Positions 1 through 58,756 of a DNA stretch of 58,756 nucleotides are shown piece by piece (positions within the stretch are counted from its first letter, which is position 1; each line of letters opens with the position of its first letter). The stretch is from positions 1-58,756 of the forward strand of contig MFDN01000011.1 in NCBI GenBank assembly GCA_001776935.1, given 5' to 3'. The DNA comes from Candidatus Daviesbacteria bacterium RIFCSPLOWO2_01_FULL_39_23. Lineage in GTDB: Bacteria; Patescibacteriota; Microgenomatia; Daviesbacterales; UBA10151. The notes below the pieces were generated by a model. The model did not search any database. It was given only the letters and a program-made list of their open reading frames with translations, and had not been told where the DNA came from. Position numbers and translations under genes: made by a program.

Positions 1-20
1 TGAAATTTATGTTTGCCCAT
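1..20 (-). CDS. 5' end of a gene running off the left edge (starts MGKHKF...)
   Basis: Minus strand reads AAGGAGGTGATTTAAAACCG-ATG: near-perfect Shine-Dalgarno before ATG; product not identifiable. Confidence 0.5.
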
Positions 21-156
21 CGGTTTTAAATCACCTCCTTAAGTTAGTTATTCTAACTTAGAAGTGTTACCGATGTATCTCAGCCTACTCAGTAGTAAGG
101 TAACACGGATAAAAAAACATAAAACTCCCTTAATACATACTACCTGCTACTTACTG

Positions 157-2148
157 CTAACTCTTAGGCTTAGTCCAGCTGGCGAATTTGCAGACAGGCC
201 AGTTTTTGCAACCGTAAAAAGTCTTACCTCGCCGGGTCCGCCTGACCACAACTTCCCCTCCGTCATCCGGACATTTGGCATCAATCTTTTCTTCCATAGA
301 CTCGGTGTGCTTACAATCCGGAAATCCTGAGCAGGCAAAAAATTTGCCAAACTTGCCTATTCTGACAATTAAATCTTTGCCGCACTCAGGACAGGATCTG
401 CCTGCCAACTCTACCTCCATTTTGACTTTTTTAGCCACTTTTTCGGTTTCTTCCAGTTTTTTCTCAAAAGGCTCATAAAAAGTTCTTATTGTCGGCTTCC
501 ATTCCCTTTGCCCCTGCGCTATCTCATCCAACTCCTGCTCCATTTGAGCGGTGAAAGAATAGTCAAAAACATCAGGAAAATACTCCAGTAAAAACTCACA
601 TACCGTAAACCCTAAAGACGTCGGGATAAATTTACGCTCCAGCTTTTCTACATAAAACCTTTCGACAATAGTAGAAAGTATAGGAGCATAGGTGGAAGGC
701 CTGCCAATTTCAAGCTCTTCCAGTTTCTTAATCAAGGAAGCCTCATTATAACGGGGAGGAGGCTCAGTAAAATGCTGAGTAGGCAGAATCTGAATTAGAT
801 TTAGCGGCTCGTTTTCTGATAATACCGGCAATGCCTGGTTCTTCTTATCTTTGTCTGTTGACTCCTCTTCATCCTGATACTTAATACCTGATACTTGATA
901 CAGCCTTAGCCAACCGTCGAACTTTATAATACTTCCTGTTGCCCGCAGTAAATAACCAGTCGATGCTTCCACATCTATAGTTGTCTGATCCATAACAGCC
1001 TCATTCATCTGACAGGCTACAAACCTCTTCCAAATTAGTTCATATAATCTACTGTGGTCTTTGTTCATGCCGGAGACTTCCTTTATGGCTGATGGCTGAC
1101 GACTAACATCTGTCACCCTTATTGCCTCATGCGCTTCCTGGGCATTTTTAGATTTGGATTTATAAAATTTCGCAGAAGAGGGCAGATAAGATTTACCAAA
1201 AACACTTCCAATATATTTCCTTACTGCCTCCACAGCCTGTGCAGATAAATTCACAGAATCTGTTCTCATATAGGTGATAAGTCCGTGTTCATATAAGGCT
1301 TGGGCAAGCATCATGGTTTTTTTCGCAGACATACCCAGTCTGTTTGCGGCTGTCTGTTGCAGCGTTGAGGTGGTAAAGGGCGGATAAGGATGACGTCTGA
1401 CTTCTTTTTTGGTGATTTTTGAAATTTTATATTCCGAGTTTTCCAAGTTTTTAACATGCCCGTCTGATTCTTCTTTATTTTTGATAACCAGCTTTTCACC
1501 ATTTTTTTCTATTAAGGTTGCCAAAAATTTTGCCTCTTTGCGGTTTTTTGATTCTAATTCCGCTTCTATAAGCCAATACTCCTGAGGCTTGAAAGCAAGA
1601 ACCTCTTTTTCTCTTTCCACAATTAACCTCAAAGCAACAGACTGCACCCTGCCGGCAGACAAGCCTCTTCTGACTTTTTGCCAAAGCAGAGGAGACAATT
1701 TATAACCTACCAGCCTGTCCAGCACCCTTCTTGCCTGCTGCGCATCCACCAGCTTAAAATCAATCTGGCGGGGATTATCAAATGCCTCTTTTATTGCACC
1801 TTCCGTGATTTCATGAAACACCACTCTTTTGACAGGTGATTTAATCTTGGCATCACGAAGCAACTCTGAGATATGCCATGCTATTGCTTCACCTTCACGG
1901 TCAGGATCTGTGGCAAGCCAGAGAATTTGCGCCTCTTTTGCAGCCTTTTTTAATTCATTCACCCTTTTTTTCTTGTCGCGGGGAATAATATATTTAGGTT
2001 CAAAATTATGTTCAATATCCACACCAAACTCTGATTTTGGTAAATCCCTGATATGCCCCATTGAGGCTTCAATTTGATATTTGTCTCCCAAAAATTTCTG
2101 CAGGGTACGGGCCTTGGTAGGCGATTCAACAATTACTAAATTTTGCAT
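157..2148 (-). CDS. topA: DNA topoisomerase I
   Basis: MQNLVIVESPTKARTLQKFLG, SAGRVQSVALRLIVERE, YMRTDSVNLS, C-terminal Cys4 zinc fingers. Confidence 0.97.
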   Translation of the reverse strand: MQNLVIVESPTKARTLQKFLGDKYQIEASMGHIRDLPKSEFGVDIEHNFEPKYIIPRDKKKRVNELKKAAKEAQILWLATDPDREGEAIAWHISELLRDAKIKSPVKRVVFHEITEGAIKEAFDNPRQIDFKLVDAQQARRVLDRLVGYKLSPLLWQKVRRGLSAGRVQSVALRLIVEREKEVLAFKPQEYWLIEAELESKNRKEAKFLATLIEKNGEKLVIKNKEESDGHVKNLENSEYKISKITKKEVRRHPYPPFTTSTLQQTAANRLGMSAKKTMMLAQALYEHGLITYMRTDSVNLSAQAVEAVRKYIGSVFGKSYLPSSAKFYKSKSKNAQEAHEAIRVTDVSRQPSAIKEVSGMNKDHSRLYELIWKRFVACQMNEAVMDQTTIDVEASTGYLLRATGSIIKFDGWLRLYQVSGIKYQDEEESTDKDKKNQALPVLSENEPLNLIQILPTQHFTEPPPRYNEASLIKKLEELEIGRPSTYAPILSTIVERFYVEKLERKFIPTSLGFTVCEFLLEYFPDVFDYSFTAQMEQELDEIAQGQREWKPTIRTFYEPFEKKLEETEKVAKKVKMEVELAGRSCPECGKDLIVRIGKFGKFFACSGFPDCKHTESMEEKIDAKCPDDGGEVVVRRTRRGKTFYGCKNWPVCKFASWTKPKS

Positions 2149-2227
2149 AATATCTTTTAAGTTTTTCCTCCGCTTGCAAAAAGTTACTCTTTCTACTCTC
2201 GGATAATTGTAAGGGAGTTGTCAAGTT

Positions 2228-2491
2228 TTAAAATTGAAAATCCTCATCCAGAATTTGCGGATTAATGCTATTCAGTTCTTTTTCCAAATCAGTAGAACTA
2301 TCATACCTTATCTCTTTTGGAGCATTTATGGCCGGAGTCGATTCGGGGCCTGCCACTGTTTTGTCACCACCCTGCCACAAAGTGGGGCTTATAAGGGTCT
2401 TATTACCATTATTCAAACTGTTGACGATCGTCAATAATACGAACAATGCTAGAGCAACTGCAACTGCAATAATTAATTTATTCCGTTTCAT
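2228..2491 (-). CDS. hypothetical membrane-anchored small protein
   Basis: N-terminal TM segment; overlaps upstream ORF (operon-like). Confidence 0.55.
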   Translation of the reverse strand: MKRNKLIIAVAVALALFVLLTIVNSLNNGNKTLISPTLWQGGDKTVAGPESTPAINAPKEIRYDSSTDLEKELNSINPQILDEDFQF

Positions 2492-2864
2492 TTAAAGCCT
2501 TTCTCACTTCAGATTTTGTTCTTAAGATTTTACTCTGCAAACCTAAAAGGTTTGCTTTCAGCACGCTTTTTGAAGAAAATTTTTGCGCCCGCTGAAAAGC
2601 CAACGCCTCTGCAGCAAAGGTAACCTGATAATCCGCTGATTTAATTTGAGTATCCACTCCTCCAAAAGCCACCCTGGTTTCTGTTACTCCTTTTCTTCTC
2701 CTAAGTTCTTCCATAATCGCCGCGAGCTTAACCATATCCCCCTCAAACCTGTCGCAAACTTTTTGATTTATCTGGTATAAAGAATCTGACTGAGTATTGG
2801 TTTGGGCTAAAATAGTAGCAGGCCACAGAAACATTATTATCACAAGGGGCAGCATCCACTTCAT
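2478..2864 (-). CDS. hypothetical secreted protein
   Basis: Signal peptide MKWMLPLVIIMFLWPATILAQ. Confidence 0.6.
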   Translation of the reverse strand: MKWMLPLVIIMFLWPATILAQTNTQSDSLYQINQKVCDRFEGDMVKLAAIMEELRRRKGVTETRVAFGGVDTQIKSADYQVTFAAEALAFQRAQKFSSKSVLKANLLGLQSKILRTKSEVRKALNETE

Positions 2865-2920
2865 AAGTGTTATTTAATAATACACTATCCATAGATGCCT
2901 AAATCAAGAGCCCAGGAAAA

Positions 2921-2950
2921 ACATTAATCCCGCGGTCGTATGTTTAATGT
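2921..2950 (-). promoter_or_regulatory. 30-bp near-palindrome, copy 1 of 4
   Basis: acattaatcccgcggtcgtatgtttaatgt; arms ACATTAA...TTAATGT; 57 bp upstream of the minus-strand gene starting at 2864. Confidence 0.75.
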
Positions 2951-2974
2951 TGATTAAAGCCAGAAGCTTTCATT

Positions 2975-3583
2975 CTACTCAAAAAGCTTTTGAGGATTAT
3001 TAATTCTTTCGTCAGGTTTGAATGCTAACTTGGTATGTAAATCTAAGACCCCAGCTGAAAAAATCCTCGCATAACGGATCCTACGAAACCAGCCATCTTT
3101 AATATAACCGTGGAAGTTGTAATAGGAGGCACTGATATTAGACACAGGTTCGAAATTAGTTCCCATCAAAGCTACCTGAACCGGTTCTTTCTTAAAGTAC
3201 ACAATTCCTATACCGTTTGTATCATTATCTGCAGGCTTACGCTCTCCAGCTATCTGCTTAAGTCTAGCAAAATCTAGCGGAGGACATCGTCTTGTCAAAG
3301 CCTTTCTTAAAGGGTTAACAAAAATTGTATGCAAGTAAACGATGTCCATCAATCGTTCTTCCCAGCCAAACATTGCAACAAATTGCCATTCAGGTTGCAG
3401 AAATTGATTTTGCATAACCTGTACAACTCTCTGCATTGGAGGACTGGCTTTTGAAAGGTCAATAATTTTGTAAGGGTATTTAACTCCTCCTGCTTCTAGT
3501 CTCGGTATACTGCCTTCAAGAGTCCATTTATTACCCGGAGGAAGTTTTATTTTTGTGCCATTTGCTAATTCTATTCTCATCAT
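2975..3583 (-). CDS. hypothetical protein
   Basis: 202-aa ORF, no recognised domain. Confidence 0.6.
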   Translation of the reverse strand: MMRIELANGTKIKLPPGNKWTLEGSIPRLEAGGVKYPYKIIDLSKASPPMQRVVQVMQNQFLQPEWQFVAMFGWEERLMDIVYLHTIFVNPLRKALTRRCPPLDFARLKQIAGERKPADNDTNGIGIVYFKKEPVQVALMGTNFEPVSNISASYYNFHGYIKDGWFRRIRYARIFSAGVLDLHTKLAFKPDERINNPQKLFE

Positions 3584-3689
3584 AGCAGCGTATTGTACAG
3601 TATATTGGATGTTTCCACAAACCGACCGGATTTAAGAAGACAGCAGCTCTACTCTGCTTTAAAGGGTGGCCTTTTTGGAGCTGGTTTTG

Positions 3690-3959
3690 CTAATATTCCC
3701 TGTATTTATCATGTTTCCCTATATCAATAAAAAGTGCTTTTGAATCCTCAATCCAGTAAAAGAAAATTCTGTTGCCTTGATCAACTCTGAGTGTCCAAAT
3801 TTTGGTTCCTTTGAGTTTCTCCAAATTAAGACTTGGATGTTGGGGATTTTTTACAAACAGGAATATGGTCTTAATTGTTTTATCAGCCAGCTTAGTGTTA
3901 TTTTTTAAAAACTTCTTTCTTTCAGTTAAATACTTCGGAGAATACGAAGTAGCAATCAT
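3690..3959 (-). CDS. RelE/ParE-family toxin
   Basis: 89 aa; LKGTKIWTLRVDQGNRIFFYWIEDSKALFIDIGKHDKYREY typical of the RelE/ParE fold; paired with antitoxin upstream. Confidence 0.8.
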   Translation of the reverse strand: MIATSYSPKYLTERKKFLKNNTKLADKTIKTIFLFVKNPQHPSLNLEKLKGTKIWTLRVDQGNRIFFYWIEDSKALFIDIGKHDKYREY

Positions 3960-3962
3960 GCT

Positions 3963-4232
3963 TTACAAGCTAGCTTCTTTTTTCATCTCTGCAAAATCGG
4001 CTTCAAGCTCTTCCATTGTGGAAATGGTTTTAGTTTTTCCTGCTTTGTAATCCTTTAAAGCTTGGTCTAAAACTGCCTCAATTTGCAGCTTCTCTAAAAT
4101 TTCCAATCCCACTACCGCACCAAGCGGTTTATTGTTCGCCATTACAACAATAGGCTCTTTGGATTTATTAGCCTTTTCTAAAATCTTTTTATATTCTCTT
4201 TGAATTTGTCTTGCAGAAACTGTGTTAAACAT
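3963..4232 (-). CDS. Phd/YefM-family antitoxin
   Basis: VSARQIQREYKKILEKANKSKEPIVVMANNKPLGAVVGLE. Confidence 0.8.
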   Translation of the reverse strand: MFNTVSARQIQREYKKILEKANKSKEPIVVMANNKPLGAVVGLEILEKLQIEAVLDQALKDYKAGKTKTISTMEELEADFAEMKKEASL

Positions 4233-4264
4233 ATTTTTATTATACCTCCATTAAGAAATGTATG

Positions 4265-6775
4265 TCAATATGACATAAGCTCAATTCCTGCTTTGAAGGG
4301 CACACCCTTTTGGAGGTGGTTTTGTAAAATTAAGGTAGAAAGTTTGGCTTCCAGAGTGTCCTGAAGCAATCTTCGCAAAGGGCGCGCACCCAAAACAGGA
4401 TCAAATCCCCGCTTTGCAAATTCTCTAACTAGTGCTTCATCAAATTCCACCAAATAGCCTTTTTCCTTCATCTGCTTTTGCAAAAAAGCGAGTTTTATTT
4501 TTACGATTTTTTGCAAATCTTCCGAAGACAGCGGTTTAAATAACACCACGCTGTCAAATCTGTTTACAAGTTCAGGTTTAAATACTTTCAGAAGCTCTTC
4601 GTTTACTTCCTGGCTTATTTGCCCCAAATCCTTGCCTGATGCTAAACCTTGTGCAATAGCTAAAGATCCGGCATTTGAGGTGGCAATTATAATTGTGTTT
4701 GTAAAATCCACTGTTTTTCCACCTGCATTTGTTAATCTGCCGTCTTCCAAAACCTGTAAAAACAAAGTCAATATCTTTGGATCAGCTTTTTCAAATTCAT
4801 CCAAGAGAAGCAGGGAATATGGTCTTTGCCGGACAGCTTCTGTTAACTGCCCTTCCTGTCCCGCTCCGCCTATTAAACGGTTAACTGATTCGCTGTTTTG
4901 ATATTCCGACATATCAAACCTGATAAAAGCACCCGAGGTTTGGAAATAGATCCCTGATAAAATCTTTGCAAGTTCTGTTTTGCCAACACCGGTTGGGCCC
5001 ACAAACAAAAACGATCCAATAGGCCTACCTTCATCACGAAGGCCAGTTGCGCTGCGCCTGAGGGCATCTGCAACAGCTTTTACTGCCTGTTCCTGATCAA
5101 TTAGGCGGGTGTGTATTTCCTCTTCCAGATTCAGCAATTTATTTTTATCAATATTTCCCACCTCCATAAGAGGCACCTTAACTCTTGAGGAAACAATGCT
5201 TTTGACAACATCTTTAGTAACCCATCCGTTAACCGACCCTGTTAAAGCTTCTTTAAAAACACTTATGGCGCTATCCGGTAAAACGCGGTCCTGAATAAAT
5301 TTTTGAGAAACTGTCACTGCTGTTTTTAAAGCTACAAATGTTATTTTTACTTTGTTTTTTCTTTCCGCTTCTATGGCACGGTATTCCAAAATATCCAAAG
5401 TATCTTTTTCTGTTGCAGGGGACATTTCGACTTTGCGAAACATTCTCGCAAAACTGCTGTTTTTCTCCAAAATTTTCGTGTAGTTTTCCGTTTCGGTTGT
5501 ACCTATAAATTGAAAGGTATCTGATTCAATATAGGGGTGCATCAGCGAATACAAATTCATACTCTCTCCAGCCTCACCCATACCCAACTCATGAATTTCT
5601 TCTATGGCAATTATTACATTCTGCGCAAATCCCACTTCTTCAAAAATTATTTTAATTTTTTCTGCCAGCTCGCCCTGGGTTTTAACGCCGGATAAAAGTT
5701 TTGTTAAATCCAGCAGAACTATTCTTTTTGTCGCCAACGACAAAGGCGCATCGCCTGCAACTATTTGTTTCGCAAGATGCCGCAAAGTCGCGGTCTTGCC
5801 GCAGCCTGCAGGTCCTACCAAAATTACATTCCTTCCGCCTTCCTGAGATAAAACATCCACAATTTCTTTCAAAACTCCGTTTTCCCTTACAACATCATGA
5901 AAACCTTTAGAGATTGCTTCTTTTGTCAAATCTACCCCAATTAAATCTAAATTAGGCGTAGGCACTCCCAGCCACCCTCTGTTAACACCTTTTAAGTGAC
6001 GCACGGTAAAATCATCATCCCAAAAGTAAACTCTCCGCCATGTTTTTCTTTTTTTCTCAAGATACATTAAGGCTTTCTCAAAATCAGAAAGCTCAAGTCC
6101 CAATTTAGCTAAATTTTGATCTATATTGGGCATTTGGGATAGAGCTGAAACGAAAAAATGAACAGAACGCAAGTGATCGCTGCTGCAAATTTTGCCCAGC
6201 TCAAAAGCTTTACCTGCCACAGCTTCTTTGTCTGCTATTTCAAATGACGGAAAATTATTAACCTTGATCTCCAAAGACAGTAAAAAGCTTATGACTTCTG
6301 GGTCTGCTAAAAGTTTTTTAAAATTCAAATCTTCTTCTTTTACTTCCGATATAGTCCAAATGTCGGGATCTTTGCCCGCCTGCCAAATTTTTTTATGAGG
6401 ATGAAAAATTATGTTTATGATAAATAATCCTAAACCGGATAAAAATAAAACCCTGCTTACAATTGCAGGCATATCAAAAATTGCAAGGGCCGGCAATATT
6501 AGCCAATATCCGCCGATTGCAAAAAGAACTACAGTTGTCATAAAAAAGGCAAATATACCCACAAATATCCTTGCCAGGCGGAAAATAAAACTTAAAACCC
6601 TGCCCACAACCGATGAGTCATGGAATAAAGGCGTAAAAAGCAATTTCCACATCAACCCCGCTGCCAAATCTTCTTCCAAAAAAAGCATTAAATTTTTCCA
6701 GACTTTTGCAAAAAAAACAATGCTTTCCGGATACCAAAACCTGATTAAATTAAGCGGCAATGCAATATATTTCAT
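4265..6775 (-). CDS. membrane-anchored ClpA/B-type double AAA+ ATPase
   Basis: Two Walker A motifs (VGPAGCGKTAT, VGPTGVGKTE), GARPLRRLLQ Clp C-terminal signature, N-terminal hydrophobic segments. Confidence 0.9.
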   Translation of the reverse strand: MKYIALPLNLIRFWYPESIVFFAKVWKNLMLFLEEDLAAGLMWKLLFTPLFHDSSVVGRVLSFIFRLARIFVGIFAFFMTTVVLFAIGGYWLILPALAIFDMPAIVSRVLFLSGLGLFIINIIFHPHKKIWQAGKDPDIWTISEVKEEDLNFKKLLADPEVISFLLSLEIKVNNFPSFEIADKEAVAGKAFELGKICSSDHLRSVHFFVSALSQMPNIDQNLAKLGLELSDFEKALMYLEKKRKTWRRVYFWDDDFTVRHLKGVNRGWLGVPTPNLDLIGVDLTKEAISKGFHDVVRENGVLKEIVDVLSQEGGRNVILVGPAGCGKTATLRHLAKQIVAGDAPLSLATKRIVLLDLTKLLSGVKTQGELAEKIKIIFEEVGFAQNVIIAIEEIHELGMGEAGESMNLYSLMHPYIESDTFQFIGTTETENYTKILEKNSSFARMFRKVEMSPATEKDTLDILEYRAIEAERKNKVKITFVALKTAVTVSQKFIQDRVLPDSAISVFKEALTGSVNGWVTKDVVKSIVSSRVKVPLMEVGNIDKNKLLNLEEEIHTRLIDQEQAVKAVADALRRSATGLRDEGRPIGSFLFVGPTGVGKTELAKILSGIYFQTSGAFIRFDMSEYQNSESVNRLIGGAGQEGQLTEAVRQRPYSLLLLDEFEKADPKILTLFLQVLEDGRLTNAGGKTVDFTNTIIIATSNAGSLAIAQGLASGKDLGQISQEVNEELLKVFKPELVNRFDSVVLFKPLSSEDLQKIVKIKLAFLQKQMKEKGYLVEFDEALVREFAKRGFDPVLGARPLRRLLQDTLEAKLSTLILQNHLQKGVPFKAGIELMSY

Positions 6776-7176
6776 TTTGCTTTTATTAAATCCCCTTCGA
6801 TATCCAGCTCCACAAAATGCTTTGATCTTCCTTCAACAAAAGAATTACATTGGTTTTCAGGCAAGTCATCAATAGGCTGGCGGGGATTGTGAACAAGATC
6901 CAAAACCCAACCGGGCATCAGGGCATTTGAAAGACAGGGACCATTTGAAAAATTTTCACCCAGCTCTTTTCTTTGTCGGTATAAAAGGTTTGCCTGATTT
7001 ACTGCAGTATCAATTTCAATTTTTGGAGGGGAGCTTGCCGGATCATTAAAATTAAAAACGATTGTTAAGGCAGCCGTTAAGACAATTATAATTAAAACAA
7101 TGATCAAAAGCAGTAGTTTGGGCATGATATTCCTAGCTTTTCTTGCAGTATATCCCAGCTCCGATACTGCTAACAA
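6772..7176 (-). CDS. hypothetical membrane protein
   Basis: 134 aa with TM segment; overlaps neighbours. Confidence 0.5.
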   Translation of the reverse strand: MLAVSELGYTARKARNIMPKLLLLIIVLIIIVLTAALTIVFNFNDPASSPPKIEIDTAVNQANLLYRQRKELGENFSNGPCLSNALMPGWVLDLVHNPRQPIDDLPENQCNSFVEGRSKHFVELDIEGDLIKAK

Positions 7177-8221
7177 GTCCCGAAATTTCCATCTTTAGTA
7201 AAAGGGCGGAAATTTTTGAGGAGGGAAAATTCAGCTGACGGCCTATCTCATCAATGTGTCTTTCTTCATTTTCTAACACATCCAAAACTTTCCTCTCTTC
7301 ATCTGAAAGACTTTTTTCTTCCTTGACTGCTGATTTTTGATTCTTAATTCTATTTATCCCCAGCTCCTCCAAAACCTCTTCCGGACTAAAAACAGCCACA
7401 GCCCCCTCTTTTATAAGATCAACCGGCCCTTTTGATAAAGAAGAAGTAACAGGGCCGGGAACAGCAAAGACTTCACGCCCCTGCTCCAGAGCCGCTCTTG
7501 CAGTAATAAGCGATCCTGAATCTTCAGCTGCTTCAATCACCAAAACTCCCAAAGATAAACCCGCTATAATTCTGTTTCTGGCCGGAAAATTACCGGGAAA
7601 AGGCATATAATCCGGCGGAAACTCGGAAACTACAGCCCCAAAACCTTCTGCAATCTTTGCTGCAAGACCAATATTTTCCGGAGGAAAAATATTATTTAAT
7701 CCGCCGCCCAACACTGCAATGGTTTTTCCGTTTTCAGATAAAACAGCAAGATGCGCCTGAGTATCCACACCCCGGGCCAAACCCGAAACAATAGTAAGCC
7801 CTGCAGACGATAAACCCTTTGTAAATTGTTCCGTGACAATTTTTCCGTACCCGGTTATTTTTCTGGTTCCCACCACCGCAAGAGATCTCCTGCGTGCAGG
7901 TTCCAACTCCCCTTTATAATATAAAACTACCGGGGGATCATAAATTTCTTTAAGCAGCTTGGGATAATCTTCATTAAATATTGTAGTCCAGCTTATTCCG
8001 CTTGCAGAAATTTTTGAAGCATAATTCTCCGGATCCAAATTTTTTCTGCTTTCAACCAGTCGATCAACTATGCTTTTGAAAATTCCAATATTTAAAAGTT
8101 CTTCTGCTTTTGCTTCCCACGCCAGTTTCGGATCTTTAAAATAATTCAAAAGCGCCCGAAGCCTAATAGGTCCCAGGCCATCAATAGAATGAAGCGCTAA
8201 AAGATATGCCGTGTTATTCAT
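7133..8221 (-). CDS. dprA: DNA processing protein DprA
   Basis: VVGTRKITGYGK, IVSGLARGVDTQAH, VLGGGLNNIFPPEN. Confidence 0.95.
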   Translation of the reverse strand: MNNTAYLLALHSIDGLGPIRLRALLNYFKDPKLAWEAKAEELLNIGIFKSIVDRLVESRKNLDPENYASKISASGISWTTIFNEDYPKLLKEIYDPPVVLYYKGELEPARRRSLAVVGTRKITGYGKIVTEQFTKGLSSAGLTIVSGLARGVDTQAHLAVLSENGKTIAVLGGGLNNIFPPENIGLAAKIAEGFGAVVSEFPPDYMPFPGNFPARNRIIAGLSLGVLVIEAAEDSGSLITARAALEQGREVFAVPGPVTSSLSKGPVDLIKEGAVAVFSPEEVLEELGINRIKNQKSAVKEEKSLSDEERKVLDVLENEERHIDEIGRQLNFPSSKISALLLKMEISGLVSSIGAGIYCKKS

Positions 8222-8223
8222 TT

Positions 8224-10047
8224 TTACTCTCCCATCGGTCTTCCGGAATCCGTAGCGGAGACATAAACATCCTTTATCAGATTACTTTTATCAGGCGAGA
8301 AATACCAGCGGTATACTTCTTTGGCAATCGGAGAGGCAACGGATGAACCCTCCCCTCCGCCTTCAACCAGGACCGTCAAGGCGATTTTGGGATCATCTGC
8401 CGGCGCGTAGGAAGTATACCAGGCATGCGTTCTGTCCTTTGGATCACCATATTCGGCAGTTCCGGTTTTACCTGCAGTCTCTATCGGAAAAACAAAAAAG
8501 GGCCAGGCTGTTCCTCCCTCCTTTGTGACTTGCCTTAATCCTTCTTTTACTATTTCTATTTTATCCCCAGCTATCAAATTAGAAACCAAAACCTCCGGCT
8601 TTTGGGAAAGAAGAAGCTGAGGCTTATAAATAATTCCATCAGCTGCGATATAGGAAGTGATTCCCAAAACCTGCAAAGGCGTCGTTAAAACAAATCCCTG
8701 GCCTATCGACATATGCAAAGTATCCCCCGGATACCAGGGAACATCAAAGTTTTTCTGTTTCCAATCATTATCAGGAACCAATCCCTTTGCTTCGCCCGGT
8801 ATATCAATCCCGAGCATTTGACCTAAGTGTAATTTCTTTGACCAATCAACCAGTGCGTTTTCCCCGATAATTTGTGAAATTTTATAAAAATATGTATCGT
8901 TTGAACGCTTTAAGGCTTTTTCTAAATTCACCGGACCCTCTACTTTACCGTATTGATTAAAATACCAATTACTGAATTTAAACTGACCCAAATACATTAC
9001 TCCTTCGTCTAAAAAAGTGGTATCCGGGGTGATTTTGCCGGAAGCCAAAGCTGCAAGCGAAGAAATTATTTTATAAGTAGAACCGGGAGGATAAGTCCCG
9101 GCAATAACCCTGTTAAGGATTGGTGAATCAGAACGGGAAAAAACTTCGCTGATGGACCCATCGTTCAAATTTTGGGCAAAAATATTCGGGTTAAAAGAAG
9201 GGTACGACACTAGAGCCAAAATCTTGCCTGTGGAAGGATCCTGTGCTACTGCAGCCCCGCAGCAGCTGCCGGACTTCACAAGGGCTTCTCCCATCTGTTC
9301 ATAAAGTTTTTCCTGCAAAGAGGCATCTATTGAAAGATATATATTTTGTCCGGGAATTGCGTTCTTATACCGGAGAGTTCTTATTTTATTTCCTTTTGAA
9401 TCCACTTCAATTATCTCTCCCCCGTCTATTCCCCGAAGAATCTTCTCGTATTGATCTTCTACGCCTGATTTACCAATCCTGTCTCCGGGGCGGTAGTTTT
9501 TAAACTCTCCGCTTTTGATCTGCTCCTCGGAAATTTCCCCCACATATCCCACAACGTGAGCAAATTTCTCACCCAACGGATATGTTCTGACATTATCAAT
9601 TTCAAGTTTTGCAAAATCCGGATCATTTTTAACTTCCCATTCCAGAGCCCGCTCCCTTGAGATTAAATGCATTTTCAAGCGGAAAGCAGGAGAATTAGCT
9701 GCCAGAATTTTACCGTTACGGTCAAATATAACTCCGCGGGGCGCATGAATTATTTTAACTTGGATCCGGTTGCTATCGGCAAGCTCCCGGTTTGAACTGC
9801 CATGCGCTATCTGAAGGTGAAAAAGACGCAAAAAAAGGAAAAAAAAGGATATTAAACCAACAGAGAAGAAAAAAATAATTCTCCAGGTGCTGTTTTTGGT
9901 TGAATATTCTTCTTGATGACGAAAATTCGGAAGCAAAGAATCAACCCAATCCGGGGAACCCTCTTTTTGAAAATGCCCGATCTTTGTTGTAACCTTTGCC
10001 ACCTCTTCGGAAAATGAAGGGCCCAAAAATTTTCTTTTTTTAACCAT
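8224..10047 (-). CDS. mrdA: penicillin-binding protein 2
   Basis: APRGVIFDRNG, AGTYPPGSTYKI (SxxK), SND, KTGTAEYG. Confidence 0.93.
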   Translation of the reverse strand: MVKKRKFLGPSFSEEVAKVTTKIGHFQKEGSPDWVDSLLPNFRHQEEYSTKNSTWRIIFFFSVGLISFFFLFLRLFHLQIAHGSSNRELADSNRIQVKIIHAPRGVIFDRNGKILAANSPAFRLKMHLISRERALEWEVKNDPDFAKLEIDNVRTYPLGEKFAHVVGYVGEISEEQIKSGEFKNYRPGDRIGKSGVEDQYEKILRGIDGGEIIEVDSKGNKIRTLRYKNAIPGQNIYLSIDASLQEKLYEQMGEALVKSGSCCGAAVAQDPSTGKILALVSYPSFNPNIFAQNLNDGSISEVFSRSDSPILNRVIAGTYPPGSTYKIISSLAALASGKITPDTTFLDEGVMYLGQFKFSNWYFNQYGKVEGPVNLEKALKRSNDTYFYKISQIIGENALVDWSKKLHLGQMLGIDIPGEAKGLVPDNDWKQKNFDVPWYPGDTLHMSIGQGFVLTTPLQVLGITSYIAADGIIYKPQLLLSQKPEVLVSNLIAGDKIEIVKEGLRQVTKEGGTAWPFFVFPIETAGKTGTAEYGDPKDRTHAWYTSYAPADDPKIALTVLVEGGGEGSSVASPIAKEVYRWYFSPDKSNLIKDVYVSATDSGRPMGE

Positions 10048-10063
10048 AAGTGGTGACTGGTCG

Positions 10064-10507
10064 CTAAACTCTTAACTTAATTTCTTTTCTCACAATAAAT
10101 CTCTCTTCCCAAAGCCTTAATAAAAAAAGAATCGGCAGGGCAAGAATTGAAGTAAAGATTATTTTTGGAAAATCCATTGTTTGATGATTAATAAATGAAT
10201 TTATCAATTGACTAAAAGATAAAAATAAGAAAGAAACAGGCACAACAAGAAATGGGTTGCCGGCAAGCCGGGATCCAGACAGCAATCCTGTTGTCCAAAC
10301 AACAATAAGATATACAAAGGTTTGAAAACCTAAATTAATAAGATTAAGATGAGCAGTCAACATACCAAAGGCAAAAGCAAGGTAAAGATTTGCCCGCTCG
10401 GATTTTATATATGCCCTGCAGATTAAAACAAGGAGCACCAAATCTATAGGCAAAATGGTGGTTTGCAAAAAGGATGCAATGATTAAAATAACAATAAGTG
10501 TTTTCAT
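10064..10507 (-). CDS. mreD: MreD-like rod-shape protein
   Basis: Hydrophobic 147-aa protein between mreC and PBP2. Confidence 0.65.
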   Translation of the reverse strand: MKTLIVILIIASFLQTTILPIDLVLLVLICRAYIKSERANLYLAFAFGMLTAHLNLINLGFQTFVYLIVVWTTGLLSGSRLAGNPFLVVPVSFLFLSFSQLINSFINHQTMDFPKIIFTSILALPILFLLRLWEERFIVRKEIKLRV

Positions 10508-10508
10508 T

Positions 10509-11333
10509 TTATTCTAAAATCACAAACACCAGCTCCAAATCTCTAATATCAAACACAGGGGTTATTTTGGCCTGTTTAAATATCTCATTTTCGCGCTCCA
10601 ACACTTGCCCCACCCTGCCCAATACTAACCCTCTTGGCAAAAATCCCTCCAGTCCTTCTGAATAAACTAAATCACCGGCGCCGATTTGTTCTTCATGCAA
10701 TATTTTATCAAGTAAAATCTCCGTACCAAATTGCCCGTTTAAAACTCCTTTTGCTTTGCCGTCTTTATTCAAAGAAAATGCAGCCACTTTGGAATCCGGA
10801 TCAGTCAGAATCTGCACATTGGCAGCCTGCGCAGACAAAGATACAATTTTTCCTATATAATTATCCTTAAAAATTACAGCCTGACCGACTTTAATGCCCG
10901 CAGAAGAGCCACGGTCGATTTTTAAAAACCTCCCCAAACCTATTGGCCTGGCAGGCAGCAAATTATAAGTACGCGGATCAAGATGTTGTTCCTGAGAAAG
11001 CAAACTTTCTGTTTCTGCAAGTTTTTTCCGCAAAGTGGCATTTTCCGAAAGAAGTTCAGCAGCCTGCTCTTTTAATGCTTTGTTTTCCTGTGAAGCAAAT
11101 CTGGCGGCAAAAATGAAATGAATTTGTTTGCCTATATTTTTACCGGTATTGTAAATCCCAAAAGATATGGGATTTGTAACATAAAAAACTAATTTTTTTG
11201 GTAAATTTAAAAAGCTGTATCTGTCTAAAATAAAAATTATGATGCTGAAAAATACTAATATTATTAAAACTTTCAAATTGGGCATTACTTTGGTCATTTT
11301 CGAACCAATATACCACAGCTTGCCAGTCCTCAC
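10509..11333 (-). CDS. mreC: rod shape-determining protein MreC
   Basis: TM + coiled coil + IDRGSSAGIKVGQAVI..GKIVSLS..VQILTDPDSKVAA. Confidence 0.9.
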   Translation of the reverse strand: MRTGKLWYIGSKMTKVMPNLKVLIILVFFSIIIFILDRYSFLNLPKKLVFYVTNPISFGIYNTGKNIGKQIHFIFAARFASQENKALKEQAAELLSENATLRKKLAETESLLSQEQHLDPRTYNLLPARPIGLGRFLKIDRGSSAGIKVGQAVIFKDNYIGKIVSLSAQAANVQILTDPDSKVAAFSLNKDGKAKGVLNGQFGTEILLDKILHEEQIGAGDLVYSEGLEGFLPRGLVLGRVGQVLERENEIFKQAKITPVFDIRDLELVFVILE

Positions 11334-11412
11334 AAACCTCTACGTTTTGTCGCAGACAAAAAGGCAAGATTTGTGAGTGCAGGGTTTTGGCGAAACGGTT
11401 ATAATAATGGTT

Positions 11413-12171
11413 ATGCCAACTTTTTTGGATAAACTAACAGCGAAATGGAATGAGGGAAAATTTGTCTGTATTGGCTTGGATAATAGTGATTTTGAATTTA
11501 ACAGAAATATTATTGACCAGACTTTTGATTTAGTAGCAACATATAAACCAAACTCTGCCTTTTATGAAGAAAAAGGGGCGCAAGGATGGGAAGCGTTAAA
11601 AAAAACCATTGACTATATCAGACAAAAAGATCCAACTATCCCTATTATATTAGATGCAAAAAGGGGCGATATTGGCAATACTAATGAGGCTTATGCCAAA
11701 GCTGTATTTGACGACCTGCAGGCAGACGCTGTAACAATCCACCCCTATTTAGGCAAAGAGGCTATGGAACCATTTTTACAAAGAACTGACAAAGGCATCA
11801 TAGTACTCGTAAGAACTTCCAATCCCTGTGCAGGAGAGTTTCAAGACCTTCGAATAGACAATAAACCGCTTTATCAGGTTATTGCCGAACACGTTGCAAA
11901 AGATTGGAATACTAATGGAAATTGTGCAGTAGTGGTTGGCGCAACATACCCTGAGGAATTAAAAAAAGTCAGGGAAATTGTGGGAGATATGCCCATTTTA
12001 GTACCCGGCATTGGCACCCAAGGCGGAAACTTGCAAGCGGTTTTAGAAAACGGCTTAAACAGCAAAAAACAAGGCCTTATTATTTCCTCCTCAAGAGGGA
12101 TAATTTTTGCTCCAAACCCAAGAGAAGCTACTTTAAATCTGCATCAGGAAATAGTATCCTTGCTAAAATGA
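11413..12171 (+). CDS. pyrF: orotidine-5'-phosphate decarboxylase (track ORF begins 11377; start MPTFLDK preferred)
   Basis: FVCIGLDNS, ILDAKRGDIGNTNEAYAKAVF, VPGIGTQGGN. Confidence 0.93.
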   Translation: MPTFLDKLTAKWNEGKFVCIGLDNSDFEFNRNIIDQTFDLVATYKPNSAFYEEKGAQGWEALKKTIDYIRQKDPTIPIILDAKRGDIGNTNEAYAKAVFDDLQADAVTIHPYLGKEAMEPFLQRTDKGIIVLVRTSNPCAGEFQDLRIDNKPLYQVIAEHVAKDWNTNGNCAVVVGATYPEELKKVREIVGDMPILVPGIGTQGGNLQAVLENGLNSKKQGLIISSSRGIIFAPNPREATLNLHQEIVSLLK

Positions 12172-12812
12172 CTAACTCATCGGAAACAGTTGCCAAAATA
12201 CTTTTAAAAATCAAAGCAATATCTTTAAACCCCAAAGAACCCTTTAGATATGATTCCGGAATCTTAAGCCCGGTTTATATAGATAACCGGCTATTAATTT
12301 CATATCCGGAGGAAAGAAAAATAATCCGGGACTTATATATAGAAAGCATGAATTCAACTGGTCAACAGTTTGATTTAATTGCAGCCACAGCCACAGCCGG
12401 CATTCCGCACGCTGCCTGGGTGGCAGACAAGTTAAACCTTCCCATGGTTTTTGTCAGGGGCAAAGCCAAAGACCACGGCAAGAAAAACCGAGTGGAAGGA
12501 GTGGTCAAAAAGAGAGCGAAAACTGCTGTAATTGAAGATTTAATTTCCACCGGAGAATCATCAATTGAAACAGCCAAGGCAGTAATCGGGACTGGTGGCG
12601 AAGTTTCTTATATTTTTGCCATTATTACTTATGGAATGAAAAAAGCTGATGAAAATTTTAAGGCCAATAATTTAAAACTTATTACTCTGACAACTTTTGC
12701 AGACGTACTGGAGATTGCAGAAAAATCAGGACAAATTTCCGGCAAGGAAAAAGAAATAATCCTTGATTGGACTAAAGATCCCGAGTCCTGGGGAAAAAAG
12801 AATGGGTTTTGA
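12168..12812 (+). CDS. pyrE: orotate phosphoribosyltransferase
   Basis: FRYDSGILSPVYIDNR, TAVIEDLISTGESSIE PRPP motif. Confidence 0.95.
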   Translation: MTNSSETVAKILLKIKAISLNPKEPFRYDSGILSPVYIDNRLLISYPEERKIIRDLYIESMNSTGQQFDLIAATATAGIPHAAWVADKLNLPMVFVRGKAKDHGKKNRVEGVVKKRAKTAVIEDLISTGESSIETAKAVIGTGGEVSYIFAIITYGMKKADENFKANNLKLITLTTFADVLEIAEKSGQISGKEKEIILDWTKDPESWGKKNGF

Positions 12813-12845
12813 CTAACTTCGAACCTTCAGACTAGGAGAGTAAGT

Positions 12846-13409
12846 TTATCGAGACATGACAGCCCGATCAATCGGACGAAGTTTCGAAACAGTATCCATC
12901 AAACCCCGCCATTTCTTTGCCTCTTCTAAGGGTGTTTTATGCTTTTTTCTCCAATCAGACTCCATTTCCCAAGGGCTGTATTTTTTAGGAACCATAATAT
13001 CCCAGGAATGTTGACCCTGCGTATCAACAGTGCTAAACAATTTTCCATCTGTGTAATCTACGCCTATCTCCAACCGCTGACCCTGCCTTCCTACCTTTTC
13101 GTCAATCCAGACTCCTACTGAAGGAAGACCTCTTTCTTCAACTGCTACAATCAATCGCCGTCTATATTCAAATTCTTTATCAAATGGATTAACTCTTCTA
13201 ATCATCCTTCTCAAACGTTTTGAGAAAGATTTAGTAACAACAGGTTTAGCATATTGTTCAATTACCGCCATCCCATCAGCATGTATACCTGCAAACATAC
13301 GATCTGCTTCTGCTGCTTCTCTCTGAGTTTTATCATATTGTGCTGTAGCTTTTTCCCGATTTCTTTCAGATATTAAAATAGATGTTCGTGCTTCCCTTAG
13401 TAAAGACAT
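12846..13409 (-). CDS. hypothetical protein
   Basis: 187-aa ORF; near-palindrome copy 2 lies 53 bp upstream. Confidence 0.6.
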   Translation of the reverse strand: MSLLREARTSILISERNREKATAQYDKTQREAAEADRMFAGIHADGMAVIEQYAKPVVTKSFSKRLRRMIRRVNPFDKEFEYRRRLIVAVEERGLPSVGVWIDEKVGRQGQRLEIGVDYTDGKLFSTVDTQGQHSWDIMVPKKYSPWEMESDWRKKHKTPLEEAKKWRGLMDTVSKLRPIDRAVMSR

Positions 13410-13462
13410 ATTTGTAAATTACACCTTCAAATCTTATAAGTCAATACCTTTTATCTCTGTTC

Positions 13463-13492
13463 ACATTAACCCCACGACCGTATGTTTAATGT
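13463..13492 (-). promoter_or_regulatory. 30-bp near-palindrome, copy 2 of 4
   Basis: acattaaccccacgaccgtatgtttaatgt; abuts the 3' end of the PaaX-like gene and precedes 12846..13409. Confidence 0.8.
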
Positions 13493-13986
13493 TAACGATC
13501 GATGTTGTCTGATTCTACTACCATTACCCAATCCTCTATCCCAACACTCTTAACAAAATCCCTTAAAGCTTTTGCGCAATTTTTCTTGGTTCCCCAAACA
13601 CTTTGCTGAAAATGCACAAAGCCCCATTGTTTTAACTTGGACCTTAATAAATCCCTTGCTTGTCTTCTTTTTTCCGGGATATCAAACATTACCAGTCTCC
13701 ACTTTCCGTCCCACTCTTTTTCACTGAATTTTAAACTTGCAAGTACTACTTTTTCTCTCCCTTTATCTGTTAATCTGTAAGCCAGTTTTTCATCGCTTAC
13801 TAGTTCAATCAAACCACCTTCTCTTAATCTTTTTAAAGCTTGCGAAAGAGCAGTCTTTTTAAGTTCGGGAATACCATAATGGTAACGGTAGTGGTGTTCG
13901 GCAAAATCATCAAATCTGACATATCCGTCAATTGATTTTTCCAAAGACAAAAGCACAAAATCCGTAATCCTTCTTTTAACATTCAT
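13492..13986 (-). CDS. PaaX-like regulator: winged HTH + Cas2-like ferredoxin-fold C-terminal domain
   Basis: HTH region LKKTALSQALKRLREGGLIELVSD; C-terminal WDGKWRLVMFDIPEKRRQARDLLRSKLKQWGFVHFQQSVWGT typical of PaaX_C/Cas2-like. Confidence 0.85.
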   Translation of the reverse strand: MNVKRRITDFVLLSLEKSIDGYVRFDDFAEHHYRYHYGIPELKKTALSQALKRLREGGLIELVSDEKLAYRLTDKGREKVVLASLKFSEKEWDGKWRLVMFDIPEKRRQARDLLRSKLKQWGFVHFQQSVWGTKKNCAKALRDFVKSVGIEDWVMVVESDNIDR

Positions 13987-13990
13987 TAAA

Positions 13991-14020
13991 ACATTAATAC
14001 TACGACCGTAGTATTAATGT
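13991..14020 (-). promoter_or_regulatory. 30-bp perfect palindrome (14-bp arms, 2-bp centre), copy 3 of 4; contains a candidate promoter of the PaaX-like gene
   Basis: acattaatactacg-ac-cgtagtattaatgt; minus strand reads TTGACA-N18-TATTAA, ATG about 8 nt after the -10. Confidence 0.88.
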
Positions 14021-14113
14021 CAACAACAGAACATATTCACTTCACATATATTTGAATTTTTTTGAATTTGATGAAGAGTTTAAATATAGTACTGCAGCAA
14101 GAACAGAAATTAA

Positions 14114-14175
14114 TTATTTTTTTGTTTTAATTTCTTTCGCCAGATCATGATTCCATATAGCGCCAGTAATAAACA
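14114..14175 (-). pseudogene. pyrD 3'-end remnant (copy C)
   Basis: Minus strand encodes ITGAIWNHDLAKEIKTKK*, matching the intact PyrD C-terminus SATGAMWDPNLAKEIKKKS*. Confidence 0.8.
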
Positions 14176-14195
14176 TTGACTTCTAAATATAATTA

Positions 14196-16253
14196 GTGCT
14201 TTACTGTAATCAGTGTATGTTTAGTAATCCCCAAAAAGGGGCTGCCCATATCTTACTGCTAATCCTGATTATTGCCGGTTTGGCTGTTTCTGTATATGTT
14301 TTAGGCATAGAAACTAAAATCTTTCCTAAAGCTTATGAACAAAAATCAGCAAAAAACAATACCTGGGAGGAAACAATTTTTCCTAAAAAGGAGAACCAGA
14401 AAGCAGAAGCAACATCAATACAGACAAATACTGAAAGTGCCAATAAAAACCTTCCTCAACCTTCAACCTGGAGAAATATGCAAGTACAGGTGGTGCCTGA
14501 CTCTTTCTTTAACTCCGGTTTTAAAGAAAGCAGTGCCGGTATTACAGCTATCCAGGCAATAAGCGATGGCAGATTGTTTTTAGGCCAATTTAATATCTTC
14601 GCAATAAAAAATCCTGATGATAAAAACTGGCAGCACCTAGGCTATTACAAATTAAAGCTTCGGGATAATCAACACACGAATATAAAATATTTTGTCCAAA
14701 CCCGGAGCCAGGATTCAGATAAACCTGAAGTTTATTTTGGCTACGAGAAAGTCGTAAGACTCAAAAAAGACGGTACCTATGAAATAGTTGTTGACCCCAC
14801 AGACGCAATTGGTTATTTAAGGAATGCTAAAATCATTCCTTACTCCAGCAACGACGCGGTTGCGGCATATCGGGATAATGAGTTGTATTATCTTGAAAAA
14901 GGCACACTAAGAAAATGGCTTTCTCCGCATAGTTATGGCTGCTCGGATAAAATTCTGAATATGTTTACTGATCCTTTCTCTAAAAAAACATATGGTATTA
15001 TTACCGAATATTCATCATATGCTTTTTGCGGCCCTAACGCCCAAACCCATCTTTATGAATTTATCTTTACCAGCAACCCTAAAATACCTCTTCAAGCAAA
15101 CAGACTGGGTCAAATCAGTAATGCAACCATACTTGATAAAGCAGTAGTAAGCATGAGGAAAGATAACCAGGGCCAAAAGATTCTTTACGGCTTTAAAAAA
15201 TATGTCAATAAGCTTTATTTAATAAGCAACTTTGATCCTTTGAAAGATCTTACCTTAGAAAGCCAAAATATAGATCCGGATATACAGTCCGCTCCAAGTA
15301 TGGGAGATCTTGAAATAGCGCTTAAAAACACCGATACAGATAGTGTTTGGGCAGCAGCTGAGCAGGTAAAAGGTATGTATTTGGGACAAAACTTTGATAA
15401 TGGAAAAGCCCCGGCATTTCTACGTACAGAGGATACCGCTATTTTGGCAAATCCATATATAAATGACCTGACGGTTGATAATATGGGAAATGTGCTTGTT
15501 GCCCATCAATACCTGCCAAGTCAATTTAATCAGGCCATGGTCACAATTTTCCAGACACCTTCTCAAACTCTACCAACTCCCCCTCTTCCAGCTATTGTCG
15601 GACAAGCTGTTTCTTTGGATGGACAAAGTTACATCAATGCTGCTGATCAAAATCAAAAGCTGGGTGTTACAAATGATTTCACCATAGAAACATGGATCAA
15701 ACCTTTTAACAGCCAGGATTTAAACTATATAATCGGCAGATACTCGTCAGCTTTTGGGACAAGATACAAACTTTTCTTATATGTTGATAGCCGAAACAAT
15801 AAAGCGGATTTGCGCTTTAGTGTTCCCGGATTAGCCGGGATGTCTGATGCCCTGACTATAATTCCTCTTAATGAATGGATTCATGTGGCTGCTGTCAAAG
15901 AAGGGAATACTATCAGAGGCTATATTAACGGGGTAAAAGCTTTTGAAGTAACAGGAACTGCAGGAAACTTGTCTGATGAGCCAGGAAGCATAACAACGTT
16001 AGGGGCCTGGAAAATTCCTACCTTTACAGGATACAAATTCAAAGGATTAATTGATGATTTAAGGGTATCAAATACAGCCAGAGATGTAACAACAAACTGG
16101 AACAATGGTATATATTTCCAATCTTTAACATCCGATTCAAATACTCTGGCGCTTTGGAAATTTGAAAATAACTTAAATGATTCCGGGTCTAATATTATTC
16201 CGACCTCAGGTACAGGAAACATATTATATGAGTCAGGAAAGGTAGCTCCTTAA
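14196..16253 (+). CDS. membrane-anchored protein with C-terminal LamG/concanavalin-like domain
   Basis: N-terminal TM; DFTIETWIKPFN...NEWIHVAAVKEGNTIRGYINGVKAFEVTG...FKGLIDDLRVSNTAR. Confidence 0.85.
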   Translation: MLYCNQCMFSNPQKGAAHILLLILIIAGLAVSVYVLGIETKIFPKAYEQKSAKNNTWEETIFPKKENQKAEATSIQTNTESANKNLPQPSTWRNMQVQVVPDSFFNSGFKESSAGITAIQAISDGRLFLGQFNIFAIKNPDDKNWQHLGYYKLKLRDNQHTNIKYFVQTRSQDSDKPEVYFGYEKVVRLKKDGTYEIVVDPTDAIGYLRNAKIIPYSSNDAVAAYRDNELYYLEKGTLRKWLSPHSYGCSDKILNMFTDPFSKKTYGIITEYSSYAFCGPNAQTHLYEFIFTSNPKIPLQANRLGQISNATILDKAVVSMRKDNQGQKILYGFKKYVNKLYLISNFDPLKDLTLESQNIDPDIQSAPSMGDLEIALKNTDTDSVWAAAEQVKGMYLGQNFDNGKAPAFLRTEDTAILANPYINDLTVDNMGNVLVAHQYLPSQFNQAMVTIFQTPSQTLPTPPLPAIVGQAVSLDGQSYINAADQNQKLGVTNDFTIETWIKPFNSQDLNYIIGRYSSAFGTRYKLFLYVDSRNNKADLRFSVPGLAGMSDALTIIPLNEWIHVAAVKEGNTIRGYINGVKAFEVTGTAGNLSDEPGSITTLGAWKIPTFTGYKFKGLIDDLRVSNTARDVTTNWNNGIYFQSLTSDSNTLALWKFENNLNDSGSNIIPTSGTGNILYESGKVAP

Positions 16254-16257
16254 TTAA

Positions 16258-16285
16258 CTCCTCCACAGTTTAATGTGGAGTATCT
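16258..16285 (+). terminator. hairpin terminator candidate
   Basis: CTCCACA-gtttaa-TGTGGAG followed by a T-rich tract. Confidence 0.55.
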
Positions 16286-16359
16286 CTTTGGGTAAATTCT
16301 TCTCGAATCATTCATCCCTAAAGCTGTGCTATGAGGTGTTCTGGTTCAAAAATAAAACT

Positions 16360-16419
16360 CTAACCGTATTTACCTTTAATTTCTTCTGCTAAACAGGGAT
16401 CCCACATAGCGCCGGTTAT
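16360..16419 (-). pseudogene. pyrD 3'-end remnant (copy B)
   Basis: Minus strand encodes SITGAMWDPCLAEEIKGKYG*; overlaps the VapC stop codon. Confidence 0.85.
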
Positions 16420-16805
16420 GGAAGCGGATATAGGTTGATATTAGGAATTTGTTCAAAATGCTTTTGATTAAGAGTCAAAACTGTAGCATTTATCGATAAG
16501 GCCGACGCGGCAATAATATAATCAGGTGCTTGAATACGATGACTAGCATCCCGCGAAAGTTCACCTGCCAACATGGCAATATGCTCATTAAGATCTATTC
16601 TCTCAAAATGGCTAATAAAATAACTCATCTCCTGTAGTTTCTTAATACTTCTAGTACTTGTACCTGAATATAATTCAAATATAACTATGGTTGGTAAGAA
16701 TAATTGTGGATCCTGTTCATCTTCAGCCGCAAAAATAAAGTCGTCCCATTTTTCACCGCCGCGTAAATAATCAATAATGATGCTACTGTCAACTACAATC
16801 TTCAC
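16416..16805 (-). CDS. PIN-domain (VapC-like) toxin
   Basis: MKIVVDSSIIIDYLRG...IQAPDYIIAASALSINATVLTLNQKHFEQI. Confidence 0.9.
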   Translation of the reverse strand: MKIVVDSSIIIDYLRGGEKWDDFIFAAEDEQDPQLFLPTIVIFELYSGTSTRSIKKLQEMSYFISHFERIDLNEHIAMLAGELSRDASHRIQAPDYIIAASALSINATVLTLNQKHFEQIPNINLYPLP

Positions 16806-17083
16806 TTTTTAAATTTTAGTCCTTTGTCCCATTTTCCCACTGTGGGCCATGCACCAGACCTTCTAAGTGGATTATCTTTTTCATCATAATCCTTCCAAAT
16901 CCCACGAACTGCTTTTGAAGCCTTGCGTAAAGCTACCCAGTCAACAGTTTTTTTCTTAGGAGAAAGCACTGCCACTTCTTTTGAATCTCTCTCAATAATT
17001 ACCTGTGTTCCTAAAGCCACTTGGTTTAAGAGCTCAAAAAATTTATTTCTGGCGGCTGTAGCTGAAACTCTGATAGTATTCAT
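16802..17083 (-). CDS. Phd/YefM-type antitoxin (track ORF extends to 17113; start MNTIRVS preferred)
   Basis: MNTIRVSATAARNKFFELLNQVALGTQVIIERDSKEVAVLSP. Confidence 0.85.
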   Translation of the reverse strand: MNTIRVSATAARNKFFELLNQVALGTQVIIERDSKEVAVLSPKKKTVDWVALRKASKAVRGIWKDYDEKDNPLRRSGAWPTVGKWDKGLKFKK

Positions 17084-17128
17084 GTGTATATTATACCACA
17101 CCGTAATGTACACTCTGTCAATAGCAAA

Positions 17129-18229
17129 TTAGGATTTTTTCTTGATTTCTTTCGCCAAATTGGGATCCCACATAGCGCCGGTGGCAGACATAACCGCATC
17201 TGCCCCAGCTTCCATATACTCAAAATAATCTTCAGGTTTTATCACTCCACCTACTCCAATGATTGCTATTGGCTGTTGGCTATTAACTGTTAGCTGTTTA
17301 AGCCTTTTGACCATATCAAGACCTGCCCATTTGATACAGGCTCCGCATACTCCTGAGCGTGCCCTGCTTTTTCCCGGCAAAGCCTGACTGCCGTCTTTAT
17401 CTATAATTTCAGCCTGAATGGTGTTAATGGAAGCAATGCCTTGTGCATAATTTTCACAAATTTCTACCAATTCCTCCAGATCTTTTCCTTGTTCTTTTTT
17501 GTAGTAACCTACCTTCAAAATCAATGGGATATCTCCAATTTCTTTCCTGACAGCCTGACAAACTTTTTGGGTCATCTCCAGGTTATAACAAACCAGTCCT
17601 TCATTGCCGATATTGGGACAAGACAGGTTCATTTCCAAAACTTTCGCGCCTGTTTGAACCGATAATTTGGCTGCCAGTGCATAATCTGCTATAAAATCCT
17701 CAGGAGATTGTCTCTCTCTAACAGTACCCATAAAACTTAAAACTAAAACCTGGCCCTTTCCGGTAAAAGAAATTGCCTTTTTAACATCTTCTTTCCAGAC
17801 AATCGGCTCTTTTGAAGGAACTCCAAAGGAGTTAGTAATAGATAAAGGCTCCGAGTAATTATTATCCGCAATTAATTTCTCTTGGGCTTTTTCAACAGTC
17901 AAATCCCCTTCGACTTTTACGGATAAAATATTAGGGTGCGGGTGACAGGGGAAAAAAGCGGTGCGGACTGTTTTATATACACAAATATCAAAGCCTTTTT
18001 CAAAAGCAGCCTTGCAAAATTTACTATTTACCAGGGGTCCGGCCGGAATCCCAAAAGGGGTAAATACTTTTTGACCTAAAAAATCTACTTGCGGTTCACC
18101 TTCCTGATTAAAAACTTTCCCATCAGCAAAATCACCATATGGCCCCTGGTCGTAATTTTCTTCATAACTTTTGTTTGGATCGTAAAAAGGAATCTGCAAC
18201 ATATTACCGTTAATCTTAGCACAAATCAA
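17129..18229 (-). CDS. pyrD: dihydroorotate dehydrogenase family protein
   Basis: GIPAGPLVNSKFC, LEMNLSCPNIGNEG, LILKVGYYKKE, IIGVGGVIKPEDYFEYMEAGADAVMSATGAMWDPNLAKEI. Confidence 0.9.
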   Translation of the reverse strand: MICAKINGNMLQIPFYDPNKSYEENYDQGPYGDFADGKVFNQEGEPQVDFLGQKVFTPFGIPAGPLVNSKFCKAAFEKGFDICVYKTVRTAFFPCHPHPNILSVKVEGDLTVEKAQEKLIADNNYSEPLSITNSFGVPSKEPIVWKEDVKKAISFTGKGQVLVLSFMGTVRERQSPEDFIADYALAAKLSVQTGAKVLEMNLSCPNIGNEGLVCYNLEMTQKVCQAVRKEIGDIPLILKVGYYKKEQGKDLEELVEICENYAQGIASINTIQAEIIDKDGSQALPGKSRARSGVCGACIKWAGLDMVKRLKQLTVNSQQPIAIIGVGGVIKPEDYFEYMEAGADAVMSATGAMWDPNLAKEIKKKS

Positions 18230-18230
18230 A

Positions 18231-18821
18231 CTACTTTAGAATTTTTAGAAGCTGGGAGATATCATTAATTAAAAAATCCGGGTTATGGGCAGCAATGTCT
18301 TTTCCTAAAAAACCGTATGTCACCCCGACGGTTTTTACTTTGGCGCTTTTTCCTACCGCCACATCATGCTGAGTGTCTCCTACCATATAAGCAAAATCAG
18401 GCTTAACCTTTAAATGCTTTAAAGCAGTCAATACATGTTCTTTGTGCGGTTTGGGATTTACCACATCATCAACGCTTACAACCGCATCAAAATAATCAAA
18501 TATTTGAACAAGCTTTAAAGAGTGTAATAAACTATCCCTCGATCTATTACTGACTGCGGCTATCGAGAAACCCTCTTCTTTTACCTTTATGAGTGTTTCT
18601 TCTGCTTTTGGAAACAGCTTTAAAAGATGGAAGTTTTTTTCCTGAAACTCTTTATGAGATTTTGCAAGGCTAGAAGGATCAATTCCCGGCGAATGTATTC
18701 TGTAAAATTCCGCAAGAGTTCTTCCCATCGTCTTTTTGATATCTGCATCAGAAGGAATTGGATAATTAATCTGGGAGAAAGTATACCTGAGCGCACCTAA
18801 AACAAATTCGTGCGCATCCAA
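18231..18821 (-). CDS. HAD-superfamily phosphatase
   Basis: SIAAVSNRSRDSLLHSLKL...YMVGDTQHDVAVGKSAKVKTVGVTYGF. Confidence 0.85.
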   Translation of the reverse strand: MDAHEFVLGALRYTFSQINYPIPSDADIKKTMGRTLAEFYRIHSPGIDPSSLAKSHKEFQEKNFHLLKLFPKAEETLIKVKEEGFSIAAVSNRSRDSLLHSLKLVQIFDYFDAVVSVDDVVNPKPHKEHVLTALKHLKVKPDFAYMVGDTQHDVAVGKSAKVKTVGVTYGFLGKDIAAHNPDFLINDISQLLKILK

Positions 18822-18856
18822 AAGAGTCCCGTCAATATCAAAAAGAACTGCTTTTT

Positions 18857-19921
18857 TTATCTTAAACCTCCTGTAACCCTAACTTTGGATAAAAGATCCA
18901 GATTATTTAATACCTCCCCGCAGCCTCTTACCACTGTAGTTAGCGGGTCATCTGCAACATATACCGGCATTTTTGTTTCTTCGGCTATTTTTTTATCCAA
19001 ACCCCGCAGAAGCGCTCCCCCGCCTGCCAAAAAAATACCCCTTTCCACTATGTCAGACAAAAGCTCAGGAGGAGTTTCCTCCAGCACTTCCTGTATGGCA
19101 GAAACTATCTGAGAAATCGTCGGAGTCAATGCTTCCCGTATTTCTGCTGCTGAAATTTTTATGGATTTTGGCAGACCGTTTGAAAGATCTCTCCCCCGAA
19201 CTACTGTTGCCAAAGAATCTTTACTGTCTAAAGGAAAAGCAGAACCTATTTCCAGTTTGGTTTCCTCTGCTGTCCGCTCACCTATCAACATGCCATATCT
19301 TGTCCGCATGTAGTTTATGATATCCTCATCCAGCTCATCTCCTGCCACCCGCAAAGACCGGTTTATGACCACTCCTCCCAATGAGATTATTGCTATCTCG
19401 CAGGTCCCGCCCCCCATATCCACTATCATCACTCCTTCCGGATCTTCAACCGGCAGCTTTGCTCCAATTGCTGCAGCCATTGGTTCTTCTATCAAATACG
19501 CCTCCCTTGCGCCTGCCGATAAACAGGCGTCCTGTACAGCCCTTCTTTCTACCTCTGTCACACCGGAAGGAATGCCTACCACTACCCGGGGCCTGGGAAT
19601 TTTGGGCAGGGTAAACATCCCCTTGCCGGGATTTTCGTGGACTTTATTGATAAAATATTTAAGCATGGCCTCACAGGTATCAAAATCAGAAATCACTCCA
19701 TCACGTAAGGGTCTCACGGCCTCGATGGCGGCCGGAGTCCTTCCTATCATTCTCTTAGCCTCAGTCCCGATTGCCAAAACTTGTCTTGTTTTTTTATGGA
19801 GCGCTACAACAGTTGGTTCGCGAATTACAATTCCTTTGCCTTTTACGAGGACTAAAGTATTTACGGTTCCTAAATCTATACCGACATCATGGGATAAAAT
19901 CTGCCATAGCTTACCAAACAT
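18857..19921 (-). CDS. mreB: rod shape-determining protein MreB
   Basis: VGIDLGTVNTLV, VVGIPSGVTEVERRAV, IVDMGGGTCEIAIISLGG. Confidence 0.97.
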   Translation of the reverse strand: MFGKLWQILSHDVGIDLGTVNTLVLVKGKGIVIREPTVVALHKKTRQVLAIGTEAKRMIGRTPAAIEAVRPLRDGVISDFDTCEAMLKYFINKVHENPGKGMFTLPKIPRPRVVVGIPSGVTEVERRAVQDACLSAGAREAYLIEEPMAAAIGAKLPVEDPEGVMIVDMGGGTCEIAIISLGGVVINRSLRVAGDELDEDIINYMRTRYGMLIGERTAEETKLEIGSAFPLDSKDSLATVVRGRDLSNGLPKSIKISAAEIREALTPTISQIVSAIQEVLEETPPELLSDIVERGIFLAGGGALLRGLDKKIAEETKMPVYVADDPLTTVVRGCGEVLNNLDLLSKVRVTGGLR

Positions 19922-19964
19922 GAAAGGAGTTTAACATAATAAATAAGAATTGAAAATTGAGCTT

Positions 19965-20459
19965 TTAAACTTTTAGGAAATTACCCACTATTAAACCTAC
20001 TGCTGTTGCCACTCCGCCGATTATAAGCATTTCCGTTGCACTCCTGAAAGCCTGATCTTTTACTATTTTGCCTTTTAAATAGCCCACTATAAAAAGACTT
20101 ACAAGTGCTGCAACAATGCTGACAGGCCGGGCATTATCAATGGGAAAAAGTAAAAATGGCAGAATTGGAATTAAGCCTGCCAATAAATAGGAGAAAAACA
20201 TAAGAATTGCCCCTATAACCAAACTGTCTTTATGCTTATGCTTTTTATCCAGTTGATGCACAGCTTTTTCTGCAGAATATTCGCCTGCCGCCATGGAAGA
20301 AGCCTCAACTGAAACTGCCACAAAAGAAGCTAAAATAATAATTGCAGGATTTGACACTCCGGCAGAAATCCCCACCACCACCCCGGTTGTAGAAACCAGC
20401 CCATCCTGCACCCCAAACATAATGCTCCTGAAATAATCCTCATGCAGCTTAAAATTCAT
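19965..20459 (-). CDS. VIT1/CCC1-family membrane transporter
   Basis: FGVQDGLVSTTGVVVGISAG...VAVSVEASSMAAGEYSAEKA. Confidence 0.88.
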   Translation of the reverse strand: MNFKLHEDYFRSIMFGVQDGLVSTTGVVVGISAGVSNPAIIILASFVAVSVEASSMAAGEYSAEKAVHQLDKKHKHKDSLVIGAILMFFSYLLAGLIPILPFLLFPIDNARPVSIVAALVSLFIVGYLKGKIVKDQAFRSATEMLIIGGVATAVGLIVGNFLKV

Positions 20460-20464
20460 TTTCT

Positions 20465-20686
20465 CTATTTAATTCTATCAAATTCCTTTTGAGTTATTCC
20501 CATCTGATTAAGAATACTTTTAATAGTTCCTGATTTAATTTCATGGTGATGGGGAATAATACACGTTTTCTTTTTATTTTCATTCCACCAGATTTCGTGA
20601 GTGCCGCCGGTATTTCTTCTGAAAACAAATCCTGCTTTGCGGACTTTTTTGATTAATTCCCGATAAGTAAAAGGTCTGAATGTCAT
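20465..20686 (-). CDS. hicA: HicA-family toxin
   Basis: ELIKKVRKAGFVFRRNTGGTHEIWW...CIIPHHHEIKSGTIKSILNQMGIT. Confidence 0.9.
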   Translation of the reverse strand: MTFRPFTYRELIKKVRKAGFVFRRNTGGTHEIWWNENKKKTCIIPHHHEIKSGTIKSILNQMGITQKEFDRIK

Positions 20687-20952
20687 GTAGCTACAATTAC
20701 AGGTAACGTAAGAGGAGTTGTAACACTTTTTTCTTTTTGCGTCTTTAGAGGGATCCTTAAACCTTCTTCTTTGTATAATTCAATAAGGGATTGCGCAACA
20801 GCCGTAATCTCCAAGACAGCTTCATCAACTGTATCTCCCTGAGCAAAACAGTCTGACCATTTGGGACAAGTCACAACATATCCCCCTTCTTTTTGAGGCT
20901 CAATTTTAATCGGTAACTCATATTCTGAAACTTTTTTGGTTTGCTTTAACAT
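20683..20952 (-). CDS. hicB: HicB-family antitoxin
   Basis: GGYVVTCPKWSDCFAQGDTVDEAVLEITAVAQSLIELY. Confidence 0.85.
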   Translation of the reverse strand: MLKQTKKVSEYELPIKIEPQKEGGYVVTCPKWSDCFAQGDTVDEAVLEITAVAQSLIELYKEEGLRIPLKTQKEKSVTTPLTLPVIVAT

Positions 20953-20980
20953 AGGCTAATTTTACCATAAAATCCGTGCT

Positions 20981-21229
20981 TCAATCCATCTTCAATTTAT
21001 TAATAACCTGATATGACTTCTTCTCTAAAGAGAATTCCGTATTTTTGTCATACAAGGCCTGAACACCACAGTGAGAACATGCACGGTTGCAATCCCTGTT
21101 TATCTCAAAAACAAAATACCTATGCTCGTTTCTTGACGCTTGTCTCAATGCTCCCAAGGTTTGTAAATGCTTTTGGATTTCAGGCATGAGTGAGATTATT
21201 ACATTACAGCCTGTATTGTGCAATCTCAC
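20981..21229 (-). pseudogene. truncated radical-SAM-like protein (N-terminal CxxxCxxC only)
   Basis: HYFVFEINRDCNRACSHCGVQ followed by early stop; GTG start at 21229 or ATG at 21187. Confidence 0.5.
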
Positions 21230-21230
21230 A

Positions 21231-21260
21231 ACATTAACCCTACGGTCGTAATATTAATGT
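21231..21260 (-). promoter_or_regulatory. 30-bp near-palindrome, copy 4 of 4
   Basis: acattaaccctacggtcgtaatattaatgt. Confidence 0.8.
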
Positions 21261-21339
21261 GAACATAGAATAAGAGAAGATCCAGTATTTAAGCTATCCG
21301 ATTTTGCGATTTAGGCTTATTTTATATATAATCCCACCC

Positions 21340-22728
21340 ATGGTTGAAACAAATGGATCAAAAACAGTATCTTTAACTAACCTGCAGAATTTCTGGCGAG
21401 AAAAATTACCGGCTGAAACAGAGGAAAAAGGAACAATTACTCCAGTGGGTATTATTCTTTATGCAGGAAAGAATAAGATGGTTATGATTGGATCACGCAC
21501 TGATGGCGAATTCAAGCAAGCCTTAGCCTGCAGCTATCGGGATACCCCTGAAGGTTTTGACCCGAATCAAGTTTTTGATGGCAAAAGTCGGGTTTTAGAC
21601 TTAAGCAATTATGAACAATTACAAGTTGAGCAGGTAAGTTTTGCTGCAGTACATATGGCAACTTTTAGATCTATCCGTTCCCTGCCTTCCGTCAATATCA
21701 GAATCCCAACCATAAACACTCTAAACAGCAACAAAGGAATTGTTAATGTTGACGAACTTGAGGTGCTGAGATTCTTTGCCGGAGAAACTGACGGAGGTAT
21801 AGCTGTTTTTTCCGGAGCCAATCTCCCTGAAGATAATGCCTTAGTTCTGGGAAGAAATACTAATGGCGGTAAATGTGGAATAGCTTTGTTTATGTATCCG
21901 GACATTAACCCCGTCACGGCATTAGATATTTTTGATTCTGTAACCGGATTATATTCCTTTGTTAAAGAGTTGAATAAAGAACTTAGCGCTTCCCGCATCC
22001 CTTTGCAAATACAATCTTTAGCTGCCTATGATCGTGGCCTAAAAAATGGAATATTCAATTTTGAAGGAGTAGATGTAAGGGAAGAAATATTCAGAACACA
22101 AATTATTGCTAATGCCAGATTACATGCAGCAAGCTTAAAAAGTCATCAGTCTCAATATATGGAATTTTTACATACTCACCTACCTGATTTAGGTACACAA
22201 AATTTGGCACGACGTTTCAGAACTTTTCTAATGAAAGATTATAAAAACCTACAGGCATTAGCTGATGAATCAATTGATAGGCTAATATTAGGGGGACAAG
22301 TTCAGGATAAGCCTCTAATCCAACCTATATCTGAAGCAGACAGAAAGGAAAAGAATAAAAATTTCTTTTTAAATCTAAAAACCTCTGCAGCCAGGGATAT
22401 ATGGCAAAAGGTTGGTACAGCTTATGACAATAATGATCCTTACTATGGTTCTAATAGGTGGAATTTCTTAATAGAATTAATTAATTTTGTAGCAAATATC
22501 ACGACTTCAGACGAAATTGATGATGCTATCGTTTCACTGGAGAAATTGGAGAAATCAAAATTCAATCACATTTATCTTAATTATGAGTTGGATATGAAAG
22601 ATCCAATAAATAGAATCAAGGAGTCTTACGGTCACGGCCATAAAGTTGAGGAACTATTTCAGTTCTTAATGGCAGAAGTACTGGAAAAGAAAAAAACAAA
22701 AGCACCTCAAATAGCTCCAACATCTTAA
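21340..22728 (+). CDS. hypothetical protein (track ORF begins 21304; start MVETNGS preferred)
   Basis: Long uninterrupted ORF, TATAAT shortly upstream of ATG. Confidence 0.7.
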   Translation: MVETNGSKTVSLTNLQNFWREKLPAETEEKGTITPVGIILYAGKNKMVMIGSRTDGEFKQALACSYRDTPEGFDPNQVFDGKSRVLDLSNYEQLQVEQVSFAAVHMATFRSIRSLPSVNIRIPTINTLNSNKGIVNVDELEVLRFFAGETDGGIAVFSGANLPEDNALVLGRNTNGGKCGIALFMYPDINPVTALDIFDSVTGLYSFVKELNKELSASRIPLQIQSLAAYDRGLKNGIFNFEGVDVREEIFRTQIIANARLHAASLKSHQSQYMEFLHTHLPDLGTQNLARRFRTFLMKDYKNLQALADESIDRLILGGQVQDKPLIQPISEADRKEKNKNFFLNLKTSAARDIWQKVGTAYDNNDPYYGSNRWNFLIELINFVANITTSDEIDDAIVSLEKLEKSKFNHIYLNYELDMKDPINRIKESYGHGHKVEELFQFLMAEVLEKKKTKAPQIAPTS

Positions 22729-22812
22729 AAGACAAAATTATCACGGTTGTTCGTGATATCACTTAATGATATTGACAACTGATATCATTTTTATGATATA
22801 ATAAAAATTACC

Positions 22813-23085
22813 ATGCTAAATACTTTTATCCCGGCCAGAAAACTGCAAAAATCTTATAAGTCCGTTATCAATACTGTTAAAACAAAAAAACAGGCTGTGG
22901 TTTTAACAACCGGCGGCGAACCACAGGCTGCAATTGTCAGCCTGGAAGACTTACAGGAGCTTGAGCAGGCTAAAACAAAACAGGCTGCTTTGGACATGCT
23001 TGAGCTGGCAACCGAAGCCAGGGAAGAACTAAAACGTCTACCATCTAATCTGCGTAAACAGGCAGATAAGATTCTCTATGGTTAA
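22813..23085 (+). CDS. Phd/YefM-family antitoxin
   Basis: MLNTFIPARKLQKSYKSVINTVKTKKQAVVLTTGGEPQAAIVSLEDL; upstream TGATATCA repeats. Confidence 0.85.
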   Translation: MLNTFIPARKLQKSYKSVINTVKTKKQAVVLTTGGEPQAAIVSLEDLQELEQAKTKQAALDMLELATEAREELKRLPSNLRKQADKILYG

Positions 23086-23500
23086 AACAGTGATAGTTGA
23101 TTCCGATGCAATATTTGCCCTCTATAATCCCAATGACCCATTAAATAAAAAGGCAACCCAAACTTTCCGGTCTCTTATTACCGGGGGCTATCAACTCCTT
23201 TACCCTACTTCAGTTATTTTTGAAGTGATTTCACTGTTCCAGCGGGTTTTGCCTGCTCCCACTGTCACAACTAAGCTCATAGAGATGATTAAAAAAGACA
23301 ATTTGCTAATCTATATTGTTGATACGGAGATTTTAAAGAAAGCCGCAGCCATTTTTGATCCGGCCGGCAGCAAAAAAAATACCCTGATAGATTGTTCCGT
23401 AGTTGCTGTAGCTAAAAAAATCAAAGCAGACGGAGTGTTTGCCTATGATGAATTCTACATCAAACAGGGTTTAAAGCCGGCAGAGGATTTGTTAAAATAA
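23078..23500 (+). CDS. PIN-domain (VapC-like) toxin
   Basis: VIVDSDAIFALYNPNDP...NTLIDCSVVAVAKKIKADGVFAYDEFYIKQGL. Confidence 0.88.
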   Translation: MVKTVIVDSDAIFALYNPNDPLNKKATQTFRSLITGGYQLLYPTSVIFEVISLFQRVLPAPTVTTKLIEMIKKDNLLIYIVDTEILKKAAAIFDPAGSKKNTLIDCSVVAVAKKIKADGVFAYDEFYIKQGLKPAEDLLK

Positions 23501-23505
23501 TACAA

Positions 23506-25608
23506 ATGTGGGATAAGGTAATCAGTTACAGCTTCTACTTGCTCTTTTTGCTAACCCCTCTTTTTTGGACTTCGTTAAACTTTGAACTTTTTGAATTCAA
23601 TAAGATGATTTTAGTTTATGCTTTTACAGTTCTTATTGTCGGAGCATGGCTTTTAAAATCTATTGACGATAAACGATTAGTTATAAAACGAACACCTCTG
23701 GATATTCCTTTACTTTTATTTTTAGGGGCAAATATTTTATCCACTATTTTTTCTATTGACCGCCATACATCCATTTGGGGCTATTATTCCCGCTCAAACG
23801 GCGGCCTTCTATCCTTAATCTCATATCTTCTTTTATATTGGGCATTTGTTTCCAATATGGATTTCCAAAAGGTAAAAACAATCCTTAAATTTGGGTTGGC
23901 TTCCGGTTTTTTGATTTCCCTCTGGGCAATATCCGAACATTTAGGGGTCTCGCCTTCCTGCGTAATTTTGCGGGGGGAATTTAATGCCAGCTGCTGGGTC
24001 CAACAGGTTCAGGAAAGGGTATTTGCTACGTTAGGCCAGCCCAACTGGCTGGCCAGCTATCTTGCAATGCTGATCTTTCCCGCTCTTTATTTCTTCTTAA
24101 CTGCAACGAAAAAATCATTGTACATTGTACATTTTACATTGTTAATTACCTTCTACCTTGCTTTCACTTTCACCTATTCCCGCGGACCAACACTGGGACT
24201 AATAGGAGGGATTGTGGTATTTTTGGTGTTATATCTTTTACGTCATCCTGAGGGCAAAGCCCGAAGGATCTCTGAACTAGTTTCAGATGCTCGCATACGC
24301 GCGAGATTCTTCTCTTCGCTCAGAATGACACAAGTAAGTATTATCATAATCTCTTTCTTAATTATTAATCTTCTTTTTGGTTCAGCCTTAACTTCTTTTA
24401 GATTAATCTCCAAATTTGCAGCACCAGCTCGACCCGGCATTACCTTGCCTGCCGCACCTTCCAGAGGGACCCAACTTGAGACCGGCGGCACAGAATCCGG
24501 CCAGATCAGGTTTATTGTATGGAAAGGTGCTTTAGATATCTTTAAGAACTATCCTATTTTTGGTTCAGGATTGGAAAGCTTTGCCCAAATTTACTACCAA
24601 TACCGGCCAGTGGAACACAATATCACTTCTGAATGGGACTTTTTATACAATAAGGCACACAATGAATACCTTAACTATTTGGCAACTACAGGAATAATAG
24701 GCTTTGGAACTTATATGATAGTTATTGGTGTCTTCATTCTCTGGAGTATTAAGTATTATGTATTAAGTATTAAGGGAAAAGACATTAAAACCCATAATAC
24801 ATACTACTTACTACTCACTACCAGCTTGCTTGCAAGCTATATTTCCTACCTAATCTACAACTTCTTCCTTTTTTCCGTAGTTATTATTGCTGTTTTCTTC
24901 TACCTTTTTCCAGCCCTTGTTTTTGTTGCAACAGAATCTACAAGCATCCTGAATCTGCCTAAAAAACTATACCCTATACGCTATACCCTATACGCTATTA
25001 TTTACCGCCGTCCTTTCTATACCCAGGCAGCCAAAGGTATTGTTGCATTTCTTACACTCTTTTTCCTATATTCGCTTTTCCAGCTTTGGTACGCAGATAC
25101 TTTATTTGCCAAAGGCGAAAGGGCTCAAGACGCTGGCAATCCGGGAGCAGCTTATGATTTGCTTGCATTTGCTTCAATCTTAAACAAAGGAGAACCATTT
25201 TATAGGTCTGAACTGGCATTTGCGGCAGCTCAGGCAGCAGCTGCTTTAAAAGAAACTGATGCCACTTTATCAGGACAACTAAAAGATGAGGCAAACTTAC
25301 ATACTGAAAAGGTCCTAAAGGAAAATCCCAGAAATGTTTCTTATCTCCGCACAGCTGTCAGAACCTATTTTGAACTCTCTTTAATTGATAATGCCTTTAC
25401 AGACAAAGCTCTGCAAGCTTTAGATAAAAGCATTAGACTTGCTCCAACCGACCCAAAGCTTTTGTATAATAAAGCACTCATTCTAGAATCCATCGGTAAA
25501 AAAGATGAGTCTATCGAAACCCTAAGGCAGACCTTAAAATTAAAGCCCAATTATCTGGAAGCAGTCGCACAACTCCAAGAAGCAACAAAGTCCGGTGACG
25601 CAAAATGA
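23506..25608 (+). CDS. O-antigen ligase (Wzy)-family membrane protein with C-terminal TPR-like region
   Basis: Multi-TM, FGSGLESFAQIYYQYRP..HNEYLNYLATTGIIGFG, C-terminal TPR pattern. Confidence 0.85.
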   Translation: MWDKVISYSFYLLFLLTPLFWTSLNFELFEFNKMILVYAFTVLIVGAWLLKSIDDKRLVIKRTPLDIPLLLFLGANILSTIFSIDRHTSIWGYYSRSNGGLLSLISYLLLYWAFVSNMDFQKVKTILKFGLASGFLISLWAISEHLGVSPSCVILRGEFNASCWVQQVQERVFATLGQPNWLASYLAMLIFPALYFFLTATKKSLYIVHFTLLITFYLAFTFTYSRGPTLGLIGGIVVFLVLYLLRHPEGKARRISELVSDARIRARFFSSLRMTQVSIIIISFLIINLLFGSALTSFRLISKFAAPARPGITLPAAPSRGTQLETGGTESGQIRFIVWKGALDIFKNYPIFGSGLESFAQIYYQYRPVEHNITSEWDFLYNKAHNEYLNYLATTGIIGFGTYMIVIGVFILWSIKYYVLSIKGKDIKTHNTYYLLLTTSLLASYISYLIYNFFLFSVVIIAVFFYLFPALVFVATESTSILNLPKKLYPIRYTLYAIIYRRPFYTQAAKGIVAFLTLFFLYSLFQLWYADTLFAKGERAQDAGNPGAAYDLLAFASILNKGEPFYRSELAFAAAQAAAALKETDATLSGQLKDEANLHTEKVLKENPRNVSYLRTAVRTYFELSLIDNAFTDKALQALDKSIRLAPTDPKLLYNKALILESIGKKDESIETLRQTLKLKPNYLEAVAQLQEATKSGDAK
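24242..24330 (+). repeat. Family A palindromic repeat element, in frame inside the O-antigen ligase ORF
   Basis: gtcatcctgag...gaaggatctc...gagattcttc...ctcagaatgac; ends are inverted GTCATYCTGAG. Confidence 0.85.
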
Positions 25609-25889
25609 AGTCTATTAAGACTGCAATAGCAGAGGCCAAATTTAAAGACCGCCCTAAAAATATTTCTAAGGAATTTCAAATGTATGGAGTTTATTTGGCA
25701 GAAAGCCTGCAGGATACAAAGCACTATTCTCTCTATATGAAACTGGCAAAAAATTATAACAGAGCTATCCTTGAAGAAGCTTTAAACTATACCAAAGGTT
25801 ATACTGCGGCCAAATCCAAAGCCCGCGTTTTTATGTGGAGGCTCGGCCAACTTAGAAAAGAAACCCATAATCTGGAAAATATACGGTAA
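25605..25889 (+). CDS. hypothetical protein
   Basis: 94 aa, overlaps upstream stop codon. Confidence 0.6.
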   Translation: MKSIKTAIAEAKFKDRPKNISKEFQMYGVYLAESLQDTKHYSLYMKLAKNYNRAILEEALNYTKGYTAAKSKARVFMWRLGQLRKETHNLENIR

Positions 25890-25908
25890 AAATGGTAAAC
25901 TTGAGCCT

Positions 25909-26436
25909 ATGAATGTTGTTAAAGCGCCTGATGAACGGCTTCGGGTTCAAACCAAACCCGTAAAAAAAATAAATAACGGACTTATTAAAACTTTAGAAGA
26001 AATGGTTAAATTAACCAAAACCTTCAAAGATCCTGAGGGGGTTGGTCTTGCTGCTACCCAGGTTGGGCTTGAAGGCAGTTTTTTCGTGGCCAAAGACACC
26101 GATCCGCCAGCTGGCGGATTCATATCTGTCATTAATCCCAAGATTATCTCTTTTGGCAAAAGGACAAAAAAATATTTCGAAGGATGCTTATCTGTTCCCA
26201 ATATGTGGGGCGAAGTCAGACGGGCTTTACAGATTAAAGTTTCTTATCAGGATACATCCGGAAAAACCGTTACAGCCTCTTTAAAAGGAGTTCCTGCATG
26301 GATTTTCCAACACGAAATAGATCATTTAAACGGAATATTATTTTCAGACAGATGTTTGGAACAAAAAGGCAGGTTTTATAAATTTACAGGCAAAGATAAA
26401 ACAGGAACAGATACATTTCAGGAGGTGACACTTTAG
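25909..26436 (+). CDS. def: peptide deformylase
   Basis: GVGLAATQVG, FEGCLSVPNMWG, QHEIDHLNGILF. Confidence 0.96.
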   Translation: MNVVKAPDERLRVQTKPVKKINNGLIKTLEEMVKLTKTFKDPEGVGLAATQVGLEGSFFVAKDTDPPAGGFISVINPKIISFGKRTKKYFEGCLSVPNMWGEVRRALQIKVSYQDTSGKTVTASLKGVPAWIFQHEIDHLNGILFSDRCLEQKGRFYKFTGKDKTGTDTFQEVTL

Positions 26437-26437
26437 T

Positions 26438-26558
26438 GTCATCCTGAGGGCGAAGCCCGAAGGATCTCTCAACTTGTTTGAGATTTCTTGCATACGCAAG
26501 AGATTCTTCGCTCGCCTCGCTATCGCTTTGGCGAAGCGGGCTAATCGCTCAGAATGAC
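26438..26558 (+). repeat. Family A palindromic repeat element between def and fmt
   Basis: gtcatcctgagggcgaagcccgaaggatctc...gagattcttcgct...ctcagaatgac. Confidence 0.88.
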
Positions 26559-26561
26559 TTT

Positions 26562-27263
26562 ATGAAAGATTTAAAAGTAACTTTTCTAGGAACACCGCCA
26601 TTTGTTCAACCTATTCAGGATACCCTGGTTAAACATTTTACCCTTGTTGAATCACTTAACAACACTGATTTAGGAGTAATTGCTGCTTACGGGAAAATTC
26701 TCACTCCGCAAGAACTAAATACCCCAAAATATGGCTGTATAAATATCCATCCTTCGCTTTTACCCAAATACCGGGGGCCTTCACCTATCCAACAAGCCAT
26801 CTTAAACGGCGATGAAACCTCCGGCATCACTATTATAAAAATGGATGCAGAAATAGATCACGGACCCATAATTTATCAAGAGACATTAGGGCTTTCAGAT
26901 AAGGATAATTTTGATATTTTGAGTAAAAAAATGTTTCTTCGGGCAAGTGAGGTTTTACCCAAAGTTATTACAGATTTTATATCAGGAAAAATTAAACTTA
27001 TGTCACAAGATGACACTAAGGCAACTTACTGCTCAATTCTAAGCCGGGAAAGTGGCTATTTTGATATACAAAATCCTCCATCACCGGAAAAATTGGATAA
27101 AATGATCCGGGCATATTATCCCTGGCCAGGAGTTTGGACGCGCTGGAACAATAAAATTGTTAAATTCTATCCTGATGGAAAAATCCAAATGGAAGGAAAA
27201 AAAGTATTACCCTTAAAAGACTTTCTCAACGGCTACCCTGATTTTCCCCTAAAATGTATGTAA
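26562..27263 (+). CDS. fmt: methionyl-tRNA formyltransferase, short form (track ORF from 26478 includes repeat sequence)
   Basis: VTFLGTPPFVQ, INIHPSLLPKYRGPSPIQQAILNGDETSGITI. Confidence 0.93.
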   Translation: MKDLKVTFLGTPPFVQPIQDTLVKHFTLVESLNNTDLGVIAAYGKILTPQELNTPKYGCINIHPSLLPKYRGPSPIQQAILNGDETSGITIIKMDAEIDHGPIIYQETLGLSDKDNFDILSKKMFLRASEVLPKVITDFISGKIKLMSQDDTKATYCSILSRESGYFDIQNPPSPEKLDKMIRAYYPWPGVWTRWNNKIVKFYPDGKIQMEGKKVLPLKDFLNGYPDFPLKCM

Positions 27264-27270
27264 ACTACGA

Positions 27271-27519
27271 TTAGACTGAAACAGGAGGAGTTTGAGAAAT
27301 GGTTTCAGACTTAGTTTGAGATTGTAAACTCTTTTTAACTGTTCTTAAGCATTTTGTACAATATTTTTCACCTTTGAAAACATGCAAATTAGCCTTTTGT
27401 GTCCTTTTGTGAATCGGCGCTCGAAGAGCCCAGGTACCACCGGCTCCGGAAGAACCTTTCTTGTGCCTTGAAAAACTCACAGTATTTTTACCTTTTCTAC
27501 ACCGAATACATACTAACAT
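27271..27519 (-). CDS. rpmB: 50S ribosomal protein bL28 (track ORF to 27555; start MLVCIRC preferred)
   Basis: CIRCRKGKNTVSFSRHKKG...APIHKRTQKANLHVFKGEKYCTKCLRTVKK, CxxC...CxxC. Confidence 0.75.
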   Translation of the reverse strand: MLVCIRCRKGKNTVSFSRHKKGSSGAGGTWALRAPIHKRTQKANLHVFKGEKYCTKCLRTVKKSLQSQTKSETISQTPPVSV

Positions 27520-27639
27520 GTGGTAGACTATAACAAATAAAGCACCAAATCTCAAGCACCAAGTGCCATATTTTTTGAAAATTGATTATTGAAACTTGTT
27601 TGGAAAACTTGTAATTTATATTTTGTAATTTAATTTATT

Positions 27640-28275
27640 ATGCCGGAATTTTTTGCTTTATCTATAATAGTTTTACTTTTTTCAGTAATCCTGCATGAAG
27701 TCATGCACGGATGGGTGGCTTTAAAATTCGGAGATCATACTGCAGAGCGCGCCGGACGCTTAACCTTAAACCCCATCCCTCACATTGACCTTTTTGGCAC
27801 AATTTTGCTGCCTGCGCTTTTAATTTTCACAGGTTCTCCGATTCTTTTCGGCTGGGCAAAACCGGTTCCTGTTAATCCCTTAAATTTTACAAACCTTAGA
27901 AAAGGAGAGCTTTTGGTATCAGCAGCCGGGATTTTAGCAAATTTTGGGCTGGCTATTGTTGCATCTTTAATTTATCATTTCTTAAACGCCTTACCGCAGA
28001 CTTTTCCTCCTATTGTAGGATCAGTTCTGCGGTTTACCATTATGATTAATCTGGTTTTGGGGATTTTTAACCTGTTTCCGATTCCGCCTTTGGACGGCTC
28101 AAAGATACTGTTATCCCAGCTTCCCTTAAATTTGGCAAGGTCATTTCAAAGAATTGAGCCTTATGGGATTTTTATTCTTTTGATTCTACTGATGATTCCT
28201 TTTGGCGGATCTTCCCTGCTTCACACCATTCTAGGCTTTTTTGTGGGACTTTTCTCCGGATTTCTTGGATTTTAA
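27640..28275 (+). CDS. site-2 protease (M50) family membrane protease
   Basis: HEVMHGWVALKFGDHTA, GWAKPVPVNP, NLFPIPPLDGSKI. Confidence 0.93.
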   Translation: MPEFFALSIIVLLFSVILHEVMHGWVALKFGDHTAERAGRLTLNPIPHIDLFGTILLPALLIFTGSPILFGWAKPVPVNPLNFTNLRKGELLVSAAGILANFGLAIVASLIYHFLNALPQTFPPIVGSVLRFTIMINLVLGIFNLFPIPPLDGSKILLSQLPLNLARSFQRIEPYGIFILLILLMIPFGGSSLLHTILGFFVGLFSGFLGF

Positions 28276-28361
28276 GTAACTGCCCTGCATTTTTATGAAA
28301 AAGGACTTATTAAATACCGTATATATACAGCCAGGAAGTAATAAGCGTACGTCTATTTACA

Positions 28362-28793
28362 TTATTCTTCTATATAGACAAACTGACCTTGTTCATCAAA
28401 TTTAACGGATTTAAAAAGATTAAAAAAACCGTTCCTGCCTAATAATGGTGTCTGTTGTTGCGGACTGAAATCAACCTCTGTCTGATATTTAGTAGTACCA
28501 ATCCAAATATTTATACTTGATGAATATGCATCAATGATTACTTTTCCTATCCCAATTATTTGCTTAGGCTTAGTCTTCTTAAATTGAAGTCCTATAGAAG
28601 TGGCAAATCCTAAGGGAAATAAATTTCTATCAGAACCTGAATCTAACAAAGCATCAAAAGGAAGAGATATTGTCCCGTGATCTTTAGAAATTCTGATAGC
28701 AATCATAGGACGATAAATTTCTATTAATTTCTTATTGACAGGATCTATTCCAAACGGTTGAGGTATATAGGAATAACCAGTTACTTTACCCAT
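28362..28793 (-). CDS. retropepsin-like aspartyl protease family protein
   Basis: DALLDSGSDRNLFPLGFATSIGLQF, TPLLGRNGFFNLFKSVKFDE. Confidence 0.75.
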   Translation of the reverse strand: MGKVTGYSYIPQPFGIDPVNKKLIEIYRPMIAIRISKDHGTISLPFDALLDSGSDRNLFPLGFATSIGLQFKKTKPKQIIGIGKVIIDAYSSSINIWIGTTKYQTEVDFSPQQQTPLLGRNGFFNLFKSVKFDEQGQFVYIEE

Positions 28794-28798
28794 AATTG

Positions 28799-28978
28799 TT
28801 ATGGTGAAAGATAGGAATTCAGAGGAGGAACAAAATGAAGTATTACATCTTTTGTTTTTGTTTTTGCCAGACGCTTAAAAAGCCCATCAAGAGTTTTTGC
28901 TGCATCAATTACCTTACATCTATCCTGACTTAAGGCAATCCATTTATTTTCATATTTTAATAAAATACTTGCTTTCAT
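28799..28978 (-). CDS. 59-aa small protein (DUF5678-like), not in the supplied ORF track
   Basis: MKASILLKYENKWIALSQDRCKVIDAAKTLDGLFKRLAKTKTKDVILHFVPPLNSYLSP*; immediately upstream of the retropepsin-like gene. Confidence 0.65.
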   Translation of the reverse strand: MKASILLKYENKWIALSQDRCKVIDAAKTLDGLFKRLAKTKTKDVILHFVPPLNSYLSP

Positions 28979-29012
28979 ATTTTTAATTATACAACTTTTT
29001 TCGACAGGATAT

Positions 29013-30182
29013 TTATTTGTGTCTTAAAAAACCTTTTACCTGTACTACAAAAACCAGCGTTAACAAGATCAAAACAGCAGAAATGGTAAAGGGTGAATGG
29101 AATCCAAAAGTAGAAAATAGCCAACCCCCTAAAAGCGGCCCGAACACCCTTCCTAATGATTCAAATGAGGCAAAAATACCCATAGTTGTACCCTGCCCTT
29201 CTTTTGTATGCTTGGAAACCAAGGAGGCCAGAGTCGGCTTTGTCATAGAAGATCCGGCAATCATGAAAGCCATAAAAAGCAAAAGAAATATTTGGGATTT
29301 GGCAAAAGGAATTAGAAATAAACCTGCGGCCAAAATGCATATGCCAATTATTACTGTTTTGTGTTCGCCAAAAAAGCGGGTAATTTTATATACTAAAAAT
29401 ATCTGCACAAATACAGCCAAAAGTCCCTGTATGGAAAAAAAGTAGCCGATTGTATTAACATGCAGGTCTAGCTTTTCGCTCCCAAAAAGAGGCACCGCCA
29501 CCTCATTGTTGGTGATTGCAAAAGACCAGAGAAAATTCAAAATAAAAAAAGGAGCCATCTCCCCTTTTAAGCCAAGATACATATGCTTAAGATTAAAAAA
29601 GCCCTCTTTAATAACCAGCTTTTCTGCCTTTTTAGTTAATGATTCCGGCAGGAAAACAAGCACTCCAGCAAAGTTAACCAAAGCAATAGCCGCAGCCACA
29701 AAAAAAGGAAAAGACAGACTTATTCCCGACAGAATTCCTCCCATACCCGGGCCAAAAACAAATCCCGCAGAAAGCGCCGCGCCCAAATTTCCCATTCCTT
29801 TAATCCGGTCTTCTTTACTTGTCACATCAGACACATACGCCTGCGCAACCGCAATCGAGGCAGAAGAAAAACATCCCTGCAGTATCCTTGCCGCAAACAG
29901 CCCAAATAAAGAAGTTGATAATCCAAACATTAAAAAAGATAAGCTTAAACCAATCAAAGCGACGGCAAGTATGGGTTTTCTGCCAAACCGGTCAGACAGC
30001 CTTCCCCAAATCGGGGCAAGAAAAAATTGCGCAATTGCAAAGCTGGCTGCCAAAAGTCCGATAGTTGTATCGCTTGCGTTAAAATGCTGAGCATAAAAAG
30101 GCAAAAGAGGAAAAACCATCCCAAAACCGACAATATTTACAAAAATAGCCAGGTAGATAAAAAACAACCGGGGTTTGCGCAT
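29013..30182 (-). CDS. MFS transporter
   Basis: GFGMVFPLLPFYAQHF, GRLSDRFGRKPIL, 12-TM pattern. Confidence 0.92.
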   Translation of the reverse strand: MRKPRLFFIYLAIFVNIVGFGMVFPLLPFYAQHFNASDTTIGLLAASFAIAQFFLAPIWGRLSDRFGRKPILAVALIGLSLSFLMFGLSTSLFGLFAARILQGCFSSASIAVAQAYVSDVTSKEDRIKGMGNLGAALSAGFVFGPGMGGILSGISLSFPFFVAAAIALVNFAGVLVFLPESLTKKAEKLVIKEGFFNLKHMYLGLKGEMAPFFILNFLWSFAITNNEVAVPLFGSEKLDLHVNTIGYFFSIQGLLAVFVQIFLVYKITRFFGEHKTVIIGICILAAGLFLIPFAKSQIFLLLFMAFMIAGSSMTKPTLASLVSKHTKEGQGTTMGIFASFESLGRVFGPLLGGWLFSTFGFHSPFTISAVLILLTLVFVVQVKGFLRHK

Positions 30183-30187
30183 AAATC

Positions 30188-30829
30188 TTAGGAGCCTTTT
30201 CCACTGCTTCCGCTGCCACCGCTGTTTCCATTTTCATCTTTATTTCCGTCTTCACTTTTTCCGCTTTTGGTTATCTCTATGGCTCCCTGAAGCTCTTTAG
30301 CGCATGAGGGGTGTTTTTGTATTAAGCTTTCAAATTTACCGCGGTGATCATCCAGTCTTTTTTGAAAGTTTTCATCTTTTGAGCCTGATTTTTCCAGATC
30401 CCCTCTTACTTCAGATACATTTTTGCTATACTCTCCCACTGTTTCTAAAATCTTTACATGCACTTCCTGCTGTCTTAAACTTTTTTCTCTTTCCAACTTT
30501 TCTTCTTTTTCCACCAATCCCATGATTTCTTTAACCCGGTTTTCAACCGGCATATTTTTATCGTTACTTAACAGTGTGACAACATTTTCGGAAGTCCTCT
30601 TCAAAGGATACAAAACCTCCCCGGGGAGAGCGGCTTGTGTCATCTGCACGCTAAAAGTCCCAGTTGCAACCAAAAGGATTACGGAAAAAATCACGGAAAA
30701 TGCAAATAACCTCCGGGAGTACCTTTGCCGGTCAATCCTTTGTTCCAAGCCTCGCCAGCCTGACTCTAAAAGAGTCTGAGGTTCTATATCTAAATAATCT
30801 TTTTTCAATTTTTTTAATGAGTCGTGCAT
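30188..30829 (-). CDS. DUF5667-like membrane protein, likely anti-sigma partner
   Basis: TQAALPGEVLYPLKRTSENVVTLLS; directly follows the sigma gene; single TM. Confidence 0.75.
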   Translation of the reverse strand: MHDSLKKLKKDYLDIEPQTLLESGWRGLEQRIDRQRYSRRLFAFSVIFSVILLVATGTFSVQMTQAALPGEVLYPLKRTSENVVTLLSNDKNMPVENRVKEIMGLVEKEEKLEREKSLRQQEVHVKILETVGEYSKNVSEVRGDLEKSGSKDENFQKRLDDHRGKFESLIQKHPSCAKELQGAIEITKSGKSEDGNKDENGNSGGSGSSGKGS

Positions 30830-30830
30830 A

Positions 30831-31367
30831 TTATTTTCCTCCCATAATTTTTTTTAATTTCTTAAGAGCCCGAAATATTAAAACCCGCACATTTCCATCT
30901 TTTTTCCCCAAAACCTCGCCTATTTGCGATATCGACAGTTCCTCAAAATAGCGGAAGATAATCAGCTGTCGGCTGTCACCATCCAATTTTTGCAAAGAAT
31001 TTTGTACGTCTTTCCTATTTTCTTCTGCAACTAATTGCTCTTCAATATCTTCGCTCGAGGCAATGTTATCCTCCATTTCAGGACCAATTCTTGATTCTTT
31101 TTTCTTCCGGCTGTAATCAATTACCACATTTCTGGCAATTGCAAACAAATACCCGGAAAAAGTACCCTTATCTTCCCGAAAGCCGGATATAGACCTCCAT
31201 ACCTTAAAAAAGGTATCCTGGGTCAAATCCTGAGCAACAGCAGTATCATATACCATATAATAAATGAACCTGTATACTTTTTTTAGATATAAAGTATAAA
31301 GTTTCCCGAACGCCTCCTTTCTTCCTTTTTTAGACTGTCTAACAAGGTATAAAATTTCCGTTTCCAT
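30831..31367 (-). CDS. ECF-type RNA polymerase sigma factor
   Basis: VYRFIYYMVYDTAVAQDLTQDTFFKVWRSI; region 4 LIIFRYFEELSISQIGEVLGKKDGNVRVLIFRALKKLK. Confidence 0.93.
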   Translation of the reverse strand: METEILYLVRQSKKGRKEAFGKLYTLYLKKVYRFIYYMVYDTAVAQDLTQDTFFKVWRSISGFREDKGTFSGYLFAIARNVVIDYSRKKKESRIGPEMEDNIASSEDIEEQLVAEENRKDVQNSLQKLDGDSRQLIIFRYFEELSISQIGEVLGKKDGNVRVLIFRALKKLKKIMGGK

Positions 31368-31389
31368 ACCGTTAATTTTACACCTAAAG

Positions 31390-31420
31390 GTAGATACGGA
31401 TCTGTAAGAAATTTATTACA
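31390..31420 (-). promoter_or_regulatory. candidate ECF promoter of the sigma operon
   Basis: Minus strand TGTAATAAATTTCTTACAGATCCGTATCTAC. Confidence 0.6.
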
Positions 31421-31428
31421 AAAAAATA

Positions 31429-31459
31429 TGTAACAAATCCCTTCCCTGTACGTTTATAT
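31429..31459 (+). promoter_or_regulatory. candidate ECF promoter of the divergent secreted-protein gene
   Basis: TGTAACAAATCCCTTCCCTGTACGTTTATAT, same spacing as the minus-strand site. Confidence 0.65.
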
Positions 31460-31495
31460 CTTTGCAAGAGAGCAAATGAGAGGGGGTGAAAATAT

Positions 31496-31912
31496 ATGAA
31501 CTGGAAAATGTTAACTATTCTGCCCATACTGGCATTGGCGCTGTTTGCAGCTCCGCAAGTTTGGGCTCATGGAGGCGGTGACATTGACGTAGAAGACATC
31601 CTGGGTTTTGACGAGGATGCAAGAGTAAAAATCGAAGTCAGAGCTGACGAAGCACTGCCTTTTGTTGTACCTACAACAGCCGGTGTAACTACACCATTCA
31701 TCATAGTTGATGAGGATGAAAATAGGCTCAAGATTGAAGCCAGAGGCTTTGCAGCACATCAGCTTGCACCACTTTTGGTCGACCCGATGGGTGTCCAAAC
31801 CATCACTCCTTTCGTTTTAGGTGATGAGGATCAAAGGTTGAAGATTGAAGTAAGGGGAATGGGCGCAACCATGTTGCCAGGAGTTTTACATAACTTAAAC
31901 ATAGTTAAGTAA
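31496..31912 (+). CDS. secreted protein with three imperfect internal repeats
   Basis: Signal peptide; DEDARVKIEVRADEA / DEDENRLKIEARGFAA / DEDQRLKIEVRGMGA; SD AGGGGGTG. Confidence 0.8.
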   Translation: MNWKMLTILPILALALFAAPQVWAHGGGDIDVEDILGFDEDARVKIEVRADEALPFVVPTTAGVTTPFIIVDEDENRLKIEARGFAAHQLAPLLVDPMGVQTITPFVLGDEDQRLKIEVRGMGATMLPGVLHNLNIVK

Positions 31913-31940
31913 ACTCAGGGCTAAATAAAGGTGTTCTAAC

Positions 31941-31983
31941 GCACTACCGGAAGATTTGCTCAAGTATCCGGTAGTGCTTTTTG
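31941..31983 (+). terminator. rho-independent terminator
   Basis: GCACTACCGGA...TCCGGTAGTGC-TTTTTG. Confidence 0.85.
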
Positions 31984-31986
31984 TTA

Positions 31987-32016
31987 TTGACAAATTTTGT
32001 CTGCCGGGATTATAAT
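31987..32016 (+). promoter_or_regulatory. consensus sigma-70 promoter
   Basis: TTGACA-N18-TATAAT. Confidence 0.8.
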
Positions 32017-32022
32017 AAAACT

Positions 32023-32332
32023 ATCCTAAAGGGCATTTTGTAGATGGCCTGAGGGATTTATCACGCAGAGCATTCGCAATGTGTGACTGCCCTGCTTAGT
32101 ACGTTTAAAGCCAAAATATTTTTCTTCACTGATTCGTAACTTTTTGGGAGTTTGATGTATCCGATGGATCGCATTAAGCGACATCAGATCAGAACACCCA
32201 CCTTAGCATTGCTGAGGAGGAAATTTGGCTCAACGACCAAGTAGGGAGGAATTATCTTTTTGAGTGTTTTGGGTATGTTTTGACCGGTCTTTTGTCTGTT
32301 ATTTACTCCGTGGACAACAAAGTCCACTTAAT
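32023..32332 (+). ncRNA. structured noncoding RNA candidate, unidentified
   Basis: No ORF; many nested helices (AGGGCA/TGCCCT, TCAC/GTGA, three-way junction 32154-32185, hairpins 32201-32217 and 32310-32327). Confidence 0.6.
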
Positions 32333-32392
32333 TTCCAGTTGTTAAATTTTCATTTTGTACTTTGAGCTTAAAATTGATAGAATAGAGCTTGT

Positions 32393-32464
32393 GCCGACGT
32401 AGCTCAGAAGTAGAGCAGGCGCTTTGTAAGCGTCAGGCCGGGATTGCAAAATTCCCCGTCGGCT
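32393..32464 (+). tRNA. tRNA-Thr(TGT), atypical D-loop and T-arm
   Basis: Acceptor GCCGACG/CGTCGGC, anticodon loop TTTGTAA, 72-nt spacing; T-arm GGGAT-TGCAAAA-TTCCC. Confidence 0.7.
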
Positions 32465-32523
32465 CATTCGATAGTATATTTACCATATTGACTTTTCGGG
32501 CTATTTTCGGGTACTTTAATAAT

Positions 32524-33153
32524 ATGCGTCTTGTTTTTTATGATGATCCTGACTATAAACTCAAACAATCAATTATCACAAAAAGAGCCTGGAGAGATGG
32601 CAAACTTAACTCCTTAATCAAACCGCATGTTAAAAAGAGGTGTAAAAACCCTGCTTGTAATAAAATATTCTCTACCAAACCCTATGATCCTAAAATATAT
32701 TGTAGCCATAGTTGTTCTGCCGCTATAAGCAATCCTAAAAGAAAACATCTTCATTTCTGTTTCACCTGCCAGAAAGAAATAAAAAGATCTTCTTACAAAT
32801 ATTGTTCTAATTATTGTCAATGGAATAATTATTACAAACAATATATAGCACGCTGGAAACATGGTCTAGAAAATGGAGTCATTGGTATAAATACTAAAAC
32901 GATATCTGCCTATTTAAGACATTACTTAAAAGAAAAATACAACGATAAATGTTCAAAATGCGGTTGGGATCAAAAACATCCAAAAACATTAGTTGTCCCT
33001 TTAGAAATTAATCATATTGATGGAAATGCAGAAAATAATAAAGAAGATAATTTGGAATTACTTTGCCCTAATTGTCATGCTCTAACCCCAAATTTTAGAA
33101 ATCTCAATAAAGGCAATGGCAGAAATTGGCGGTTAAGAAAATTGAGGAGTTAA
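32524..33153 (+). CDS. HNH endonuclease with N-terminal Cys-rich zinc-binding motifs (track ORF starts inside the tRNA)
   Basis: CSKCGWDQKHPKTLVVPLEINHIDGNAENNKEDNLELLCPNCHALT. Confidence 0.88.
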   Translation: MRLVFYDDPDYKLKQSIITKRAWRDGKLNSLIKPHVKKRCKNPACNKIFSTKPYDPKIYCSHSCSAAISNPKRKHLHFCFTCQKEIKRSSYKYCSNYCQWNNYYKQYIARWKHGLENGVIGINTKTISAYLRHYLKEKYNDKCSKCGWDQKHPKTLVVPLEINHIDGNAENNKEDNLELLCPNCHALTPNFRNLNKGNGRNWRLRKLRS

Positions 33154-33373
33154 ATTATATTTTTGGGTAATTAAATCTGCTAAAGTGGCGGGTAAACTCT
33201 TAGCATCAACCTCGTCTGGAATTTCCACATTACTTGATAAGATATCAGCAAAAAATGCTGCTTTGGAGGCAACCATGTTGGAACGAGAACACAAAGTCCC
33301 ATCTTCCCCTGCTTCTTAATCTGTTCTTAATATTAACTTTGGTATTATTGTTGAAAATAAAGGAGATATTTTT

Positions 33374-33877
33374 TTGAACAAATTGGGATTTTTACTTTCA
33401 AAAAAGATATTGGTGCTTTTAAGCGGAGTCGTATTCACAAGCGTTGCCTTTGCCTCAAGCGGAGCCCAGTCTCTCTTTCAAGACAGTGCAATAACTATGC
33501 CGAAAACTAAAATCCCGGAAGTTCAAAAAGTGGAAGAATCTACAGAAGCATCTTCTTCACCTGCGCCGGCTATAGCCAAACAAGCATCAACAAAAAGAAA
33601 TACTCCTGCTGCTCCCAAACCAACAGTAAAACCAGCTGCAGTTGCTGTAACCGTACAACCAGTCGTTGTTCAACCGGCGCCTGCCAAAACACCAACCTCT
33701 TTAGCACCTACTGTCTCTTCTCCTGCCAAAAGCCCAGCTCCTGCCAAAAACTTTATTTCCAGCAGATCAGAAGATGAGGATGAAGATGAAGAAAGAGAAA
33801 ATGATGAAGATTCTGATTCTCATGAGCTTTATCAGGCGTTCCAAAGAGCATATGAGGATGACGAAGACGATGATTAA
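33374..33877 (+). CDS. secreted Pro/Ala-rich protein with acidic C-terminus (TTG start)
   Basis: Signal peptide; EDEDEDEERENDEDSD; AGGAG upstream. Confidence 0.65.
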   Translation: MNKLGFLLSKKILVLLSGVVFTSVAFASSGAQSLFQDSAITMPKTKIPEVQKVEESTEASSSPAPAIAKQASTKRNTPAAPKPTVKPAAVAVTVQPVVVQPAPAKTPTSLAPTVSSPAKSPAPAKNFISSRSEDEDEDEERENDEDSDSHELYQAFQRAYEDDEDDD

Positions 33878-33892
33878 TGTTAAAATTGCGCC

Positions 33893-34585
33893 GTGAGAAT
33901 ATTAATCGTTGAAGATGACAGACGGATCGCAAATAATATCTCCGACTACCTCAAACATAAATCCAATTTCTCAAGCCAAATTGCACCCTCATTTGAAGAA
34001 GCTGAATACCTTCTTTCCACCGAAGATTATGATGGTGTCATCTTAGACTGGATGCTCCCTGACGGCGACGGATTAAAACTTCTAAAACTGGTGCGCGAAA
34101 GAGAAATTATAACTCCAATCCTTATGTTAACTGCAAAAAGCCAAATCGAAGATAAGGTTGCAGGACTAGAACATGGAGCAGATGATTATCTAACCAAACC
34201 TTTTGCTTTGGAAGAACTGCTTGCCCGAATCAAAAACATCATCAAAAGAAAGGATTTATCAACCTCGTCTCCCATAATAACAGTTGGGGATTTAAAAATA
34301 GATACCAATTCCAGGGAGGTCTATTTGGCAGGAAAAACAATAATTCTTGCACCCAGAGAATATGAACTTTTAGAGTATTTAGCCCTAAAAAACGGCACAA
34401 CATTCTCCCGGCAGGATCTTTTAGATCATGTCTGGGGAGAAAATATTGATCCGTTTTCAAATACTGTAGATGTACATATAAGATATTTGCGCAAGAAATT
34501 AAAGACTAGCAAAAACCTTATCAAAACCATAAAAGGCAAAGGATATATGCTATGGCGCTCACAACAAGACAAAAATTCTCGCTGA
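33893..34585 (+). CDS. OmpR-family response regulator (GTG start)
   Basis: LIVEDDRRIANNI, VILDWMLPDGDGL, LTAKSQIEDKVAGLEHGADDYLTKPF, C-terminal wHTH. Confidence 0.95.
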   Translation: MRILIVEDDRRIANNISDYLKHKSNFSSQIAPSFEEAEYLLSTEDYDGVILDWMLPDGDGLKLLKLVREREIITPILMLTAKSQIEDKVAGLEHGADDYLTKPFALEELLARIKNIIKRKDLSTSSPIITVGDLKIDTNSREVYLAGKTIILAPREYELLEYLALKNGTTFSRQDLLDHVWGENIDPFSNTVDVHIRYLRKKLKTSKNLIKTIKGKGYMLWRSQQDKNSR

Positions 34586-35961
34586 TTTTTAGCGTCTATG
34601 TTTCCCTTTTTATAGCTTTTGTCGGAGCTATTTTTTTCCTGGTCTTACATATTGTTTTAACTTATCAGATCCAAAAAGAGGTTTCAGTTGAATCTGTTAA
34701 TGCTTTAAGAAATCATATAGCCATAGAAAATAATTTAATCAAGATAATTAAGGATCAAACCGGAAGCTCGCTTGCAGACCAGACAACAGAATCAAATATT
34801 TCAATCCTGCTTCTGGACAAAGATTTAAAAGTAGTCAGAGGATACGGGATTTTGAATTTATATCAGGAAACTGACCAAAATTCGGTAAATATCCTGGCAC
34901 AACTGGCCACAAATACCCAAAACTCCCTAAAACCTGCCACTCAGACAATTCCCTGGCGTGAACAGAACTTAGCTGTATATATTGCACCGATTAAAAACAG
35001 CGGCCAGAGTTTTGGAACCATTGTTGCAGCCAAATCCTTATCTCAAATTGAAACATTGGAAAAAATTATCCTGTTCACCCTAATCGGGTTAATCTTATCA
35101 AGCGTTCTTTTCAGCCTCTTATTAAGCCGAAAAGTCGCACACAGAATATTCAAACCGATCAAGGATTTAACAGGTGTAATTGCCACTATTAACTTAGATC
35201 AGCTGGACAAAACCTTAGATACCACCGGGCATAAATCTGATGAGCTGGTGATATTGGGGAAAAAATTTAACGAAATGATGATCAGGTTAAAATCCATGTC
35301 AGAACAGCAAAAAGAATTTATTGCCAATGCCTCACATGAACTTAAAACCCCCCTAACCAGAGCTATTTCCTCTTTTGATCTGGCAATTTCTTCAAACAGA
35401 AACAGCAGCCAAATTCACAAAGAAATAAGGAACGATCTTTTTGAAATCAACAATATGCTGGACAAATTAATGTTCCTTTCCCGCCTTCAACCGGGGATAA
35501 TACTTCCCTCAGACAGATTATCCATTAATCAGATAATCTTAGACTCAGAAGAAGCCTTCCGGAAAGAAGCCGGCAACCGAAAAATAGAACTCATTACCGA
35601 GCTTGACCGCGAGACCACTATCTTTATCCCCAAAGAATACGCAAAAATACTTATAAGGAATCTTCTATCAAACGCCATTAAATACAGCAGGGAAAATACC
35701 GGCGTTATTATCCGGACTAAAAGAGCAAAAAACCAAGTTATTCTGCATATCATTGACCAGGGAGCCGGGATGGACAAATATGATCTCGGGCGGATCGGTA
35801 AACGATTCTACAGGGGTAAAAGCGGGAAAAAAGCATTAGGGCACGGCATAGGATTATCAATTGTGCGCAGAATTGTGGATCTTTACAAAATCAATCTAAA
35901 AATAAGCTCCACAGCCGGAAAAGGCACTGAGATTGTATTGGAATTTCCAGTCTATTCTTAA
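34552..35961 (+). CDS. sensor histidine kinase
   Basis: IANASHELKTPLTRAISSF, NLLSNAIKYSR, GHGIGLSIVRRIVDLY. Confidence 0.95.
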   Translation: MALTTRQKFSLIFSVYVSLFIAFVGAIFFLVLHIVLTYQIQKEVSVESVNALRNHIAIENNLIKIIKDQTGSSLADQTTESNISILLLDKDLKVVRGYGILNLYQETDQNSVNILAQLATNTQNSLKPATQTIPWREQNLAVYIAPIKNSGQSFGTIVAAKSLSQIETLEKIILFTLIGLILSSVLFSLLLSRKVAHRIFKPIKDLTGVIATINLDQLDKTLDTTGHKSDELVILGKKFNEMMIRLKSMSEQQKEFIANASHELKTPLTRAISSFDLAISSNRNSSQIHKEIRNDLFEINNMLDKLMFLSRLQPGIILPSDRLSINQIILDSEEAFRKEAGNRKIELITELDRETTIFIPKEYAKILIRNLLSNAIKYSRENTGVIIRTKRAKNQVILHIIDQGAGMDKYDLGRIGKRFYRGKSGKKALGHGIGLSIVRRIVDLYKINLKISSTAGKGTEIVLEFPVYS

Positions 35962-36539
35962 ATCTTGTATTGGGCCATTTTTTGCAAGTAGCTTGCCGGA
36001 TGCTGGCTAAGAAAAACCGCTGTCATGTCTGTTCCGCATTGGAATACATTCCCTCCCGAGTGAGCGTTCCTATAAACAGTCACGTCATATTGACTGCCGG
36101 AAATTGTGACAATACACCTTGGATCAGGTGCAGGAGGAGCTGGTTCTTGTGTGGGTTCCGGAGCCGGAGGTTGCTCGCTTGGCTGAGGTGCAGACGGAGA
36201 AGTATCACCGGCCGGAGGAGACGATGCTGTGGAAGCAGCAGGCGCAGGAGCTTCCTGGGCAGGAGGAGCTGGTTCGGCAGGCGCCTGCTGTGCAGGAGCT
36301 TTATTTGTGGATTTTGTCTGTGTTTGGAGAACTTGTGCAATTTTATTAGCTGAAGGAGCAGGGGTCGGCACACCCGCAGAAGAAGGAGAAGTTGCCGGCG
36401 AAGACAAAGGCGTAGTATCTGCAATAACAATTTTTTTATTGGCTATAAAACCATTGATTTGGAAACCTGCAAAAATCCCAAGATACACCACAAAAAGAAA
36501 TGTTATAAAAAAAGTTGTAAGCGAAGCTAGATGTTTCAT
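35958..36539 (-). CDS. secreted protein with Pro/Ala-rich linker
   Basis: N-terminal TM, PAPEPTQEPAPPAP linker, conserved-looking C-terminus. Confidence 0.65.
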   Translation of the reverse strand: MKHLASLTTFFITFLFVVYLGIFAGFQINGFIANKKIVIADTTPLSSPATSPSSAGVPTPAPSANKIAQVLQTQTKSTNKAPAQQAPAEPAPPAQEAPAPAASTASSPPAGDTSPSAPQPSEQPPAPEPTQEPAPPAPDPRCIVTISGSQYDVTVYRNAHSGGNVFQCGTDMTAVFLSQHPASYLQKMAQYKI

Positions 36540-36545
36540 TTATCT

Positions 36546-37841
36546 TCATTGAAAGCTGAAATCCTCATAAATGATATTTCTGGCCGGAATACGCAGTTTT
36601 TTAAGCTGGCTTGCAATATCTTCCATCATTATTTTGGGTCCGCATAAAAAATACAATTTTTCTTTAAGCTCTCCCAAAGCATTCTGAATAAAACCGGCAT
36701 CAAGCCGGCCGTCTTTTTCCGTATGAATAATATTCAATGACAAATTCTGTTGGACATTAACTGATATCTCTTCAAGCTCTTGGCGAAATACATTATCTGT
36801 TTCATTCCTGACCGAGTAAAATAAGTGAACGTTTTTTACTTCCTTTAACTTGCTGTCTTTGAAATAATTAATCATTCCCAAAAACGGCGTAATCCCAATC
36901 CCGCCTGCAATACACACAGAATCTTTCCGGTCAAAAAAGCGCTCCGAAAACTTCCCGTATGGACCCATTAAGGTAGCCTTTTCCCCTATTTTTATTGTTT
37001 TAACCTGAGTGGTGAAGTCGCCAAAAGCCCTTATTGCAAGCCTGAGCTTATCATCCAAGGGCGAGGAAGCAATGGAAAAGGGGTGAAATTCCTTTTTAAT
37101 GCCCAAACTTTCAAACTTAACATATGCAAACTGTCCGGGCAAAAAAGGCATTTTTTTGCCTTCAGTGGTTAAGGAAAGCACTATCACATCATTTGGGAAC
37201 ACCTGAAAAGATTCCACCTTATATTCAAAACGCGGACCGAAAAAAGGGTATAAAATAACCCTATAGATCCAGGAAACATACGCCACCGCTACATGCAGAA
37301 GCAGGAAAATAGCAAGAGGCATATATCTTGAAATATCAGAAGGGATAACCAACATATGCCAAACTCCAAAAGTAAACGGGATTATAAAAGATCTTTGGAT
37401 ACGCATAAACCATTGATACTCTAAAGACGAGTATAAAATAGAACTTAAAACAAGACACATCGACCAAAGGCCCAATATTCCAAGGTTATAGGAAAGATTT
37501 TGTCCGGGCAAAAGCAAAAGCTTCAGCATAACGCTGTTGCCCAAATAGTTAAAGATTAAAAATATAAAATGGGAAATAATTAAGATAAAGCTTAGACGGC
37601 CTGTGATTTGATGCAGTTTATATACCTTATCCAAGCTGCCAAAGATATTTTCCAAAAACGAAAACCTGCCGGAGAGGAAAAATGCATAGCAAAAAAATAT
37701 CATCCCCAAAAGTGAAGAGATTTGCGAAATGGATAAAACAGGTTTTTGTATTATAATAGCCGGGTTTGTCTTTGCCAAAATAAAAAGACCGCAGGTTGCA
37801 GCCAGCGAAAAGATAATCAAAAAAATACCCTTTTTTCTCAT
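36546..37841 (-). CDS. ferric-reductase-like membrane oxidoreductase with FAD/NAD(P) domain
   Basis: Heme-type TM region; HPFSIASSPLDDKLRLAIRAFGDFT, GPYGKF, IAGGIGITPFLGMI, FLCGPKIMMEDI. Confidence 0.9.
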   Translation of the reverse strand: MRKKGIFLIIFSLAATCGLFILAKTNPAIIIQKPVLSISQISSLLGMIFFCYAFFLSGRFSFLENIFGSLDKVYKLHQITGRLSFILIISHFIFLIFNYLGNSVMLKLLLLPGQNLSYNLGILGLWSMCLVLSSILYSSLEYQWFMRIQRSFIIPFTFGVWHMLVIPSDISRYMPLAIFLLLHVAVAYVSWIYRVILYPFFGPRFEYKVESFQVFPNDVIVLSLTTEGKKMPFLPGQFAYVKFESLGIKKEFHPFSIASSPLDDKLRLAIRAFGDFTTQVKTIKIGEKATLMGPYGKFSERFFDRKDSVCIAGGIGITPFLGMINYFKDSKLKEVKNVHLFYSVRNETDNVFRQELEEISVNVQQNLSLNIIHTEKDGRLDAGFIQNALGELKEKLYFLCGPKIMMEDIASQLKKLRIPARNIIYEDFSFQ

Positions 37842-37932
37842 ATTTGCCTCCTTTTTGGTATATTTAAGTTGTAAGTTTACTTAATTTAAGATTAGGAACA
37901 GATTAAGAAAATATGCTAAAATGTTGTCTTGT

Positions 37933-37950
37933 GCCGAAGTGGCTCAGTGG
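37933..37950 (+). pseudogene. 5' fragment of a tRNA (Thr-like) gene
   Basis: GCCGAAGTGGCTCAGTGG resembles GCCGACTTGGCTCAGTGG of the intact tRNA at 38070. Confidence 0.65.
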
Positions 37951-38033
37951 GTCCCGATAAGCAACCTTATCGGGACGGGATAACCACAAACTAATCCGCG
38001 TTCAGCGGATATCTTAAAATCATAGTTATCCCC
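37951..38033. repeat. hairpin-rich insert after the tRNA fragment
   Basis: GTCCCGATAAG-caac-CTTATCGGGAC; GGGATAAC...ATCCGC-gttca-GCGGAT...GTTATCCC. Confidence 0.7.
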
Positions 38034-38069
38034 GGAAGAGTACATCCAAAAACGTTCGTTGTTGAAAAT

Positions 38070-38141
38070 GCCGACTTGGCTCAGTGGTAGAGCAGCTCCA
38101 TGGTAAGGAGCAGGTCGTGGGTTCGATTCCCACAGTCGGCT
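38070..38141 (+). tRNA. tRNA-Thr(GGT)
   Basis: Complete cloverleaf, anticodon loop ATGGTAA, T-arm GTGGG-TTCGATT-CCCAC. Confidence 0.95.
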
Positions 38142-38186
38142 CCGCTCTTGCAGTTTTACCCTCTGCTAATATATAATCCATTGATT

Positions 38187-38354
38187 ATGGCTAAAAAAGG
38201 AAACCGGAGTTTATTTACTTTTCAATGCTCTGTTTGTAAAAACAAAAATTACACTGCAACGAAAAACACGGTAAATATTAAAGAAAAGCTGACTTTGAAC
38301 AAATTTTGTAAACACTGTAGAAAAACCTCCGAACACAAAGAAGCCAAGCTTTAA
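38187..38354 (+). CDS. rpmG: 50S ribosomal protein bL33
   Basis: MAKKGNRSLFTFQCSVCKNKNYTATKNTVNIKEKLTLNKFCKHCRKTSEHKEAKL. Confidence 0.9.
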   Translation: MAKKGNRSLFTFQCSVCKNKNYTATKNTVNIKEKLTLNKFCKHCRKTSEHKEAKL

Positions 38355-38401
38355 ACCACCTATTTTTCTTAGGTTTTTGATATACTTATTCTTACGCATC
38401 T

Positions 38402-38472
38402 AGGGGCGTCGTTCAGTGGTAGGACCGGAGTCTCCAAAACTCCTGACGAGGGTTCGATTCCTTCCGCCCCTG
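38402..38472 (+). tRNA. tRNA-Trp(CCA)
   Basis: AGGGGCG...CGCCCCT, anticodon loop CTCCAAA, T-loop TTCGATT. Confidence 0.93.
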
Positions 38473-38525
38473 CAAAATAATCTCATAGTTTGATTTTCTC
38501 TCCCTAAGATAGTAAAATATCGAGC

Positions 38526-39290
38526 ATGGCTGAATCTAAAAAAGATCGTGATCCAAGAAATAAAGATGAATTTAGCAGTTTTAGTGAAGATCCTACCTCT
38601 AAAAAAGTGCGGGATTTTCTTAGAGATGATCCTGTTAGTCATATCGTCTTTAACGCTCTGTGGAGATTAGCGCTTTATTCAAAATTTCTGACTACTCAGG
38701 AAGGGCGTGAGGCTCTTAAAGATCCTCTAAGCAGAAGGTTTCTTTTTGATAGAGAACGAAGAATTGGATTACTCGAGAATTCCATAATAAACCCTGAGCT
38801 TTATCATCCTAATAGAGCCGGCACATCTCTTCAGATCTCTTCTGCAGCTGCGGGCAGATATGCAGGTTTCGATTTTCGTAGACCCAAGGAATTTAGACTG
38901 CAAGATCAAGTTTATAACAGACAAATATATAATGGAAGATTATATGTATTTGCTTTAGATGAAGTCAAAGGCAATCCTCAATGGCTGCATACTCCGACAA
39001 ATTTATTCGATATATTTGATCTTGCACACGCACTCTGTTTTGACTGCCCTCCGCTTGATCAAGCTATCGAACAAGGTTATTTAAGAGAAACAACTTACGG
39101 GGCAGCTTACAGAAAAACAGGACATTACGAAAAATACAGGTTGGCCCTTCTCCATAGCGGCATCAATGATAAACCTGTGTATGTAGTCACACCTAAAGGC
39201 AACGGTTTAGTAGGACTCGCTCCTGACATGGGAGAAAAGGTCAAAAAACCAAAAACTATTCCAGAATGCAAACCAGTCTTTGAAACCTAA
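38526..39290 (+). CDS. hypothetical protein
   Basis: 254-aa ORF, no recognised domain. Confidence 0.65.
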   Translation: MAESKKDRDPRNKDEFSSFSEDPTSKKVRDFLRDDPVSHIVFNALWRLALYSKFLTTQEGREALKDPLSRRFLFDRERRIGLLENSIINPELYHPNRAGTSLQISSAAAGRYAGFDFRRPKEFRLQDQVYNRQIYNGRLYVFALDEVKGNPQWLHTPTNLFDIFDLAHALCFDCPPLDQAIEQGYLRETTYGAAYRKTGHYEKYRLALLHSGINDKPVYVVTPKGNGLVGLAPDMGEKVKKPKTIPECKPVFET

Positions 39291-39300
39291 TAAGTTTGCT

Positions 39301-40017
39301 CTAAAAATTCACCTTAATTCTGGCTGATTGAACAAATATATCCTTACTTGAAGTGCTTTTTACCTGAATTGTGTAGGTCTTTTGCCCGGCCGGAAGCTTA
39401 AAAGAGCCGGAAGTTTGAACACCGAAAGCCGTACCTGTTGTATCCAGCTGAGAAGAAGATACTACGCTCCCGTCTGTAACATTATACAGCCTAATAGAGC
39501 CTGTGCCTGCTGCTTCAGTTAACCTGAAATTAGCCTCAAGCTGCATTCCGGAATAACCTGAATAATTATCTGCATTTATTGGTGCCTGGTACTCTGTGAG
39601 AGTATGCCAATCCTGATCCGCCCAGGGACCCCCGCCTGCACCCAAGGGTATATATAAAGGGTATTTAGAGGCAGTTGAGGTTGTTGGAGAGGCCTTTTCC
39701 AAAGCAGAAACCCGCACTTTTAATTCCGTCAAAGAAGCCTGCGTGTCTGCTGCAGCTGAATCAGGCGAGCTTAGGGGGGCGGCTTTTAATTTATTGATTT
39801 CTGCAACCAGCTTAAGATTTGTATCCTCGAGACTGCTAATCCGGTCTTCCAAAGAAGCCTGCGGCAGGGTTTTTGGAACTTCCATGAGAGTTTGAGAGTC
39901 AGTTTCGCTTTGTGCCTGCGGAGTGGCTAAACTTTTTTGACTTGCAGTAAACCGCCAATATCCCAAAGCTCCCAGAATCAGAACAGGTATTAAAATAAAA
40001 GGCAGAAATCTGATCAC
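39301..40017 (-). CDS. hypothetical membrane-anchored coiled-coil protein
   Basis: N-terminal TM, LEDRISSLEDTNLKLVAEINKL coiled coil. Confidence 0.65.
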   Translation of the reverse strand: MIRFLPFILIPVLILGALGYWRFTASQKSLATPQAQSETDSQTLMEVPKTLPQASLEDRISSLEDTNLKLVAEINKLKAAPLSSPDSAAADTQASLTELKVRVSALEKASPTTSTASKYPLYIPLGAGGGPWADQDWHTLTEYQAPINADNYSGYSGMQLEANFRLTEAAGTGSIRLYNVTDGSVVSSSQLDTTGTAFGVQTSGSFKLPAGQKTYTIQVKSTSSKDIFVQSARIKVNF

Positions 40018-40086
40018 AAATTAATCATATCACATACCCCTCTTAAGTTTGACTAATATCTCATAGTATGCTATACTACCCCCTTT

Positions 40087-40758
40087 ATGCTTAAATTCAA
40101 GCCATATCTAAAGCTTCTGGCCATTATGCCCTTTGCTTTTGGTTTTCTTCCCGGAACAGTCAATAATAACGATATAGCCACTCCGGCTGAAAGCAGATAT
40201 ATACTCACCCGCAAAGAGATGTCTTTAGATAACCGTTACCCGAACAGCTTTGTTAATGATGTTTTCAAAAAAAACATTCTGTTAAATCTTGCCTATGCCA
40301 GCGGTAAAGTATCCTCAGTCAAAGATATTGTTTGGGAGGAAATTACAAAACCTTTCCAGTTTGAGTTTAGCCTTGAGCCAAGTAAAACTTTCGCATTCCA
40401 CCAGGATGTTGCCGAAAAATACCGGGAAAGCCTGGTTAAAACCACCAACGCTCATTTTAATGCTCTTGAGGGCTTTAAAACTGACGGGTATTTATTCGGA
40501 GATGGTGTTTGTCATTTAGCTTCTTTAATTAATCAGGCTGCGCAGGAAGCAGGACTTACTGTGGAAGCACCGGTAAACCATGATTTTGCACAAATCCCTG
40601 ATATCCCTAAAAACTATGGCGTTTCCATTTATTATACTCCCGGAGCATCAGGATCCAACAGCCGCCAAAACCTTTATATCACAAACAACAAAGGTAACCC
40701 CGTAACTTTCAAGTTTGCATACTTAAACAATAAGGTGAGCGTTGAAATAGTGCAGTAA
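40087..40758 (+). CDS. VanW-like secreted protein
   Basis: FGDGVCHLASLINQAAQEAGLTVEAPVNH resembles the VanW G-x-G-x-C-Q-x-S motif. Confidence 0.65.
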   Translation: MLKFKPYLKLLAIMPFAFGFLPGTVNNNDIATPAESRYILTRKEMSLDNRYPNSFVNDVFKKNILLNLAYASGKVSSVKDIVWEEITKPFQFEFSLEPSKTFAFHQDVAEKYRESLVKTTNAHFNALEGFKTDGYLFGDGVCHLASLINQAAQEAGLTVEAPVNHDFAQIPDIPKNYGVSIYYTPGASGSNSRQNLYITNNKGNPVTFKFAYLNNKVSVEIVQ

Positions 40759-40777
40759 GAAGCCTTAATATGTATAC

Positions 40778-42094
40778 ATGCCGCAAAGCCTGCATGATGA
40801 ACACCACGATCACCAAACCTTAAAATTTCCGGATGGATTTTTATGGGGATCAGCTACCTCTGCCCATCAGGTTGAAGGCAATAACAAAAATAACGACTGG
40901 TGGGAGTGGGAACAAAATCATCAGCCTCCCCATTTACGCTCAGGGCAGGCCTGTGATCAATACAACCGATACGCTGAAGATTTTGATTTGATAAAAAATT
41001 TAAACCACAATGCCCACAGACTTTCTATTGAATGGTCGCGGATAGAACCTAAAGAAGGCGAATTTGATCCTTTAGAAATCGAACATTATAAAAAAGTCTT
41101 AAAAGCCTTAAAAGACAGAGGGATTACTGTCATGCTTACTCTTTGGCATGTCACTTTACCCAAATGGGTGGCTGACCGCGGAGGGTGGGAAAACGGAAAA
41201 ACTCCCGCGTATTTTGAGCGCTTTATCAGAAAAATTGTTCCGGAAATCGGCGAATATGTTGATTTATGGATCACCTTAAATGAGCCGGGGGTTTATATTT
41301 ACGAAACATACATAGCAAGAGTCTGGCCACATTCCAAAAAGAGCTGGTTTGGGCAAGTCAAGACATTCCTGAACTTAACATCTGCCCACAAAAGAGTCTA
41401 TAAATATTTGCATTCTTTATTTCCTGCAGGAAAACCTGTTGGCATTGCCAATAATATTTTGTCATTTGAGTCGTATCATAAACATTCAATTAAAGAACAA
41501 CTGGCGGTTTTTTTTAGCGATCTTTTTTCAAACCATTTATTCTACTTTGCAACCCGCGGCACGCACGATTTTTTGGGGATTAACTATTATTTTCATATCC
41601 GTATTAAAGGTGACGGTCTTATCCCTCACGCGCAAGGCGTCATACAACAGCTTCACGATGCTTCTGATTTAGGATGGGAACTGTTTCCGGAAGGAATTTT
41701 TGAAGTGCTGACTGATTTTGCGGATGGCCTACCCATTTATATCACCGAATGCGGAATTGCCTCCACAAACGATGACAGAAGAAATCGCTTTTTAATCGCC
41801 TATCTTCAGGAAGTTGCACGGGCGATCAAATCCGGCGTCAATGTCAGGGGATTTTTTTACTGGTCTTTGATTGATAATTTCGAATGGCACATGGGCTTTG
41901 AATTCCGATTCGGCCTCATAGAAATTAAATCTCAAACGCTTGAGCGCCGAATCAGACCCTCTGCTCTTGTGTATACTGATATCATTCAGCATAATGGCAT
42001 TCCCCACTCGCTTCTTAGATTTATCGGGCATACAGTACAGGCAGGAGAAGTCCTGGAGAAAAGGTATAAAGAAATAGAAAAGGAGATAAAATAG
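40778..42094 (+). CDS. glycoside hydrolase family 1 protein
   Basis: FPDGFLWGSATSAHQVEGNNKNNDWWEWE, WITLNEPGVY, YITECGIAS. Confidence 0.95.
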   Translation: MPQSLHDEHHDHQTLKFPDGFLWGSATSAHQVEGNNKNNDWWEWEQNHQPPHLRSGQACDQYNRYAEDFDLIKNLNHNAHRLSIEWSRIEPKEGEFDPLEIEHYKKVLKALKDRGITVMLTLWHVTLPKWVADRGGWENGKTPAYFERFIRKIVPEIGEYVDLWITLNEPGVYIYETYIARVWPHSKKSWFGQVKTFLNLTSAHKRVYKYLHSLFPAGKPVGIANNILSFESYHKHSIKEQLAVFFSDLFSNHLFYFATRGTHDFLGINYYFHIRIKGDGLIPHAQGVIQQLHDASDLGWELFPEGIFEVLTDFADGLPIYITECGIASTNDDRRNRFLIAYLQEVARAIKSGVNVRGFFYWSLIDNFEWHMGFEFRFGLIEIKSQTLERRIRPSALVYTDIIQHNGIPHSLLRFIGHTVQAGEVLEKRYKEIEKEIK

Positions 42095-42099
42095 CTGCT

Positions 42100-42999
42100 A
42101 TGAATCATTTAGCTTTTACCCTAGCCGCTTATTTTTTCAATGCCCTCTCCATTTTAGCCAATAAATTTTTACTTAAAAGCACGATCCCAAACCCTTTAAT
42201 TTATACTTTTTATATCAGCTTTATTTCGTTAATTGCACTCTTTGCCCTGCCTTTTACAAAAATCCCATCCCTTGAAGTGTTTATACTGGCATCTTTATCC
42301 ACCCTTCTTTGGACCTTTGGAGCATATTTTATGTTTAAAGCTTTAAAAGCAGGTCAGGTTTCAAGAGTGATTCCAATAATCGGCACCATTGTTCCTATGA
42401 TTTTATTGACCTTTGCCTCCGGCACCAACGCTTTAACCAACACACAAACAGCTGCTATTGCGATCCTGATTGCAGGGGTGTTTTTTTTAACCTCATCAAA
42501 TTGGAAGGGCAAAATAATAAAGCGCGAAATCACATTTGAATTTTTGGCAGCAGCCGGTTTTGCATCTTCTTATATTATTTTAAGGCAAGCGTATCAAAGT
42601 CTGGACTTTTTATCTGTGCTGGCCTGGTCAAGACTGATACTTCTTCCCTTTTGCCTTTTCGTAATTGCCATTCCTTCATTAAGAACTAAAATTATCACCT
42701 CTCATGGCTTAAAAATTGATTTTTTCTCTCAGATTGGCTTTATTTTTTTGGGAGGGCAAGCAGCAGGCATATTCTCAGAACTTTTAATCCGCTACTCCAT
42801 AACTCTAGCAAACCCGGCTTTAGTGAATTCTTTGCAGGGCACCCAGTATATAATACTATTTGTTTTCGGCATAATTTTATCCAAGAAATACCCTGATATT
42901 TTTAAAGAAAAGTATACTTTTGCAGTTTTAATCTCCAAGCTGATAGGCATAATTTTGATCGGAACAGGGCTTTTCCTGCTTGCGTTCTCCCGTATTTAA
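42100..42999 (+). CDS. EamA/DMT-family transporter
   Basis: 10-TM pattern, duplicated EamA-like halves. Confidence 0.8.
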   Translation: MNHLAFTLAAYFFNALSILANKFLLKSTIPNPLIYTFYISFISLIALFALPFTKIPSLEVFILASLSTLLWTFGAYFMFKALKAGQVSRVIPIIGTIVPMILLTFASGTNALTNTQTAAIAILIAGVFFLTSSNWKGKIIKREITFEFLAAAGFASSYIILRQAYQSLDFLSVLAWSRLILLPFCLFVIAIPSLRTKIITSHGLKIDFFSQIGFIFLGGQAAGIFSELLIRYSITLANPALVNSLQGTQYIILFVFGIILSKKYPDIFKEKYTFAVLISKLIGIILIGTGLFLLAFSRI

Positions 43000-45340
43000 A
43001 ACTCCCTCTTGTAGCCCTGTGAAAAATCTTTTAGAATGCGGCTACGATACTTTTTCTGTCCAAGAAGCTAAAAAGCTTATGCCCAAAGGACAAAACAAAA
43101 AAGCCAGCCTAAAATCTTCTTACTCTTCAACAGTTCTCCTTTTGGTTAAATTTATATTAATTACAATAGGCAAAGTCCCGCTTTTAGCTATTAGCTATTC
43201 GCTATTAGCTATTCGCAGGATCCTGAGTGCTAAATTTCCAACCAATCGCTTATCACATATCACTTATCACTTCTTACAAAGAAACCGTACCCGCGGCCGG
43301 CCAAAAAAAATGCGCATCAGCAGGAAAACCAAAGCCGTAATCGGCCTGTCTTTATTACTGACCTTTTTTCTAACCTACACTTTCTTTCTGTTAACAGCAG
43401 CATATGAACTTCCCACCCCTACAAGACTTGTTTCTTCCCGCCATCCCTTAACAACGGAATTTTACGATAGAAACGGCAAACTGCTTTACAGGCTCTACGA
43501 CGGATCCAATCGCAGCCTGGTACAGCTTTCAGAAGTCCCCCAGAATTTAATCAATGCCACTATTGCTGTTGAGGATCAAAATTTCTACCGACATCCGGGA
43601 ATAGATCCTTTGGCAATCGGCCGCGCAATTTACAATAACTTCACAAAAAACACTAAAGAAGGCGCTTCAACAATCACGCAACAGCTTATTAAAAACTCCC
43701 TTCTAACTCCGGAAAGAACCTACAGCCGCAAAACGAAAGAAATAATCCTGGCGCTGTGGGCAGATTTTATCTATCCAAAAGAGAAAATTCTGCAAATGTA
43801 TTTTAACGAGGCTCCTTACGGCGGATCTTTGTTGGGGGTAGCGGCAGCTGCACAAACTTATTTTGGCAAATCTCCTGCTGAACTGAATTTGGCAGAGAGC
43901 GCTTACCTGGCCGGACTTCCTGTTTCCCCCACCCAGTTTTCGCCGTACGGCGAAAATCCCCAGCTTGGGAAGCTTAGGCAAAAGGATGTTTTGGAAAAAA
44001 TGATGAAACTGGGATTTATCACTAAAGCTGTTGCCCAGGAGGCCTATGCTTGGGACCTAAAAATTAAGCCTCTTGTTTCTGAAATCCGCGCCCCGCATTT
44101 TGTTATGTACGCAAGAAATTTACTCGCGCAAAAATACGGCGAAAGAATTGTATCTCAGGGCGGCTTAAAAGTCTACACAACTGTAGATTTACCTCTGCAG
44201 GAAAGGATTGAAGAAATTGTTAAAGAAGAGGTGGAAAAAATTGCCTCTTTAAACGTTCAAAACGGTGCGGCAATAGTTACGGATAAAAACGGCCAGATAC
44301 TTGCGATGTCCGGTTCAAAAGATTATCGCGCCCAAGGCTTTGGCAACTATAACGTAACGATTGCCCTGCGTCAGCCCGGATCGGCCATTAAAGTTGTCAC
44401 CTATGCCACCGCCTTCAAAAAAGGTTTCTCCCCGGCAAATACGGTTTTAGATACGCCTGTATCTTTTGGCGACGGAGCAGGCACTTACTCTCCTGTCAAC
44501 TACGATGGCAGATTTCACGGACCGGTTTCTGTCCGAACCGCGCTGGCCGCCTCCTACAACATACCTGCAGTAAGACTTGCAGCCACTTTGGGGGTGGATG
44601 AAATTATAAAAACTGCAAAAGATATGGGCATAAGCACATTCAACCAGCGCGAAAAGTACGGGTTATCCTTAACTCTGGGGGCGGCTGAAGTTAAGATGAT
44701 CGATATGATCTCTGTATACGGCACTTTGGCAAATCTTGGGGTAAAAATGTATCCAACACCTTTTTTAAAAGTGGTTGACTCAAACGGAAACATCCTGGAA
44801 GAATTCCGCCAGGAGGGCACACAGGTCTTAGACAAAGAAATCGCCTACCTTTTGACCGATATATTAAAAGATAATAAAGCCCGCACCCCTGCCTTTGGAC
44901 CAAATTCACTTCTTAATATACCGGGCTTTGAAGTAGCTGTTAAAACAGGCACCGCTGATTGGAAAACAGATAATTCGATATACGGTTACACTCCAAAATA
45001 TGTAGCGGGCGCCTGGGTGGGCAATCCGGATAATTCTCCTATGAAGCCTGCTTTAACCTCCGGAGTCACCGGAGCGGCGCCTATTTGGAATAAGATTATG
45101 CATTTGCTTTTGGACAACACAAAACCTTTGGCTTTTGAAAGGCCGACGGGAATTTCAGAAGCAACCATTGACGGAAGAAAGGATTTAACTATTACCGGCG
45201 TAATCCCCAAATCTTTAGTCAGAGTAAGAAAAAATGAAGACAAAATGGTTTTTTCCGATACCTTTTCCTCTTATGCCGCCCCTTCCAGCCAGCCTGATTT
45301 TCCAGACAGCCAGGCCACCCTGCCCCAACCCAATCTTTAG
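42980..45340 (+). CDS. class A penicillin-binding protein (PBP1A-type); start uncertain
   Basis: AVEDQNFYRHPGIDPLAIGRA, EGASTITQQLIKN, QPGSAIKVVTYA, KTGTADWK. Confidence 0.94.
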   Translation: MRSPVFKTPSCSPVKNLLECGYDTFSVQEAKKLMPKGQNKKASLKSSYSSTVLLLVKFILITIGKVPLLAISYSLLAIRRILSAKFPTNRLSHITYHFLQRNRTRGRPKKMRISRKTKAVIGLSLLLTFFLTYTFFLLTAAYELPTPTRLVSSRHPLTTEFYDRNGKLLYRLYDGSNRSLVQLSEVPQNLINATIAVEDQNFYRHPGIDPLAIGRAIYNNFTKNTKEGASTITQQLIKNSLLTPERTYSRKTKEIILALWADFIYPKEKILQMYFNEAPYGGSLLGVAAAAQTYFGKSPAELNLAESAYLAGLPVSPTQFSPYGENPQLGKLRQKDVLEKMMKLGFITKAVAQEAYAWDLKIKPLVSEIRAPHFVMYARNLLAQKYGERIVSQGGLKVYTTVDLPLQERIEEIVKEEVEKIASLNVQNGAAIVTDKNGQILAMSGSKDYRAQGFGNYNVTIALRQPGSAIKVVTYATAFKKGFSPANTVLDTPVSFGDGAGTYSPVNYDGRFHGPVSVRTALAASYNIPAVRLAATLGVDEIIKTAKDMGISTFNQREKYGLSLTLGAAEVKMIDMISVYGTLANLGVKMYPTPFLKVVDSNGNILEEFRQEGTQVLDKEIAYLLTDILKDNKARTPAFGPNSLLNIPGFEVAVKTGTADWKTDNSIYGYTPKYVAGAWVGNPDNSPMKPALTSGVTGAAPIWNKIMHLLLDNTKPLAFERPTGISEATIDGRKDLTITGVIPKSLVRVRKNEDKMVFSDTFSSYAAPSSQPDFPDSQATLPQPNL

Positions 45341-46395
45341 ACCATGCGATAACGAATACTTCGGGCCAACCCCATTCTTTCGATTTTCTTTAGCTTAAGA
45401 AGCTTTGAAAGGGTCTGGCGGACTGTGGCATAAGCTACATGGGTTTTTTTGGCTATTTCCAAAGGTGCAGCCTCATCAACTTCCTGCAGGTATTGCCACA
45501 CCAGTAGCTGTTTCTTAGACAAAATATCCTCTATATTTTCCTGTAACATCAAACTAATAGCTTCTTTAGATTGAGCCAAAATAATATCCAGGAAAAATTC
45601 GAGCCAGGACACAATATTTCCCGTTCCATTTTTAAAGGTTTTTTGGCTTTTTCTTAGAGCCAGATAATATTCGCCTTTTTTATCTTCAATTAATTTCTCA
45701 TGGGAAACATAAGGCATATACAAATAGCCTGCCTGAAGAAGCATTAAATTAGTTAGAATCCTGGACAATCTGCCATTGCCGTCTTTAAAAGGGTGGATAT
45801 TTAAAAATTCCACCAAAAAATTACCTGTAATAAGCAAAGAGTGGGTTTTTTTGTTTTCCAAAGCATCTTTGGTCCATTCAGAGAGTTCCAGCATCTGTTT
45901 AGGAGTTAAATAGGCAGGGGTTGTATCAAAGATTACCCCAATTCTCCTGCCGGAAACATCAACCATCTCCACTTTGTTATCGGTACTTTTGTATTTACCT
46001 CTATGGTCCTGATCTTTTTGTACATACTTTAAAAGCTCCTGATGCAAATGTTTTATGGAATTTTCGGAAAACCTGATATGTTCCCAGCTGTCAAAAATTA
46101 TCTGCAGGAGTTCGAAATACCCTTTAACGTCCTGTTTTTCTCTATCGGCAAATTTTTGCATGACAATACCCCTCATCAAACCCTCCACCTCTTCATCGGT
46201 AAGCCTGGCGCCTTCAATTCTGGTGGAAGCGCCTGTGGAAGTTATTAATACTGATCTTTTAAGCCTGCCTAAAAGCTGTGGATTTAATTTGGCTCCGGCT
46301 GCAAAACGGCCCTTTAACTCGTCAATCTCAGCAATCTTAAGGTAAATATGCCCGGGCAGTTGCGCTATTCTTTTATCGAATTTATTTATTGCCAT
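45337..46395 (-). CDS. Fic family protein
   Basis: FLNIHPFKDGNGRLSRIL matches HPFxxGNGRxxR. Confidence 0.95.
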   Translation of the reverse strand: MAINKFDKRIAQLPGHIYLKIAEIDELKGRFAAGAKLNPQLLGRLKRSVLITSTGASTRIEGARLTDEEVEGLMRGIVMQKFADREKQDVKGYFELLQIIFDSWEHIRFSENSIKHLHQELLKYVQKDQDHRGKYKSTDNKVEMVDVSGRRIGVIFDTTPAYLTPKQMLELSEWTKDALENKKTHSLLITGNFLVEFLNIHPFKDGNGRLSRILTNLMLLQAGYLYMPYVSHEKLIEDKKGEYYLALRKSQKTFKNGTGNIVSWLEFFLDIILAQSKEAISLMLQENIEDILSKKQLLVWQYLQEVDEAAPLEIAKKTHVAYATVRQTLSKLLKLKKIERMGLARSIRYRMV

Positions 46396-46459
46396 AATTT
46401 GTGATAATTTAACTATAACGGATTATAGCGGATTATAGCGGATTTAACAAGTGGCAGGA

Positions 46460-46612
46460 TTACAATTTACCTTTTGCTGCTTTCATGCGTCTTAACATCT
46501 CCAGTCCAAGCTCAACATCTTTTAAATCTTCTTCATCTTCTCGTCTCCTGGTTGTTTCCTGTAAAGCCCGTAAAGAATCCTTGATTGGCACTTCTGCCCG
46601 AGGCTCACCCAT
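46460..46612 (-). CDS. 50-aa small protein, possible antitoxin (not in track)
   Basis: MGEPRAEVPIKDSLRALQETTRRREDEEDLKDVELGLEMLRRMKAAKGKL*. Confidence 0.4.
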   Translation of the reverse strand: MGEPRAEVPIKDSLRALQETTRRREDEEDLKDVELGLEMLRRMKAAKGKL

Positions 46613-46629
46613 ATCTTTATTGTAGCACT

Positions 46630-47058
46630 TTAGGCTTGAAGAAGATCTTTCGGGGTTTTAAAACCCTTGTTTTGATAAAAGGTATCAAAGCTTAAAATGT
46701 AATCTGCTTTGTGTTGTCTGGCCAGAGCGACAATCAGACAATCAAAAGGAGTATTATGTCTGGAAGCTTTAGGATCAAAATAGTTAGTTGAATCCATAAA
46801 TTCTTCCTGAGATACTCCTATAACCAATAAATCAGGGTCTTTATATTGTTGTAATAGATCATTAGCTAGATGAGGATTACTATAACGCCTTTGAATTGCA
46901 GTGGCAGCTTCAACCAAAGCAGAGACAGGAAACAGGACTTTTGCCTCATTACTGATTAGCTTTTGAGTAATTTTTAAGGCAGACACGTGATTAAGATCAT
47001 TTTCCATTATCTGAGAAATTAAGAAATCAGCATCGCAGATATAGATCTGATTAGTCAT
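46630..47058 (-). CDS. PIN-domain (VapC-like) toxin
   Basis: YICDADFLISQIMENDLNH...NTPFDCLIVALARQHKADYILSFDTFYQNKGF. Confidence 0.88.
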   Translation of the reverse strand: MTNQIYICDADFLISQIMENDLNHVSALKITQKLISNEAKVLFPVSALVEAATAIQRRYSNPHLANDLLQQYKDPDLLVIGVSQEEFMDSTNYFDPKASRHNTPFDCLIVALARQHKADYILSFDTFYQNKGFKTPKDLLQA

Positions 47059-47327
47059 TTTTTGTTATCCCACTCCTGCCACATCTTATCTATCTCTGTT
47101 AAGGCACTGGTCCGGGGTAGTTTACCAGTCTGATATTTTTTACCCAACTGGACCAACTTAAGTAGAGACTCCGCAGAAAGCGCCTTTTGAGAGCTGCCAG
47201 TTCCCAATCCTGCCTCAAGCGCAGTCCTGATTACCTCAGCCTGGCTAGTACCTTCACTTTTAGCGATCTTTTTTATCTTATCTTTTATATACGGCGATAG
47301 ATACATCATAGTCTTTTGCATTTGCAT
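47055..47327 (-). CDS. ribbon-helix-helix antitoxin
   Basis: KTMMYLSPYIKDKIKKIAKSEGTSQAEVIRTALEAGL. Confidence 0.85.
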   Translation of the reverse strand: MQMQKTMMYLSPYIKDKIKKIAKSEGTSQAEVIRTALEAGLGTGSSQKALSAESLLKLVQLGKKYQTGKLPRTSALTEIDKMWQEWDNKK

Positions 47328-47423
47328 GGTAGTGTAATTATAACACTAATGCTATATATGTCAACTATATATAGCACTACACCATCCCCCAGCTCAATCG
47401 ATAAATACTGCTATAATCAATTT

Positions 47424-48074
47424 ATGTCCGAAATAAGAAACGAATCATCTTTAGTTCGTATTCTAAAGACTGTAAAAATAAGGTTGTTTCGCCAACAACT
47501 TGCAGGCAGTCTTACAGAACAAAATTACAACGGTCCCAAAATTGAAACTGATCCTGTGAAACTGGAAGATTTTATTGGTCAAGGACTTAACCTTATTAAA
47601 CATAGGCAATATAAAGCAGCTTCAAATTATTTTAGAAACGAAGAAATGGCAAGATCTCTTGGCGTAGCATATGACCCGACTCCTTTAACATTTGAACCAG
47701 AGGATTTATCTCCTGAAGAACAATTAACTAAACTTATTAATGATATTGCCAACTATTCTCACGAGGAACCTATTACAATAGGAAATTTCAGTCCTCACGC
47801 CCTTCCTGCCCGGTTACTAAACAGTCCAGGTTTTCAATCTATAATGAGCAGAATTGACCCTAATATTGCCTTAATAGGAGCTGAGGAATGGACTCACACT
47901 CTTCAAAATACAGTAAAGAAACCCTTAGCAGGGTATGAAAATGAGGAAATTGATGTTGCAGCCTATTTTCACAAAAAGGACGTACCTCTTACCCCTGAAT
48001 TTTCGGGCCGTTATCAACGCGGCCGATATTTATCCAATCCAGGCAATACCACACAAAATGCAAATGGAATGTAA
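47424..48074 (+). CDS. hypothetical protein (track ORF begins 47316; start MSEIRNE preferred)
   Basis: ORF outside the TA promoter region. Confidence 0.6.
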   Translation: MSEIRNESSLVRILKTVKIRLFRQQLAGSLTEQNYNGPKIETDPVKLEDFIGQGLNLIKHRQYKAASNYFRNEEMARSLGVAYDPTPLTFEPEDLSPEEQLTKLINDIANYSHEEPITIGNFSPHALPARLLNSPGFQSIMSRIDPNIALIGAEEWTHTLQNTVKKPLAGYENEEIDVAAYFHKKDVPLTPEFSGRYQRGRYLSNPGNTTQNANGM

Positions 48075-48476
48075 TTAATTGGCATCTAATACTACCCAGC
48101 CCCGCAAATCTTTTTTCTTGATTCTCACAGGAGAAGTTATGAAGCGCTCTGATCCGCCTATAAAAATTAAAGTGCCGTAACGGGCATTTGCTGCTTTTTT
48201 CCAGTAGTCATCCTCTACTGCCAGCCCATCTCCGTATCTTTTTTTTATATCATCCAAATCATTTTGATCAAGACCGTCAAAAAAGATCACTTTTTTTACC
48301 CGGAATTGGCCAATTATGTCTTTGCCGGAAGGTTTTATATAGACCAAATCTTTAGGAGATACCATCCCAAATGGAGGATTTTTAGCATGAGAAAAACGGG
48401 ATTCAATAGATTTTCTACCGGAAAGTATTTGCTCCCCTGTCTCCCCCTTAAAAATAGCAAGATGTTTTTTCATCAC
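48075..48476 (-). CDS. ASCH-domain-like protein
   Basis: HLAIFKGETGEQILSGRKSIESRFSHAKNPPFGMVSPKDLVYIKPSG. Confidence 0.65.
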   Translation of the reverse strand: MMKKHLAIFKGETGEQILSGRKSIESRFSHAKNPPFGMVSPKDLVYIKPSGKDIIGQFRVKKVIFFDGLDQNDLDDIKKRYGDGLAVEDDYWKKAANARYGTLIFIGGSERFITSPVRIKKKDLRGWVVLDAN

Positions 48477-48521
48477 TTTATACCTATTGAATTATATCAC
48501 TGCCTTTGCTATACTTGACAA

Positions 48522-48547
48522 AAGTCCTCTAAATTTAGAGGATTTTT
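48522..48547. terminator. palindromic hairpin with T-tract
   Basis: TCCTCTAAATTTAGAGGA-TTTTTTT. Confidence 0.6.
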
Positions 48548-48597
48548 TTAGAGAACTTTTTATAATCGATTAGATTACAGTCTTTCGAAGAAAGTAT

Positions 48598-48792
48598 ATG
48601 GGTAAAGCGATAAGCTTTTTAATGGAGGTTAAGGAAGAATTAGGAAAAGTTGCCTGGCCAAGCCGGGAACAAACCATACGCTATACTATTTTGGTAATAC
48701 TTGTGGCTGTAGCGGTTGGACTATTCCTGGGAGGATTAGATTATATCTTAACTGCCTTTACAGCTTTTCTTTTAAACAGTTATGGACGATAA
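48598..48792 (+). CDS. secE: preprotein translocase subunit SecE
   Basis: FLMEVKEELGKVAWPSREQTIRYTILVILVAVAVGLFLGGLD. Confidence 0.95.
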   Translation: MGKAISFLMEVKEELGKVAWPSREQTIRYTILVILVAVAVGLFLGGLDYILTAFTAFLLNSYGR

Positions 48793-49711
48793 TAATAAAC
48801 AGACATCAGTCATTAGCGATCAGTCTTCAGATAAGACAAGCGAAACAGAAGACCAGCAAATCAATCAATCAGAAGCTCCAATTGAGGAGGCAAAGTCTGA
48901 AACTGACAAGGCAATCAGAGAAATGGATAATCAAGCGGGTGACGGCGAGGAGGGGGTCCCGACGCGTAGCCGCAGCGAGGAATCGAGCGAGGATGCACGA
49001 CGGGATACCGAGCCGGCAGGACCCGCGACAGAAGGAGAATCTAGCGCTGAAAAACCGACGACCTCTGATGTCCCCGCATCCACGGGAGATCCTTCGCTAA
49101 TCGCTCAGGATGACAAAAAAGAAGCTCAGGATGACAAAAAAACTGATAACCCTGCCCGCATTGCTACGCAAAGCGTTGCAGGCGGGCCCAATGCTAAATG
49201 GTATGTGGTGCATACTTATTCAGGCCATGAAAACAAAGTTGCTCACACTTTAAAACAAAGGATTGAATCCGAGCATCTGGAGGAGAAAATTTTGGATATT
49301 TTAGTCCCCATGCAGAACAAAATTGAAATAAAAAGCGGCAAAAAAGTAAATATCAAAGAAAAAATCTTCCCCGGCTATATTTTGGTGAAAATGGTTTTGG
49401 ATGATATTTCATGGCTGGCTGTACGGACAACCCAGGGAGTCACCAGCTTTGTAGGCATGAGCAACAAACCAACCCCTATATCCGAAGCAGAAGTTGCCAC
49501 TATCGTTAAGTTCACCCAAAGCGAAACTCCGCAATACAAACAGGTGTTTATGGCCAATGATACGGTTAAAATTGTGGATGGACCTTTTGCAGATTTCATA
49601 GGTAAAATTGATTCTGTGGATGAAGAAAAAGGTAAAGTGCGGGTGCTTGTGTCCATATTTGGACGCGAAACACCGGTGGAATTGGACTTTCTTCAGGTGA
49701 AGAAGATATAA
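48782..49711 (+). CDS. nusG: transcription termination/antitermination protein NusG with ~135-aa disordered N-terminal extension
   Basis: KWYVVHTYSGHENKVAHTLKQRIE...FPGYILVKMVLDDISWLAVRTTQGVTSFVG...GPFADFIGKID. Confidence 0.96.
   Translation: MDDNNKQTSVISDQSSDKTSETEDQQINQSEAPIEEAKSETDKAIREMDNQAGDGEEGVPTRSRSEESSEDARRDTEPAGPATEGESSAEKPTTSDVPASTGDPSLIAQDDKKEAQDDKKTDNPARIATQSVAGGPNAKWYVVHTYSGHENKVAHTLKQRIESEHLEEKILDILVPMQNKIEIKSGKKVNIKEKIFPGYILVKMVLDDISWLAVRTTQGVTSFVGMSNKPTPISEAEVATIVKFTQSETPQYKQVFMANDTVKIVDGPFADFIGKIDSVDEEKGKVRVLVSIFGRETPVELDFLQVKKI
48938..49030 (+). repeat. Family B GC-rich repeat inside the nusG reading frame
   Basis: Near-identical at DNA level to 50472..50570. Confidence 0.85.
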
Positions 49712-49716
49712 TTCTT

Positions 49717-49823
49717 TGTCATCCTGATGCGTAAGTGAAGGATCTCTAGATTCATTCTAGATACAATTATTCTCGCATTCGCGAGGGATTCTTCGTCCGC
49801 CAACTGGCGGACTCAGAATGACA
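49717..49823 (+). repeat. Family A palindromic repeat element between nusG and rplK
   Basis: tgtcatcctga...gaaggatctct...gggattcttc...gtccgccaactggcggac-tcagaatgaca. Confidence 0.88.
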
Positions 49824-49834
49824 GGAGAGTTGAT

Positions 49835-50260
49835 ATGGCTAAAAAGATTAAAACATTAATAAAACTAAATATTCCTGCAGGGACTGCTACTCCGGCTCCT
49901 CCGGTTGGTCCTGCTTTAGGCCAACACGGCTTGCCGATCATGGAATTCATCAAAGCCTTCAATGATAAAACACAGGACAAAAAGGGCAATATTTTACCTG
50001 TGGTTATCACGGTTTACGAGGACCGCACTTTTTCTTTTATCACAAAAGAACCGCCTGTTGCAGAAATGATTAAAAAAACCCTTAATTTGGAAAAAGGCTC
50101 CGGAAGCGCTTTAAAAGAACCTGTCGGAACTTTGACTAAAGCTCAAGTGGAACAAATTGCCAAAGCTAAAATGCCTGATTTAAATACCAAAAATATAGAA
50201 GCTGCTATGAAGATTGTCGAGGGCACAGCCAGAAGCATGGGGGTAAAAATAAGCGTATAG
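49835..50260 (+). CDS. rplK: 50S ribosomal protein uL11
   Basis: [36 protein letters not shown]. Confidence 0.97.
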
Positions 50261-50318
50261 AAAATAGCGTACAGCGTATAGTTTTTTAACTATACCCTAA
50301 ACGCTATACCCTATACCC
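50258..50318. repeat. Family C (GCTATACCCTATAC-type) repeat between rplK and rplA
   Basis: agcgtacagcgtatagttttttaactataccctaaacgctataccctatacc. Confidence 0.7.
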
Positions 50319-50327
50319 TTAACTAAA

Positions 50328-51239
50328 ATGGGTAGACCTAAAGTTAAAATCATTGATGACTCACAAGTTGAGGAAATAAAAGAAAAACCTTCTAAAGACA
50401 AGAGGGAGCGTGTGAAGTCTGAAACTGCAGAAGCAATTAGCCCAGTTGAAACTTCAAAAGAGGAAACGAGGGGTGACGGCGAAGAAGGATCCCGACGCGT
50501 AGCCGCAGTGAGTGAAGCGAACGAGGATGCACGGCGGAAAACCGAGCCGGCAGGACCCCGAGCGGCGCAAAAATCGCAAAAACCTGGCAAAGCCAAACCA
50601 AGAGGTAAAAAATACCAGGAAATTACCAAAGATTTAGACAGAACTAAAAGTTATCCTTTAAATGAGGCAATAGAAACAGTCAAAAAATTATCCTACTCAA
50701 AATTCGATGCCACCCTTGAAGCTCACATAAACACCAGCCAAACCGGGATCCGGGGCTTAGTTTCTCTTCCTTTTGCCTCCGGACGCAAACTTCGAATCGT
50801 TGCTTTTGGAAAAGGAGCAGAAAACTCTGGCGCAGACACTATTGGCACAGAGGAAGTTATTGAAACTATAAATAAAGGGAAGGTGGATTTTGATATAGTG
50901 GTCGCCACTCCTGAGTGGATGCCCAAATTGGCTAAAATCGCCCGGATCTTAGGCCCAAGAGGCTTAATGCCCAATCCTAAAAATGGCACTATCACCGATC
51001 CGTCAGCTGACGGACTAAAAAAAGCAGTAGAAGGTTTTCAGGCCGGCAAAACAGAATACAAGACAGAGCCTAAGGTAGCGGTTTTACATATTGCTTTGGG
51101 TAAATTAAACCAACCCAGCGATGAACTTATGGCCAATATCAAAACCCTGCTTCAAACTTTGGGTAAAACCCGAGTCAAAAAAGTCACACTTTCTCCGACA
51201 ATGGGTCCCGGGGTAAAACTGGATTTAACTTCTATTTAA
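50328..51239 (+). CDS. rplA: 50S ribosomal protein uL1 with ~80-aa N-terminal extension
   Basis: YPLNEAIETVKKLSYSKFDATLEAHINT...LGPRGLMPNPKNGTIT. Confidence 0.95.
   Translation: MGRPKVKIIDDSQVEEIKEKPSKDKRERVKSETAEAISPVETSKEETRGDGEEGSRRVAAVSEANEDARRKTEPAGPRAAQKSQKPGKAKPRGKKYQEITKDLDRTKSYPLNEAIETVKKLSYSKFDATLEAHINTSQTGIRGLVSLPFASGRKLRIVAFGKGAENSGADTIGTEEVIETINKGKVDFDIVVATPEWMPKLAKIARILGPRGLMPNPKNGTITDPSADGLKKAVEGFQAGKTEYKTEPKVAVLHIALGKLNQPSDELMANIKTLLQTLGKTRVKKVTLSPTMGPGVKLDLTSI
50472..50570 (+). repeat. Family B GC-rich repeat inside the rplA reading frame
   Basis: ggtgacggcgaagaaggatcccgacgcgtagccgcag...cgaggatgcacggcgg...accgagccggcaggaccc. Confidence 0.85.
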
Positions 51240-51486
51240 GCTGTTCTAAGTCTTTGATGCCTACGCGGACATTTAAAGATTTGGTTTTATAAGTGCCGTT
51301 GCCCTGATATTCCAACGCATTGCCGGAATCGTCTGTAACTTCTAAAGCAGTATTTATTTCTGAGGCAGCCTTGCTTTTGAAAATCTGCCGGGTCTGAACC
51401 AGATATACTCCAGCAATAAGCCCTATCAAAAGAATTATTATTAAAATAAGCTGAGTTTTATTTACTTTTATATCACCAATATTCAT
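51232..51486 (-). CDS. hypothetical membrane-anchored protein
   Basis: 84 aa, N-terminal TM. Confidence 0.55.
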   Translation of the reverse strand: MNIGDIKVNKTQLILIIILLIGLIAGVYLVQTRQIFKSKAASEINTALEVTDDSGNALEYQGNGTYKTKSLNVRVGIKDLEQLK

Positions 51487-51493
51487 ATATTAA

Positions 51494-54400
51494 TTATAAT
51501 AGCACTTCACCAGTTGCACAATTCACCTCTTTACTACCCTCACCCCACCTGCATCCGCCGGTCGGACTGGCGCATACATTTGTAATTGTTGTCATAGACG
51601 GACAGGCAGACTGGTTGATAACTTTTCCGCTGTAACATTTATTATCCTGCCAATAAATACAATCCTTCCCCGGCGCACCTGCATCCGGCCCGGAAGGAGG
51701 AGGTGTTGAAGCCGGAGTCGGAACAGGATTAGGATTATTACACCAACTGCTGCAGCCTGCGTCCTGCTGGTCTTTGCCTGTTATAAAATTGCCGTTTGCA
51801 TCCTGACAAACAGACTGGCTAGTATTACAGGCTATACACTGGTTGTATTTAAAGTCAGGACTACTGCTGTTACATGATGCAGGTACAGGAGTAGATACAG
51901 GCGTAGGTCTTGCTATCGGTGTAGCAGTACCACCTTGGGGGCAGGCAACAGGCCCGCCCCTGTATTCACATCCCACAGGATTAAAACAGGTACCATTTAC
52001 CCAATTGCAGGTTGACTGATCTTTTGTATAGCCTTCGTAACAACTCCCGTCCTGACTGTAGACACAATTCCAATCAGCAGGCTGGCTGTAGTTAAAAATA
52101 AGGCTTTTCCGCGCTGTTGTGCCGTCTTTATAATGAATAACCAGTTGGAATGCGGTTGTTGGCTTCCCGTCAAGCTGCAAATCAATTTGACCTCCGTTAA
52201 TATCAAGCGGTACTTCCCCTTTTCCGACTAAAAGCCCTACGCTGACAATATCTCCTGCTGCCTTGTTTTGAGTGCTGAACCTCAGAAAATCAGATGCTTG
52301 GCTGTTTATAAAACTTACTTCATAATCCCCGTTTGGCTGATAAATGATAAACGAGTATTCACAGTTACCCATTCCGTCTTTACAGTTTTCCAAAGACGAG
52401 CTTGCCTGCAACAAACGCTCCTCCCCGTTGCGGTTAACTTTCAAAACAGGGTTCGCAGCTTGTTTGTTGGTTGAGGCAATCACAATTACCCTGTCATCAG
52501 AGGAACTAATATTTAAAGGGGAAGGATTTGAAGATAATTTTACATAAGGATTAGCTGCTACTCCGTCATCTGAAACCGTAATCACCACAGTACCCTGGGA
52601 AGGCTGGTAGCTGCTTTGAGGATCATCAGCTAAGCTGGCAGTAGCCACTATCCTGCTGATCTGGTTTAAATCCCCCAGCCGCGAAAGGGGTAATATCCAG
52701 GGCTCGCAATTGGGATAGTTTTGATTATCATCAATTATTTCAACTCCGCCCCCTCTTAGGATTTTGGTCACAACAAAGTGAATTACAGGCAAATTTCGGG
52801 CGTCACAACTTCCGTTACCTATTGAGGATTCCGGGATTAAAGTTATTGTTTCGTCCGGGCCTGAGGGATTATTTACAATCCTGACCTGGCCGTTTTCTTC
52901 CCTGGCCGAAACTCCGGCCACATTAGTCGAAGTTACCCCCTGAAGGAGTTTAATTAAAGCCACTTTTGGGGTAGAGTTGTTGAGCCGGAAGCTTGTTCTG
53001 CCGGTTTGCACTTTTACTTCTGTCTTAGTTTTTAATTTAGCTGTATTTCCTGTATAAGTAACCTCTATGGTGTCTTCTGAACCTTTATAACTGTCTGTTT
53101 CCGGAAAAACAGCTTTAAACCTGTATGTACCGTCTTTTTTCATTCCGGGAAGCAGTTTAGCCTGATAAGACCAGCAATTTCTGTGCCTGCTTTCCGTTGC
53201 AGGTCCCACCTGATTTCCCTCTGATACGGGCGCGAAACTGACGGGAATATTAGTTTCTTTCCCTGCATCAACCTTGGTAAGCGTCATGGTCACAAACCCG
53301 AATGCACAGGCAGAATTGCTGCCATCATTAGGATTAGTTCTTGATCCTACAGAAATCCAGTCAGCTCCGGGATCATCAAAGCTGCCCTCCCGTATTCTGG
53401 TATCCCCTTCCCAGTAACCATGAATATAGGCTCTTGTGGTTGTGCCTGTCTTTGAACCCTGGCCTGTCCCTGCCCCGGGCCCTGTCCTGGACCAGCCGCC
53501 TACAGGAGGCTGGTTACCGCCTCCCGGGGCAGGAGGAATAGGAGGAGTGCCAGTGCCTGGAGGAGGCTGTGTACCCGAGCTTGTAACCGTAAATGTTTCT
53601 TGTAAATATTTTCCATTCGCACTTCCGGTAAATGTATAGAGCCCGGGCTTAGCTGTTGATGGAAGAGTACGTGTAATCCAAGCACCGTCAACAACCCCTA
53701 CTCCTGCTTTAGCTTTATAACGTTGACCTGCATCAACTATTAAAGAACCAGGACCATCAGAATCTTTAGGACCGCTTACCATATACCCTAGTGATATGTT
53801 TTCTATTACTTTATCAGATTTATTCTTAATAAGTATTTTAAATCCGACTGTATCACCGGCAATAAATTCCTTCTTGGGATTTCCGTTAACATCCATTATT
53901 TGAAGACTATCCAGAGTATAATCTTCAGAAGACCCTGCAGGAGGCGCAGGAGAAGGAAGTTCTGCTTTGCAGATATCTTTTGCCTCAAGATATTTATCCG
54001 GTTTTGTAAGCGCTTGCATTAATAACGCTGTTATTTCTTCCTTGTTTACGCAGATATTAAGATCAATGAAACATTTTGTTGTTCCTGTATTTAGCTTCTG
54101 ACAAACTTCCTCATATAAGCTATTTTTTATATCATCCTGCATTTTTTTTATCTGTTCCTTATCCTTATTTGAAGGACCGGCACCTGAACCTCCTGCAGGA
54201 GGATTACCGGCAGCAGGAGTTTTATTACCCTCGTTAATCCCCATATTCGTGCAATAAAGTTCCCAATTTTTAGGGTTAGAAAGATTTTCTTCGGAAGCAT
54301 CATCCACACATTTGTCTGTCTTGGCAATACAGGCCTCTTTTTGATTCTGCACCCAAGAAGCTTCCGTATTACAAGCCTCCTGCAGACTTGTTTTCATTTC

Positions 54401-54964
54401 TTCCTTTATCTTTGTAATGCTTTTTTGCCCAGAACCTGCCGGACACGAATCGAGATTCCACTCGTGATAACCGTCTCCATATAATTCAACTTCATCCGCA
54501 AGTCCAGATATAAGAAAATCAGAAATGCGATACAACCAAACCCATGCTTGACTAGCTCTTGCAAAAAAGGCATCCTGTCTACTGCCAAGCTGCTTATCGT
54601 TATAACTTATTAAAAAGACATATTTCCCGTCTGGCAATTTATTGACATTATCATCTGGCTTTCCCCATAAGAAACGCATGCCTTGTTTACCATTATTATC
54701 TGTTATTACTGTGTAAACCTTTGTATGCTCAAGACCTGATACTTTAGGAATGAATAAGCCACCAGGATCATTAATTTGATGATATAAACCTACTGTTGCT
54801 CCTTCAAGAGGGAAACTCTCCCCTTTTTCAGATTTACAGGTTACCTTAAAGGAAAAATCAATAGGATCTTCTAACGCCTGCGCAGTATTAACATAAACAA
54901 AAAAAGGTGCAATAAATGCAACTAAAACTGCTACCTGAAGCATTAATCGAAAAAATCTTTTCAT
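51494..54964 (-). CDS. large secreted/cell-surface protein with Pro-rich linkers and Cys-rich C-terminus
   Basis: 1156 aa, signal peptide, PPGTGTPPIPPAPGGG linkers, repeated Cys motifs. Confidence 0.8.
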   Translation of the reverse strand: MKRFFRLMLQVAVLVAFIAPFFVYVNTAQALEDPIDFSFKVTCKSEKGESFPLEGATVGLYHQINDPGGLFIPKVSGLEHTKVYTVITDNNGKQGMRFLWGKPDDNVNKLPDGKYVFLISYNDKQLGSRQDAFFARASQAWVWLYRISDFLISGLADEVELYGDGYHEWNLDSCPAGSGQKSITKIKEEMKTSLQEACNTEASWVQNQKEACIAKTDKCVDDASEENLSNPKNWELYCTNMGINEGNKTPAAGNPPAGGSGAGPSNKDKEQIKKMQDDIKNSLYEEVCQKLNTGTTKCFIDLNICVNKEEITALLMQALTKPDKYLEAKDICKAELPSPAPPAGSSEDYTLDSLQIMDVNGNPKKEFIAGDTVGFKILIKNKSDKVIENISLGYMVSGPKDSDGPGSLIVDAGQRYKAKAGVGVVDGAWITRTLPSTAKPGLYTFTGSANGKYLQETFTVTSSGTQPPPGTGTPPIPPAPGGGNQPPVGGWSRTGPGAGTGQGSKTGTTTRAYIHGYWEGDTRIREGSFDDPGADWISVGSRTNPNDGSNSACAFGFVTMTLTKVDAGKETNIPVSFAPVSEGNQVGPATESRHRNCWSYQAKLLPGMKKDGTYRFKAVFPETDSYKGSEDTIEVTYTGNTAKLKTKTEVKVQTGRTSFRLNNSTPKVALIKLLQGVTSTNVAGVSAREENGQVRIVNNPSGPDETITLIPESSIGNGSCDARNLPVIHFVVTKILRGGGVEIIDDNQNYPNCEPWILPLSRLGDLNQISRIVATASLADDPQSSYQPSQGTVVITVSDDGVAANPYVKLSSNPSPLNISSSDDRVIVIASTNKQAANPVLKVNRNGEERLLQASSSLENCKDGMGNCEYSFIIYQPNGDYEVSFINSQASDFLRFSTQNKAAGDIVSVGLLVGKGEVPLDINGGQIDLQLDGKPTTAFQLVIHYKDGTTARKSLIFNYSQPADWNCVYSQDGSCYEGYTKDQSTCNWVNGTCFNPVGCEYRGGPVACPQGGTATPIARPTPVSTPVPASCNSSSPDFKYNQCIACNTSQSVCQDANGNFITGKDQQDAGCSSWCNNPNPVPTPASTPPPSGPDAGAPGKDCIYWQDNKCYSGKVINQSACPSMTTITNVCASPTGGCRWGEGSKEVNCATGEVLL

Positions 54965-55365
54965 TTTAATATTACAAAGTCACTTTCTATATAATTAGGA
55001 AGGATTGAAACATAAGTTTTTAGTTTATTCATGGCAAAAGTTTTATCCGTACTTTTTGTTTCTTTCAAAGATACTGCCATCTTATCAAAAGCCTTTTTAA
55101 GATATTGATACCCCTCCTGAGGCGTTTTTTGAGAAAAAGCCAGGTCAATATAGGCTAAAATGCCTTTTGATTCCTGCCCGGAGAAAGCAGTCTTAATATA
55201 TCCCCTTAAAACTTCTCTACCTTCATCTTCCTTTGAAGCAGTTTGAGATAAGGGAAGAAGAGTTGCACCCGGCTGCATTGTTTTAAACGCCGCCAAGGCT
55301 GCTAACATCAGAACTACTAATACGAGTACTCCAAAAGAAATTAAAACAACTCGTGATTTGGGCAT
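54961..55365 (-). CDS. hypothetical membrane-anchored protein
   Basis: 134 aa, N-terminal TM, overlaps downstream start. Confidence 0.6.
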   Translation of the reverse strand: MPKSRVVLISFGVLVLVVLMLAALAAFKTMQPGATLLPLSQTASKEDEGREVLRGYIKTAFSGQESKGILAYIDLAFSQKTPQEGYQYLKKAFDKMAVSLKETKSTDKTFAMNKLKTYVSILPNYIESDFVILK

Positions 55366-55397
55366 ATAGTCATAGTACCCATTACTTTAATTATTTG

Positions 55398-56396
55398 TCA
55401 AATAGTAGTGCTATTTCCTCTTTTGAAAATCTTATTAAAAATTACCCCCAAATCAATTTTTAGGCTGTAAATTGATACCAGTCCAAAAATCAAGACAAAA
55501 ATTGCAGATATAATATGAAACAGTACTGTCATAGCCGAAGCTAAATTAGCTTCAATCCCAAAAACCCCTGATAAAATCAAAAGGCCTGAGGCCTCAGCCG
55601 AACCTATGTATCCCGGAGCCGCCGGCACAAGATATGTCAAAGCAGATAACACCTGCCCCAGATACATCTTTAAAAAGCTTTGATTAACCCCCAGGGCAGC
55701 AAAATTAAAATACCAAACAGCCGCATCTACAACATAAGCTAAAAACGTGATTGCAATCATCAAAGATAAATCTTTTGGATGCCTCTTTAAGATAGAAAAA
55801 GATTCTAAAATGAAATTACTAAACCTATCAAAATATATCTTAATGCTATTAAATATAAACAGATGTCTCAAAAAACTGAATAATTTTCCAGCAAAGCTTG
55901 CCTTATAAACTACCAGCCAGGTTAAAAATAAAGCCAGAGTTAGTATAACGGTTATAATAATTATAAAAGTTATGCTAAGGGAGGTCGGAACAACAAAAAA
56001 CAATACGGAGGCCAAAATAAGTACTGCCAGAAAATCCACAAACCTGTCTAGGAATATCCAAATCACAGACTTTCCCAATGGCAGCTGATAATGAGTATTA
56101 AGGTAAACTCCTTTCACTACCTCCCCTGCCCTGACCGGAATAAAAAAATTAAGTATCATTGCTGCCCCGTTTAGAAAAATTAAATCCAAAAGCTTAATCT
56201 TTTTTACTTCGGATAGAAAAATCTTAAGCCTTACAGCCCTGACAATCGGCGAAATCAGTAAAAACAAAAATATCGGCGCCAAATACATTAAGTTTACTTT
56301 TGACAAATTTAAAAGTATGGCCTCAAGATCAACAAAACGGGACCAGATGAAGATCAAAACTACCCCAAGTACAGTGTTAAATAAAATTTTCAGCAT
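55398..56396 (-). CDS. lysylphosphatidylglycerol synthase TM-region (flippase-like) family protein
   Basis: PVRAGEVVKGVYLN, DRFVDFLAVLIL, VPAAPGYIGSAEASGLLIL. Confidence 0.85.
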   Translation of the reverse strand: MLKILFNTVLGVVLIFIWSRFVDLEAILLNLSKVNLMYLAPIFLFLLISPIVRAVRLKIFLSEVKKIKLLDLIFLNGAAMILNFFIPVRAGEVVKGVYLNTHYQLPLGKSVIWIFLDRFVDFLAVLILASVLFFVVPTSLSITFIIIITVILTLALFLTWLVVYKASFAGKLFSFLRHLFIFNSIKIYFDRFSNFILESFSILKRHPKDLSLMIAITFLAYVVDAAVWYFNFAALGVNQSFLKMYLGQVLSALTYLVPAAPGYIGSAEASGLLILSGVFGIEANLASAMTVLFHIISAIFVLIFGLVSIYSLKIDLGVIFNKIFKRGNSTTI

Positions 56397-56431
56397 ATTG
56401 AAAAACCCATCCTCTTAAATATACACTATAA

Positions 56432-56507
56432 TCAGCGTATAGCGTATAGCAAATAGCGTATAGTTGGAATTTCTAACTAAACGCAAACGCTTCTCACTAT
56501 ACCCTAT
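56432..56507. repeat. Family C (GCGTATAGCGTATAG-type) repeat
   Basis: cagcgtatagcgtatagcaaatagcgtatagttgg...actataccctat. Confidence 0.65.
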
Positions 56508-56512
56508 CTTGA

Positions 56513-57391
56513 ATGTTTACAACTTTAGGACAAAAACTGATTTTAGGCGTATATGTTTTCATACTGCTTTCGATCCCGGTCGGCTCATATCTTGCCACTC
56601 AAATCACAAATACCAAAAGCCAGGCAAACGAAACCAAAAACACCAAGCCTGCGGTAAAACTTGTCCCCAAAAGCACCACCTCTCCTGCGAAAGAACTACT
56701 AAACGCCTCCAAAAAACAAGCAACAAGCGCCGGACTGCTTATTGCCTCTCCCACGCCTGCTCCTTTGCCTTCGGAAACTACAATTGCAACCTCCTACGGA
56801 CCAACCCTGTCTTTAAAAGCGATTCTGGAAGGAAGGCCTGCAGGCAATCAATCTACAAAATTATTTGTGGGAATTGCAGAGGGAAATTTAACATCCAACC
56901 CTAAATTCCTCCTAAGTTTTAGCGTTAACCTGCCTGCATCAGGAGAGTATACTAATCTATCACTGGCCGGCTTAACCCCCGGCTCCCGCTACAGCGCACT
57001 TTTAAAGGGGTCTGCCCAGCTTGCAGTGTCTTCTTCTTTCACCATGTCCCCCACAACCACCAAGTTAAACGATGGCCAGGCGTTAACTATGCTTTCCGGA
57101 GATTTAAACGATGACAATGTAATAAACAGCGCAGATTATTCCATTGTTCAAAAACTCCTTGGAATAACATCACAGTCTATAACCTGGAACGAAAATGCAG
57201 ATTTAAACAAAGACGGCGTCATTAACTCTTTTGACTTAAGTCTGATTGCCAAAAATATAGGAGCTGTGGGAGCTTCCGGCGCCTGGACTTCACCTATTCC
57301 TAAAAACGCTACACCTTCTGCCAGTTTAAACAGTCCTGCAGTAGGTTCTCCTGACAGCGACGAAGGATACTGGCTTTGGATACCCAAGTAG
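56513..57391 (+). CDS. membrane-anchored dockerin-type protein
   Basis: GDLNDDNVINSADYSIVQKLLG...ADLNKDGVINSFDLSLIAKNIGA paired Ca-binding loops. Confidence 0.85.
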   Translation: MFTTLGQKLILGVYVFILLSIPVGSYLATQITNTKSQANETKNTKPAVKLVPKSTTSPAKELLNASKKQATSAGLLIASPTPAPLPSETTIATSYGPTLSLKAILEGRPAGNQSTKLFVGIAEGNLTSNPKFLLSFSVNLPASGEYTNLSLAGLTPGSRYSALLKGSAQLAVSSSFTMSPTTTKLNDGQALTMLSGDLNDDNVINSADYSIVQKLLGITSQSITWNENADLNKDGVINSFDLSLIAKNIGAVGASGAWTSPIPKNATPSASLNSPAVGSPDSDEGYWLWIPK

Positions 57392-57472
57392 TTTCTTGCC
57401 TCTTTAATACAAAATTATAACCCGCTCTTAACTAATACTTCTTATTATTAAAATGACAGAAGAAAGGGGCTT

Positions 57473-57937
57473 ATGCTAAAAGTTCTATTGCTTTTTCCGA
57501 TCTTGATTTTCTTTTCTTTATTCCCCGGTAAAATCCTGGCGCAGGAACCTAAACGGGTTGAGGTGGATTTAACAAACCAAAGGCTTTATGCTTTTGAAGG
57601 ACAAAACAGGGTTTTTGATTTTATAATTTCTTCAGGCAAACCATGGTGGCCCACACCTGTGGGTGAATTTAAACCATGGGCAAAGTTAAGATGGGAAAGA
57701 ATGAGAGGCGGAAGCGTCCAGTACGGCACTTATTATGATTTGGCAAATGTACCTTTTACAGTCTACTTTTACAAAGGCTACGCCCTTCACGGGACTTATT
57801 GGCATAATAACTTCGGAGTCCCCATGAGTCATGGTTGCGTTAATCTGAAAACAGACGATGCAGGACTTTTATACAATTGGATAGATTTTGAAACACCGAT
57901 TAAAATTTACGGCCAGACCCCGGCAGTTACTTCTTAA
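57473..57937 (+). CDS. L,D-transpeptidase (YkuD)
   Basis: RVEVDLTNQRLYAFEG...LHGTYWHNNFGVPMSHGCVNLKTDDA. Confidence 0.95.
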   Translation: MLKVLLLFPILIFFSLFPGKILAQEPKRVEVDLTNQRLYAFEGQNRVFDFIISSGKPWWPTPVGEFKPWAKLRWERMRGGSVQYGTYYDLANVPFTVYFYKGYALHGTYWHNNFGVPMSHGCVNLKTDDAGLLYNWIDFETPIKIYGQTPAVTS

Positions 57938-57985
57938 GAATTTGACAAAGATGTGGTATAATTAGTTGATTATAGGGTAAAACCT

Positions 57986-58150
57986 ATGCTTAAAACCAGA
58001 GGTTTGGAACTCGAGTTCTTAAACCAAGAAATAAACCGTGGGACTATTTTTCTCACGATTGCTCAAAAAATAAACAGCACTCTTTCCAGGAGATACCGTT
58101 TAATTAACGGTACATTAAAATGCTTTTTCAGTCAAGAGGGGAAGTTCTAA
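57986..58150 (+). CDS. 54-aa small ORF (not in track)
   Basis: MLKTRGLELEFLNQEINRGTIFLTIAQKINSTLSRRYRLINGTLKCFFSQEGKF*; extended -10 TGGTATAAT upstream. Confidence 0.4.
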   Translation: MLKTRGLELEFLNQEINRGTIFLTIAQKINSTLSRRYRLINGTLKCFFSQEGKF

Positions 58151-58151
58151 A

Positions 58152-58756
58152 ATGGCTATAGAGCGTGCTGAACATCCCTCGCATCTGCCTCATATTCCCA
58201 CCCCGGATATCGGGAAAGCATTTGCCTGGATAAAAAATCATCCTACAGCAACAGCCTCCATCACCGCTCTTGTAGGTGTACCGGCAGTTGCCATATTCAT
58301 GTATATTAGCCGCGACAAAGGACCACAGCACCCTGTACAGACTGCTGATTCGGGGAATGTTTTAACAGTACCGCTGCCGGCACTGGAACCGGGGGTAGTT
58401 TCTGTTGAAACAGCCACAGCTACTCCATCTGCCACTCCAATACTGGATAAGCTTGATGCTTTTATTGCTGAAAATGAAGCTACTCCAACTCCTACTATAA
58501 AAATAGAACCTTACACTCCCACCGCCACCCAAACAGCAACTCGAGTTCCACCTACTGCAACAGCCACCAGAGAACCATCTCCCACCACTGTTCCGACTAC
58601 CCCTACTAAACCTGCTGTTGTGGAAGCTCCTGCTGAAGTTCCTTGCTCTATCCTGCCACAAGAGTACTGCTCCCTAGCAGAAGTAATTGATTGGACTAAT
58701 CCTAAAGGAGAAGTAGGGCCGGTAATTGGTCTGCGTTTACCTCCCGGAGTAAAAAT
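58152..58756 (+). CDS. membrane-anchored Pro/Thr-rich protein, truncated by window end (not in track)
   Basis: MAIERAEHPSHLPHIPTPDIGKAFAWIKNHPTATASITALVGVPAVAIFMYISRDKG...open to window end. Confidence 0.7.
   Translation, partial: MAIERAEHPSHLPHIPTPDIGKAFAWIKNHPTATASITALVGVPAVAIFMYISRDKGPQHPVQTADSGNVLTVPLPALEPGVVSVETATATPSATPILDKLDAFIAENEATPTPTIKIEPYTPTATQTATRVPPTATATREPSPTTVPTTPTKPAVVEAPAEVPCSILPQEYCSLAEVIDWTNPKGEVGPVIGLRLPPGVK

Follow-up and report, generated by a model that had tools for sequence, protein, structure and literature searches.

A VapBC-type toxin–antitoxin unit flanked by pyrD tails in a Candidatus Daviesbacteria genome, and related units behind other genes that probably move by duplicating their landing spot

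It has long been an open question how naked toxin–antitoxin (TA) pairs get from one chromosome to another. Among integron gene cassettes, TA genes occur as compact units in an array, with a repeated site after each. Other integrative elements sit at the 3' ends of genes, for example SGI1 at trmE (PMC8409611). For restriction–modification genes, finally, insertion with a long, variable target duplication has been proposed, with duplications of about 100 bp reported (Nobusato et al. 2000, Gene 259:99, as cited in PMC1643837, PMC3031569, and PMC3874152).

The locus described here shares the array layout of integron TA cassettes, but what is repeated is the tail of a host gene, which varies by locus, and neither IntI nor attC was noticed. 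As with SGI1-like elements, the gene end is restored and the displaced tail lies at the far end, whereas no integrase was seen here, the inserts measure 0.7 to 2.2 kb, and one cargo family has several unrelated targets. Restriction–modification insertion with long, variable target duplications, as far as it is summarized in papers citing the original proposal (PMC3874152, PMC1643837), is the closest published idea: in both cases, a selfish addiction module that has no recombinase of its own lies between direct repeats of the target, which are long and variable. Compared with those summaries, however, the module here is a type II TA pair, the repeats are mostly shorter (25 to 71 bp) and often correspond to the exact end of the docking gene, the hosts are uncultured CPR bacteria, and the older copies have partly diverged as coding sequence. 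In the part of the literature that was covered, we found no account in which pyrD serves as an insertion site or in which TA units come with the tail of a docking gene.

The window, a stretch of 58,756 nucleotides from contig MFDN01000011.1 of Candidatus Daviesbacteria bacterium RIFCSPLOWO2_01_FULL_39_23, a very small bacterium from groundwater (genome G000; those named here as G001 to G011 are congeners), contains on its reverse strand the docking gene pyrD of pyrimidine synthesis, encoding dihydroorotate dehydrogenase (17129 to 18229; Pfam DHO_dh, E value of 3.5e-21), with orthologues of 74 to 79% identity in the congeners. A first-pass annotation had described two diverged, same-strand echoes of the pyrD C terminus, and both were recovered: the best matches in the window to the last 54 nucleotides of pyrD (17129 to 17182) lie at 14114 to 14167 (41 of 54 bases) and 16363 to 16416 (40 of 54), with the next best match reaching 29 of 54. 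The remnants are where that annotation had placed them, with slightly different limits: tail 1 (57 nucleotides, in frame to a TAG stop codon) spans 16360 to 16416 instead of 16360 to 16419, and tail 2 (54 nucleotides) spans 14114 to 14167 instead of 14114 to 14175, both on the reverse strand. Chance similarity was ruled out by two controls. For the 54 other open reading frames (ORFs) of at least 100 amino acids, the best echo of the ORF's own last 54 nucleotides was at most 34, with a median of 30 over all ORFs; and the 20-mer GGATCCCACATAGCGCCGGT is found exactly at 17163 to 17182 and 16397 to 16416 and at no other place within three mismatches, against an expectation of 0 from shuffled sequences. 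This 20-mer has only these two copies in the whole 1.28-Mb assembly, and the exact core common to the resident pyrD and tail 1 measures 21 bp (ACCGGCGCTATGTGGGATCCC, at 17162 to 17182 in the resident tail). The similarity begins at ACCGG/ACTGG, and both remnants (tail 1, TGAMWDPCLAEEIKGKYG; tail 2, TGAIWNHDLAKEIKTKK) keep the reading frame, with a stop codon at the end. Since two conserved residues are gone from tail 2 (M to I and P to H) and none from tail 1, the distal copy looks older than the proximal one.

In pyrD orientation, the tail and stop codon of pyrD are followed by vapB, vapC, tail 1, a LamG gene in the opposite orientation, and tail 2, and the remnants do separate two cargo blocks, as had been noted. 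The left end of the vapBC unit, as seen in an alignment of unit ends, is marked by a TTGACA −35 box (17116 to 17121, reverse strand), a region in which relatives keep CTATTGACA-GTGTACATTA. The antitoxin gene (16802 to 17083, reverse strand) is of the Phd/YefM type (Pfam PhdYeFM, E value of 5.7e-6), although its score of 26.4 bits stays below the Pfam cut-off of 29.8, and its ATG is also the start site in orthologues. It precedes a vapC-type PIN toxin gene (16416 to 16805, reverse strand; Pfam PIN, E value of 8.3e-14), in which the acidic positions of the PIN domain are conserved in the family alignment and the TAA stop codon overlaps the first bases of tail 1. A PIN toxin with a small antitoxin upstream, in a single operon, is the layout of a VapBC-like type II TA system, and the pair is predicted to act as one; this cargo would be an addiction module with a putatively toxic component. 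The second block is a gene for a 678-amino-acid surface protein with a LamG domain (14217 to 16253, forward strand; Laminin_G_3, E value of 1.2e-19), of which no full-length homologue was found in any of the relatives searched. Past tail 2 come a PaaX/Cas2-like regulator gene (13492 to 13986, reverse strand; PaaX_M, E value of 6.4e-23), which also lies past vapBC in G001 and is 86% identical there, then a gene for 187 amino acids, and then pyrE/pyrF. A near-perfect palindrome just upstream of the PaaX/Cas2-like gene (13991 to 14020; 14-bp arms ACATTAATACTACG and CGTAGTATTAATGT, 2-bp center) is probably its operator; the same arms precede the G001 orthologue (about 2532 to 2561 of locus L039, in pyrD orientation).

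Across relatives (Candidatus Daviesbacteria-like CPR bacteria), the gap between pyrD and pyrE ranges from 5 bp to 4.3 kb, and the stretch behind pyrD is variable among the 10 congeners with pyrD. The vapBC unit adjoins pyrD in G001, together with the PaaX gene, and in G011; a 540-amino-acid secreted protein and then vapBC are encoded behind pyrD in G007; G005 and G002 have other genes there; and in G003 and G008 nothing is inserted, there being just one pyrD tail and pyrE or pyrF directly after pyrD (a cross-species comparison at about 75% DNA identity in the region). With different cargo or none in congeners, the pyrD 3' end is indeed a repeated insertion site, as had been proposed, and neither fixation of the cargo across relatives nor chance similarity, the two outcomes named beforehand as counting against the proposal, was found. 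A decayed pyrD tail follows vapBC in G011; no orphan tail was found in G001, and hidden tails sought in the inserts of the other congeners did not exceed the null. Two further cases come from another family. In G189, pyrD is followed by a gene for a 199-amino-acid membrane protein and then by an intact orphan pyrD tail. In G273 (locus L078, contig G273:C2, reverse strand, about 930 to 1070 from the locus end), pyrD has been displaced by a truncated gene and by a dihydroorotate dehydrogenase gene with which it shares no homology, and only its old tail is left, overlapping the start of pyrF. The inserts of G189 and G273 contain no TA genes. Overall, the pyrD tail pattern was present in about 75 of the genomes searched, and its context was inspected in about 66; four of these (G000, G011, G189, and G273, from two families) hold orphan tails, five in all, and a phylum-wide pattern search, in which most genomes were without this type of pyrD, yielded no further duplicates. 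All five orphans, with their different cargo, start at nearly the same codon, no more than about 15 nucleotides from the ACCGG in the TGAMW stretch. With uniform and independent breakpoints assumed, the chance of five falling in the last 72 nucleotides of a 1.07-kb gene is about 1e-6.

The VapC family was searched in 95 and then in 374 genomes; in the collection of named genomes, only two sequences matched vapC closely, both in Candidatus Daviesbacteria assemblies from groundwater. The repeat survey took in 22 of 29 VapBC loci, the seven unparsed ones being left out. A direct repeat spanning the unit (score of at least 20), that is, a target repeat on both sides of the inserted module, was present at 7 of the 22, versus 1% of 600 random segments (binomial P of 1.5e-9), an upper figure inasmuch as some repeats of the G170 type could be general intergenic repeats; the firm cases are the five with gene-end or terminator repeats. 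Besides the pyrD tails of G000 and G011, the unit lies behind uppS in G042, where 56 nucleotides of the uppS tail, 48 of them identical, are repeated from the vapC stop codon on; behind another PIN-toxin gene in G342, where a copy of that gene's last 25 nucleotides, 24 of them identical, lies 11 bp past the vapC stop codon; and behind rplL in G031, with the rplL terminator on either side, a sequence of 27 nucleotides that has no third copy in that genome. The repeats in G170 (71 nucleotides, 67 identical) and G199 (61 nucleotides, around a gene start) complete the set. The left end of the unit, with its −35 box motif, is the same at all close loci. No repeat was detectable at the other 15 loci; candidate repeats around vapBC in G017, G035, G041, G048, and G067 were rejected as not above the null.

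Related TA pairs behind different genes probably jump without a recombinase, by duplicating their landing spot. The reading we prefer, though with no better than even confidence, is that vapBC is a recombinase-free mobile TA unit that inserts with a long, variable target duplication and whose tail repeats later serve as homology arms. The unit, which measures about 0.7 kb and extends from a little ahead of its −35 box to the vapC stop codon or thereabouts, would insert beside resident genes and duplicate 25 to 71 bp of the target; behind pyrD, insertion would restore a complete pyrD C terminus, and the second copy would stay behind as an orphan that directly follows vapC. The near-identical repeats at some loci may be such target duplications, fresh-looking as they are. 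The tail repeats would then act as two homology arms that both lie within the docking gene, and ordinary recombination through them could spread the unit among relatives or exchange it between them; we infer both the birth of the repeats and this later role. Less certainly, the LamG block between tail 1 and tail 2 would go back to an additional, earlier event in which the same tail was used. What speaks against the preferred reading, besides the 15 loci without a repeat and the TA-free inserts of G189 and G273, is the shared start of the five orphan pyrD tails despite their different cargo, a pattern not expected from random target duplication, and since the common breakpoint is left unaccounted for, explanations by an integrase or by replacement stay alive.

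The age of the repeats bears on these alternatives. At fourfold sites (31 to 35 per vap gene), vapB and vapC are 55 to 65% identical between G000 and G001 and between G000 and G011, versus 31 to 44% for pyrD and pyrF, so that vapBC must have moved after the species split. Because a neutral tail dating back to the origin of the genus would no longer be recognizable, tail 1 should be younger than the genus split; the presence of vapBC behind pyrD in other congeners would then reflect either repeated arrivals at one place or renewal by recombination. The first-pass annotation had also suggested that cargo may have come with foreign pyrD tails, an idea that fits G189 but is not supported for the window. 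There, the resident pyrD and tail 1 share an Asp codon (WDP) where the pyrD tails of other congeners have Asn, or Thr in G009; 5 of the 11 differences fall at third positions, without bias, and there is no sign of a long separate life as coding sequence. Likewise, the resident and orphan uppS ends of G042 share EFKKALSWY, with residues found in no other family member, and a foreign source sought among the uppS tails of the family was not found. In both cases, the shared derived residues point to an origin within the same lineage. Third positions account for 10 of 10 differences in G189 (10 synonymous and 0 nonsynonymous changes), 8 of 10 in G042, and 5 of 5 in G011. In G189, and less clearly in G042 and G011, the two copies thus look as though each had served as a functional gene end for a long time, for which duplication alone is insufficient and recombination between lineages is needed. 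The set as a whole would be explained most simply if the repeats arose by target duplication and close lineages later exchanged them, G189 and G273 being nearer to a replacement of the allele or gene. The suggested phylogeny of tails did not separate native from foreign ones, the tails being too short and the congeners equally distant, and third-position identity along pyrD gave no recombination signal, with sites near saturation.

Replacement could also be taken as the general mechanism: the pyrD end of a related species, with its cargo, would recombine within pyrD on the left and join at the short, conserved TGAMW on the right, orphaning the recipient's own tail, and selection would keep only those events that give pyrD a working end. 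The synonymous differences in G189, the exchanged dihydroorotate dehydrogenase gene of G273, the clustering of orphan starts at the most conserved stretch, and the competence and recombination genes reported in Patescibacteria (PMC12455944) are all in line with this. However, the derived Asp codon and 21 exact bases common to tail 1 and its resident gene, the residues unique to G042 in both of its uppS copies, the near identity of the repeats in G342, G031, and G170, and the right ends at the vapC stop codon in several cases argue against it, and we consider it rather unlikely. Classical site-specific integration at the 3' end of pyrD, with a tyrosine or serine integrase that acts in trans or has meanwhile disappeared, would explain the nearly constant codon at which the orphans begin across cargoes and families, the 21-bp exact core, and, if stacked elements put displaced host tails downstream, the stronger decay of the distal tail. 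Such an integrase was not found, though: in a search that covered tyrosine recombinases, none was encoded in or beside any insert or unit, the inspected pyrD loci had only Xer-like genes several kilobases away, and the three tyrosine recombinases of G000 are all on other contigs and have counterparts of similar size in congeners. In the viral contigs searched, there was no exact match to the pyrD tail, nothing for vapC, and only domain-level matches for LamG. Nor does one att core go with the cargo family; since the same VapBC family lies behind uppS, another PIN gene, and rplL with the docking-gene end duplicated, targets of unrelated sequence, a pyrD-specific integrase for vapBC is unlikely, and site-specific integration as a whole seems improbable to us. 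If pyrD had been duplicated in tandem and everything except the tails then deleted, same-strand remnants would be accounted for, but these always stop at the same short stretch and never include longer pieces, and the repeats that flank vapBC at uppS, at rplL, and at the PIN gene would be left unexplained; this already disfavored scenario is very improbable.

Returning to the recombinase-free unit, we offer as a tentative and somewhat doubtful extension that CPR bacteria have TA cassettes that carry the end of their docking gene and home into its 3' end across species, whatever the downstream gene order, LamG-type cargo then using the same landing tail. If true, these would be homing cassettes with both homology arms in a conserved gene, so that their spread would be independent of downstream gene order. 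With numerous loci, unit ends that are defined, and repeats that range in age, the VapBC family makes for a testable case; it also reveals an anchored accessory locus in streamlined CPR genomes that are without obvious mobile elements there.

Some minor observations concern the surroundings and the genome. Three TA-like pairs of the window lie within 7 kb: vapBC itself (16416 to 17083), a HicA/HicB-like pair (20465 to 20952; 73 and 89 amino acids), and a Phd-like/PIN-like pair (22813 to 23500), the latter two judged by eye. Elsewhere in G000, contig C9 (locus L128) encodes two Xer-like tyrosine recombinases (2104 to 3102 and 10046 to 10975), about 8 kb apart, which flank two large surface-protein-like genes; G011 has a pair with similar spacing. 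Finally, the secreted proteins encoded behind pyrD in G000 (14220 to 14310) and G007 (locus L031, 1129 to 2751) have in common a hydrophobic N-terminal motif, K-G-x-A-H-I-(L/F)-L-L, which also matches unrelated proteins of relatives and could possibly be a CPR surface-export signal.

Follow-up and report, generated by a model that had tools for sequence, protein, structure and literature searches.

The window, that is, the whole stretch of 58,756 nt analysed here from an uncultured Daviesbacteria genome, carries on its forward strand a promoter, a structured region devoid of long open reading frames and a tRNA gene, the features of which are collected in Table 1. The terminator which a sequence-only reading of this DNA had placed ahead of a consensus promoter is evident as a hairpin of GCACTACCGG (31941-31950) and CCGGTAGTGC (31968-31977) with a T-run, and the promoter itself, TTGACA-N18-TATAAT, agrees with the consensus at 12 of 12 positions (31987-31992 and 32011-32016). 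As also described there, the following stretch is free of coding sequence, with no open reading frame of 40 or more amino acids on the plus strand within 32022-32335, and the 3' hairpin GTGGAC..GTCCAC could be located at 32310-32327, where it is terminator-like but weak. The gene just upstream (31496-31912, +) encodes a small secreted-looking protein with a signal peptide-like start and the internal repeats RLKIEARG / RLKIEVRG, for which no Pfam match was found; divergent from it, genes for an ECF sigma factor and, behind it, a DUF5667-like protein occupy 30188-31367 on the minus strand. The downstream tRNA-Thr(UGU) (32393-32464, +) has an unusual T-arm, GGGATTGCAAAATTCCCC, without the usual TTC; L003, L011 and L017 have a near-identical T-arm, and all four tRNAs go unreported by ARAGORN. 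In G000, a 23S rRNA match (L130, G000:C6:79044-83274) spans 4231 nt relative to a model of 2925 positions and a partial 16S rRNA match (L129, G000:C4:39-1086) spans 1048 nt relative to 362 positions, and since these spans far exceed the model positions, they suggest large rRNA insertions.

Table 1. Features of the 6S RNA locus and its immediate surroundings, in window positions.
Feature	Positions	Strand	Basis and remarks
Terminator-like hairpin and T-run of the upstream gene (31496-31912)	31941..31984	+	sequence; stem GCACTACCGG/CCGGTAGTGC
Sigma-70 type promoter TTGACA-N18-TATAAT	31987..32016	+	12/12 consensus; start inferred near 32022-32024
Conserved 5' leader hairpin AUCCU..AGG..CAUUU / AGAUG..CCU..GGGAU	32022..32057	+	GUAGAUGG at 32040-32047
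Variable spacer	32058..32089	+	predicted local hairpin 32061-32086; length and sequence differ among relatives
6S RNA domain (SsrS-like)	32090..32255	+	RF00013 42.2 bits; R1 138 bits
Closing stem, 5' strand CCCTGCTT.AG.ACGTT.AGCCAAA	32090..32115	+	fold and covariation
Central bubble, 5' half; predicted product-RNA template	32116..32144	+	RF00013 alignment; analogy
Apical stem GGG(AG) ... CACCC	32145..32199	+	fold and covariation
CACCCACCU block common to RF00013	32195..32203	+	alignment
3' central-bubble hairpin CCUUAGC-AUU-GCUGAGG	32201..32217	+	fold; covariation (22 sequences)
Closing stem, 3' strand UUUGGCU..AACG..AAGUAGGG	32224..32246	+	fold and covariation
Weak hairpin of terminator type, at which the primary transcript may end	32310..32327	+	poor T-run: TTAATTTCC
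tRNA-Thr(UGU), downstream neighbour	32393..32464	+	Rfam scan

6S RNA is a widespread bacterial RNA that ties up RNA polymerase. Judged from its sequence, the domain at 32090-32255 (+) is a divergent member of this family (SsrS, RF00013), although the sequence-only reading had set 6S RNA aside by eye and had presented the transcript as an unidentified structured non-coding RNA. The RNA seemed unidentified because the default Rfam scan of the window yields three tRNAs and nothing else. In a permissive scan of 31700-32700, RF00013 matches over its full length at 32086-32251 with 42.2 bits (E 6e-7), slightly under the curated cut-off of 46.4 bits, which is why the default scan omits it. The RNA is thus indeed structured, non-coding and equipped with its own promoter, but it is identifiable, and the comparison with Rfam in substance assigns it to a known family, at a score under the curated cut-off. 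RNase P RNA, tmRNA and SRP RNA, to which the reading had likewise been unable to match it by eye, give no match in 31700-32700 at E values up to 10. Among the other Rfam families in the permissive scan of this interval, only tRNA and 6S RNA rose above noise. At E up to 10, RF00013 has no second match in the whole genome of 1.28 Mb, which also encodes a housekeeping sigma factor (389 bits, above its cut-off). In the alignment with RF00013 the blocks GGGAG and CACCCACCU, both located at the bubble, are common to the window and the family, and the CACCCACCU block is visible also in other CPR 6S matches; among 22 aligned relatives the GGG is near-invariant and the CCCACC block is kept.

The proposal of a structured RNA was borne out by folding, the 314 nt giving a z of -3.95 and 32090-32251 a z of -5.14 relative to shuffles. 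The predicted fold is a rod with a closing stem, a central bubble whose 3' half contains a hairpin, and an apical stem beginning with GGG/CCC. In the closing stem, CCCTGCTT..CGTT..AGCCAAA pairs with TTTGGCT..AACG..AAGTAGGG, and this pairing of CCCTGCTT with AAGTAGGG replaces the previously suggested helix between AGGGCA (32030-35) and TGCCCT (32088-93), which is not conserved because relatives usually read AGGACA, with ATCCCT or TGCCCT as the partner. The 3' half of TGCCCT, CCCT, forms the 6S closing stem together with AGGG, a pairing seen in 22 of 22 sequences. Other helices of that reading fared differently: CCTTAGC-att-GCTGAGG (32201-32217) was confirmed as the 3' central-bubble hairpin, which is conserved; TCAC/GTGA (about 32060-32086) forms a hairpin in the prediction, although it lies in a spacer that varies in length and sequence; and the supposed three-way junction at 32154-32185 lies within the 6S apical arm, its putative branching being peculiar to this sequence. 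The rod-like fold is supported by covariation in the aligned sequences. Across 22 sequences, 94.7% of the cells were paired and 14 of 33 pairs changed on both sides, with none of 500 shuffles as good (a count that is not to be read as a probability), and in a 56-sequence alignment (A3), which was fitted to a covariance model, 90% of the cells were paired and two-sided changes occurred in 27 of 33 pairs, the kind of covariation in related CPR genomes for which the sequence-only reading had suggested looking. This family-wide conservation with covariation, together with the z of -5.1, makes it extremely unlikely that the locus is no gene at all and the fold a chance product of intergenic DNA.

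Searched at the DNA level, 22 of 95 genomes proved to contain the locus, among them every genome of the same genus. In the aligned relatives the promoter precedes a leader that is conserved, a spacer whose length varies, a further conserved domain some 160 nt long and then variable sequence often containing hairpins. TTGAC and the -10 box align among relatives, a promoter-like match is present at 39 of 40 family loci, and in many relatives a tRNA gene likewise lies downstream of the 6S RNA. The covariance model R1, built from the 22 aligned domains of the own family only (Candidatus Daviesbacteria and relatives, CPR), scores 138 bits on the window, which is itself among its building sequences. 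Within the class, R1 has matches in 64 of 328 genomes; almost every sampled member of the own family is among these, the others are scattered over many further families, and homologues exist in other Microgenomates families as well. In several homologues the corresponding place is likewise matched by RF00013 (L014, 42.8 bits; L011, 39.9; L010, 29.9; L084, 34.1; L093, 42.5), and L096 reaches 47.7 bits, above the 46.4-bit cut-off, with R1 scoring 43.7 bits at the same place. R1 also covers part of the RF00013 match L115 (21.7 bits), which comes from a CPR genome not belonging to this class, and the E. coli 6S RNA (ssrS) is not matched by R1, which is a lineage-specific model. One 6S locus is present in the own genome according to RF00013, and two R1 matches are present in G005. 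The second 6S-like copy there (L074, G005:C13:1140-1299; R1 84.8 bits) is without the AGUAGAUGG leader, and the two copies are a possible 6S-1/6S-2 pair.

With strict filters RF00013 gave matches in 2 of 138 relatives and, across the phylum, in 20 of 286 genomes, 3 of them above the cut-off, counts that understate the distribution because such filters drop weak matches. Since RF00013 exceeds its cut-off in other CPR genomes (G372, 60.2 bits; G536, 56.3; G500, 55.4), a 6S RNA in CPR bacteria is not itself strange, but it is under-called. In the open-access papers covered, we found no treatment of 6S RNA in Patescibacteria, the Candidate Phyla Radiation, Microgenomates or Saccharibacteria; the one paper that mentions both 6S RNA and Patescibacteria deals with SRP in mitochondria.

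The sub-threshold Rfam score, the failure of R1 to find the E. coli RNA and the extra leader could also be read as signs of a separate new RNA class that is merely 6S-like, i.e. rod-shaped as Ms1 RNA or Corynebacterium CoRP RNA, and that evolved independently; polymerase-binding RNAs other than 6S do exist (PMC11077062). Ms1 and CoRP RNA of Actinobacteria are structured and bind RNA polymerase; Ms1, described as a structural relative of 6S RNA, binds to the core enzyme and not to polymerase carrying a sigma factor (PMC9130861, PMC11077062). However, unlike Ms1 and CoRP RNA, with which it was compared only via the Rfam scan, the window RNA has both the sequence and the structure to match RF00013. 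This match is full length and includes the common blocks GGGAG and CACCCACCU, several family members match RF00013 independently at the same place, and the homologue L096 exceeds the 6S cut-off, which renders an independent class very unlikely. Jointly, the observations are in all probability best explained by a Daviesbacteria (Microgenomates, CPR) 6S RNA gene encoding a promoter-mimic rod, plus a family leader. The window RNA shares with 6S RNA/SsrS (RF00013) the full-length rod, GGGAG and CACCCACCU, an own sigma-70 promoter and a length of about 165 nt, and differs from it in scoring under the cut-off and in the family leader with GUAGAUGG ahead of the 6S domain.

In known 6S RNAs the rod mimics an open promoter and holds the housekeeping holoenzyme until it is freed by product-RNA synthesis (PMC8876501, PMC8414754). 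By analogy, the housekeeping promoter at 31987-32016 would give rise to a transcript starting near 32022. Its 6S domain folds into the rod, the central bubble of which would mimic an open promoter, and would bind RNA polymerase carrying the housekeeping sigma factor. Release of the RNA would probably follow once the polymerase has used the 5' side of the bubble as the template for a short product RNA, and from the RF00013 alignment we infer that this pRNA, 5'-AUCAGUGAAGAAAAA..., starts at U32133. When the predicted pRNA site was blocked in folding, P2 stayed zipped and no new helix appeared. The short hairpin in the 3' central bubble is predicted in the free window RNA, as in Bacillus subtilis 6S-1 RNA (PMC8876501), whereas in 6S RNA of the E. 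coli type a 9-bp 3'-bubble hairpin arises only upon pRNA synthesis (PMC8876501).

While the kind of RNA is thus already known, the leader between promoter and 6S domain looks new and lineage-specific by its sequence, and its part at 32022-32057 still matches no known family. The distance from the -10 box to the 6S domain is 73 nt in the window, and the own family generally has tens of extra nucleotides here, compared to a 6S start a few to about 25 nt after the -10 box in other Microgenomates families. The leader, with its almost invariant GUAGAUGG, is present at 34 of 40 own-family loci vs none of 17 loci of other families; 4 of the 40 had been fetched via the leader itself, and of the 16 family loci that came from R1 only, 11 carry the leader. 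Two further occurrences, in G012 and G044, were found via a pattern of promoter and motif, and both have a 6S domain directly behind. In the own genome the leader is single-copy, no second one being found elsewhere. Across 45 genomes the pattern TTGAC-N-AGTAGATGG matched 6S loci together with scattered sites, several of them resembling coding sequence, and in named records the leader pattern occurs in Candidatus Daviesbacteria and other Microgenomates/Patescibacteria. In the gap between promoter and 6S, another Microgenomates family has a short leader of its own, GTTCACAGGAA(A/G)C, which is conserved and differs from this one (L080, L085, L087, L088, L091).

In Daviesbacteria, GUAGAUGG lies inside a single hairpin, UCCU..AGG..CAU / AUG..CCU..AGGA, and covariation within this Daviesbacteria-type set alone is weak to modest. 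More distant members have the motif between two hairpins, H1 and H2, whose sequences are quite different and whose pairing is kept, as in L075 (GUCCUUAAAAAGGAC-AAAGUAGAU-GGCAAAAAGCC) and L123 (UGCCCCAAAAGGGCA-AAGUAGAU-GGGUUC..). Summed over 11 segments, the folding energy was -89.7 vs -30.7 upstream and -82.1 vs -36.8 downstream, in each case below 300 of 300 shuffles, a result favoured by the fact that leader segments and their ends were picked by eye. No conserved complement of AGUAGAUGG was found in the 6S body, the 3' tail or the 16S (partial) and 23S rRNA stretches of the own genome. The strong conservation right behind the -10 box in Daviesbacteria would also be expected of a leader conserved as DNA, e.g. 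as a transcription-factor site just after the start site. However, in distant members the stems around AGUAGAUGG change on both sides with the pairing kept, which points to the RNA level and makes a DNA site improbable.

At the RNA level, the leader could be a separate small RNA or regulatory unit on the common promoter, e.g. an attenuator or a protein-binding control of 6S levels, which is compatible with the 6S identification. Its own hairpins and motif are consistent with such a unit, as is the variable-length spacer before the 6S domain, which sometimes contains repeat-like inserts; but the leader, where it could be placed, stands ahead of a 6S domain, and no T-rich terminator is evident from leader to 6S in the aligned sequences, so that we regard a separate unit as possible without being probable. 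The inserts themselves are palindromic (CCTGAGC..GTCGAAGGAC) and were seen between leader and 6S in L009, L011, L013, L021 and L072. Returning to the leader as part of the 6S transcript, our guess is that it most likely acts in 5' processing or stability of the RNA or as a protein-binding element, in which case the exposed AGUAGAU might be cleaved or protein-bound, thereby yielding or protecting the mature 6S RNA. A bolder and rather doubtful version would make the leader an independent, family-specific RNA module in a two-part RNA consisting of a hairpin, the exposed AGUAGAU(GG), a second hairpin and then the 6S domain. If true, this module would have a protein or a second RNA as its binding partner and would make the level or the release of 6S RNA depend on a signal, a type of 6S control of which we found no description in the open-access literature.

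In summary, the locus points to the retention, in the highly reduced CPR bacteria, of an RNA that regulates transcription globally and is being missed, and the leader of the Daviesbacteria family provides 6S biology with a specific new element that is testable.
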